Shown piece by piece: positions 1 through 35,306 of a stretch of DNA of 35,306 nucleotides (positions are counted from its first letter, which is position 1; each line of letters begins with the position of its first letter). A program made the translations under genes and the position numbers. The notes beneath the pieces are model-generated. The model made no database searches, had not been told where the DNA came from, and was given only the letters and a program-made list of their open reading frames with translations. The DNA is from a virus, in the IMG/VR virus record IMGVR_UViG_3300046777_000516, positions 1-35,306 of that record. The stretch is one strand, 5' to 3'.

Positions 1-1919
1 CCCTTGAACGCAATGGCATCAGTAAACCCTATTTCAACTAAACCCGTTCCGTCACGATACCTTCGCAAGTATCCATTAGTTCCACCGCTTTCAGAAAGTA
101 AAAATTGCATGATAGTAGTGCTGCTTGATGTTCCGGCATTTCCAACTGATATAGATGTTTCAGACGTTTGATCCTTTTGAACCTTTAATCCCGTTGCCGG
201 AGGCGCTGAACCAATTCCTACCCCCCCAACATTCACCGCAAATGCAGCGGAATTATTATTATACAAACCTCCATTTACTTGCAGCGCATACGCCCCGGCA
301 TCCGATGTTGTGCCTACGTAAACCTCCCCACTCGTCGCAGCAAGTACCGTTGTACCCGTGACGTACGCATTCCCCGATACTTGTAGTTTATAGTCCCCGG
401 CATCGGTGGTGGTGTTGATATAAGTTTCTGAATTTGAAGACGCTAAAAATGTTGTAGTCGATCCGCTTAATACCGAAAGTGCAACATTTTCTGAAGTTGT
501 ATTTGATATTTGTACACGCCCAATAGTTGTCCCTGAACGTCTCCCTGCATCAAGTAATAATGCGCCATCAAGGTTTGTAGTTGATGAAATCAAACCACTA
601 CCACTATATCCGTATGCATCTGAATTTAATCGTCCTATTGTCAATTTAGTACCCAAAAATGTCAACGCATCGGAATCAAAATTACTTGCAGGTCTTATTT
701 GTCTTGCTCCACTTACCCCGACATCACCGTTTATTTGTAGCAAACCATTTGATCCGATAGTAGTAGTATTGATTAAAACAACACCACCATTGTCATATAT
801 CAAACTATTCCCAATCGTTGACGTTCCGGTGAATTTAGATACATAGTTAGTCGTACCCGTCCCCGTCACCGGATTCGTTAATACGTTCTGCTTAACGAGT
901 GCCAATGAATCCACGACCTTGCCGACACGCAAACGTGATGCGACGATTGCCGAATCAACTATAATCGTTCCCGTTGTGGTGATTGTGCCACCGGATAACC
1001 CGTAACCCGTAGCGACTGATGTAACCGTACCGCTGCCTTTCGTGGCGATGATTGCACCTAATGAATCGTCACCCTTTTGCCTCCATGCTCTTGTACTTAA
1101 TACCGTCGTGTCCACTAATCCCGTTGCGGATGATGTTGCAGATAATACCCCGTTATCGTCCGCTACCACAATTCGTGAACCCGTACCCGTCAATGAATTA
1201 AGTCGGAATGTGCCGTCCGTTTGAAAACGACCTCGTAATGTTGCGGATGTATAAAATCGGATGTCACCATCTTTCAGGTTATTGATGTCGAATGTGTTTG
1301 CCCCACCATAACCCATATACGCCCGTATGGTGTCTGCTATCTTGTACGTGTAAACTGCGGAAGATGTGGCGTTGTTTTCGATGGTCGTAATTCCGGCCGA
1401 TGTGAATGATGGTACGGTAGTATTGAAAAGTAAGTTCGTGCCGCTTTCGTAAAGTTTGGAGTTGATTACGGAACGCGATGCGTCAAATTTAGGAAAGTAA
1501 TTCGCAGTACCTGAACCACGGAGATAGGGATTAAGCATCGAAGATGTATCCGCGATATTTACTTTCAAGTTGATGCGATTGCTTAACCATACCGTGTCGG
1601 ATTCTTTCAGGTAAGGTGAAAGCATCGCGGTTGTGTCCGCAGCGCGTAAGTACGGCAACAACATTGCAGCCGTGTCGATATGAATGCCTAACCTTCGCCA
1701 TTGGAAACCCGTCCAATAATACACGGATGAATCGGAGATTTGATATCGTACCGCGCCGGAATCGGTCGGTAATTTTGATCGCTTCGGGAGGTAAAAAATC
1801 GAATCCGTCCGAAAGTTTCCACGGGATACCACGGTCGTCGTTGGTGCGCCGATTGTCTGGATGGTTTGCGATTGAGCGGTCGCGAACAATGCCGCGATGA
1901 TGATGAGTATTCGTTTCAT
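1..1919 (-). CDS. Tail fibre / secreted fibre-like protein, N-terminal part (runs off the left edge)
   Basis: An open frame runs from the ATG at 1919 to base 1 with no stop. It starts inside the stop of the upstream gene (4-base ATGA overlap). The product begins with a Sec-type signal peptide (MKR, hydrophobic stretch, AQSQ) and continues as a Thr/Ser/Gly/Asn-rich, low-complexity chain. It contains repeated modules ending in DAG-x-Y-x-LQV-x-G, seen twice near 300-480. Such repeats are typical of fibre shafts and of Bacteroidota surface proteins. A signal peptide is odd for a virion protein, so this could be an exported host-surface protein. Bases 351-477 recur exactly at the right edge, where the frame continues into a C-terminal tip. 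Bases 1-350 are an alternative in-frame continuation. Fibre identity is inferred from position after the head and tail genes and before lysis. Confidence 0.75.
   Translation of the reverse strand, partial: MKRILIIIAALFATAQSQTIQTIGAPTTTVVSRGNFRTDSIFYLPKRSKLPTDSGAVRYQISDSSVYYWTGFQWRRLGIHIDTAAMLLPYLRAADTTAMLSPYLKESDTVWLSNRINLKVNIADTSSMLNPYLRGSGTANYFPKFDASRSVINSKLYESGTNLLFNTTVPSFTSAGITTIENNATSSAVYTYKIADTIRAYMGYGGANTFDINNLKDGDIRFYTSATLRGRFQTDGTFRLNSLTGTGSRIVVADDNGVLSATSSATGLVDTTVLSTRAWRQKGDDSLGAIIATKGSGTVTSVATGYGLSGGTITTTGTIIVDSAIVASRLRVGKVVDSLALVKQNVLTNPVTGTGTTNYVSKFTGTSTIGNSLIYDNGGVVLINTTTIGSNGLLQINGDVGVSGARQIRPASNFDSDALTFLGTKLTIGRLNSDAYGYSGSGLISSTTNLDGALLLDAGRRSGTTIGRVQISNTTSENVALSVLSGSTTTFLASSNSETYINTTTDAGDYKLQVSGNAYVTGTTVLAATSGEVYVGTTSDAGAYALQVNGGLYNNNSAAFAVNVGGVGIGSAPPATGLKVQKDQTSETSISVGNAGTSSSTTIMQFLLSESGGTNGYLRRYRDGTGLVEIGFTDAIAFK
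351..477. repeat. 127-bp exact direct repeat, left copy, inside the fibre gene
   Basis: Bases 351-477 are identical to 35180-35306, the last 127 bases of the window. The match breaks exactly at base 350 against 35179. A length of 127 matches a common maximum k-mer size of de Bruijn assemblers, so it probably marks a graph overlap. Joining the copies keeps the fibre reading frame. Confidence 0.95.
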
Positions 1920-2293
1920 ATTTTTATAACGAGTGCTTGTATTTTTTCGCCCAATGCGAGAGCGGTTGAAAATGTGATTGTGTCGCCGGATTGAGTGTGG
2001 TACGATGACCCGTCGCCGGGATCCGCCCAATCGGATAAAATGGAGTTCCGATATAGCCATACCGTTGCATCCTCGAAATCTGCGTCCGTCCATGTCGTGT
2101 CGCCGTCACCCGGGAAACCAACGTCGCCAACGATGAACCGCTTTTTCACGGTTCCGATATTTGCGGAGATGAACGCGATAACGTCGGATATATTCGCTTT
2201 GTATGAATACCCGGTAAGCGGATCCCCGACGATCATTAAGTCCGTCAGTTCCGGCGTCCGTTCATCGAGTTGGTTAATACGTTTCGTCAGCAT
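1916..2293 (-). CDS. Small tail-associated structural protein (hypothetical)
   Basis: A 125-residue protein starting at an ATG. The N-terminus (LTKRINQLDERTPELTDL, then a GY-x-YKANISDVIAFI stretch) resembles short proteins found just before fibre genes in Bacteroidota phages, where a K/R-I-x-x-L opening precedes a glycine-rich part. The rest is Asp/Gly/Thr-rich and probably beta. It ends with a TGA that overlaps the fibre ATG, so the two are probably translationally coupled and may act together as fibre base or attachment protein. No catalytic motif is visible. The role is inferred from position. Confidence 0.6.
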   Translation of the reverse strand: MLTKRINQLDERTPELTDLMIVGDPLTGYSYKANISDVIAFISANIGTVKKRFIVGDVGFPGDGDTTWTDADFEDATVWLYRNSILSDWADPGDGSSYHTQSGDTITFSTALALGEKIQALVIKI

Positions 2294-2296
2294 CCC

Positions 2297-2734
2297 TTAA
2301 AATATAAAATCGGACGGAACTTGACAACGATCGGCGGCATACGGTATATCGATCAAAACGCGTGCTGTAACTCCGGCGAGTAGGTCGGGCGTTGTATCCG
2401 TGATGAAAGTAATGTCGCTCGAATTGCCAACACTAAACTCGAATCCCGGATACCTTAATTGCGCGATGATGTCTTGGGCAATGGATAACATTTGCGATTG
2501 GATCTCGCGTTCGTTTTCCAGATCCGCTACAAGGCGATCAATGAAAAACATTTGAAACGGGATCGACATTGATCCAATCGAAAGTGATCCGGTCGTAGCG
2601 TCAAACGTGAACAAAGGATATTTAACGTCCCCGATCGCGAGCCGATCCATTACCGCGCCGTTGAACGTCGTTTGAATCATTTCGTGAGATTCCCCGAGCC
2701 GTTGTATCGTGTCGATCACTTGCTTTAGTGTCAT
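2297..2734 (-). CDS. Structural protein of the head-tail or tail module (hypothetical)
   Basis: About 145 residues. The longest reading starts at a TTG at 2743, but the first ATG is at 2734 (MTLKQVIDTIQRLGES) and is preferred. The chain has an N-terminal helix, a VKYPLFTFD segment and a long helical stretch (DRLVADLENEREIQSQMLSIAQDIIAQL), then beta sequence. Bacteroidota phages carry similar small proteins after the portal and connector that describe a per-sample helix followed by YPL-type strands; I recall the pattern but cannot name the family. It sits between the connector gene and the small tail protein on the same strand. Confidence 0.6.
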   Translation of the reverse strand: MTLKQVIDTIQRLGESHEMIQTTFNGAVMDRLAIGDVKYPLFTFDATTGSLSIGSMSIPFQMFFIDRLVADLENEREIQSQMLSIAQDIIAQLRYPGFEFSVGNSSDITFITDTTPDLLAGVTARVLIDIPYAADRCQVPSDFIF

Positions 2735-2806
2735 CGCTTTCAATTTTACGCAAGTACGCCCGTAAGCGTTCCTGATTCTTTACGGAATATGTTTTGTTCC
2801 CTTTCA

Positions 2807-3391
2807 TCAATCGCAGCAATTCGGCGAGTCGCCTTGATACTTTTGTTCGTATGTTTTCGGGCAATGTTTATCGTGACCTAAATAAACGGTCGAGGCGTAA
2901 ACTTGCCGCTCCGGTTGAATGATGTCGACCCCCGTTCCCGGATTGATATACTCTTGGAAATACACCCCTTTCGACGCGGTTTCCTTGACGTACAATATCA
3001 TCCGGTTGGCGTAAAATTCCGCCCGTGCCTTGTATCGGTTCGCTACCTCGATCAACTCCTGAACGTTCGGTTCCGTCTGGTCGGTTCCGGTTTTCCGAAT
3101 CACCCCTTTATTGTAAAACTGAAACGACATACCCATCGGGAGTTCGGCCAATGTGTAATAAACCAGCGCGGGGGTGATGTACGTGTCGAGCAAGTCTTGT
3201 TCCTTATCGGTGAGGTTGTTATTCTCGATGCCGTCTTGCAATCGCGTGTATAATCCCGTCCCCAACGCCGGATGGATGAACATATCTTGCGCCGTCATTA
3301 TCTCCGGGTTGACCAACTTCTCGTCGACGTTCGCGTGTAATCCGGTGCGCTCTTTTATTGTAGCCGGGGATATGAAAAGTATTTTTCGCAT
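2807..3391 (-). CDS. Head-tail connector / head completion-like protein
   Basis: A 194-residue protein starting at an ATG 2 bases after the portal stop. The N-terminal half is helical: it carries a PALGTGLYTRLQDGI motif, then LTDKEQDLLDTYITPALVYYTLAE. This pattern fits the small all-helical connector proteins (gp6-like adaptors and the Bacteroidota equivalents) that follow the portal. The C-terminus ends in a cysteine-rich tail (HCPKTYEQ...NCCD). The expected role is completing the neck after DNA packaging. The assignment rests on fold pattern and position next to the portal, not on a catalytic signature. Confidence 0.65.
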   Translation of the reverse strand: MRKILFISPATIKERTGLHANVDEKLVNPEIMTAQDMFIHPALGTGLYTRLQDGIENNNLTDKEQDLLDTYITPALVYYTLAELPMGMSFQFYNKGVIRKTGTDQTEPNVQELIEVANRYKARAEFYANRMILYVKETASKGVYFQEYINPGTGVDIIQPERQVYASTVYLGHDKHCPKTYEQKYQGDSPNCCD

Positions 3392-3392
3392 C

Positions 3393-5384
3393 TTATTTCT
3401 TTTTTCGGATTACAACATTTGACCTCCATTCATGCCGACATGACGGCGATGCGGGTTTCCCGGCACCTTGCCCCCACCAACCACCACCGCGATCGAACAC
3501 GGAATATCCCAAGCGTTGAGATAGTGTTTCGATTTCGCGCCGTGTCCAATACCGACCCAGATCCATCAATTTCACGCAGAACGGACGCGATGGATGTTCT
3601 TCCGTATTTCTTTGCGTCGATGGCACCTCTGGTTTCCATTCATACGAATAACGGATTTCAAACCGTGTGCGTGATGGTTCGTCGACAATCTCGCTTACCG
3701 GGCGCGTCGGACGCAATCCTCCACCCCTTCCGGTCGCTAAAACTTCCATATCGACCATTTTCTTTATCCGCGCCTCAACGTCCGTGAGCGGCCTCCGGAT
3801 CGCTTTGGCGATGTCCGCCGGAGGTGTAAGCGGTTGGCGTTGGAGGATCTCGAGAATCTTAACGTCGTCGGCTTCCGTGATGTCCGCGAACTTTAACGGC
3901 GAAGATTGAACGATGTCGAAATTCTCGCGGTGTTCACCGTACTCACGGAACGCGGCGATCGTGTCATCCAATGATAAATTTTCGCTGAATTGTTCTTCCG
4001 CGCCGATCATCGTGTTCACCTCCTCATCGCTCAATCCGTAACCGCTTCGTAGCATCATTGACGCTTGTTCGCGTGTGATCTTACCCTTTGAAAACTCCCG
4101 GACGATCCGCGTCATTTGCTGCCATTGGCGACCCGACATCGACCGGAGGTTATCATTCACCGTTTCAGAACTTTGAGCGGCGGGAATGCCCGTTTCCGTG
4201 GGCGTGGGAGCGGTTATGTACTTGCTTTCGTCAATGCCCGCCTTTTCGAGGATCCACTCTCGCGGAGCGACGGATGTAATCGCCGCCTCGGATAATTCCA
4301 ATGCAATCGGTTCGACTGGGATTATCTCGAGTTCGGAGGATGATCCGGAATAGGAAAGCAACCGCGTGAACACCCCCTCTAGGTATTGTTGTTTGTCGTT
4401 GACGTAGGTATTTTTGAAAATTTCATAGGCATCCCGCATCTGGGAACGCGTGCCGAGTTGTCCCGGCTCCTGAATGCCGAACAATGTCGGCGTGGTGATT
4501 TGATGCCCCGCGAAAATGTTTTGCTGAATAATCGTATCGACACGCCCGAAATCCTCTTTCGTGAGATCCGACGCGCCCAGATCCTCGATGATCGGTTTTT
4601 GCCCGGCGTTGTCGACGAATGAGATCATGAATTTCTTCCCGTCCGATCCGCCGAAGGTATCCCGGAATCGGCGATCAAGGTTTCTTTGTTCTTCGACCGG
4701 AGGCGTACCGTTCGGTAGCGTGATCAACTTGGAGGCGTTGAATCCGGTTTGCGCGTTTCCGAGTACGTGTTTAGATACCTCGATGTCGGATTCGATGTAA
4801 TTCAACGCTCCCAAATATCCCGGCAAGGCATAAGCGTCCAACCCCGGGCGGTACTCTTTTATGTAAAGGATTTGACGGCCTTCCGGTTGTTTTGGATTGA
4901 AAGCGGGAATCGTGTCGATCTTACCGCGACGATCGCGCCATCCGTCGGCCTTGTACCAGAATGAGGTGTTATCCGTTGAGGTACGAACCTTTGTGTAATC
5001 GATGTGCGACATAGACGCGATGGATCCGCCGACGACCGACCATACGATGTCGAGGTACGCACCCCCGAAAATCTCGATGTCGAGCGATATTTTCCGCGTA
5101 AGTTCCGCGAGTGATTCGTAGGCGTTTGGTTGATCGATGAACCGTTGCGCGGCGGCGTCATCCGGGTTGTCGGACTTCCACCCATTGCCCGTGATATAGT
5201 TCACCTTGCCCTTTACGATCGCGTTATGCTTCGCCGACTTATTGAAAAGATCGAGCAAATAGTCCGGATAGTCGTTCAACTCGCCGAACTCGATGTATCC
5301 TTGTCCCCGACGCTCCCGATACTCCGGTTGACGCGCTTCGGCGAACCTTAACACCGCGATATTGTTCAAATATTGTTCCGTCAT
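3393..5384 (-). CDS. Portal protein with C-terminal winged-helix and MuF-like extension
   Basis: A 663-residue protein starting at an ATG that overlaps the preceding stop (ATGA). Residues about 1-400 match a portal: an N-terminal stretch with KHNAIVKGKVNYITGNGW, a central beta region and an acidic, helical stem region with QQNIFAGHQITTPTLFGI. Residues about 500-560 (DDVKILEILQRQPLTPPADIAKAI...) look like a winged helix. The last ~70 residues carry RPFC, YWTRREIETLSQRLGYSVFDRGGGWW and a final CRHEW-x-S pattern, which resembles the Cys/His-containing C-terminus of MuF-type minor head proteins. It forms the dodecameric DNA entry ring at one capsid vertex. The connector follows and the capsid genes precede it. 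Confidence 0.8.
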   Translation of the reverse strand: MTEQYLNNIAVLRFAEARQPEYRERRGQGYIEFGELNDYPDYLLDLFNKSAKHNAIVKGKVNYITGNGWKSDNPDDAAAQRFIDQPNAYESLAELTRKISLDIEIFGGAYLDIVWSVVGGSIASMSHIDYTKVRTSTDNTSFWYKADGWRDRRGKIDTIPAFNPKQPEGRQILYIKEYRPGLDAYALPGYLGALNYIESDIEVSKHVLGNAQTGFNASKLITLPNGTPPVEEQRNLDRRFRDTFGGSDGKKFMISFVDNAGQKPIIEDLGASDLTKEDFGRVDTIIQQNIFAGHQITTPTLFGIQEPGQLGTRSQMRDAYEIFKNTYVNDKQQYLEGVFTRLLSYSGSSSELEIIPVEPIALELSEAAITSVAPREWILEKAGIDESKYITAPTPTETGIPAAQSSETVNDNLRSMSGRQWQQMTRIVREFSKGKITREQASMMLRSGYGLSDEEVNTMIGAEEQFSENLSLDDTIAAFREYGEHRENFDIVQSSPLKFADITEADDVKILEILQRQPLTPPADIAKAIRRPLTDVEARIKKMVDMEVLATGRGGGLRPTRPVSEIVDEPSRTRFEIRYSYEWKPEVPSTQRNTEEHPSRPFCVKLMDLGRYWTRREIETLSQRLGYSVFDRGGGWWGQGAGKPASPSCRHEWRSNVVIRKKK

Positions 5385-5761
5385 CGTGTTATGAATGTGT
5401 TATCCGTGTTATAATGTGTAACCTCGTAGGCATCCCCGTCGGCTTCGGTAAGCGACGCAACCCCGAAAGTAAGCAAGTTGTCGGCGGCGGTGTAATCGAT
5501 ATTCGATGCGCTCGATTGTTCGTAGACGTAGAAATAATATTCCCCGATCATTCCGCAGAACAACTGATCGACATCGAATGAAAATTTCCGGTACCGATCC
5601 GGATACGCGGATGTGTCTTGGCCGGATGTTTTCACGAACGTGATTTCCTCATTCGTCGTCCGTTGAACGAACCGGAAAAGATAGTTCGGCGATGTCAATG
5701 TCTCCGCGTCCTTTAACGGGATCAACACATCGACGACGGTTCCGAGTTGAAGATAGATCAT
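5381..5761 (-). CDS. Hypothetical beta-rich structural protein upstream of the portal
   Basis: The longest frame opens with a TTG at 5785, but the first ATG is at 5761 (MIYLQLGTVVDVLIPL), giving 126 residues, and is preferred. The sequence alternates hydrophobic and polar residues (NYLFRFVQRTTNEE, YRKFSFDVDQLF, GEYYFYVYEQ), as in an Ig-like or jelly-roll sandwich. Similar proteins occur among tail and baseplate genes of Flavobacteriia phages, but the exact family is not recognised. It follows a strong terminator and its TGA overlaps the portal ATG, so it heads the portal transcription unit. Confidence 0.55.
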   Translation of the reverse strand: MIYLQLGTVVDVLIPLKDAETLTSPNYLFRFVQRTTNEEITFVKTSGQDTSAYPDRYRKFSFDVDQLFCGMIGEYYFYVYEQSSASNIDYTAADNLLTFGVASLTEADGDAYEVTHYNTDNTFITR

Positions 5762-5804
5762 GCCATTAATTAGCGGATCCGGCAAAGTTTGGACAAATGA
5801 AAAA

Positions 5805-5824
5805 GCCGAGGTGGAAACCCCGGC
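5805..5824 (-). terminator. Rho-independent terminator after the tail tube gene
   Basis: Read on the minus strand, an 8-bp stem (GCCGGGGT with ACCTCGGC, one G-U pair) encloses a TTCC loop and is followed by TTTTT at 5804-5800. It lies downstream of the tube gene and upstream of the portal unit, so it probably separates capsid and portal transcripts. Confidence 0.8.
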
Positions 5825-5856
5825 CTTTCAAACCCATTATCCCAAAAAAGTATCTA

Positions 5857-6366
5857 CTATGTCAATCCCGAAATGATGCCGGAAGAAACGGTCGGAGCGA
5901 GTTCCTTTTCGCCTCCGGTGAATGTCAACTGGTACCCGTTCCGGTCGGCTTGCGCCAATCCGCTCGATGCGGTTCCGGTGGTGATGTCCAATCCGTTGTA
6001 GCGTCCGAGTAACCAATATACGCCGTTCTGATCTTCGACGACCGCCATCAATGTATTCTTTGCGAGCAACAGAATTTCGTTCCTCATGGAGGTGTTCATC
6101 TTGTTGATCGTAACGAGCAACTCTTGGTTGTAAACGACGGTACCGTTCTCGATCGTGGACGCGATGTTTTCCGTGTAGGACGAGGTATTCCGTACAAGTT
6201 GGTATTTGTAGAACACCTTCCCGGCGGCCTTCGTGATTGCGGTAATGTTTCCGCTTGATTCGGTGACGGCGGATACATCGTTGTATCCGATGAACCAGAC
6301 ATTTTTAATGCCTCCGATATTGTCTTTGCAGTCGAAGGTATATCCTTGTGTTAATGCGCACGGCAT
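5857..6366 (-). CDS. Putative major tail tube protein
   Basis: An in-frame upstream extension to 6411 exists, but the ATG at 6366 (MPCALTQGYTFDCKDNIGG) is preferred: its leader is A/T-rich and the extension overlaps the terminator after the capsid gene. The 169-residue product has GGIKNVWFIGYNDV, NGVYWLLGRYNGLDITTG and NGYQLTFTGGEKELAP. This N- and C-terminal pattern is shared by small beta-barrel proteins next to the capsid genes of Bacteroidota siphophages, which I take to be the tail tube subunit. They stack as hexameric rings around the tape measure. No transmembrane segment or signal peptide is present. Confidence 0.55.
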   Translation of the reverse strand: MPCALTQGYTFDCKDNIGGIKNVWFIGYNDVSAVTESSGNITAITKAAGKVFYKYQLVRNTSSYTENIASTIENGTVVYNQELLVTINKMNTSMRNEILLLAKNTLMAVVEDQNGVYWLLGRYNGLDITTGTASSGLAQADRNGYQLTFTGGEKELAPTVSSGIISGLT

Positions 6367-6395
6367 GATATGTAATTTTTTAAGGTGATAAAATG

Positions 6396-6417
6396 AGGGC
6401 GGATATTTCACCGCCCT
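6396..6417 (-). terminator. Probable weak terminator between capsid and tube genes
   Basis: On the minus strand a perfect 7-bp stem (AGGGCGG with CCGCCCT) is followed by CATTTTATC, a poor U-tract. It lies directly after the capsid stop and could cause partial termination or stabilise the 3' end of the abundant capsid mRNA. Confidence 0.55.
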
Positions 6418-6426
6418 TTAATTTGT

Positions 6427-7380
6427 TTACACCTCGAATTTGACGATCTCGGAAGGGAACGCAACTTGCACACCCATTTTGAACTCGACAACGAACCGAA
6501 CTTGATCGGCTTCGCGGGCGAAAAACAACTCCCAACGGTTTTGATCCTCGTCGAGCAAGTCGGTACCCAGCCACATATTGCTCAACCTCATGGCGTAAAT
6601 GCCATTTTTGCCATTGAGGCCGGGTGTTCCGATCACGCGGATGTCGGTGCCGGGGAAGAAGAACTCACCATTCGGACGCGCTTCGGTTTGGTAGTGGAAC
6701 AGATCGTCGTTTTTGATCTTCACGGTGAGCGTTCTGAAAACGTCCATGCCGCAGAAAATAACCACATCGTCCTTGTCGATCACCTCGGCCGGGATGGCTT
6801 TGTAGATCGAATCGAAGATCGCAACTACGTTGGAGTTGGTGATTGACGTTTCAACGCTTCCATGATATGCAACGGAGTTCGCGTTCACAACGGCGGCTCC
6901 GGCATCCTTTATGATCTCGCAGAAACCATCGAAACGGGAAAGGTTAGCGTCCACGGATGTGGTGTCACCTTGCCACAACGCCTTTTCGAGTTGTGCGGCG
7001 ATCTTTTGCGCTTTGCGGGTGGTGTAATCACTTGCGAAGGCGATCGTATCGTAGCGACTTCCGGCGGGGAGTGCCTTTTGGGTGTAATACGCTTCCAGAT
7101 CTTTCGGGCAAAGCGCTTCGTTGACCTTAATCTTTCCGACGGTTACTTGACGCTGCGTGATCGTCGTGGTTCCGGAGGTTGTGAATCCGCATGATCCACC
7201 GGCCTGAAATATGGCGTCGGTGTCCATGATGTTGATCGTTTCGGCGGATTTTACGCCCGCCATAACGTTACCGGATTGCTGAATGAGCCCGGCGGTTTTC
7301 GGGCCGAGGACGGAAGATGCAACGAGCAGCTGCTCGTTTTGCTCAACGTAGGCGGTAAGTGTACCTAATGAAAATGCCAT
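6427..7380 (-). CDS. Major capsid protein (HK97-like fold)
   Basis: A 317-residue protein starting at an ATG. The composition is typical of a capsid subunit: mostly soluble alpha/beta, Ala/Thr/Asp-rich, no signal peptide. Recognisable segments are KAQKIAAQLEKALWQGD, the central VIFCGMDVFRTLTVKIKNDD, and the C-terminal FFFPGTDIRVIGTPGLNG followed by MRLSNMWLGTDLLDEDQNRWELFFAREADQVRFVVEFKMGVQVAFP. This spine-helix, P-domain and terminal-strand order fits phage capsid proteins of Bacteroidota. It lies after a scaffold-like gene, followed by a hairpin and the tube gene. It assembles into the icosahedral head. Confidence 0.8.
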   Translation of the reverse strand: MAFSLGTLTAYVEQNEQLLVASSVLGPKTAGLIQQSGNVMAGVKSAETINIMDTDAIFQAGGSCGFTTSGTTTITQRQVTVGKIKVNEALCPKDLEAYYTQKALPAGSRYDTIAFASDYTTRKAQKIAAQLEKALWQGDTTSVDANLSRFDGFCEIIKDAGAAVVNANSVAYHGSVETSITNSNVVAIFDSIYKAIPAEVIDKDDVVIFCGMDVFRTLTVKIKNDDLFHYQTEARPNGEFFFPGTDIRVIGTPGLNGKNGIYAMRLSNMWLGTDLLDEDQNRWELFFAREADQVRFVVEFKMGVQVAFPSEIVKFEV

Positions 7381-7411
7381 GTTATACGGTTTTTCTTGTT
7401 TGTGTTATTGT

Positions 7412-7984
7412 TTACTTTCTTTCTTTCAGTTGGTCGAAGATTGAGGCGACGCGCTTCAACTTATCTTCTTTCGTGGATCCGGTTGCGGCGAAGGCGTTCC
7501 GTGGTTCTTGCAACGGAGCAGCGGCGGGCATCTCAACGAGTGCGGACACAACGTCGGCCAATCCCCGGAGTTTAACGTTCATGGATTCGAGTTCGGCGCG
7601 GAGTGCGTCGTTCTCGGCTTTGAGCGTGTCGCGGAGCGATGCGGCGGCGGCTTCAACTTCGGCGAATTTTGCGCTCATATCCTCCGGCATTTCGACGGGA
7701 GCGGCGGGCATTGCTACCGATGTGATCACACCATTTTCGGCAACCGTGATCGTCGTTCCGTCGGCGAGTTTATGATCTCCGGCCGGAGCGGGAACGGATG
7801 ATCCGTCATCATTCACGACGGCAACCATTCCACCGGGTTCGAGTTCGGATACCATTACTTTCGTGCCATCCTCGAGGACGTACTCTTTCGCTTCCATCTT
7901 TGCGGGAGCGGGTTCCGGATCGGGTGTCGTTGCCGCATCTGCGAACAATTCCCGAATTTTATCAAGTGCTTCTTTTGCGTTCAT
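7412..7984 (-). CDS. Capsid scaffolding-like protein
   Basis: The frame is open further upstream, but the ATG at 7984 (MNAKEALDKIREL) lies just after the holin-like gene and is preferred; 190 residues. It starts with a short helix, then a beta module with EYVLEDGTKV-x-VSELEPGGMVAVVNDDG and DHKLADGTTITVAENGVI. A long Ala/Glu-rich coiled coil (EVEAAAASLRDTLKAENDALRAELESM) follows, then a basic C-terminus (KEDKLKRVASIFDQLKERK). Acidic proteins with a coiled coil and basic tail directly before the capsid gene are usually scaffolds that bind the inside of the procapsid. The beta-module repeat pattern is common in such Bacteroidota proteins. Confidence 0.65.
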   Translation of the reverse strand: MNAKEALDKIRELFADAATTPDPEPAPAKMEAKEYVLEDGTKVMVSELEPGGMVAVVNDDGSSVPAPAGDHKLADGTTITVAENGVITSVAMPAAPVEMPEDMSAKFAEVEAAAASLRDTLKAENDALRAELESMNVKLRGLADVVSALVEMPAAAPLQEPRNAFAATGSTKEDKLKRVASIFDQLKERK

Positions 7985-8034
7985 CTTGCTTTTATTTAGG
8001 ATGATTTGTGATGTGTACCATTTAGGAACAACCC

Positions 8035-8274
8035 TCAATCGTTCGCGGGTTTCTCCGCTGCCAACAATTCCCCGTTGGAGTTCGTGAAAAGGTTTTTCGC
8101 GATGTATGCGCCGAGTGCGGTGGCGGCGGCCATTCCAATCTCTTTCCAATCGGCGGCGTTCGGGAAATGTCCGGCGTTCAAGATTGTGGAAACCATCCCA
8201 AGGACGGTGGCGAGTGCGGCGACGACGGCACCTTTTGCGAGGTCGCTAAAATTGATCGTGAAAAGTTTACTCAT
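8035..8274 (-). CDS. Small two-helix membrane protein, holin-like
   Basis: A 79-residue protein with two hydrophobic segments (about residues 12-33, LAKGAVVAALATVLGMVSTIL, and 46-62, IGMAAATALGAYIAKNLF) joined by a short loop, and a hydrophilic C-terminus. The layout matches class II holins and a family commonly placed in the structural region of Bacteroidota phages. It is far from the endolysin in the linear window, so the holin call is uncertain; another membrane protein sits next to the lysis genes. Its ATG lies after a leader ending AATACAATG. Confidence 0.5.
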   Translation of the reverse strand: MSKLFTINFSDLAKGAVVAALATVLGMVSTILNAGHFPNAADWKEIGMAAATALGAYIAKNLFTNSNGELLAAEKPAND

Positions 8275-8285
8275 TGTATTTTGTT

Positions 8286-8687
8286 TTATTGTTGAACGGT
8301 TGCGGCGGCTCTTGTTGCACGTATAGCGCGACGGCGTGCGGCCTCTTGTAAATTGAGATGTTTCATCGCATAATTAGTCGCCGTGCGGTTGTGGAATGGC
8401 TTCGCGACCCATTCGCGATAATCGGCTCCGGCGATTGTGATGTTTCCGTCTGCAACGATTTGCCCGGTTGAATCCGACAACTTGTAATAAATCGTCGCGG
8501 AGGATTCGCAATTATCGAAGGCGATCACGACATCGATATCGTTCGCGTCGTATTGGACACCATCGCGCCATATCTTGACCTCACGAATTGGTCGTTTGTT
8601 CGGACGAATTGAATCGGTCGCGGTCGAATCTTGCGCGTATCCGGTGACGGAAAATAGCGCGATGAATGCGATTAAAATGTACTTCAT
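8286..8687 (-). CDS. Secreted protein of unknown function
   Basis: The upstream extension to 8837 is Arg-rich and out of character; the ATG at 8687 overlaps the preceding TGA (ATGA) and starts a clean signal peptide (MKYILIAFIALFSVTGYAQ, cleavage likely after AQ). The 133-residue precursor leaves a mature chain with strands such as VKIWRDGVQYDANDIDVVIAFDN and ATIYYKLSDSTGQIVADG, and an Ala/Arg-rich C-terminus (LQEAARRRAIRATRAAATVQQ). Its location between a decoration-like protein and the holin-like gene suggests co-expression with late genes. Export to the periplasm or outer surface is expected. Function unknown. Confidence 0.6.
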   Translation of the reverse strand: MKYILIAFIALFSVTGYAQDSTATDSIRPNKRPIREVKIWRDGVQYDANDIDVVIAFDNCESSATIYYKLSDSTGQIVADGNITIAGADYREWVAKPFHNRTATNYAMKHLNLQEAARRRAIRATRAAATVQQ

Positions 8688-9184
8688 ATTTGACTTACGG
8701 TTAAAATGACGGATGGGATCGCCGGGCGTGTCGGGTTCGATGCGGCGGCGACGTAGTTTAGAAATACCCCAGTATCGGCGGAGCGCCAACACAATTCGAA
8801 ATAATCTCCGGCGGACGCTGCGACGACAAAATTCCATGCGGCGACAAATTTCCCGTTATTGCCCACGAGCGTCGTTTGTGTATTGCTATTTGCGACGTTG
8901 GATCCGTTTTTGCATAGCCAAATATCGACGACATCGTCGCCGGAATCCGTCTTGTCGAGTTGCGCGGAGAATTGGATGTTGTAAATTCCGGCGTTCGCGA
9001 TTGTTATCCGTGAATTGGAAACAATCGATACTCCGGCGGCTATGTCGGTGACGTTGTACGTCATTTTATTAGTCGCCGTTGCCCCTGCGTTGGCTTGGTC
9101 TTGCGTCGAATAGAATGCGCCGTAAAATGAACGCCCGTCGAATATCTCGACCGTCTGTTCGGTTATGTTGATTTCGTAACTCAT
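8684..9184 (-). CDS. Beta-sandwich (C1q/TNF-like) head decoration or tail protein
   Basis: A 166-residue protein whose ATG overlaps the upstream TGA. The segment AGIYNIQFSAQLDKTDSGDDVVDIWLCKNG, then AAWNFVVAASAGDYFELCWRSADTGVFLNY is the strand pattern of C1q/TNF-like jelly rolls found in phage decoration and receptor-binding proteins: G-x-Y-x-I-x-F-S-A-Q, then W/V-x-V-x-A-x-x-G-D-Y-x-E-L-x-W. It lies in the head module after the protease, so a capsid decoration role is plausible. A trimeric fibre head is the alternative. Confidence 0.65.
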   Translation of the reverse strand: MSYEINITEQTVEIFDGRSFYGAFYSTQDQANAGATATNKMTYNVTDIAAGVSIVSNSRITIANAGIYNIQFSAQLDKTDSGDDVVDIWLCKNGSNVANSNTQTTLVGNNGKFVAAWNFVVAASAGDYFELCWRSADTGVFLNYVAAASNPTRPAIPSVILTVSQI

Positions 9185-9531
9185 GCGGGTTCGGTGACCT
9201 CCTCGACCACTTCAAATTTGCCTCCGATGTATGTTTTGTAAACCCCGGAATTTATTGTGAGCATATCCCACACATAATCCCCGGCGGCGATATTTACACG
9301 CTTGGATACCGTGACCTCATTCGATGATGCACCGCCGACCGTGATCCCATCCGCTTCCGTGATCGTTACCTCCGCCGTCGTGGATGTCGCCTTGCGCCTG
9401 ATCTGGATCCGTACCTCCGCGCCGGATAGGTTCACGGCGACGCTATCCTTGAAGATGGCGAACGTGGATTGCCACGTGTTGCCCTTCGTGAGTTTGATGT
9501 TGTACGTTGCCGGAAGAAAATTCCCTGCCAT
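9181..9531 (-). CDS. Ig-like beta protein of the virion (BppU-like N-terminal domain)
   Basis: A 116-residue protein. The pattern TYNIKLTKGNTWQSTFAIFKDSVAVNLSGAEVRIQIRRK, with GDYVWDMLTINSGVYKTYIGGKFEVVEEVT at the end, resembles the N-terminal domain of BppU-type baseplate proteins: a strand, KG-x-T, a hydrophobic strand, DLSG, then V-x-M-Q-I-R. It starts at an ATG after a CTAATTAA leader and its stop overlaps the next ATG. Such modules link receptor-binding or decoration proteins to the virion, consistent with its coupling to the jelly-roll protein downstream. Confidence 0.6.
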   Translation of the reverse strand: MAGNFLPATYNIKLTKGNTWQSTFAIFKDSVAVNLSGAEVRIQIRRKATSTTAEVTITEADGITVGGASSNEVTVSKRVNIAAGDYVWDMLTINSGVYKTYIGGKFEVVEEVTEPA

Positions 9532-9559
9532 GTCGTTAATTAGTGGTTTGCGTAAATTG

Positions 9560-10606
9560 TTACCCGATGGATTGGAGGATGTCGATGATCCGCGCCATTA
9601 TTTCCTCATCCTTGGTTTGCTCTGCTCTTTCATATTGAAATATCCCTTCAACCGAAAATCCTTTCACCTCCCCGGCTTCGACCTTTGCCCAACCTTCATC
9701 GTCGGTGATTTTCATCGAGCCGAACCATGTGCCGTCTGGAAGATCTTCATATCCTTTCATCCCGCCGATTCCGCGCTCCGAATCCTTTACCCATGATTCG
9801 AATAGTACCGCATCGACCCGTTGATCCTTGTCGTGCTGGAGATTGACGTTCCGTTGGTACCCTTGCTTTGCGAACCGGATGGCGATTTGTTTAATCGTCT
9901 CCGGTGAGAACTTGATGAAATACTCTCCTTGCGCATCACGGCGCAAAATCAATTTATCCGGAATCATCAACGCCCCGGATACGATCCTTTGCGCGGAATC
10001 TTGGATCGCTAACTTTACCTCGGACGCTTGGCGTAGAACGTTTCGCGACCATCTCAATCCGGCTTTCCCGCCCCATGCGTCGTACATCAATTTCCCGCAG
10101 CCGTCGGAATATCCCTTCGACGCTTCGAGATCCTTTTCGTGACGGGAAAGAAATGAGTACATACGGCGAACGGTGTCGAGGGATACCGCGCCGGATGGAT
10201 CCGCTAATTGCGATGCGCGACGTTTCCCGACGGGAGTGCCGCATGAACCCCATCCGTTTTTGTCCGCCCATTCGACCGCGTTCCGGGCATTGGCGCGTAC
10301 GTCGTCGGGGATATCCTTAATTGATTCCTCGAAATCCTCACCCATCCCGTCACGATCACGCCATTTCGTGTAGCATATCGCCGCCGCTTGATCTTGCTCG
10401 TACCCTTCGCCAATCATTGCCGGGATGCAGCGTCCGATGAACTCGGATTCCGTTTCTGATTCCCCCGGCTCAACGAATTGATCCGCGAACGCTTGGAAAT
10501 TCCGTTGAATCGCCGGACGATCAACGAGCGCGATGTAATCGACTTCGAAATTGCCTTCGTCCGCTTCGGATATGGTGAGTTCGTAAATTGGTAAATCCTC
10601 GTTCAT
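9560..10606 (-). CDS. Prohead protease, XkdF-like, with extra N-terminal modules
   Basis: A 348-residue protein. The C-terminal half (about 205-330) has MIPDKLILRRDAQGEYFIKF, NVNLQHDKDQRVDAVLFESWVKD, LPDGTWFGSMKITDDEGWAKV and GEVKGFSVEG, the hallmark order of XkdF-type capsid maturation serine proteases; His in LQHD and Ser in GFSVEG are candidate catalytic residues. Residues about 50-85 hold a CIPAMIGEGYEQDQAAAICYTKW motif seen in other phage head proteins, and about 105-190 an AVEWADKNGW...TPVGKRRASQLA...ARHE-like module followed by WGGKAGLRWS. It would process scaffold and capsid during maturation. It lies between tape measure and head genes. Confidence 0.75.
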   Translation of the reverse strand: MNEDLPIYELTISEADEGNFEVDYIALVDRPAIQRNFQAFADQFVEPGESETESEFIGRCIPAMIGEGYEQDQAAAICYTKWRDRDGMGEDFEESIKDIPDDVRANARNAVEWADKNGWGSCGTPVGKRRASQLADPSGAVSLDTVRRMYSFLSRHEKDLEASKGYSDGCGKLMYDAWGGKAGLRWSRNVLRQASEVKLAIQDSAQRIVSGALMIPDKLILRRDAQGEYFIKFSPETIKQIAIRFAKQGYQRNVNLQHDKDQRVDAVLFESWVKDSERGIGGMKGYEDLPDGTWFGSMKITDDEGWAKVEAGEVKGFSVEGIFQYERAEQTKDEEIMARIIDILQSIG

Positions 10607-10634
10607 GCTATGCTCTTTTTTCTAATTAGTTCGA

Positions 10635-12743
10635 TTACGCCAACCTTGCCGCGCGGTTCAATCTCGATACCCGCTCTTGCGACGATGTGATGTCTGATTC
10701 GACAACGTATGCCCGTGTCGATGCGGTGTTGATGCCGCGGAGGGATTGCTGCCCCAACTCGAATACTTGCGCCGTTGCCCGTGGCGGTTGTAATGGAGCG
10801 GCACCAGATACGGCGGGTGCGCTGAATGACCCACCCCCCAACGATGGAGCGGATCCGCCGCCTCCGGACGAGTTCGGAACCCTTACCGATGCAATCTGCC
10901 GAACGCGAGCAAGACCCGCAGCGATTGACGATGCCGCGATGATGTACGGATATGCCGGATTCGCAATCGTTACCGGATTCGCGGACGCTGCCCGGAATTG
11001 GCTTGCGGTTGCGGTGTAGGTATCAATCGTCGCCGCTGCGATTGCCAATGCCTTCCCGGCTGCGGTATTTTGCCCGACTAAATTGGCGAGGTTGTTCAAT
11101 CCTTGCGCGACCGCATCGAGCGTCGCAAGTTGTGCCGCCTTTTTATCTTCTTCGATCTTTATTTCAGCCGTCGCAATCTCTTTTTTCCGCTTCACGTATG
11201 CCTCATAATCGATGATTCCTTTCGCGAGGTATTGCGTGTTTAATTCGTCGGCTTGCCTCAACGCTTCCTCGCGCGCTTCGAGATCGGTTTGCGGATCCAA
11301 TCCAACCTCTTTCAACGCATCAAGTGCCAATAATTTTCGTTCAATCTCCTTTTGATTCGCCTCTTTGGATAATCGATCAAGTGTATCTTGTTCCGTTTTT
11401 GCGTTCTGTTCAATCTGCGCCAATTCATCGTCTACGATTCTTTGTTGAATCGCCCTGATTTCGTCACCCGCTTTTGCTTCAAGCAATGCAATTGCTGCGG
11501 CTTCTTTTTCCTTTTTTAGTCCATACGATTTGATGCGGTCGGTATCGCGTTTTAATTGAATCTCGATTTCCTTGATTGCGCGTTGATCTGCGTTTTTTTG
11601 ACGGCGTAAAATTGCCTCATCTTGCAGTTTTGTTATTTCGTCCTCGACTTGTTTTTCATTTCTTATGCGATCTTGTGCCGCTTGTTGTGCGCGTTGATTT
11701 GCCGCCTCTCGATCCTTTTCCGCTTTTTGTTTGCGGTCTGATTCCGCCTTATCCGCCGCCGCTTGTCGATCCTTATCCGCCGCTGCGATGTCGCGATTCG
11801 CACGCTCCCGCGCATCCTTGATAAATTTATCACGTTGGGCGACGGATAGGCTTTCGTCCTTCGTGAGTTCCTCAAACGATTTGCGGTAGCGCAGATTGGC
11901 TTCGATCTTCCGTTTAGTATAATCGTCGTACTTGTCGCCGTTAACGTCCAATTCGCGCTCCGTTGCCCTTATGGCTGCGGCGTTGGCTTTTAGTACGCGC
12001 TCCGTCTGGCGTTGCGCCTCGGAGGTTATGCCGATGAAATCCGTGATCCGGTTATACACCCGACCGATGGCATCCGCCGCCGCGCCCAATCCGGGAATGA
12101 AATCGAGCACCGCCTTTTTCACCTTGTCGAAATTTTGGACAAGCGCGATCAACCCGATGGCGAGCGCACCAATACCCGTGGCGACGATTGCACCCCGGAG
12201 AATTTTGAACCCGGTCGAGGTTGTAACGGTAGCGATGCCGAGTGCCTTTTGAGTTGCTGCGGTTGCAAGATTCGCGGCGGCCAGTCCTTTCTGAAATACC
12301 GAGGTTTGCTGAATAACCGCGTTCAACCGCCGGAAATCCTTTGCGGAATCCGTGATCTTGGACAACCCTTCCGACAATGCCAATGCGGATTGAACCTTCA
12401 AAAGTTGTTTTTGCAAGTCCTCGGATTCCACACCAACCAACCCAAGCGCACCCTGAACGGCTGCGAACCCTCCGGCCACGGCGTTAATCGCCCCGCTGAA
12501 CGCTTGGAACTTTGCCCCCGGATCGAATAGTTTCGCCGTTTCCGCCGCTTCGGAGATCTGGTCGCGGAGTTGTGCGACCTTCTTTGCCGCTTCGACGGCT
12601 TGTTGTGAATAATCGCCGAACTCTTGTTGCGCCCGGACGAGTTCCGCGTTGGCCTCTTTTAATTCCTTGCGAACGTTCCCGACGGATTTCGTGACTTGGG
12701 AACCGTCGACCTCTATTTTTATGCCTACCTTTTCTTCCGCCAT
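10635..12743 (-). CDS. Tail tape measure protein
   Basis: A 702-residue protein starting at an ATG just after the preceding stop. It begins with GIKIEVDGSQVTKSVGNVRKELKEANAELVRAQQEFG, a typical tape measure opening, then long Ala/Glu/Lys/Gln-rich coiled coil. A hydrophobic segment follows (about 180-205, AIVATGIGALAIGLIALVQNF), then a highly charged central part (about 310-480, repeated KAEKDREAANQRAQQAAQ style) and an Ala/Gly-rich C-terminus. In siphophages length scales with tail length at about 0.15 nm per residue, which would give roughly 105 nm (inference). Two frameshift-type chaperone frames lie upstream but separated by baseplate-like genes, an unusual order. Confidence 0.85.
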   Translation of the reverse strand: MAEEKVGIKIEVDGSQVTKSVGNVRKELKEANAELVRAQQEFGDYSQQAVEAAKKVAQLRDQISEAAETAKLFDPGAKFQAFSGAINAVAGGFAAVQGALGLVGVESEDLQKQLLKVQSALALSEGLSKITDSAKDFRRLNAVIQQTSVFQKGLAAANLATAATQKALGIATVTTSTGFKILRGAIVATGIGALAIGLIALVQNFDKVKKAVLDFIPGLGAAADAIGRVYNRITDFIGITSEAQRQTERVLKANAAAIRATERELDVNGDKYDDYTKRKIEANLRYRKSFEELTKDESLSVAQRDKFIKDARERANRDIAAADKDRQAAADKAESDRKQKAEKDREAANQRAQQAAQDRIRNEKQVEDEITKLQDEAILRRQKNADQRAIKEIEIQLKRDTDRIKSYGLKKEKEAAAIALLEAKAGDEIRAIQQRIVDDELAQIEQNAKTEQDTLDRLSKEANQKEIERKLLALDALKEVGLDPQTDLEAREEALRQADELNTQYLAKGIIDYEAYVKRKKEIATAEIKIEEDKKAAQLATLDAVAQGLNNLANLVGQNTAAGKALAIAAATIDTYTATASQFRAASANPVTIANPAYPYIIAASSIAAGLARVRQIASVRVPNSSGGGGSAPSLGGGSFSAPAVSGAAPLQPPRATAQVFELGQQSLRGINTASTRAYVVESDITSSQERVSRLNRAARLA

Positions 12744-12744
12744 C

Positions 12745-14892
12745 TTATTCGTATGAAAGTTCCATGACCTTTAATAACTCTACCTTGGTCGATTCACCGC
12801 TCAACGGGTTAAAATCGATGATTCGATTCAATCGCCACAACGCGCCGTCGATGTAAATCAGCCGGGCGAAATCTAATCCGTATATGTCCATCTCGTTGAG
12901 CCGGAAAAACGCCGTCATCAATTTGGAATCCTTGTCCGTTATTTCTGCGACATAGTCGAACCAGAATCCGGTGAACAAATTAGCCGACGGATATTGATTC
13001 GTCAGGTTGAAATATATCTCCTCCGGGGTGCCGAAATTGATATCGCTCTGCGGCGTGTCCGGATCGTCGAGATGTCCGCCGTAACCGTATGTCGTGAGGG
13101 ATTGTTTAACGGTTCCGCCATCCTTAACGTCGTAAGATGTGACCCCGGTTTTCTTCTTGATTTGTAGAATCCGGACATTATGTTCCGTCTTGTCCTCCGT
13201 CGTTCCGGATAATTTCCATACCGTGGAAACCTTTTTATCTTCCCCGGTGTAGCCGACGAGCGCGGAGGCGGAGAATATCAATTCCGCCGTTTGTTTTTCC
13301 TTTGCAAATTCGTACCCGGAATCCTCGAGGTAATCCCCGTATCCTTGACCGTATTTTTTCAGGTATTGCTCGTTGTAATAATCCGCGTCCGGTTTGTACT
13401 TGTACTCGAAATATCGCCCGTTGAGTTCCGACATTGGTTTCAATCGGATAGGCTTCAATCGATCCAGTCGATACGTCCAATCGCGGGATGTCGTGGATCC
13501 GTCCTCCAATAATAGGGCGTTGGTTTGATCGACCATGAAAATCGTAGTGAAATCATCCGTCGCCAATACCGTGAGCGCATCTTCGTAATAATCGCGGTAA
13601 GGTTGGATAATCAGATGTTTTTCCCGTGAGGTTGATTCCGTCACGTAGAGATTGAACATTTTCACGACCGACGAAAAGAAATCCCGTTGGAATACCCCGC
13701 GTGGGATCGTGTCATTAATCGCGATTTCATCCCCGTACCCGAGCGTTACATAGGTCGGTGTCGCGGAGATCAGCGTGAGCGTTCCCTCCGTTATTTGAAT
13801 GCCAAGGCCACGAATATCGGTGTCGATGTAAACGGATAATGTGTCGTTTTGATTAAACGTCACCCCGCCGATTGAGGCGTTGACGGATACAACGTCGTTG
13901 AGATTCGCGGAGTTGATATGCGTGTAAATGGATACCCCGTTTTTCCGGATCTCGATTTCGAGTGATGTCCCGGCTTCGAGTACCTCCCCCATCAACACGA
14001 CCTCCAACGTTCCGGTGAATGGCGTGGCGGCGTTGTACGTGAAAATCGTTTTCGGAGCGTTGAGCGTGAAATCCCCAAGCGTTCCGGCGACCCATGCCAC
14101 GTTTCCGACGTTGGTGTACGTTCGCGGATCAGCCGTAACGGATAGGCCCGTCGATGTGAATCGCTTCAGCACCTTTTGATTGTTCGGAACGACAAGGCGG
14201 TGAAATAGTTGCGTATCAAAAAAATCAGATTCATAGGTGTACCCCGATCCGGCGATGATCTTCCGGAGGTATTCTTTGACGTACAATGCCGGACGATATG
14301 CCCGGAAATCCCAATCCTTTTTGTTCGTGGATACCCCGCCGTAATCGACGAGCGGATAAAAGTACCCCGATGCCGGATAATACCCCGTAAGCGTCACCCC
14401 GGAAACGGAAATTCCGGTCGTCGGTTCCCATGACGCGGTGATATTCGCCATCGTCCATTCGTGATCGTATGCGGAAAAATCGAGATCCTCGATCTTCGAA
14501 TTTCCGAGCGCGTTCACGAATCCGCCCAACTCCCCGAAGATGGCACATTCATACTCGATCTCCCCGCCATCGCGGACGATTTCGAGCAATCGAATGACAC
14601 CCTTCATTATCTGGATCTTGTCGACGTAGACGTAACAAGTCGCCGCCTTCGATGCGTTAAAATTATACCCCCGATTCGCGGTATTTTCGTCGTAGGCGTT
14701 TTGGGATCCGAACTCGAAAACGAAACCGAAAAGTTTGTTGTTGTTTGCCGTGCCGGGGAGTACGACCGTTTTTGAAAAGTTCGTTTCGCGTGATGCAAAC
14801 TCTTTTACGTCGTCGATTTGATATGTAAACTCAACGGACAAATCTTGCGTAAGATCCAACCGACGGCCTTCGATGTAAATTTCCGTCCTCAT
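12745..14892 (-). CDS. Large baseplate/tail-tip structural protein
   Basis: A 715-residue protein whose ATG overlaps the previous TGA. It begins EIYIEGRRLDLTQDLSVEFTYQIDDV and continues with RETNFSKTVVLPGTANNNKLFG, an opening seen in baseplate or hub-like proteins of Bacteroidota phages, in which an ID/L start is followed by the F-S-x-T-V-x-LPGT-x-NN motif. The remainder is beta-rich with many Tyr/Thr/Asp residues and a central FVEKL-like stretch (NDTIPRGVFQRDFFSSVVKMFNLYV). It probably forms part of the tail tip. It is co-transcribed with the preceding tail protein and the tape measure. Confidence 0.65.
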   Translation of the reverse strand: MRTEIYIEGRRLDLTQDLSVEFTYQIDDVKEFASRETNFSKTVVLPGTANNNKLFGFVFEFGSQNAYDENTANRGYNFNASKAATCYVYVDKIQIMKGVIRLLEIVRDGGEIEYECAIFGELGGFVNALGNSKIEDLDFSAYDHEWTMANITASWEPTTGISVSGVTLTGYYPASGYFYPLVDYGGVSTNKKDWDFRAYRPALYVKEYLRKIIAGSGYTYESDFFDTQLFHRLVVPNNQKVLKRFTSTGLSVTADPRTYTNVGNVAWVAGTLGDFTLNAPKTIFTYNAATPFTGTLEVVLMGEVLEAGTSLEIEIRKNGVSIYTHINSANLNDVVSVNASIGGVTFNQNDTLSVYIDTDIRGLGIQITEGTLTLISATPTYVTLGYGDEIAINDTIPRGVFQRDFFSSVVKMFNLYVTESTSREKHLIIQPYRDYYEDALTVLATDDFTTIFMVDQTNALLLEDGSTTSRDWTYRLDRLKPIRLKPMSELNGRYFEYKYKPDADYYNEQYLKKYGQGYGDYLEDSGYEFAKEKQTAELIFSASALVGYTGEDKKVSTVWKLSGTTEDKTEHNVRILQIKKKTGVTSYDVKDGGTVKQSLTTYGYGGHLDDPDTPQSDINFGTPEEIYFNLTNQYPSANLFTGFWFDYVAEITDKDSKLMTAFFRLNEMDIYGLDFARLIYIDGALWRLNRIIDFNPLSGESTKVELLKVMELSYE

Positions 14893-16031
14893 CGATATTG
14901 AGAGTTTACTGGGCGTGAATAGTTAATATCCAACGTGAGGTTGAACATTTTATCGACCGTCCGGATTCGCTCCGCCCAATTATTCGTGCCGACCGTGACC
15001 GGGTAATAATATCCGGATTTTTCGAGGTACACCTCCGGCGACATGATCAGATCTCGGAGCCATGTGTGGTCGGTTTCGGTGAGGAAATCGGAGGTGAGCC
15101 GGAACGTGACCCCTTGCGAAATGACATGATTCACGCGACCCGCGTACATTTTTTTGAATGAATCATACCGCGCAACCGTATCCGACACGACCTCCCATCC
15201 CGGACGTTGGTACGATTCCCGCGTCGCGGTTCGTTCCTCCCGGTTGACGAGCCGGAATGTCATTGTGTCATAGCCGCCGAGCGAGTTTAGGAAATGGAGC
15301 GTTTCGACTTCGTATCGGTTACACGCTAACTTGATCGTAAGGTAATCGCCGGAGTTTATGCGGACGCGGTACGATGTCGCCGTGGACGGAATCACCGTCG
15401 ATCCGAAATACGCATTAATGGCTCCCGGGGATACGTCGAATATTTGCAAGGCGTTGGTGTAGGCTCCGGTTCCGGTTTGTTCGGATCCTGAATCGACGGT
15501 GACTTTCAACGCTTGGAGTACGTCCGGGAATCCGTAGTTCAGCCACGACGCGTATAATTTTTCGGTGTACCCGACCGTAAGCGCGGAACGATCGCGACCC
15601 GTCAGCCACTTCCCGTTAAACGTGTCCAGATACGACGTACTCCAATCCCTGAAGATTGGGTTGTAAAAATTGAACGCTTCGTAATTCGCGGTCGTGAGGT
15701 TAGTGTAAAGCGTACCGCCGTATTCCTCGCCAAACTTGATGGTGTACGCGACGTATATTCCATTCGTCGAGTGCGAGAACGCGGTTTGCGTTGTGTTGGG
15801 CTTAAAGTAGGTCGTCCAATAGTTCCGGATGATGTTACCCGCGTTAAACGTCCCGCAATCCTCCGTCGGATCCGGGAATAATTTTATACGGGCAACAAGC
15901 GTCGTCGAGATGTAAACGTCGAATACGTATTTGAATCCCGATTGCCCGGTATTGTTGGATGTCACAACGTGCCATAAGTCGTCGTGCATGGATGCCCGGT
16001 TTTCCGGGGATTGTACAATGGTGATTGCCAT
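14889..16031 (-). CDS. Tail tip / distal tail-like structural protein
   Basis: A 380-residue protein. It starts MAITIVQSPENRASMHDDLWHVVTSNN and continues with FKYVFDVYISTTLVARIKLFPDP and GTFNAGNIIRNYWTTYF. This opening, where a short N-terminal strand is followed by the pattern F-x-Y-x-x-D-V-Y and G-x-F-x-x-x-x-I-x-x-x-Y, is common to baseplate proteins of Bacteroidota phages; the rest is beta-rich. No enzymatic motif is visible. The ATG follows a CTAATTAATGGC leader and the stop overlaps the next ATG, so it is coupled to the large baseplate protein. Confidence 0.6.
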   Translation of the reverse strand: MAITIVQSPENRASMHDDLWHVVTSNNTGQSGFKYVFDVYISTTLVARIKLFPDPTEDCGTFNAGNIIRNYWTTYFKPNTTQTAFSHSTNGIYVAYTIKFGEEYGGTLYTNLTTANYEAFNFYNPIFRDWSTSYLDTFNGKWLTGRDRSALTVGYTEKLYASWLNYGFPDVLQALKVTVDSGSEQTGTGAYTNALQIFDVSPGAINAYFGSTVIPSTATSYRVRINSGDYLTIKLACNRYEVETLHFLNSLGGYDTMTFRLVNREERTATRESYQRPGWEVVSDTVARYDSFKKMYAGRVNHVISQGVTFRLTSDFLTETDHTWLRDLIMSPEVYLEKSGYYYPVTVGTNNWAERIRTVDKMFNLTLDINYSRPVNSQYR

Positions 16032-16039
16032 GCCATTAA

Positions 16040-16732
16040 TTAGGCATTCTGCGCGGGATTGAACTTCCGGACGGCGACCCGGACATCGAACGTTGCGGCC
16101 TTCGCGACGGCTTGAGCAAATGTTTTTCCGAAATAAGCGTTAACCGCTTGATCGAAATACCCCGTGTAAGGCAATCCTCGGCGTTTTATGGCGAGTGCTA
16201 TGGCGTAAGCGAAATCACCTTGCGGATCTTGTTCGGCGGCGATATTGCGGCGTTTCTGCTGCAATCGCGACAAGTTCTCGCGTTGATCCTCATTCCTTGC
16301 CGCGATACCGTTCACGCGCAACCATCCTTTGATTGCCTCGACCATTACGGGCGGCGCGGAAAGTTTACGGAATTGGTACGGCGAGGATGCGGGTTGACCC
16401 GATCGGATACCGCGCACCCCCTTATTGACGAAATCCCAATATTTAGCGGAGGGATCATTTTTATCATATCCGATTTCGAGCGTGTAGGTTGATCCGGATT
16501 GAACCAGATCTCCGGCCGATACGCCGTCCGTCAATCCTCCCGTGGATACCTTTCCAAGCCGATCAAGATTTTCCTGAACCGCGATAACGAACTCCCCGGC
16601 CAATTTTATGATGAGATCCGAAACGGCGTTATTTGTGGGAGCCGATCCGGGATCGACTGGATCATCCGCGAGCGTGTCGAGGTATCCGGTCGTTAATAGT
16701 TCGTCTTGAACTTGTTTCAGGGATTTCGCCAT
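16040..16732 (-). CDS. Hypothetical tail-module protein
   Basis: A 230-residue protein starting at an ATG 2 bases after the stop of the chaperone extension. Opening residues MAKSLKQVQDELLTTGYLDTLADDPVD are helical; a middle part contains NDPSAKYWDFVNKGVRGIRSGQP and SPYQFRKLSAPPVMVEAIKGWLRVNGI; the C-terminal part has AYAIALAIKRRGLPYTGYFDQAV and ends in a FDVRVAVRKFN strand. The YW-x-FVNKGV...PYQFR...I--W region and final K-R-G-L-P-x-T-x-x-F pattern recall tail completion proteins (HK97 gp10-like), but this is weak. It lies between chaperone and baseplate genes. Confidence 0.55.
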   Translation of the reverse strand: MAKSLKQVQDELLTTGYLDTLADDPVDPGSAPTNNAVSDLIIKLAGEFVIAVQENLDRLGKVSTGGLTDGVSAGDLVQSGSTYTLEIGYDKNDPSAKYWDFVNKGVRGIRSGQPASSPYQFRKLSAPPVMVEAIKGWLRVNGIAARNEDQRENLSRLQQKRRNIAAEQDPQGDFAYAIALAIKRRGLPYTGYFDQAVNAYFGKTFAQAVAKAATFDVRVAVRKFNPAQNA

Positions 16733-16733
16733 G

Positions 16734-17000
16734 TCATTTCAGCGCGGACTTTTCGAACTCCGCCTTTGCTTTTAAATAGGCGACCGCGTTCAAATATTCC
16801 AAGGTCGGAACTTCCCATGCGTCCGTCATTGGGATTCGGAGGTAATCCGCGACCCGTTCGGTCGTATAATGCCACCCATAACGCTGCATAAATCGTTCAC
16901 GAATGCCTCCGCCTCCGCCACCGGAAGATTCTGGCGTTTCATCAGTTCCCTCACCAAATAGACCCGGGAATTGTTGATCAACTGAAGATATACGTCGCAA
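16734..17000 (-). CDS. -1 frame extension of the tail assembly chaperone (T-like part)
   Basis: This frame opens at the T9 run with TTG and has no ATG near its beginning, so independent initiation is unlikely. In the -1 frame relative to the upstream 220-residue protein it encodes 88 residues: RRISSVDQQFPGLFGEG, a Gly6 run, then RYGWHYTTERVADYLRIPMTDAWEVPTLEYLNAVAYLKAKAEF. A linker plus a helix-rich domain appended by a -1 shift is the classic arrangement of the lambda G-T tail chaperones. If shifted at 17006-17000, the fusion has 163 residues from the first frame plus 88, total 251. Confidence 0.7.
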   Translation of the reverse strand: MRRISSVDQQFPGLFGEGTDETPESSGGGGGGIRERFMQRYGWHYTTERVADYLRIPMTDAWEVPTLEYLNAVAYLKAKAEFEKSALK

Positions 17001-17488
17001 AAAAAAATCACGGAACCGAGGACAGCGGTGATAGGTGCGTGGAGCATATCTTCGGCGTATTCGCTATGTTTGGCGGCATCGTACTTGTCATCCACCCACC
17101 CAAATAACCAATGTCGCTTCTGCGGGATGACCATACAAGCGGCAACCTTGTGGAGTTCCTTGTGTACGTCTTGACCGAATACCTTTGATTCGATATACCT
17201 CGCGGCGGGCATCATTGTGACATCATATACGCATCGATACCGCTTCCCGCGTACCTCAATGATCCGTTGCGCTTTGGGTTCTACCGCGGTATGTACGAAC
17301 GCGATTTGCTTCCCGATGTCATTAATCTCGGAGGTCGACAATGAATCGAGTTCATGCTCCGTCCGATCCATGATGATCGATGCCGGGCGTACAATAAGAT
17401 CGAGCCATGAGTTCCCGCGCTCGCCGAAGATGGACATTATTTGTTGCCATTGTCCGACGTTAATATCGTTCCACGTGTAACATTTCAT
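16826..17488 (-). CDS. Tail assembly chaperone (G-like), zero-frame product
   Basis: A 220-residue protein from an ATG after the terminase gene. The opening MKCYTWNDINVGQWQQIMSIF, then DRTEHELDSLSTSEINDIGKQIAFVHT and VRGKRYRCVYDVTMMPAARYIE is a pattern found in predicted tail chaperones of Bacteroidota phages. A T9 run (17007-16999) within the frame, read ATT TTT TTT TGC, provides a T TTT TTT slippery site for a -1 shift into the overlapping 88-residue frame. Tail chaperones bind tape measure and tube during tail assembly and are not in the mature virion. Positioned next to TerL rather than next to the tape measure. Confidence 0.7.
   Translation of the reverse strand: MKCYTWNDINVGQWQQIMSIFGERGNSWLDLIVRPASIIMDRTEHELDSLSTSEINDIGKQIAFVHTAVEPKAQRIIEVRGKRYRCVYDVTMMPAARYIESKVFGQDVHKELHKVAACMVIPQKRHWLFGWVDDKYDAAKHSEYAEDMLHAPITAVLGSVIFFCDVYLQLINNSRVYLVRELMKRQNLPVAEAEAFVNDLCSVMGGIIRPNGSRITSESQ
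16999..17007 (-). promoter_or_regulatory. T9 slippery site for programmed -1 ribosomal frameshifting
   Basis: Nine consecutive T residues on the coding strand allow both the P- and A-site tRNAs to re-pair after slipping back one base: 0-frame TTT TTT TGC becomes -1 frame TTT TTT TTG. The shift joins the chaperone gene to its -1 frame extension. A downstream stimulatory structure was not worked out. Transcriptional slippage on the same run is an alternative mechanism. Confidence 0.65.
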
Positions 17489-17498
17489 ATGATGTTAT

Positions 17499-18662
17499 TT
17501 AGACAAAAGTATATTTTCCGCTCGTCCGTGACCGTTGGAATTTATGCCATGCCAAACCCAAGGCCATCACGCAATCGTCCGTAAACCCCGTCGGTGCGGC
17601 ATAGCGTACCCCGTGGGCGGTGTATTGATATTCGAATACCTCGAGTTCCCGCGTAATTTGCCCCTCCGGGAATGTTATGATCCGTTGCTGAATCGCGGTG
17701 ACCAACCCGTCCATGAGTTGTTGTTTGCTCTGCGAACTAAACTTGTATCCCTCCACCGGGCGACCGTCCCGGGCGAGATCCTCGAATATCGGATCCCCAA
17801 CACCCGTGGAATCGATTAACGTCGGAACCCGTGGGAGTGCCGAAATCGCTTGTTTGGTCTGCCTCCAATCGCGTTGGAAACGTTCATAGTGACACACCCC
17901 ACCATTGGCATCAATGCCGATGATCACCGTCCAATCGACGGACTTGGCGAGATCCACACCGAAACAAACGGGCGGAGCGGTCGATATTGGGTAAATACAT
18001 TGACGGATATACGTTCCCCCGAACGGGTTTGCGGCATTGTCCATCGGATCCGCAAGGTATTCCTGCCGGAATACATCCGCCGGGAGTTGATCCCGTGCCG
18101 CGTCGATTTCCATCCCCGATATGTGCGGGTTATCATAGGACGAATATTTGTACGACTGCCAGTCCGGATCCGATCCGTCGCCCTTCATGAAAAGCGAATA
18201 AAAGTAGTTTTTCCCGCGTGGCGTTGAAAGAAATAATGCGTTCCCGGCGTAGTCCGTCAATGTCGGACGGATCGAGTTTTGCCAACCTTCTTCGAGGTTC
18301 GGGATGAATGACGCCTCGTCGATGATCGCGGTATGGAATGATTGACCTCGGAGGCGGTCAAGTTTTTCCCCGGTGAAAAATCGGATTTGTCCTCCGTTGA
18401 ACTCGATCAACTTATCCGATCCATTCCGGTATATCGTCGGCGGTAATTCCTTCGCGAGCGCATCAAAAAATACCCCGGCGAGTAAATAGGTCGGAGTGAT
18501 ATACGCGACCTTTTTCCCCTCGCCGCATTTCATCAACGCGATGATTTGCGAAATCAATGATTTCCCAAACCGCCGACCGCACATGAGAACGCGGAACCGT
18601 GCCGACGAATCGAGGACGGTTTGTTGTGCAGGGTGCGGTATGTTAGCGATCTGGATTTGCAC
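17499..18662 (-). CDS. terL: Large terminase subunit (packaging ATPase and nuclease)
   Basis: A 387-residue protein starting with a GTG that overlaps the preceding TAG by one base. The ATPase domain has a Walker A-type GRRFGKS (29-35) and Walker B IIDEAS (D115, E116); LSTPRG (146-150) is the coupling motif. The nuclease domain has FGVDLAKSVDWT (D237), LIDSTGVGD (D284) and GFTDDCVMALGLA (D362/D363), the three acidic clusters of a RuvC-like fold. It drives DNA into the procapsid through the portal and cuts concatemers. Length is slightly short but domains are complete. Confidence 0.95.
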   Translation of the reverse strand: MQIQIANIPHPAQQTVLDSSARFRVLMCGRRFGKSLISQIIALMKCGEGKKVAYITPTYLLAGVFFDALAKELPPTIYRNGSDKLIEFNGGQIRFFTGEKLDRLRGQSFHTAIIDEASFIPNLEEGWQNSIRPTLTDYAGNALFLSTPRGKNYFYSLFMKGDGSDPDWQSYKYSSYDNPHISGMEIDAARDQLPADVFRQEYLADPMDNAANPFGGTYIRQCIYPISTAPPVCFGVDLAKSVDWTVIIGIDANGGVCHYERFQRDWRQTKQAISALPRVPTLIDSTGVGDPIFEDLARDGRPVEGYKFSSQSKQQLMDGLVTAIQQRIITFPEGQITRELEVFEYQYTAHGVRYAAPTGFTDDCVMALGLAWHKFQRSRTSGKYTFV

Positions 18663-19009
18663 TATTCTTTGACCTCAATTGTGATTTCCAATTGTTTTCC
18701 TGAAATGAGTTGATCGATGATATCCTCCACGATCGCCCGTTGATCGACGGGGAGTAACGCCACCTTTTCGGATATGGCCGGGACGCTGAAATTATCCGAT
18801 TGCCACTCCTTGCGGATGCCATCGCGGACAATATCGGGGAAATGTGGGCATGATAACAAGTCATTCGCGATCCACTCTAACCGTTTGCAATACCCGCCGA
18901 ACATTCTCTCCGCGAGTGACCCCGGACGTTCTCGGACGAAACTTTGCCAATGATCGTAAGCGCGGCGGATTGATTGGATGCCGGATACGATGTCAGACTC
19001 TCCTTTCAT
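18662..19009 (-). CDS. Hypothetical protein between terminase subunits
   Basis: A 115-residue protein starting at an ATG with leader ACACACT. Its predicted structure is mostly helical: SIRRAYDHWQSFVRERPGSLAERMFGGYCKRLEWIANDL, then VEDIIDQLISGKQLEITIEVKE at the end. The SLAERMFGGYCKRLEWIANDLL stretch looks like a helix pair, and a helical product between small and large terminase genes could be an accessory packaging or DNA-binding protein, but no family is recognised. Its TAG overlaps the TerL GTG, indicating translational coupling. Confidence 0.6.
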   Translation of the reverse strand: MKGESDIVSGIQSIRRAYDHWQSFVRERPGSLAERMFGGYCKRLEWIANDLLSCPHFPDIVRDGIRKEWQSDNFSVPAISEKVALLPVDQRAIVEDIIDQLISGKQLEITIEVKE

Positions 19010-19024
19010 AGTGTGTAAAATTAA

Positions 19025-19046
19025 GCCGGAGGATTTCTCCCCCGGC
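19025..19046 (-). terminator. Stem-loop between the small hypothetical gene and the terminase unit
   Basis: On the minus strand an 8-bp stem (GCCGGGGG with CCTCCGGC, one G-U pair) encloses AGAAAT and is followed by TTAATTTTACAC. It lies after the stop at 19054 and immediately before the ATG at 19009. The U-tract is interrupted, so partial termination or mRNA 3'-end protection is likely. Confidence 0.6.
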
Positions 19047-19053
19047 GATTATA

Positions 19054-19260
19054 TTAAATCCATCTTAAAAATACCTCTTTGGGTGCGCTGCTTTTCCCGA
19101 TTTGCTTAAACTCGTACCATTTATTTGCAATGTAACTCTTTTGAAATTCGCAAAGTTGATCATCGATGATACATTGAACGTAGTTTGTTGATTTTACCAG
19201 AACCTCTTTTGTTTTTACGATTTCGATGATCTGATCGGCGGTAGTGTTAAGCGTTGTCAT
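19054..19260 (-). CDS. Small hypothetical protein with its own host-type promoter
   Basis: The open frame extends to 19344, but a perfect -7 box (TATCTTTG) sits inside that extension, so the true start is the ATG at 19260 (MTTLNTTADQIIEIVKTKEV), giving 68 residues. It has a leader AAAAACACACTAAAATG. The protein is probably alpha/beta with a short basic tail (KWYEFKQIGKSSAPKEVFLRWI). No known family. It is transcribed from a strong Bacteroidota-like promoter and ended by a hairpin, which makes it an independent small unit within the packaging region, possibly early-expressed. Confidence 0.6.
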   Translation of the reverse strand: MTTLNTTADQIIEIVKTKEVLVKSTNYVQCIIDDQLCEFQKSYIANKWYEFKQIGKSSAPKEVFLRWI

Positions 19261-19290
19261 TTTAGTGTGTTTTTGCTTTGATTGATATAT

Positions 19291-19323
19291 CAAAGATAAC
19301 ACATCTTCAACACAACTTCCAAA
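19291..19323 (-). promoter_or_regulatory. Bacteroidota-type promoter (TTTG-N21-TATCTTTG)
   Basis: On the minus strand a -33 TTTG (19323-19320), 21-base spacer and -7 TATCTTTG (19298-19291) fit the Bacteroidota consensus. It directs transcription toward the ATG at 19260 and decides that start. The spacer shares a GTGTTGAA segment with the promoter at 33170-33201. Confidence 0.75.
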
Positions 19324-19345
19324 TTTATTTTTGGTTTCGGGCAAA

Positions 19346-19711
19346 TTATTTTCCGAGCGTGATCACGATCTTTTCCTCGGACTTTACATCGATCGATTCC
19401 CGTGGTTTTCCGTACACCCTCGTCAGTAGCGTTTCGATTGAGTATAGCGAACCCTTTTCGATACTCTTGCGAATCGCCGCCGCGATTGTCTTTTCCAACA
19501 CCGTCGCCTTCGGGTTTTTCCAAACCTCACCCAGTTCCTCGATCGTCATGGATAGCATGACCTGAATGGCGTCATTCACCTCTGCGAGGCGGTATCCTTG
19601 CGCTCGGAGTTCCGAAACGAACTTGCGCGGCCTTCCGTTCGGGTTCATTGTTTCTCCCTTCGCTGGTCTTGTCAGCGTTCCTCCATTCCTTGCGGGTACT
19701 TGTTTTGCCAC
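19346..19711 (-). CDS. Small terminase subunit-like DNA-binding protein
   Basis: A 121-residue protein starting at GTG (19711); an internal ATG at 19648 (MNPNGRPRKF) is an alternative. It carries the NPNGRPRKF motif common in KGGRP-type proteins adjacent to terminases, followed by a helical body: GYRLAEVNDAIQVMLSMTIEELGEVWKNPKATVLEKTIAAAIRKSIEKGSLYSIETLLTRVYGKPRESI. TerS proteins recognise the packaging signal and regulate TerL. The call rests on the GRP motif, size and position 0.7 kb before terL, as no catalytic residues exist for TerS. Confidence 0.55.
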   Translation of the reverse strand: MAKQVPARNGGTLTRPAKGETMNPNGRPRKFVSELRAQGYRLAEVNDAIQVMLSMTIEELGEVWKNPKATVLEKTIAAAIRKSIEKGSLYSIETLLTRVYGKPRESIDVKSEEKIVITLGK

Positions 19712-19727
19712 GATGCTTCAACGATGT

Positions 19728-20516
19728 TTATTTCAATCCTTTAAACGCCTTCAGCGGATAAAATACCAAACTATTCCGGTACCCGTTTTCCTTTATCGGA
19801 ACGATCGGAGTAACCCCGTGGACATTCCTCCACGCGGGATAAACCAACATAGAATTGTCACATGAGTCAACGGTCGCCCCGTAGTCTGGGACGGTCGTGT
19901 TGCCTCCGGTAGCGTTTTCCTTCTTTGCGATAATGACATTCACGCAGCCCTCAAGGTTCCCGGCGTCCCGGTGAAAGGCGGCTGGAATATTGTAGTTCGA
20001 GATTGAACTGGTAAACAAACGACCGAAGCGCCATTTTTCAGGTATGTTCTCGGATATCAATTTTTGCTGGCGCTCGAATATGTGAGGCGTCAACTGGCGG
20101 ATGATCTCCTCGCTTTCTCGGCATAGCATCATCATTGCCTTTATGAATGTTTGCGCACTCTTGACCCCGTGGACACTACTAATTGTCGGATAAGGTCGCC
20201 TCATGTGTGGTTTCGGAGGTACGCTGCCTATGATCGTGGAGTACTGCATAACCTCTTTAGCTTTGTCGCGGTCGCCGAATCCGCTGGAACGTTTCATCTC
20301 ACTTTTCGGAACGTTCTTACTGCGGAGTTCAGCGTTCGCTACGTCAGCCAGTTTGGAGGCCTTCGGCGAAATTGTCGAGATGTCTTTGACGTAGAATCCA
20401 ATGACCTCCCCGTCTGCCTCGAATATCGCGTCATCCGTCACGTTAGGTTCGATATATCCGCAGACGTCACCGATCTCAACACTATGCGGTCGCTTAATAA
20501 GTTGGATAGTTTTCAT
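19728..20516 (-). CDS. TET/JBP-like 2-oxoglutarate/Fe(II) dioxygenase, putative 5-methylcytosine hydroxylase
   Basis: A 262-residue protein. The C-terminal half has the 2OG-Fe(II) double-stranded beta-helix signature: H182 and D184 in AFHRDAGNLEG, then ATGGNTTVPDYG, then H233 in NVHGVTPI and R247 in YRNSLVFYPL. The HxD...H...R spacing, with HRDAGN and a GGN..VP segment, matches TET/JBP family enzymes rather than AlkB or P4H types. Members oxidise 5-methylcytosine or thymine in DNA. It follows the ParB-like gene with a 9-base gap in the coupled operon of three glycosyltransferases and a methyltransferase. Substrate is inferred as 5mC because a C5-cytosine methyltransferase is encoded nearby; direct hydroxylation of another base is possible. 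Confidence 0.7.
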   Translation of the reverse strand: MKTIQLIKRPHSVEIGDVCGYIEPNVTDDAIFEADGEVIGFYVKDISTISPKASKLADVANAELRSKNVPKSEMKRSSGFGDRDKAKEVMQYSTIIGSVPPKPHMRRPYPTISSVHGVKSAQTFIKAMMMLCRESEEIIRQLTPHIFERQQKLISENIPEKWRFGRLFTSSISNYNIPAAFHRDAGNLEGCVNVIIAKKENATGGNTTVPDYGATVDSCDNSMLVYPAWRNVHGVTPIVPIKENGYRNSLVFYPLKAFKGLK

Positions 20517-20525
20517 GATGTTTTT

Positions 20526-21110
20526 TTATAATCGGTTTTTTTCTTCCTTGAGTTTTTCCATCAGGAACCCGCCGATATAGAGTCCATGCTCCCTCCAGAA
20601 TTTTACAAGTTCAGACGCCTCTGGATAATGTTCAGACTCGAACTCAATCTGTATCGCTTTTTTCACGCCTGATGACATTTCGGATAACTGATCCGCCATG
20701 TCAGCGTCATCGAGTACCGAATAGTCCAAGTCCTTCGGCGAGCTGAAATTAGGGATATCCAGCCCCCAGTCCATCAGCGATTCATTGTCCCAGTCGTTCG
20801 CCAACATTTCCCAATCCCAATCACCGAACCCGACGTTATCCTTTATGATGAACTCCCGTTGCTGATCCTCCGTAAGATCCTCTGCCCGAATAATTGGAAC
20901 CATCTTCAACCCGGCTTCTTTGCACGCCTTCAACCGCATATTTCCGCCCAATACAATCATGTCATCATTCACGACGATCGGGCGGAGTTTCAGCATCTCT
21001 GGGAATGTCTTGATCGATTCGACCAACTTCCGGAACTTTTCATCTCGAATTGTCCGGGGATTGTTCGGATTCGCTTTGACCTCCGATATTTTGACCTCTT
21101 GAATTTTCAT
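20526..21110 (-). CDS. ParB/Srx-like N-terminal domain protein
   Basis: A 194-residue protein whose ATG overlaps the preceding stop. It has NPNNPRTIRDEKFRKLVESIKTFPEMLKLRPIVV, then VLGGNMRLKACKEAGLKMVPII and EDLTEDQQREFIIKDN, the order of the ParB N-terminal domain (N-x-R, phosphate-binding GG-x-x-R-x-x-A). The C-terminal part is acidic and helical with no ParB DNA-binding HTH. Phages carry such stand-alone domains with nuclease, ATPase or DNA-modification roles, and ParB-like genes have been noted next to phage base-modification genes. Here it directly precedes the dioxygenase gene, suggesting a role in DNA modification or genome selection. Confidence 0.75.
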   Translation of the reverse strand: MKIQEVKISEVKANPNNPRTIRDEKFRKLVESIKTFPEMLKLRPIVVNDDMIVLGGNMRLKACKEAGLKMVPIIRAEDLTEDQQREFIIKDNVGFGDWDWEMLANDWDNESLMDWGLDIPNFSSPKDLDYSVLDDADMADQLSEMSSGVKKAIQIEFESEHYPEASELVKFWREHGLYIGGFLMEKLKEEKNRL

Positions 21111-21808
21111 CGTCTGCGTAATATTCGGTTATGAACCACGGATCCGATGTACTCCCAATCATCGTTCTGCGTGAACGGTGGAAATACCTCGTCGACCGCT
21201 TTCGATACTGATTCAATGCCTCTGAAATATCCGTCCGGCATATCCAACTGATTATTGCAATCGTCGATAACCAGATACCCGCCCGACTTCACCAATGGCG
21301 CGTAATGCTCAACGTCGGATTTGACCACATCGTAAGCGTGTCCGCCGTCGATGTAAAGGATATCAAAATAATCATCCCGATCAAGGCTTTTCACCAATTC
21401 AATAATGCCGGGATCCGTGGATGATCCCTTTATTAAATTCCAATCATGCGGGATGGAAAAGGTATTGTGCAATTTTGCGATGTCGTGCGGATAGTTGCTT
21501 TCCCAATGCCCATCGCTTGAATCAAGCGGCGTAACCCCCCAGCGATCTACGGATTTACCGGATTTCGTGGCGAGATACTCCACGATCGAGAGAATCTGTC
21601 CACGGAATACTCCGATCTCTAAAAATGTGAAATCATCCGGCATCTGATCGATGATGCGCTTCCACATCCACAAAAAACACCGCTCACCGAACCCGAAGGC
21701 GTTGGCTTCGATCCAATCTCGGTAAGATTTCAGAAACGGATCAGCGTTCACTTTGGCGGTATAATCTGCGACGATCTCCGCCATCGGTCGTTTTAGTTCC
21801 TCAATCAT
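21107..21808 (-). CDS. Class I SAM-dependent methyltransferase
   Basis: A 233-residue protein, coupled by a 4-base overlap at both ends. The SAM-binding region contains FTFLEIGVFRGQILSI (motif I, E-x-G-x-x-x-G), a mid-domain DYFDILYIDGGHAYDVVKSDVEHYAPLVKSGGYLVIDDCN, and a C-terminal part ending VVHNRILRRR. The YIDGGHAYDVVKSD element is typical of Methyltransf_24/CmcI-like enzymes, which methylate small molecules or sugars. In this operon it could methylate a sugar carried by a modified base or a surface glycan. No DNA-binding motif is seen. Confidence 0.8.
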   Translation of the reverse strand: MIEELKRPMAEIVADYTAKVNADPFLKSYRDWIEANAFGFGERCFLWMWKRIIDQMPDDFTFLEIGVFRGQILSIVEYLATKSGKSVDRWGVTPLDSSDGHWESNYPHDIAKLHNTFSIPHDWNLIKGSSTDPGIIELVKSLDRDDYFDILYIDGGHAYDVVKSDVEHYAPLVKSGGYLVIDDCNNQLDMPDGYFRGIESVSKAVDEVFPPFTQNDDWEYIGSVVHNRILRRR

Positions 21809-22416
21809 AAGCGTTCGTAAAATTTAGTCATGTCGGTTCGACCGTTCCCGTGGATAAATAGCGGCATCGTTCCGGTTACATTGTTCTGGAGGCGATCGTA
21901 AACGAATGAGAAATCGCCATCCGTTTCGAATGCAATCGATTGAAAGTTCACGCAATTCGAGTCAATTCCAACGCCTTGTCCGCAAGCGCGGTCGGTGTAC
22001 CAAATTTGGTCGTTATCCGCGTCATTCCACGGAAACAAGTCGACAAGATGCAGAAAAGTTTTTGAATTGCCGTATATCTGTCCGGAGTTGGGATACCTCC
22101 AAGGCGTACCGTACTCAAAGAAATGCGCCTTTTCGGGGTGCGGGAAACATTGCTTTTCGCCGGATATGATCACCCCGTCCGTCCACTTCACAAAATCACG
22201 CGGCGGAGCGATGCAGTACGTGTCAAAGGCGTCCATCAAGATAAATTCCTCATCGCCAGACTGCCGTAGGTATTTTGCGAGTTCGCTGATCTTGTACCCC
22301 AAACCCCGGAACGGTTCGACGATCTCCACGTAATTCCACCCGTGACGGCGTAAGGATTCGACGAGCTTATGTTGCCCGGGATGATTCGGGTTGTCGCTTA
22401 TGATGATGACCTTCAT
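21805..22416 (-). CDS. PLOD-type glycosyltransferase
   Basis: The frame is open upstream to 22584, but the ATG at 22416 (MKVIIISDNPNHPGQ) overlaps the previous TGA by 4 bases and is preferred; 203 residues. It has a Rossmann-like start, then EEFILMDAFDTYCIAPP, VIISGEKQCFPHPE and RYPNSGQIYGN. D-x-F-D as metal-binding motif, followed by S/G-E/A-K-x-C-x-P and NSG-x-x-G, fits the glycosyltransferase domain of procollagen lysyl hydroxylase (PLOD) and related enzymes. Such a domain normally transfers a sugar to a hydroxylated substrate, which fits a pathway with a dioxygenase in the same operon. Confidence 0.65.
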   Translation of the reverse strand: MKVIIISDNPNHPGQHKLVESLRRHGWNYVEIVEPFRGLGYKISELAKYLRQSGDEEFILMDAFDTYCIAPPRDFVKWTDGVIISGEKQCFPHPEKAHFFEYGTPWRYPNSGQIYGNSKTFLHLVDLFPWNDADNDQIWYTDRACGQGVGIDSNCVNFQSIAFETDGDFSFVYDRLQNNVTGTMPLFIHGNGRTDMTKFYERL

Positions 22417-23207
22417 GATTGAAACGGGTTGTAATAAATTGGACGGGATCCGTTTCGGTACTCCTTGGCTATCCGGATCACCTCTTGCGTAACCTCGGAG
22501 GAATGCGATTCCTTCCATTTTTGGTATGGCGTGTCGCCCGGATCGATGTGATCGATCTCTATGTGTGTGAGGAACACCGACCAATACCCGGCGGCGGCGG
22601 CTCGATGTGCGGCGAGTACGTCGTCGTACCCGTACAATGACGGTTGATATAAATACCCAATCTTGTCGAGAAATGCGGAGTTATACATCTGGCACGTACC
22701 CATGACATGAAAGACACGCTCCCCAACGATCCATCTTTCCCCGGCTTGATGCGGTAGCATGAATAGCGTGGAGCGTAAATCCGGTTGTTCATGTTCGGGA
22801 TGCTCCCAACAATCTTTCCGCTTCAGTCCGCATATCCCGATACGCGGCTCCCGCTCGATCGCATCCCGGAGTTGATCAATCCATTTCAGATTGTGGATGA
22901 ATACGTCGTTATCCATCTTCACGCAATGTTGGCCGGGTTGGCGATACCTCCACGCCTTGTTGATTGCCTCCGCCGTTCCTATGTTCTTTTCATTTGTTAT
23001 TAAGATAACGGACGGGTGATCCGACACGTTCCGTAAATATTTGCGCGTTTTCGGGCAAGTCGATGCGTTGTCAATTATGTAAAGTTCATGGATGCCTCCG
23101 GTACGATCAATCGACTGCAATACTTGATCGATGCAGCGCATTGTAAATTCCGCCCGTTTATTGTCCGGCGAATCATGCACCGCCATCCCGATTAAAACTG
23201 ATTTCAT
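22413..23207 (-). CDS. GT2-family (GT-A fold) glycosyltransferase
   Basis: The frame is open upstream to 23249 but the ATG at 23207 (MKSVLIGMAVHDSPDN) overlaps the preceding TGA by 4 bases; 264 residues. Motifs: IDNASTCPKTRKYL, then NIGTAEAINKAWR and HCVKMDNDVFIHN (D-x-D, nucleotide-sugar metal site), then FHVMGTCQMYNSAFLDKIGYL and GYDDVLAAHRAAAAGY (ED-type catalytic region). These follow the GT2 order. The acceptor is unknown: either a modified base or a surface glycan. It is the middle of three consecutive glycosyltransferases. Confidence 0.85.
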   Translation of the reverse strand: MKSVLIGMAVHDSPDNKRAEFTMRCIDQVLQSIDRTGGIHELYIIDNASTCPKTRKYLRNVSDHPSVILITNEKNIGTAEAINKAWRYRQPGQHCVKMDNDVFIHNLKWIDQLRDAIEREPRIGICGLKRKDCWEHPEHEQPDLRSTLFMLPHQAGERWIVGERVFHVMGTCQMYNSAFLDKIGYLYQPSLYGYDDVLAAHRAAAAGYWSVFLTHIEIDHIDPGDTPYQKWKESHSSEVTQEVIRIAKEYRNGSRPIYYNPFQS

Positions 23208-24244
23208 TTGATAAGGGTTTGATAAAGTTCTTTGCGCGTGATGTTCCATTTTTTAAGATCGTGATTCTCCCGGCACCATGCACCGTTGGCCTCGCCCATG
23301 TCGAATCGATATTGCGGATCCTTTGCGAGATTCCGGAACGTATGATACCAATCTTGTTGGCGGTCGATCTTCAAGGCGTGAGGACAATCATCGTACGGCG
23401 GAACGTTTGACACGATGATCGGGATATTTTTACATCCGGCTTCCAGTACTTTGACATTGGACTTGCATGAATTGAATACCGAATCAACAAGCGGCGCGAC
23501 CGCGATATCCGCCTCCGCGTAGAATGCCATGTACTGATCCGGAGGTAAAGGATTGCGAACGTATCCCTCCATTCGGAACCCGCAAAGATAGTCCGAAATC
23601 ATCCGATGCCATATCGGAGTCACTCGCGGATTGGAATCATCGTACCCGGCCATGATCATAAACAACCGATCACGGAGCCACGTATCCGACGCGATGCGTT
23701 TCATCGGGTTTTGGAGTAATTCCACATCCTTTTCGTGGGTGATCCCTCCGGCATACAATACCCGGAGCCGTTTTGTGTCCTCAAATATTCCGTCCTTATG
23801 GATCCCGGCCACCTTCTGCATCGTGAACTGATCCTCGCCATACGGCAAGGCGTTCGGGATTATCTCGCAATTCGGATTGTGCAACAATACCGCCCGGCGG
23901 AGGCGTTCATGTGTGACCGTGACAAGATCAGCGGCGGCGATATGATCAACAACCACGGCGGAAGGGAATCCGGCCGAGAGGATATGCCACGGATCGAGTT
24001 TCCAATAATCGTCGATGTCCACGATCATCTTGAAACCGTACTTTGTTCGAAAATCCAACAATGTCTGCAACTCGATGCCGGGGATATAGCGGTTGAGCAT
24101 CACGATGTCGAACCCGCGTTGTAGTACCTCGTCATTGATGAAATCCGTAAATAGGACATAGACCCCCGGCATCTTGGATAGCGGTAGCATAACGCGGTGG
24201 TACCCGACCCCGCTCATCGGTTGAGTGACGGCAAGGATCCTCAT
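23204..24244 (-). CDS. GT4-like (GT-B fold) glycosyltransferase
   Basis: A 346-residue protein starting at an ATG with 4-base overlap to the preceding stop. The N-terminal domain starts MRILAVTQPMSGVGYHRVMLPL, then KMIVDIDDYWKLDP; the C-terminal half has RVLYAGGITHEKDVELL and, near the end, YAEADIAVAPLVDSVFNSCKSNVKVLEAGCKNIPIIVSNVPPY, the E-x-G-containing nucleotide-sugar donor site of GT-B enzymes. Domain order and length match GT4/GT1-like enzymes. It is the first gene of the coupled modification operon. It likely uses a nucleotide sugar; the acceptor could be hydroxymethylated cytosine or host surface glycan. Confidence 0.8.
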   Translation of the reverse strand: MRILAVTQPMSGVGYHRVMLPLSKMPGVYVLFTDFINDEVLQRGFDIVMLNRYIPGIELQTLLDFRTKYGFKMIVDIDDYWKLDPWHILSAGFPSAVVVDHIAAADLVTVTHERLRRAVLLHNPNCEIIPNALPYGEDQFTMQKVAGIHKDGIFEDTKRLRVLYAGGITHEKDVELLQNPMKRIASDTWLRDRLFMIMAGYDDSNPRVTPIWHRMISDYLCGFRMEGYVRNPLPPDQYMAFYAEADIAVAPLVDSVFNSCKSNVKVLEAGCKNIPIIVSNVPPYDDCPHALKIDRQQDWYHTFRNLAKDPQYRFDMGEANGAWCRENHDLKKWNITRKELYQTLIK

Positions 24245-24618
24245 TTTTTCTTTTTAGGGCGACCCGCTTTTTTGCGTACTGGCGCATCCATGACCGTATC
24301 GCCGCGTTGCACGGTGATCGTGTCAAGATCATTCGGGAACGCGAATTGCGCGGCCACGTTTGCCGCTCCGGCTTGGAGCGATAACATTTCCTCATCCCGG
24401 ATGCCATCATACCACGCGCCGAGTTTCGTGACCATATCGATTACGCATTCGCTACACCACGGCGTTAAAACGTATCCCGGTTGAACGTAGCGCACAAAGA
24501 TTGCGTTGAACCGATCCATTACCCAAGGGGAAAATCCGTGGAGGAATTTCATTTTCGCTTGTACAAAATATACTTTGTGCGCGTCGAGGAATTCCCGATC
24601 TGATTGATTAATAATCAT
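24241..24618 (-). CDS. Hypothetical protein with basic AT-hook-like tail
   Basis: A 125-residue protein overlapping the preceding gene by 11 bases. The N-terminal part (FLDAHKVYFVQAKMKFLHGFSPWVMDRFNAIFVRYVQPGYVLTPWCSECVIDMVTKLGAWYDG) is helical and contains a W-C-x-x-C-V pair that could bind a metal. The C-terminus ends APVRKKAGRPKKKK, an AT-hook-like (GRP flanked by basic residues) DNA-binding tail. It immediately precedes the glycosyltransferase operon (ATGA overlap), so a DNA-associated role is plausible but unproven. Confidence 0.6.
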   Translation of the reverse strand: MIINQSDREFLDAHKVYFVQAKMKFLHGFSPWVMDRFNAIFVRYVQPGYVLTPWCSECVIDMVTKLGAWYDGIRDEEMLSLQAGAANVAAQFAFPNDLDTITVQRGDTVMDAPVRKKAGRPKKKK

Positions 24619-24859
24619 TTGATCTGCGTTTTAGATTGTTCATCATGTTCGTAAATAACCACGCCACGACGGGAGATCCGAAAACGATTGCGGTCGCTTC
24701 GGATACCCAATGTGGCGCGAAATATAGGGCGGCGGATGTCCATACGGGCAAACAAACCACACATCCGAACGGACGGGCGGGGAGTTTCCATTTTTGCGGC
24801 AAGCCGGAAAGCGTGGCGAACCAGAACGTAAATAATGCGGAGGCGATTATCGTCATCAT
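24608..24859 (-). CDS. Small membrane protein with Cys pair
   Basis: An 83-residue protein. An alternative frame at 24866-24615 is a shadow. It has two or three hydrophobic segments (residues about 2-20, 33-48 and 55-70) and PFGCVVCLPVWTSAALYF, a C-x-x-C flanked by hydrophobic residues. Bacteroidota phages often encode such a protein with a conserved PFGC-x-x-C-L-x-W-like motif; function unknown. Its ATG overlaps the previous stop (ATGA) and its stop overlaps the next ATG. Confidence 0.6.
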   Translation of the reverse strand: MMTIIASALFTFWFATLSGLPQKWKLPARPFGCVVCLPVWTSAALYFAPHWVSEATAIVFGSPVVAWLFTNMMNNLKRRSNDY

Positions 24860-25053
24860 TTGCCAAAAGTTTCGTTGTAGTATTTTTGAAATGTTTTCAA
24901 ACCATCTGATAATTTACTTTCATCCCAAGTAAGCATGTGCTGCTCTTCCTCGATTTGTTTGGCTTGCTGATATGCATCGTAAGCATATCTCGTCGATGTC
25001 CATTCAACCGGGATTTGCTCGAATAGCCAGTCGACTGCGGTTTGCTCTGCCAT
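24856..25053 (-). CDS. Small hypothetical protein
   Basis: A 65-residue protein, leader AACACATAAACACATG. Residues AVDWLFEQIPVEW...YDAYQQAKQIEEEQHMLTWDE resemble a small family of helical, acidic proteins common in Bacteroidota phages: A-x-x-WL-x-x-Q at the start, then QAKQ-x-E-x-EQ. No catalytic motif. It begins the run of coupled genes (65-residue, membrane, basic-tail, glycosyltransferases) and could sit at the 5' end of that transcript. Confidence 0.65.
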   Translation of the reverse strand: MAEQTAVDWLFEQIPVEWTSTRYAYDAYQQAKQIEEEQHMLTWDESKLSDGLKTFQKYYNETFGK

Positions 25054-25057
25054 GTGT

Positions 25058-25732
25058 TTATGTGTTTCGTGTTAAAATAATTCGCAGATCCGACATCCTT
25101 CGGAATGCCGGGCGATTCTTTATCGCCTCGGATATCCCATCTTGCATCGCTTCGAGTTCATCGACAACCTCGTCCGTGTTCGCGTCCCGTCCGACGGCAA
25201 TTTCCACCGTGAGCCGGGCGCGAATTATGCGCGTCGGTTTCTCGCCTTGTTTGATATCCTTTGCCAATGTCCGTTTCGTTTTTTTGATTGTCTTGAAAAG
25301 TGATCGGTAAGGGATCCCGGTTTCCCGGCTAATCTTCGCCACGTTTCGCCCGTTCTCGGAGTAGATCTCGATCAGTTTACGTTCGTACCAATGCAACCCG
25401 GATAAATGCCCCTCGATCGATTTCTCCGCCCCTTCCGCGCCCTCATCCGGTATCCGTTCTCCGATGTCCCCAAGTTCCTCAAACCCCCGCCGGAATCGGT
25501 TGTAGAATGTCGATCGGTCGCTCTTGATCATGTTCAACATAGTGCGAACGATGTAGTACCTCAACCATCCCTCCCGGTGGCGTTGAATTAACAATGCCTC
25601 GTCCATTTCAGCCAACACTAAAAATATCTCTTGTCGCAGATCATCGCGCAACTCCGGCGGATCCATCTTCCCGATCGCGGCGGAAATATCCGGATCGGAA
25701 TACATGGCCTCAAGGATTTGCGACCTTGTCAT
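25058..25732 (-). CDS. Sigma factor-like transcription regulator
   Basis: A 224-residue protein starting at an ATG within the end of the nuclease gene. Residues about 28-80 (LRDDLRQEIFLVLAEMDEALLIQRHREGWLRYYIVRTMLNMIKSDRSTFY) resemble sigma region 2, and about 110-160 (LHWYERKLIEIYSENGRNVAKISRETGIPYRSLFKTIKKTKRTLAKDI) are a helix-turn-helix of region 4 type. The C-terminal tail is charged. It probably redirects host RNA polymerase to late phage promoters, because the late operons lack the host-type promoters seen for the early genes. A DNA-binding regulator with two HTH regions is the alternative. Confidence 0.65.
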   Translation of the reverse strand: MTRSQILEAMYSDPDISAAIGKMDPPELRDDLRQEIFLVLAEMDEALLIQRHREGWLRYYIVRTMLNMIKSDRSTFYNRFRRGFEELGDIGERIPDEGAEGAEKSIEGHLSGLHWYERKLIEIYSENGRNVAKISRETGIPYRSLFKTIKKTKRTLAKDIKQGEKPTRIIRARLTVEIAVGRDANTDEVVDELEAMQDGISEAIKNRPAFRRMSDLRIILTRNT

Positions 25733-26099
25733 TTACGTAATTTTCCCATCCGATCATATCGGGTTGGCCGTCGACCTCCGTCACTATGAACACCAGACAT
25801 TCCTTGCGAGTTGCTAAACTCATGAACTCGACTTGATCTTTCGACAAACGATCACTCGCCGTTTTCACCTCCGCGTACACCGCCCGACCTTCCATGTCAT
25901 GGCCGATGATATCCGGCACACCTTTCATCCCGATGAACTTCCGACCGCGTGTGGCGTGGTTATTTTGCCGCCAGACCGTGCATCCCCAAGCGTTAAGCAC
26001 CCGGAGCGCGTACGTCGTCAGTTCTCCCGCCGTCAGGTGGCGCGGCGCATAGTTGATCGATGAGGTAGATAACTTTTGCCGCTTTGATTCGACGCTCAT
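25710..26099 (-). CDS. VRR-NUC-type nuclease
   Basis: The frame extends to 26126 but ATG 26099 (MSVESKRQKLSTSS) reduces overlap with the upstream gene; 129 residues. It has LTTYALRVLNAWGCTVWRQNNHATRGRKFIGMKGVPDIIGHDMEGRAVYAEVKTASDRLSKDQVEFM, the conserved order of VRR-NUC: an R/N-rich segment, G-V-PD-I-I, then the E-V-K core (D in PDIIG, E and K in AEVK) and Q. This fold acts in Holliday junction or flap cleavage and replication. It lies directly upstream of the sigma factor with overlap, both in the early block. Confidence 0.8.
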   Translation of the reverse strand: MSVESKRQKLSTSSINYAPRHLTAGELTTYALRVLNAWGCTVWRQNNHATRGRKFIGMKGVPDIIGHDMEGRAVYAEVKTASDRLSKDQVEFMSLATRKECLVFIVTEVDGQPDMIGWENYVNDKVANP

Positions 26100-26352
26100 G
26101 TTCGGTAGTGTATTTTTTCGCCTCATCCCAAAAATACCGTTTTAATTCGGTCGGGAGTTGTTCGATTGTTGGAAAATGTTTCCGGGATGTGTGAAATCGG
26201 TACTTTATCATGTAAAGTTCCAGTACCGAATCGAACTTGATGGCGAAATCAAGATCGACGACGGAGGAAATCAGCGCATCGAATGACACGCCGATCGCCT
26301 TGTCGAAGATACACCCCGCTTTCGCAAGTTCATTCCATCTCATCCGATCCAT
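25993..26352 (-). CDS. Hypothetical protein
   Basis: A 119-residue protein with alternative ATG at 26343 (MRWNELAKAG). The chain is helical with aromatic residues: FDALISSVVDLDFAIKFDSVLELYMIKYRFHTSRKHFPTIEQLPTELKRYFWDEAKKYTTEHERRIKAAK. No family recognised; the C-terminal stretch (CAAPPDGGRTDDVRAPGA) overlaps the nuclease frame and may be a weakly constrained tail. It overlaps both neighbours by a few dozen bases, typical of compact phage operons. Confidence 0.5.
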   Translation of the reverse strand: MDRMRWNELAKAGCIFDKAIGVSFDALISSVVDLDFAIKFDSVLELYMIKYRFHTSRKHFPTIEQLPTELKRYFWDEAKKYTTEHERRIKAAKVIYLIDQLCAAPPDGGRTDDVRAPGA

Positions 26353-26518
26353 GTCCGAGTCGATAAATGATGACGCCTAAAAATACCAACGCGATTGCCA
26401 AGATGGTCGATGCGATCTTCACTCCGTTTGCGTTGTCGATGAACACCATTCCGACAAGTCCGAAAAATAGGACGGCGAGGAATATCAACGTAGCCGTGGC
26501 AAGTGTTTCTTGTTTCAT
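26330..26518 (-). CDS. Small membrane protein (two transmembrane segments)
   Basis: A 62-residue protein with leader CCGTACACTATG. Hydrophobic segments at about residues 7-27 (ATATLIFLAVLFFGLVGMVFI) and 34-53 (IASTILAIALVFLGVIIYRL) suggest two transmembrane helices and a short acidic tail. Small membrane proteins in early phage regions can act in superinfection exclusion or host takeover. No family can be named; it lies downstream of a host-type promoter via the preceding gene. Confidence 0.6.
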   Translation of the reverse strand: MKQETLATATLIFLAVLFFGLVGMVFIDNANGVKIASTILAIALVFLGVIIYRLGHGSDEME

Positions 26519-26528
26519 AGTGTACGGA

Positions 26529-26930
26529 TTAAAAGGGTGCGGTTAATGTTGCGAATTGCTTTTCGGCGCATTCCTTTTGGAACTTTTCGACGACTTCGAT
26601 TATTCGTTTCCGCGTACTTGCTTCCACGATTCGGTATTCAAGCGATGCGCCACCGATATAAATGTCGTTTCCATCTTCAAACACTTTCCAATCATGTATC
26701 GCGGCATCCCACAACCGTTCCATATCCAACCGCTTAAGCATTTCGGTACCCTGGATGATGAATATGGATTCCATAAACCGAATAAACGTCGCCGCCTTGT
26801 CGATTTGTGCCATGTAAAAATTCATGTACTTTGCCGGGCGGTCGTTGATGTCCCGGATGTACGTTGAGATTTCATCGGCGGCGGTGTAGATTAACAGGTA
26901 CTTGTCGACCTTGTGTCCGAATGTTTTCAT
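26529..26930 (-). CDS. Hypothetical early protein
   Basis: A 133-residue protein, starting at the ATG downstream of a Bacteroidota-type promoter, with leader AATAACACACTATTATG. Helical throughout, with YTAADEISTYIRDINDRPAKYMNFYMAQIDKAATFIRFMESIFIIQGTEMLKRLDMERLWDAAIHDWKVF and KRIIEVVEKFQKECAEKQF. No recognisable family, no signal peptide, no metal motif. Its promoter suggests independent early expression. Confidence 0.6.
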   Translation of the reverse strand: MKTFGHKVDKYLLIYTAADEISTYIRDINDRPAKYMNFYMAQIDKAATFIRFMESIFIIQGTEMLKRLDMERLWDAAIHDWKVFEDGNDIYIGGASLEYRIVEASTRKRIIEVVEKFQKECAEKQFATLTAPF

Positions 26931-26952
26931 AATAGTGTGTTATTTTGTGATG

Positions 26953-26985
26953 TGAAGATAAAACAAGTTTAGAACAAATTACAAA
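26953..26985 (-). promoter_or_regulatory. Bacteroidota-type promoter (TTTG-N21-TATCTTCA)
   Basis: On the minus strand TTTG (26985-26982), 21 bases, then TATCTTCA (26960-26953). The -7 box differs from TAnnTTTG at the last three positions only partly (TTCA). The spacer shares AACTTGTTTTA with the promoter at 33170-33201. It overlaps the end of the methyltransferase gene and points to the ATG at 26930. Confidence 0.6.
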
Positions 26986-27890
26986 TATTTATTTTCGTAT
27001 TCTTCAATTGTTTTGAATATTTGATAAACAACTTGCGGCACTACGGCATTTCCGTAGGCTTTGATGGATTCGTTTCGCCACTTTGAAAAGGTAATTCCGT
27101 CCAATTCGTGGGAAAGCCCATCATTTCGGCCACAAACTGGGGATTGAGTTGGGAACTTTTCCCAACTTGGGCAAATGCATCCGGAAGCGAATTTGTATGA
27201 TCCCGCCCCGAATTTTTCAGACTTTCCGATGTTCTTGCACCTTTGTAATCTCTTGTTGTCGGAGTTGGCAACATCCCGTGAAACATCAAGGCGTCCAATA
27301 TCGAATTTGGTCCTTCCTCCCCGTTGATTCGACTTCGCATCGTTTTTGCCCCCGATTCCTTCAACGCTTGCACCCGTTCCGGATGATCCCGTTGAACACT
27401 TGTCGGAGTAGGCAACAAAGAAAACCCGGTCACGGCGGTGCGGGGCGTTGACGGATGCAGCAGAAAGTACAAACGCTTGTACTTCGTACCCTTGATTTTC
27501 CAAGTCAGTTTGCACCTCTTCGAAGACCAATCCCCCGTCCCAATTAACAATTCCGAAAACGTTTTCGCCCACAACCCAACGTGGACGAACTTCCCGAATG
27601 ACTCGCAGCATCTCCGGCCAGAGGTGGCGGTCATCTTCTTTCCCAAGTCGCTTTCCGGCCATTGAGTAGGGCTGACAAGGGAATCCTCCTGAAATAATGT
27701 CAATTGTTCCATGATATTTTGTAAAATTTGATTTTGTGATGTCGGTAAATAATTCGGCATCCGGCCAATAGTGATGCAATACCTTTTGCCCGAACTCATT
27801 CCATTCACAATGAAATTTATTCTCCCATCCCATCCATTGAGCGGCAAGATCGAATCCTCCAATTCCCGAAAATAACGATCCGTGTGTCAT
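26979..27890 (-). CDS. C5-cytosine-specific DNA methyltransferase
   Basis: A 303-residue protein starting at an ATG. Complete C5-MTase motifs: GSLFSGIGGFD (I, residues 4-14), GGFPCQPYS (IV, catalytic C72), GENVFG (VI, E109), VNAPHRRDRVFFVAY (VIII) and YGNAVVPQVVYQIF (X) near the C-terminus. A central variable region with VANSDNKRLQR and KFPTQSPVCGRNDGL is the target recognition part. It makes 5-methylcytosine in DNA; the sequence specificity cannot be read. No restriction enzyme is adjacent. It likely protects phage DNA or supplies 5mC to the dioxygenase. A second conserved protein is encoded in the +1-shifted frame across most of the gene. Confidence 0.95.
   Translation of the reverse strand: MTHGSLFSGIGGFDLAAQWMGWENKFHCEWNEFGQKVLHHYWPDAELFTDITKSNFTKYHGTIDIISGGFPCQPYSMAGKRLGKEDDRHLWPEMLRVIREVRPRWVVGENVFGIVNWDGGLVFEEVQTDLENQGYEVQAFVLSAASVNAPHRRDRVFFVAYSDKCSTGSSGTGASVEGIGGKNDAKSNQRGGRTKFDIGRLDVSRDVANSDNKRLQRCKNIGKSEKFGAGSYKFASGCICPSWEKFPTQSPVCGRNDGLSHELDGITFSKWRNESIKAYGNAVVPQVVYQIFKTIEEYENKYL
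27041..27712 (-). CDS. Overprinted conserved phage protein within the methyltransferase gene
   Basis: A 223-residue frame (longest to 27862; the ATG at 27712, MEQLTLFQED, fits the family start) lies on the same strand, in a different frame, entirely inside the C5-methyltransferase gene. It is not random-looking: LVSPTQWPESDLGKKMTATSGRRCCESFGKFVHVGLWAKTF, CKLTWKIKGTKYKRLYFLLHPSTPRTAVTGFSLLPTPT, MLPTPTTRDYKGARTSESL and LNPQFVAEMMGFPTNWTELPF match a protein pattern I remember widely from phages, often annotated as hypothetical or methyltransferase-associated, with repeated LLPTP motifs and a final G-F-P-x-x-W-T. Its function is unknown. Translation from the internal ATG lacks a clear Shine-Dalgarno. 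Confidence 0.65.
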   Translation of the reverse strand: MEQLTLFQEDSLVSPTQWPESDLGKKMTATSGRRCCESFGKFVHVGLWAKTFSELLIGTGDWSSKRCKLTWKIKGTKYKRLYFLLHPSTPRTAVTGFSLLPTPTSVQRDHPERVQALKESGAKTMRSRINGEEGPNSILDALMFHGMLPTPTTRDYKGARTSESLKNSGRDHTNSLPDAFAQVGKSSQLNPQFVAEMMGFPTNWTELPFQSGETNPSKPTEMP

Positions 27891-27899
27891 GTTGTGAAA

Positions 27900-28679
27900 T
27901 TACCCTTTTACATAAATATCCCGCGTTCCGGTTTTCTTCGCGAGTTCAAACAATAACCAGACCATTTGTTGACCATTTCCGAGTTTCCTTTTCTGATCCG
28001 GCTCCAACTGATTCACCCGCACATTTTCGAACACCGTGGCATCGTCATCATGTTCGATGTACCCGTCAAGTACCAATTGCGCCCACCATTCGTAAGGGAT
28101 ATATCGACGATCGGTAAGGATACCCCGGAGGAAATTGTCATACCCTTGTTGGATCTCGCCGCGCAATACTCCACCCGGGAGGCGTCGGTAGATCTTATAC
28201 GACCAATCCGGTTTGTCGGATTCCGCGTTAATGTCACCATCCGGCCGGAGGTACTTGTAAGTCGATGATGCCCATTTTTTATACGCCGTGAGTAATTCGT
28301 TCATGTATAGCGGCGATATGTGTTGGAACGTCCGAGGATCAAAATCCAACCTTAATGCCGCCGCCATGTCGAATGCGAGTTTCAATTCCTTGATGGTTAG
28401 GCTTCCATGGTTCGTTCGGATAGAATCGACAATCGCCGCCGTCATGTACGTGTCCGGATAATTCTCCGGACGGATGCCCAAATTAATACACGCGTATTTT
28501 ACCGCCGCAGATATGGCATCGTCCATCGATCGCTCAACCTTCGGAGCCGCCAAAGAGTTGAGCAAACTTTCTTCTTCCTTCGTCAAGGTTTGTCCCCCAT
28601 TCCTCGATGAGGCGTTCACTCCGTTGTTGTTTGGTTTCCCCGGCAAATTGTCCGGAAATAGGTTGCTTATATGTTCCAT
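27900..28679 (-). CDS. Replication-associated hypothetical protein
   Basis: A 259-residue protein. The ATG at 28679 overlaps the upstream gene by 146 bases; an internal ATG at 28526 (MDDAISAAVKYAC, 208 residues) starts 7 bases after the upstream stop and is a likely alternative. It has IRTNHGSLTIKELKLAFDMAAALRLDFDPRTFQHISPLYMNELLTAYKKW. This LTIKEL-x-x-A-F ... L-x-AY-x-x-W pattern is found in proteins following replication initiators of Bacteroidota phages; a helicase loader-like role is possible but unproven. The C-terminus is helical and charged. Confidence 0.6.
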   Translation of the reverse strand: MEHISNLFPDNLPGKPNNNGVNASSRNGGQTLTKEEESLLNSLAAPKVERSMDDAISAAVKYACINLGIRPENYPDTYMTAAIVDSIRTNHGSLTIKELKLAFDMAAALRLDFDPRTFQHISPLYMNELLTAYKKWASSTYKYLRPDGDINAESDKPDWSYKIYRRLPGGVLRGEIQQGYDNFLRGILTDRRYIPYEWWAQLVLDGYIEHDDDATVFENVRVNQLEPDQKRKLGNGQQMVWLLFELAKKTGTRDIYVKG

Positions 28680-29280
28680 CTTTTTCGTCTATTGACCAAC
28701 TTTTGAATTTTGTTTTCCAGTTCTTCATCGGGTTTCTCCCGACCTTCCATCCGTTCGATTCGTAGTAGTTGTAGAATTTCTCCGGTAATATCTTCGATCC
28801 AATCATCTCTTCCTCCGCGAATTGTCGCACCTCTTCAAGCGTTGGCGGAACAAATTTTTCACGCGTCTTTTTTTCTTTTTTAACTACATCTTTATTCAAT
28901 CCTATATCTGAATTTATATTTACATCTTTATTTACCATATGATTATCATGTGATTCACATATGTTGTTCACTTGTTCGTTTTTGTCTTGCTTTTTACCTT
29001 TTCTGTTGTTTCTTCTGCTTTCCGTGAATACTTTCCGCTGATTCATTATTTCGGTAAGTGTCGGATTTGCGTACTTATCTTGATCAGTTTCAGGAAACTT
29101 ATCTGCAATGTCTTCATCATATGTTTTACATATGTTGTTCATGTCTTTTTTTGTTACATGACCTTTGTTTGCTTGAAGGCATAGTAAGCGGATGTATTGT
29201 CCGACTTGAGCATCGCTCATTGTAAACGTTCCGGAAAGGAAACGATCGTAATAGAAAAGGAATGCGGGATCTTTTGCCAT
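28534..29280 (-). CDS. Replication initiator-like protein (DnaT/DUF1376-type)
   Basis: A 248-residue protein. The N-terminus FLFYYDRFLSGTFTMSDAQVGQYIRLLCLQANKG is a winged-helix-type pattern found in phage replication initiators (DUF1376-like). A Lys/Asn-rich linker follows (about 90-140), then FYNYYESNGWKVGRNPMKNWKTKFKSW, matching the C-terminal primosome-type segment of DnaT-like proteins. It probably opens the origin or recruits helicase. The linker-coding DNA is unusually A/T-rich and contains four CATATG repeats, two in a repeated 14-mer; origins often lie within such genes (for example lambda O). Confidence 0.7.
   Translation of the reverse strand: MAKDPAFLFYYDRFLSGTFTMSDAQVGQYIRLLCLQANKGHVTKKDMNNICKTYDEDIADKFPETDQDKYANPTLTEIMNQRKVFTESRRNNRKGKKQDKNEQVNNICESHDNHMVNKDVNINSDIGLNKDVVKKEKKTREKFVPPTLEEVRQFAEEEMIGSKILPEKFYNYYESNGWKVGRNPMKNWKTKFKSWSIDEKDGTYKQPISGQFAGETKQQRSERLIEEWGTNLDEGRRKFAQLFGGSEG
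28936..29141. repeat. CATATG repeat cluster in A/T-rich linker, candidate origin iterons
   Basis: CATATG occurs at 28936-28941, 28958-28963, 29118-29123 and 29129-29134. Two of them lie in an exact 14-mer (ACATATGTTGTTCA) at 28957-28970 and 29128-29141. Spacings of 22 and 11 bases fit helical phasing. It lies in the A/T-rich linker of the replication initiator-like gene, the usual site of a phage origin. Coding constraint (an NNIC repeat in the protein) partly explains the 14-mer. Confidence 0.4.
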
Positions 29281-29283
29281 GGC

Positions 29284-29496
29284 TCAAATAAATAAGAATT
29301 TTACATCATTAGCGTCTATTTCTATGTGCCATAATATCCCACGGCTACATACATAGAAATTAGAATATTCTTCTATTTCACCCGCTAAAAACATATGGAT
29401 TTGAGCGAACACCTCACATATTACTTCATGTGGGCACGAAAGCATTTGATGTTGGAAACGCTTTGAAAGTTCTAATCCTATTATCTTTTTTTGCAT
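29284..29496 (-). CDS. Small hypothetical protein behind a structured leader
   Basis: A 70-residue protein whose ATG follows the T-run of a terminator hairpin by only a few bases. Sequence: LELSKRFQHQMLSCPHEVICEVFAQIHMFLAGEIEEYSNFYVCSRGILWHIEIDANDVKFLFI, with three cysteines and a beta-rich C-terminus; no family known. The gene is A/T-richer than its neighbours. Expression probably depends on read-through of the leader structure at 29505-29590. It stops just before the ATG of the replication initiator-like gene. Confidence 0.5.
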   Translation of the reverse strand: MQKKIIGLELSKRFQHQMLSCPHEVICEVFAQIHMFLAGEIEEYSNFYVCSRGILWHIEIDANDVKFLFI

Positions 29497-29504
29497 AAAA
29501 AAAT

Positions 29505-29537
29505 AAGGGCACCCATCCGCCAGAATGAAATGCCCTT
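29505..29537 (-). terminator. Intrinsic terminator abutting a start codon (possible attenuator)
   Basis: On the minus strand a 7-bp stem (AAGGGCA with TGCCCTT) with a 19-base loop is followed by ATTTTTTT at 29504-29497 and then by the ATG at 29496. Its loop contains CTGGCGG, complementary to the CCGCCAG in the loop of the upstream hairpin at 29553-29590, so the two may form alternative structures. Confidence 0.7.
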
Positions 29538-29552
29538 TGAAGGTTCAGAATA

Positions 29553-29590
29553 AAACCGGATCGACTGCTGGCGGTCAACCCATCCGGTTT
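29553..29590 (-). promoter_or_regulatory. 5' leader hairpin with complementary loop
   Basis: On the minus strand a 9-bp stem (AAACCGGAT with ATCCGGTTT) encloses a 20-base loop containing GACCGCCAGCAGTC. Transcripts from the promoter at 29597-29626 would begin at or just before this hairpin. The CCGCCAG in its loop can pair with CTGGCGG in the following terminator loop: a kissing interaction or switch is possible. Confidence 0.55.
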
Positions 29591-29596
29591 GCATTA

Positions 29597-29626
29597 CAAA
29601 TATACGTTATTTTTTCATTCGCTCAA
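29597..29626 (-). promoter_or_regulatory. Bacteroidota-type promoter (TTG-N19-TATATTTG)
   Basis: On the minus strand TTG (29626-29624), a 19-base spacer and the -7 box TATATTTG (29604-29597). It overlaps the end of the upstream DNA-binding gene and leads into the structured leader before the ATG at 29496. Confidence 0.6.
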
Positions 29627-29879
29627 TCATTTCCGGTGTGGCCAATCTTACCGCCCACTCTTTCCCGTTTTTGTCCTTGTAGCGTTTCCCCGGCACGCGA
29701 TAATTGGCCACGGTGTCATTGCTGCATCCGAGATGCCGGGCAAGATGTGAGGCGGATTTGAATACGATCGCCTTTTCCTTGCGCTCCGGGAACGGTAGCG
29801 ATACATCGTAAATGACATGAGGTAAAGCATTTTCAAGACCCAATATTCCGCTCGTCTGGTACTTCCCCGTTCCGCTCAT
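29607..29879 (-). CDS. Small helix-turn-helix DNA-binding protein (NUMOD1-like)
   Basis: A 90-residue protein whose ATG overlaps the previous TGA. Residues KAIVFKSASHLARHLGCSNDTVANYRVPGKRYKDKNGKEWAVRL match the NUMOD1-type helix-turn-helix: F-x-S-x-x-x-AAR-x-L-G-x-S-x-x-T-I followed by a Lys-rich wing and W. Such domains occur in homing endonucleases and as single DNA-binding proteins; no nuclease motif is present here. The N-terminal half (GILGLENALPHVIYDVSLPFPERKE) is unassigned. It may bind near the adjacent structured leaders. Confidence 0.65.
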   Translation of the reverse strand: MSGTGKYQTSGILGLENALPHVIYDVSLPFPERKEKAIVFKSASHLARHLGCSNDTVANYRVPGKRYKDKNGKEWAVRLATPEMIERMKK

Positions 29880-30082
29880 CCTTCGTCGTCATGTTTGGTT
29901 GTTAAATAATCGCCGATTAAAATTAGGATCCCGGCACCCCATATCGCGGCGACGATCAGGAACGCTTTAGTTCCGGTCGGGAGATCATGCCACTCCCTCC
30001 CGGTGAGATCCTTAATAACGTCGCACCCTTCCGACTGGGTGACGATGGCGGCGTACATGACCGCGAGTATTAATGTTTTCAT
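29876..30082 (-). CDS. Small membrane protein
   Basis: A 68-residue protein, leader ACAAATG. Residues 1-16 (MKTLILAVMYAAIVTQ) look like a signal anchor; residues about 38-58 (AFLIVAAIWGAGILILIGDYL) form a second transmembrane segment; the end is acidic. It lies directly downstream of the triple hairpin region, so the structured RNA forms its 5' untranslated leader. Function unknown. Confidence 0.6.
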   Translation of the reverse strand: MKTLILAVMYAAIVTQSEGCDVIKDLTGREWHDLPTGTKAFLIVAAIWGAGILILIGDYLTTKHDDEG

Positions 30083-30104
30083 TTGTTGATTTTTGTGGTT
30101 TAAC

Positions 30105-30208
30105 GTGGTCGAATTTGACCACCTTAAAATGAGTCCACCGTAGAAACGGCGGACGACTTGAACTTGCCTATAAGAAAAGTACCAAGTCCCAACGTAGAAA
30201 CGTAGGAC
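30105..30208 (-). ncRNA. Structured intergenic element with two matched hairpins
   Basis: Three stem-loops lie in a 146-base gap. Two have the same loop flanks: 30133-30154 (GTCCGCCG TTTCTA CGGTGGAC on the minus strand, perfect with a G-U) and 30186-30208 (GTCCTACG TTTCTA CGTTGGGAC, one bulge). The 10-mer CGTTTCTACG occurs in both, 54 bases apart. A third perfect stem (GTGGTC with GACCAC, 30105-30122) follows. GACTTG/CAAGTC (30155-30160 with 30184-30189) can close the two. No match to a known RNA class is evident; it could be a cis-regulatory leader, a small RNA, or a protein-binding or origin site. The U-poor flanks argue against simple terminators. Confidence 0.5.
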
Positions 30209-30228
30209 GTAAAGTGAAGAAAAACTTT

Positions 30229-30507
30229 TTAGAACGGTAACCCGTCGAGATCCTCATTGGTCGGCGGTCGTTGCGCTTTGGTTTGAGTTTCGCCCACGAT
30301 CTTCGCGTTTCCGAGGATTGCACCGCGAACGCCAGACGCTCGTAGTTCCTTTGTGATCCCTTGGGTGATCATCCCGTGGTTGCCGTACTGATCCGGTTGA
30401 TCATTGATGTGGAGTACTAAATCGAGATAAATACCCTTCTCCCCCTTGAATAGATGATCCTTGTTGACCGACGAGAGGTTCACTTTTAACACTACCAATT
30501 TTCCCAT
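30229..30507 (-). CDS. Small OB-like protein with SSB-type C-terminal tip
   Basis: A 92-residue protein starting at an ATG. It has KLVVLKVNLSSVNKDHLFKGEKGIYLDLVLHINDQPDQYGNHGMITQGITKELRASGVRGAILGNAKIVG, a pattern common in Bacteroidota and other phages. It ends in an acidic tip (NEDLDGLPF), resembling the D-D-x-P-F tail of single-stranded DNA-binding proteins that recruits partner proteins. A role as a small ssDNA-binding or recombination mediator alongside the annealing protein is likely. It overlaps the upstream gene by 107 bases. Confidence 0.65.
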   Translation of the reverse strand: MGKLVVLKVNLSSVNKDHLFKGEKGIYLDLVLHINDQPDQYGNHGMITQGITKELRASGVRGAILGNAKIVGETQTKAQRPPTNEDLDGLPF

Positions 30508-30715
30508 GATTCTTTGATTTTGCTACCTTGTAGCCGTCCGCGAACCCTTGCACATACAAGGCTTGATCGTATTCGGCCTGATAATTATTACATTTTTCTA
30601 ACTCGTCGATAAGTTGCATCAACTCAAATTTACGCGCTCCCGGTTGACTTTTAAGCACCAACGATCGCAATTTTGAGATGGCGCGATCGAGCGGCGAATC
30701 AGGTACCCGGATCAT
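30401..30715 (-). CDS. Hypothetical protein overlapping the SSB-like gene
   Basis: A 104-residue protein; its ATG overlaps the previous stop by 4 bases. The N-terminal ~65 residues (LDRAISKLRSLVLKSQPGARKFELMQLIDELEKCNNYQAEYDQALYVQGFADGYKVAKSK) are helical and plausible; the rest lies in the overlap with the downstream gene and is low-complexity. Possible short coding gene with a long tail; the exact C-terminus is uncertain. No family recognised. Confidence 0.45.
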   Translation of the reverse strand: MIRVPDSPLDRAISKLRSLVLKSQPGARKFELMQLIDELEKCNNYQAEYDQALYVQGFADGYKVAKSKNHGKIGSVKSEPLVGQQGSSIQGGEGYLSRFSTPHQ

Positions 30716-31068
30716 TGCGGAATAGTTTTTACGAACCTGAATGATGCGAGGCGACTTTTATTGCCGTACTTTTCGTGCGTCACTTCGATGATGTTCCGGC
30801 TTGTCATTGTCGTTACGAAATTATCGATCCGCATCATTCCGGTTTCCGCTTGTATGCCACGGACGCGCTGATCAGACGGTTTCACGGAGTTCATGCCGAA
30901 TGTGCGGTATATCGCTTTCGTGAAATCTTTCATAGCGGATGAAATCCCGGTAAGGTCGGCAACGGCGGGCGGTTGAATTAACGGGAGTTGTTCGCTCCCG
31001 TTTTCGCTCATGACTTCGCGGATCAAGCGCATCGCCTCCGCTAACTTATTTCGTTGATTCTGATTCAT
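30712..31068 (-). CDS. Hypothetical protein
   Basis: A 118-residue protein coupled by 4-base overlaps on both sides. It has RNKLAEAMRLIREVMSENGSEQLPLIQPPAV, then SAMKDFTKAIYRTFGMNSVKPSDQRVRGIQAETGMMRIDNFVTTMTSRNIIEVTHEKYGNKSRLASFRFVKT. The C-terminal part looks like a winged-helix (a helix followed by two basic strands), so a DNA-binding role is conceivable. It lies between the annealing-module gene and the SSB-like gene. Confidence 0.55.
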   Translation of the reverse strand: MNQNQRNKLAEAMRLIREVMSENGSEQLPLIQPPAVADLTGISSAMKDFTKAIYRTFGMNSVKPSDQRVRGIQAETGMMRIDNFVTTMTSRNIIEVTHEKYGNKSRLASFRFVKTIPQ

Positions 31069-31496
31069 TTGGCGAGATTTACTTTTAGTGATTGTGTAAC
31101 CGAGAGGACGGGCAATTCACCCCGGCGGAGTTTCTTTTCTTCGTCCTCAATTGCCTTGCGTTTTTCCGTAGCGGATGCGATGGCGTCGGAAAGATCTTGC
31201 CATCCATCGATGTGTCGGTAGTCGTATTTCGGAACGTCCACCGCTTGGAGTTTTGCCCCGGCAATCTCTGCGACTTGTTTCGGATGCTTAAACAATTGCT
31301 CCTTTGCGGCCTCCGCGATGCGATCTTTTACCGCCTTCGTGAGTTGCTCGAGTGCCGCCATCTGAACCATTACGGCGAGCGGATCCAATTTTCCGCCAAG
31401 CGTTTCCTCCGCGATGGCATCCGCCATCATTTCGATCCCGAACTTTGTCGGCGCGATGTCCGCGATTTTGATTTCTGCGAGTTCTCTGGTTTCCAT
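31065..31496 (-). CDS. Hypothetical recombination-module protein
   Basis: The frame starts at ATG 31505 (MKHMETREL) or 31496 (METREL); the latter has the AAACAC leader, giving 143 residues. Sequence: ELAEIKIADIAPTKFGIEMMADAIAEETLGGKLDPLAVMVQMAALEQLTKAVKDRIAEAAKEQLFKHPKQVAEIAGAKLQAVDVPKYDYRHIDGWQDLSDAIASATEKRKAIEDEEKKLRRG. A coiled C-terminus and the YDYRHIDGWQDL element resemble small proteins often placed beside phage annealing proteins. No catalytic motif seen. Confidence 0.6.
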   Translation of the reverse strand: METRELAEIKIADIAPTKFGIEMMADAIAEETLGGKLDPLAVMVQMAALEQLTKAVKDRIAEAAKEQLFKHPKQVAEIAGAKLQAVDVPKYDYRHIDGWQDLSDAIASATEKRKAIEDEEKKLRRGELPVLSVTQSLKVNLAK

Positions 31497-31501
31497 GTGT
31501 T

Positions 31502-31783
31502 TCATTTATTGAGTGCATTAATTAAGGCGTGTGCCATGTTTACTGAAAGTTCCGCAACGTTTTCGGATGTCAATGTCGCGTTATTTGGATCGCTCAACAT
31601 TCCATTCATTGCGACCGCTGCAAAATATTCGCGCTTGCTTATTCCACGAGCAATGAAAATACTGTCGTCACACAATTCCGCAACCATCGCCCCGCAACCT
31701 TCGTGCGGGAATGTTCCCATTTCTCCGGTTTGTTGCAAAAAAGTTATTAGCGAATCTGATCTTAATTTTGATTCTTTTTCCAT
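31502..31783 (-). CDS. Hypothetical phage protein of a widespread family
   Basis: The frame is open upstream to 31912 but that part overlaps the annealing gene; ATGs at 31792 and 31783 remain, and 31783 has the GAACAC leader; 93 residues. The core GISKREYFAAVAMNGMLSDPNNATL...ENVAELSVNMAHALINAL fits a very common phage family of small proteins with a (L/T)-x-K-REYFA-x-x-AM-x-G-x-L motif and a helical AD-x-LI end. Function unknown. It follows the annealing protein gene. Confidence 0.6.
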   Translation of the reverse strand: MEKESKLRSDSLITFLQQTGEMGTFPHEGCGAMVAELCDDSIFIARGISKREYFAAVAMNGMLSDPNNATLTSENVAELSVNMAHALINALNK

Positions 31784-31793
31784 GTGTTCCATT

Positions 31794-32522
31794 TTATGAT
31801 TGTGATTGAATGAACTTTTTTCGATCGGAGAACATAGGGCGCAATCCGCACGCCTCAACCGTTGCTTTGTTATGTTGGTATAGCGCGTTGAGTTGTGCAA
31901 CGGTTTCGACATACTTCAAGACCTCGACGATTGCATCCGGTTCGTCATACTGGATAACGACCGCCTTCGCGATGTCGATATTAAGTTCCTCATCCTCCGA
32001 GTACACCTCAACCGCATCCGGTGGTGGAGCAATATCCAGACGTTCGCCGGGCAGCGATACGGCCTCCTCTTCGGAAAGGATACCTAACCCTAACAAGTCG
32101 AGCGTCGCCCTCCGCTTCGCCTTCGTTTCGGCCTTCATGAGATTATTGCAATATTGCTCCCCCTTCATACTTGCGATGGGAACTGCCGCCATTGATTCCG
32201 TGAACCGCCCGTCCGGTAGCGTCGCCCGTGCAATGACCTGAAAGATCCCCGGCTCTTGCATGAGTTCGCGGGATATTATCTGATGCGACACCCCGTGCAT
32301 CTTGTTAAGTTGTTGCGCTCCGGAGCGGGTGAGGTACAACACCTCGCGACCTTGGAGGCGTAGGAGATCGAACGGTTTGGTAAACGGATCAAGTCCGAGG
32401 CGTTCGCAATACCCGCGATAATACAAGACCTTGTCGGATGGATGCAGACGGGAAAGGTCGCCGTCGATGATGATGGACGCGGTTACCGCCGCCTCTTTTT
32501 GTTGGAGTTCTTTGTTGCTCAT
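31794..32522 (-). CDS. RecT/Redbeta-like single-strand annealing protein
   Basis: A 242-residue protein starting at an ATG with leader AATAACACACT. It has YYRGYCERLGLDPFTKPFDLLRLQGREVLYLTRSGAQQLNKMHGVS and, later, GIFQVIARATLPDGRFTESMAAVPI, NNLMKAETKAKRRATLDLLGLGILSEEE. The C-x-x-L-G-L-x-P-F-T-x-P-F core and the ETKAKRR(A/V)T(L) helix are shared with phage-encoded annealing proteins of the RecT type. Such proteins pair complementary strands during replication-linked recombination. It starts the recombination block. Erf- or Rad52-like families are an alternative. Confidence 0.6.
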   Translation of the reverse strand: MSNKELQQKEAAVTASIIIDGDLSRLHPSDKVLYYRGYCERLGLDPFTKPFDLLRLQGREVLYLTRSGAQQLNKMHGVSHQIISRELMQEPGIFQVIARATLPDGRFTESMAAVPIASMKGEQYCNNLMKAETKAKRRATLDLLGLGILSEEEAVSLPGERLDIAPPPDAVEVYSEDEELNIDIAKAVVIQYDEPDAIVEVLKYVETVAQLNALYQHNKATVEACGLRPMFSDRKKFIQSQS

Positions 32523-32544
32523 AGTGTGTTATTATGTTCTAAAG

Positions 32545-32745
32545 TTAGGGCAATTTTCGGTAAATCTTCTCCTTTTCTCCGAAAAATTCATACATAACTT
32601 TCAGCAATCGAGGCGACCCGCGACGCTTGGCCATCGTGTTAAAATATGTGTTTTTGTGTACCCCGGCCAACCGTGTGATAATCTCGGCATCTCCACGGTC
32701 GTAAAGTTTGCGCCACTTGGCGAGCGTTTCATTTGGAATTTCCAT
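32545..32745 (-). CDS. Small helix-turn-helix protein
   Basis: A 66-residue protein, leader AATAAACACGC. Residues IPNETLAKWRKLYDRGDAEIITRLAGVHKNTYFNTMAKRRGSPRLLKVMYEFFGEKEKIYRKLP fit a small helix-turn-helix with a recognition helix (HKNTYFNTMAKRRG). It might regulate the promoters nearby. No repressor-type C-terminal domain is present, so it is not evidence for lysogeny. Confidence 0.6.
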   Translation of the reverse strand: MEIPNETLAKWRKLYDRGDAEIITRLAGVHKNTYFNTMAKRRGSPRLLKVMYEFFGEKEKIYRKLP

Positions 32746-32751
32746 GCGTGT

Positions 32752-32868
32752 TTATTTAGTGATGTAATCGACGAAGGTGTCCACGATCCACGTGAGGACG
32801 GCGGGTGCGAGGATGATGAAGATTGCGAATGCGCACGTTATGATATTGCGGGCGATTTCCTTTTTCAT
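32752..32868 (-). CDS. Very small membrane protein
   Basis: Upstream in-frame sequence to 32961 belongs to another gene's shadow; the ATG at 32868 (MKKEIARNIITCAFAIFIILAP) has leader AAACACACACAA, giving 38 residues. One transmembrane segment (about residues 9-28) and a short acidic tail. Size and A-rich leader fit early phage membrane peptides; function unknown. Confidence 0.55.
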   Translation of the reverse strand: MKKEIARNIITCAFAIFIILAPAVLTWIVDTFVDYITK

Positions 32869-33149
32869 TTGTGTGTGTTTGGTGATGTGGTGATTGTGTG
32901 TACATACTGGCGCATGAGGCGTCGTAAATCCGCCCACATTTCGTCCAGTTCTTCCGGGCAATCGGCGGAGAGTTCAATCCTGAAATCCTCTTTCGTGTCG
33001 TCGCCGGAGTAAGCCTGAACGATGGCGTAAGAATGATCGAGATCGGCGACATCATCGCGATGATCCATCTCGAACCACCATTTCATGTAGACCGTCATCT
33101 CGGCGAGTTCTCGCGCTAATTTGTGTGTAATGCGAATGTGTGTTTCCAT
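32865..33149 (-). CDS. Hypothetical early protein
   Basis: The frame is open to a GTG at 33170, but the -7 box of the promoter overlaps that position, so the ATG at 33149 (METHIRITHKLAREL) is preferred; 94 residues, leader ACACAC. The protein is acidic and helical: YMKWWFEMDHRDDVADLDHSYAIVQAYSGDDTKEDFRIELSADCPEELDEMWADLRRLMRQYV. Its highly negative charge might suggest a DNA mimic, but this is speculative. It is the first gene after a strong early promoter. Confidence 0.6.
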   Translation of the reverse strand: METHIRITHKLARELAEMTVYMKWWFEMDHRDDVADLDHSYAIVQAYSGDDTKEDFRIELSADCPEELDEMWADLRRLMRQYVHTITTSPNTHK

Positions 33150-33169
33150 GTGTGTTTCGTTTGTTATCA

Positions 33170-33201
33170 CAAATCTAAAACAAGTTCAACACATAAACAA
33201 A
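33170..33201 (-). promoter_or_regulatory. Early promoter (TTTG-N20-TAGATTTG)
   Basis: On the minus strand TTTG (33201-33198), a 20-base spacer and TAGATTTG (33177-33170), a good fit to the Bacteroidota consensus TTTG/TAnnTTTG. It directs transcription into the early block and decides the start at 33149. The spacer TATGTGTTGAACTTGTT shares motifs with two other promoters in this window. Confidence 0.75.
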
Positions 33202-33237
33202 ACAATTTCCAAATTATTTTTTTTGATAAAAAAGGAA

Positions 33238-33261
33238 CCCCGATCATGGAAATGACCGGGG
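33238..33261 (-). terminator. Rho-independent terminator after the lysis genes
   Basis: On the minus strand a 9-bp stem (CCCCGGTCA with TGATCGGGG, one G-U pair), loop TTTCCA, followed by TTCCTTTTTT. It lies just after the endolysin stop (33301) and separates the late lysis transcript from the early promoter at 33170. Confidence 0.85.
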
Positions 33262-33300
33262 ATCATGAAACACACTATGTATCAGCAGAAATCGAAGGTA

Positions 33301-33804
33301 CTAAATTCTTACATAACCGTTCGGGGTGACGTTCCCGGCGGTGTGCATCGCGAATAATTGCCGGACTGGATAACCGAATGTCTTTTGAAAATGCGGAGCG
33401 TCGACGAACTTCCAATCCCCGCCCCACCCCCAACCGTACGACTTGAAGATCTGGACGACCTCCACCCAATCCGCCCGGCCATCGCCATCGAAATCCGTCC
33501 GGGTGTCCCATGATGCCGTGTCGTATTTACCGTCGCCGTTTGTGTCCACGATCAACACGATATCGATGGCAAGGCCGTAGTTATGGTATGATAATCCGCC
33601 CTTCGCGTTGGTGACGACCTTCCCGGGTGCCGTGCGGCCTTGGGCGTATAACTTGTTCTGCTCCGCAATCGTCCGGAGCGTGAACGCGAAACGGCACATT
33701 GCCCGACCTTTCAACGCTTCGCAGATCTCCGCGTAAATCTCCCCGGCTTCCTCGCGTAACTTCGGATGCAGCAACTTGATCCGATCCAATGTTATTTGAT
33801 CCAT
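33301..33804 (-). CDS. M15-family peptidase endolysin with calcium-binding-like loops
   Basis: A 167-residue protein starting at an ATG (leader ATAACACCAC). The zinc peptidase signature SYHNYGLAID (72-81: H74, D81) and DAPHF (135-139: D135, H138) are the M15/VanY metal and catalytic residues. Between them lie two EF-hand-like loops, VDTNGDGKYDT (86-96) and DFDGDGRADW (104-113), as in the T5 endolysin. It cleaves peptide cross-bridges of peptidoglycan in the periplasm. No signal peptide is present, so it needs a holin. It follows the spanin gene and precedes the terminator. Confidence 0.9.
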   Translation of the reverse strand: MDQITLDRIKLLHPKLREEAGEIYAEICEALKGRAMCRFAFTLRTIAEQNKLYAQGRTAPGKVVTNAKGGLSYHNYGLAIDIVLIVDTNGDGKYDTASWDTRTDFDGDGRADWVEVVQIFKSYGWGWGGDWKFVDAPHFQKTFGYPVRQLFAMHTAGNVTPNGYVRI

Positions 33805-33810
33805 GTGGTG

Positions 33811-34269
33811 TTATTTTCGTACTGCCAACGCAATCAGACCCACGAACGCAATCAGCAAAAACGCGGTCGACATCCGGTACCTCCGGGAGCTATCTCCGAC
33901 CTCTTTCAGCCTACCTTCGAGTTCAGATACTTGCCGGATATGTGCATCGCGCCCGGACGCATCCACGACCGTCAATTTCAGCGTATCTCGGATCGTTACG
34001 GTTCGTACTATGTCGCGAAACTTTGTCGCCGTAATGCGCACCGTATCGCGTTCAATGGTCGTGTCCGTGAAAATGACGATTTCGCCAATGGTGTCCGTCT
34101 TGATGATTGTATCCCGCTTTACGATCGTGAGCGTGTCATAACGGCACAACCCATCGCGCAACAATTCATCGGCGACGCGTGTCCGATGTGCGGGATCATC
34201 GAGTACCCGACGAACCGGATCGCAACCGATGGCGGAGATGCAAAGTAATATCGTGACGATGTTACGCAT
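33811..34269 (-). CDS. Unimolecular spanin (u-spanin)
   Basis: A 152-residue protein, overlapping the preceding gene by 8 bases. It starts with a lipoprotein signal peptide (MRNIVTILLCISAIGC, lipidation Cys16) and ends with a transmembrane segment (about 133-150, TAFLLIAFVGLIALAVRK). The periplasmic part is a beta-rich stretch full of DT repeats (IVKRDTIIKTDTIGEIVIFTDTTIERDTVRI) followed by a helix. N-terminal lipid anchor plus C-terminal inner membrane anchor is the topology of unimolecular spanins, which join outer and inner membranes for the final lysis step. It sits between holin candidate and endolysin. Confidence 0.75.
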   Translation of the reverse strand: MRNIVTILLCISAIGCDPVRRVLDDPAHRTRVADELLRDGLCRYDTLTIVKRDTIIKTDTIGEIVIFTDTTIERDTVRITATKFRDIVRTVTIRDTLKLTVVDASGRDAHIRQVSELEGRLKEVGDSSRRYRMSTAFLLIAFVGLIALAVRK

Positions 34270-34525
34270 TCCGATCGGCTTTGTCCTTTAGTTCGAGCCG
34301 GATGTCCATGAGCAGCGACTCGATCCGATCCAACCTCCGGGATATTTCGTCATCCTTTCGCTCAACCGCTTCGAGCCGGAGGTTTGTCGCCTTTTCCATT
34401 ACCTCGAGCCGGGATGAAAGGTCGGTAATCTTGCGCCTTAACCCGTCGATGAACTTCCAGAACGCGAGGGCGTAGGTCGCCGTCTGAATTAAAATTGTCG
34501 TCACTAATTCCGTCGTCATGCCCAT
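34262..34525 (-). CDS. Holin-like membrane coiled-coil protein
   Basis: An 87-residue protein (a second ATG lies at 34519) with a leader CTAATTATGGGC. A hydrophobic N-terminal segment (about 5-25, ELVTTILIQTATYALAFWKFI) is followed by a coiled coil (LSSRLEVMEKATNLRLEAVERKDDEISRRLDRIESLLMDIRLELKDKA). It sits directly before the spanin and endolysin, the usual place of a holin, and its topology is XhlA-like in reverse. It is the better-placed holin candidate of two in this genome. Confidence 0.6.
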   Translation of the reverse strand: MGMTTELVTTILIQTATYALAFWKFIDGLRRKITDLSSRLEVMEKATNLRLEAVERKDDEISRRLDRIESLLMDIRLELKDKADRNA

Positions 34526-34540
34526 AATTAGTTCGGTTGA

Positions 34541-34762
34541 TTATTTGTTACCGCTTGCATTCTGCTCCCCCACTTGCTTCGCCACTTTCGCCCGTATCCC
34601 CTCACTCACCTTTGCCGGTAACTCACCCAGTGCATCATAAATTACTTGCACCTCTTGCGTTGTTAGTTCAAGTTTGTAGGTTTTCTGTTGTTGTGGCATC
34701 GTGAAGGCAAATATGCCCATAACAAAAACGAAAATGATTGCGTAACCGATTGATTTTTTCAT
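34541..34762 (-). CDS. Small membrane-anchored or secreted protein
   Basis: A 73-residue protein starting at an ATG 9 bases after the fibre stop. An N-terminal hydrophobic segment (MKKSIGYAIIFVFVMGIFAFTMPQQQ) is a signal anchor or signal peptide, followed by TYKLELTTQEVQVIYDALGELPAKVSEGIRAKVAKQVGEQ. A YKLELT-x-QE-x-Q-x-I-x-x-AL-x-E-LP pattern occurs in small proteins near the end of Bacteroidota phage late operons. Role unknown, perhaps in lysis or attachment. Confidence 0.6.
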   Translation of the reverse strand: MKKSIGYAIIFVFVMGIFAFTMPQQQKTYKLELTTQEVQVIYDALGELPAKVSEGIRAKVAKQVGEQNASGNK

Positions 34763-34771
34763 GTGATAAAG

Positions 34772-35306
34772 TTAGTGTAAGTCAGTCCATGACGTGGTAT
34801 AAACTTGCAATTTTGATGTGGTGGTATTGTATATCACAAGTCCGGCAGCCGGGGAAGATATTGCATCCCTTTGTGTGGTTGTCATACGGGGTGGAAGGAA
34901 TCCACGCGTGGTGGATGTTACATCAAGTTGTGCGGATGCTTCCGGCGTTGCATCGTTAATTGATATAATGCCATTCCCCGTCACTCTAAAATATTCATTT
35001 GCCGCAGATGCATTTCTAATCCTAAAACTATAATCATTCGCAGATGTTCCCGCATCAATTAGCACCCCAAAACTTTGGTCGGTAGTGGTGCTATTTTGGT
35101 CGAACCATCCAATAACCGAATTATTGAAATTGCCCGTGAATAATGCTGATTTCGCTTGTAGTGCATCAACTGCGGTAAATGTACCCGTGACGTACGCATT
35201 CCCCGATACTTGTAGTTTATAGTCCCCGGCATCGGTGGTGGTGTTGATATAAGTTTCTGAATTTGAAGACGCTAAAAATGTTGTAGTCGATCCGCTTAAT
35301 ACCGAA
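34772..35306 (-). CDS. Fibre protein, C-terminal tip (runs off the right edge)
   Basis: This is the 3' part of the fibre gene; the 5' part is at 1-1919 once the 127-bp repeat is merged. The frame is continuous through the right edge: [24 protein letters not shown], then [76 protein letters not shown]. The end (S-T-T-RG-x-L-x-P-R-M-T-T-x-x-R-x-A-I-x-x-P-x-x-G-x-x-V-Y-N-T-x-x-x-x-L) is a very common C-terminal module of Bacteroidota fibre and surface proteins. It may include the receptor-binding tip. Confidence 0.75.
35180..35306. repeat. 127-bp exact direct repeat, right copy
   Basis: Bases 35180-35306 are identical to 351-477. The copy ends at the last base of the window and its left flank (35179) differs from base 350. 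Overlapping the copies closes a 34,829-bp circle and keeps the fibre frame. Confidence 0.95.

Follow-up and report, generated by a model that had tools for sequence, protein, structure and literature searches.

A phage C5-cytosine DNA methyltransferase that probably draws its target-recognition half from a nested, overlapping reading frame

The closest described relatives of the locus analysed here are C5-cytosine DNA methyltransferases that are made as two products. The two-subunit make-up of one of these, M.EcoHK31I, was reportedly established by Lee, Kam and Shaw in 1995. The gene for its large subunit also contains, in another frame, the coding sequence of the small one. In the passages of PMC3404938 that treat this enzyme (target YGGCCR), the large subunit is described as carrying motifs I–VIII and X along with a predicted recognition domain and the small subunit as carrying motif IX only; the same source describes the M.AquI type, in which two polypeptides are divided after motif VIII. 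PMC5601072 also describes, for Streptococcus thermophilus 5093-group phages, pneumococcal phage MM1 and Tn5252, two C5-methyltransferase products that are read in different frames from completely overlapping DNA. Here we report that the viral DNA analysed (hereafter the window, a stretch of 35,306 nucleotides) has a pair of overlapping frames that very likely encode a single two-subunit C5-cytosine DNA methyltransferase, in which the outer product, alpha, would be the catalytic subunit and the nested product, beta, would provide the small domain in trans. The elements of the locus, all on the minus strand, are as follows.

26979–27890, minus strand: alpha, the C5-cytosine DNA methyltransferase large subunit (ATG 27890, stop ending at 26979, 303 aa), with motifs I–VIII and X and no recognisable motif IX
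27041–27712, minus strand: beta, a nested ORF in the +1 frame relative to alpha (ATG 27712, stop ending at 27041, 223 aa), the predicted target-recognition and motif IX subunit
27663–27689, minus strand: alpha motif IV, GGFPCQPYS, with the catalytic Cys, overlapping beta codons for approximately QEDSLVSPTQ and invariant in alignment A5
27692–27706, minus strand: beta QLTLF, a clamp-binding-like pentapeptide directly after the start codon, noted from motif enrichment across relatives
27404–27418, minus strand: first LLPTP copy of beta, where the alpha frame reads VAYSDK
27260–27274, minus strand: second LPTP copy of beta (MLPTP), where the alpha frame reads VANSDN
27101–27148, minus strand: motif IX-like element of beta, LNPQFVAEMMGFPTNW, assigned by sequence and profile comparison
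27090–27386, minus strand: alpha residues 169–267, predicted to be disordered (mostly pLDDT < 50), where a recognition domain and motif IX would be expected and where codon-position constraint is reversed
27033–27056, minus strand: alpha motif X, YGNAVVPQ, at the end of beta and past it, located by sequence, alignment and model

Both frames are present, as the initial annotation had said; alpha runs from 27890 to 26979 and the shifted frame has 223 codons from ATG 27712, and inspection by eye agreed that alpha keeps motifs I, IV, VI, VIII and X. The region has no Rfam matches. Elsewhere in the window, positions 21107–24244 (minus strand) contain what by eye is a cluster of glycosyltransferase-like ORFs with a class I methyltransferase-like ORF.

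Alpha has the features of the catalytic half of a C5 methyltransferase. It resembles M.HhaI in sequence (2e-22) and matches the Pfam family DNA_methylase (PF00145) at 3.5e-43 over residues 2–164 only, the profile match ending at 164 of 324, after motif VIII. The AdoMet-binding and catalytic motifs I, IV, VI and VIII of the large domain are present, as is motif X, whose AYGNAVVPQ is conserved in alignment A5 and falls in a part of the AlphaFold2 model with confident helices at residues 270–281 and 285–302. This model is mostly confident over residues 1–165 (motifs I–VIII) and 270–302 (motif X) and unstructured over 169–267, most of which is without conserved residues in alignment A5. Its best structural match is M.HhaI (Z 22.9), over about 195 aligned residues, close to what the large domain by itself would span. 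Neither a recognition domain nor a motif IX of its own was found in the alpha chain, as judged by the end of the Pfam match, the disorder of residues 169–267 and alignment A5, and on the model alpha is without a predicted small domain of its own.

What is missing from alpha appears to be written in the shifted frame. Pfam and NCBIfam searches with beta gave no match; beta does match PHROG family phrog_1008 (6.2e-24) and has homologues in the C-terminal halves of actinophage enzymes. This family, whose name, DNA methyltransferase, does not reveal that the member is the non-catalytic half, independently brings together the window's beta, the betas of nested and split forms, and the C-terminal half of fused enzymes. 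The actinophage relatives were reached through a more distant query and then a follow-up with Streptomyces phage Samy. In Shauna1 gp67, Sanjuju gp4, PFR1 gp45 and JoeyJr gp71 the enzyme is fused, a single frame holding motifs I–VIII, LLPTP, a segment like LNAAFxEWMMGxPxGW and motif X; the LLPTP...LNxxFxEWMMGxPxGW module of beta is there read in the enzyme's own frame, after motif VIII and before motif X. For PFR1 the Pfam methylase match extends to profile position 312, covering motifs IX–X. Other actinophages have split pairs (Kratark 78/77, Orcanus 40/41, Samora 34/35 and Samy 49/50), with motifs I–VIII in one ORF and LLPTP, motif IX and motif X in the next, the phase being +1, by computation for Kratark and Orcanus and by reading of the frames for Samora and Samy. 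The nested form, with the recognition region and motif IX in the +1 frame (beta) and motif X back in the alpha frame, is present in relatives of the window, K1ind3, PMG1, PhiXhv-7, ABMM1, eiAU-183, Pseudomonas phage 5399, R9.1 and BS-TP4, and by eye also in N15, mycobacteriophages Nitzel and Aubs, a Porphyromonas phage and Paenibacillus plasmids.

Profile comparison points the same way. In local mode hhalign aligned beta with the actinophage C-terminal halves at a probability of 97.5 and an E-value, for a single pair, of 8.7e-12; default realignment leaves 23 columns, against 89 in local mode, where the match stretches from the first LLPTP as far as the motif IX element. That element, LNPQFVAEMMGFPTNW, is the most conserved in beta and resembles C5-methyltransferase motif IX. 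Compared directly, beta and canonical motif IX give a very weak match (16 columns, probability 0.9%), so the assignment of motif IX rests on the actinophage intermediates, to which canonical motif IX aligns with a probability of 56% and an E-value of 1e-4. Sequence searches of the PDB found nothing with the beta profile and one chance hit only with the actinophage C-half profile. Modelled alone, beta has low confidence (pLDDT 64, pTM 0.31), and the best Foldseek match of this model in the PDB (E 0.95) is meaningless at that confidence; a poor fold of beta alone is to be expected of a partner-dependent subunit, yet it carries no evidential weight. By sequence comparison, beta is homologous to the recognition-domain and motif IX half of the fused and split actinophage C5 methyltransferases, and for this reason it most likely serves the enzyme that surrounds it as a second subunit, very probably the one responsible for target recognition and motif IX. 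The initial annotation left the second protein without an assigned function and suggested a modulator of methylation or an anti-restriction factor; the actinophage homology makes the enzyme's own recognition and motif IX half the best reading instead.

The alternative that survives best, though we judge it improbable, is that beta is a real overprinted protein outside the enzyme, an accessory factor in anti-restriction or the regulation of methylation that is nested by chance. One lineage, L020 and an identical stretch of L021, has a second beta (3729–4271) directly downstream of the nested alpha/beta gene, with its own ATG and an open frame containing LLPTP, MLPTP and LSPRFVAEMMGFPVNWTE. The sequence between its LPTP motifs differs from that of the first copy. 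Over this second beta the alpha frame has stops and no motifs I–IV, and the extra copy lacks precisely the part that lies opposite alpha motif IV in the first copy. An independent beta without an alpha frame of its own is what an accessory factor would allow; such a copy could also bring the enzyme a second target specificity. The Bacteroides loci L215, L222, L223, L226, L227 and L185 have in-frame TGA codons in alpha and an intact beta, and several of these codons stand at conserved Trp positions (AAE*MGW, FSR*RQ); they reflect either recent decay of alpha or read-through of TGA, and unless one of these holds, an interrupted alpha beside an open beta is odd for an obligate pair. Against an accessory factor, however, stand the occurrence of the same module within complete methyltransferases, in frame after motif VIII and ahead of motif X, and as the second gene of split enzymes, the failure to find beta apart from a methyltransferase locus anywhere among the loci fetched, and the alpha model, which would be left without a small domain if beta were excluded.

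We favor a model in which alpha and beta are the two subunits of one enzyme. Alpha would form the large domain, with motifs I–VIII binding AdoMet and holding the catalytic Cys and motif X completing the fold, and between motifs VIII and X it would have a poorly conserved linker in which stops are avoided. Translation of beta would begin at an internal ATG of its own, in the +1 frame, and the product would give the small domain in trans, that is, target recognition by the variable stretches between the LLPTP motifs, and motif IX (LNPQFVAEMMGFPTNW). Beta would bind alpha and set the target sequence, with both subunits needed for activity. Phage orphan methyltransferases usually protect against host restriction, and we infer that the pair methylates a cytosine in a short target and most likely shields the phage DNA in this way. 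In the window, and in those nested relatives for which both motifs could be placed, motif X belongs to the alpha frame; in Kratark and Orcanus it belongs to the beta frame. A motif X encoded in the alpha frame would account both for the need to keep alpha open across the beta region and for the poor conservation of the rest of that region in alpha. A hypothetical path between the three forms is easy to picture, in which one frameshift upstream of the recognition domain would turn the fused form into the split one and a second, compensating frameshift between motifs IX and X would turn the split form into the nested one.

The constant +1 phase of both nested and split forms raises another alternative, in which beta is made mainly as a fusion to alpha motifs I–VIII by programmed +1 frameshifting, yielding one polypeptide with a beta-encoded recognition domain. 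In keeping with it, the first ~88 codons of alpha run in frame into beta in L031 and L165, as if by the gain or loss of one or two bases near alpha GKEDDRHLW, but these joins may be either real frameshifts or assembly indels. A start codon is found near the same place in most relatives' beta, the extra beta of L020 has its own ATG, and with motif X in the alpha frame the fusion would be without that motif. We consider this reading very improbable.

The case for beta as a gene also rests on its relatives, among them L020/L021, where the extra beta stays open over a stopped alpha frame. A search of viral contigs and phage records with beta yielded 83 loci, 82 of which have the two frames arranged as in the window, L031 showing a frame break between them. 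As a fairer test, 60 distinct loci were fetched with the methyltransferase (alpha) protein only, leaving beta unused: in 59 of them the +1 frame stays open across 80% or more of the overlap, the +2 control frame does so in none (0/60), and synonymous shuffling of alpha in these loci keeps on average less than half of the +1 frame open. In the window alone the +1 frame was equally long open in 8 of 200 synonymous shuffles, a marginal result, so a single open frame proves little. When bacterial genome contigs were added, beta was in the same phase in 238 of the 239 cases in which its match falls within one methyltransferase ORF. The nested arrangement is, on these sequences, widespread in phages, and an overlap that the initial annotation had called rare is the rule in these methyltransferases. 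An intact alpha with a broken beta was seen in one lineage (L125/L126), and counts of broken frames say little about which frame is better kept, since retrieval with one protein favors loci in which that protein's frame is intact. Among the relatives, L029 has an HNH-endonuclease-like insertion in the overlap beside beta motif IX (~3880–4260), with alpha extended and the end of beta altered, that by eye looks like a homing element. The Paenibacillus polymyxa plasmid pAP1 (L258) has two beta motif IX copies in its methyltransferase locus, QLNPTWVECLMGFP at 2778 and QLNPAWVECLMGFP at 2988, ~210 bases apart and with beta-frame stops between them.

Patterns of divergence indicate which frame is constrained where. 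Across 28 independent pairs with at least 85% of the region after motif VIII aligned and no identity filter, divergence after motif VIII at codon positions 1, 2 and 3 is 0.195, 0.097 and 0.078 in the alpha frame, a reversed pattern, and 0.097, 0.080 and 0.192 in the beta frame. In this region alpha fourfold sites diverge by 0.018 (95% interval 0.006–0.037), compared with 0.314 upstream, and beta fourfold sites by 0.182. Near-frozen alpha fourfold sites and the reversed codon pattern argue that beta is the protein-like frame where the recognition domain is expected, and a separate constraint analysis found the same turnover beyond motif VIII. Between motifs IV and VIII, alpha fourfold divergence is 0.211 versus 0.381 in the non-overlapping N-terminus, a reduction indicating that both frames are under selection there. 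That the shifted frame is a non-coding by-product of alpha codon usage, a view to which the marginal shuffling result and the dictation of part of the beta N-terminus by alpha motif IV lend something, has a negligible probability, since it is contradicted by the reversed codon positions and the near-zero alpha fourfold divergence, and ruled out as a chance open frame by this constraint and the openness of the frame across relatives, with the in-frame actinophage homologues also against it. The proposal of a conserved, truly coding nested gene is upheld by the open frames of the alpha-fetched loci, the constraint pattern and the actinophage homologues, and a search for homologues outside overlaps and for stop codons in relatives, by which that proposal could have fallen, came out in favor of a real gene.

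Beta begins MEQLTLFQED, and QLTLF is a close variant of the bacterial clamp-binding consensus QL(S/D)LF (PMC9690074). In the 22 beta-frame residues leading up to and including motif IV, 90 of 184 distinct loci have a QLxLF-like motif, where alpha-synonymous resampling predicts 2.1; with QxxLxF allowed, 138 loci have it where 7.3 are predicted. The excess is overstated because the resampling ignores shared descent. The motif falls within the first 30 residues in 34 of 76 clusters (~62% identity), with only three hits elsewhere, and takes one of two alternative positions, EQLTLF beside motif IV or KQ[IT]SLF about eight residues earlier; many distant betas are without it. We tentatively raise the idea, which seems to us rather less probable than its opposite, that QLTLF is a functional sliding-clamp (DnaN) tether through which the methyltransferase acts on new DNA at the replication fork. 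If true, this would parallel, in a bacterial virus, the pairing of DNMT1 with PCNA, and the tether would be encoded in a frame that overlaps the catalytic motif region.

These findings would turn many phage "hypothetical proteins" and duplicate "DNA methyltransferase" entries into recognisable half-enzymes, and they caution that the alpha sequence alone is unfit for predicting specificity or for solo expression. The fused, split and nested forms make up a clear natural series that illustrates how a domain can be relocated to an overlapping frame.

The two-product C5-methyltransferase overlap is itself already known, from M.EcoHK31I and the streptococcal phages. No paper that names the second product emerged from a literature search on overprinted methyltransferase genes, which did lead to the streptococcal report, and the spread of the nested form, the reversed constraint, the recognition region on beta and the link to fused and split actinophage enzymes were not found in the literature searched, whose partial coverage makes this no proof of novelty. 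Likened by description, the streptococcal report, in the part that concerns the overlap, calls it striking and does not name the second product as a recognition and motif IX subunit. The actinophage split pairs such as Kratark 78/77 resemble M.AquI; the window differs from M.AquI, which has motif X on the small subunit, in carrying motif X on alpha and in the nesting of beta. The closest likeness is to M.EcoHK31I. As there, alpha has motifs I–VIII and X and is without motif IX, beta would carry motif IX, by position and by its profile match to the actinophage motif IX segment, and the gene for the small subunit overlaps that for the large one in another frame. M.EcoHK31I, however, is a restriction-modification enzyme, whereas the window encodes a phage methyltransferase near which no restriction gene was noticed. 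And whereas the recognition domain of M.EcoHK31I is predicted, by its description, to lie in the large subunit, in the window it is beta that is the constrained frame in that place.
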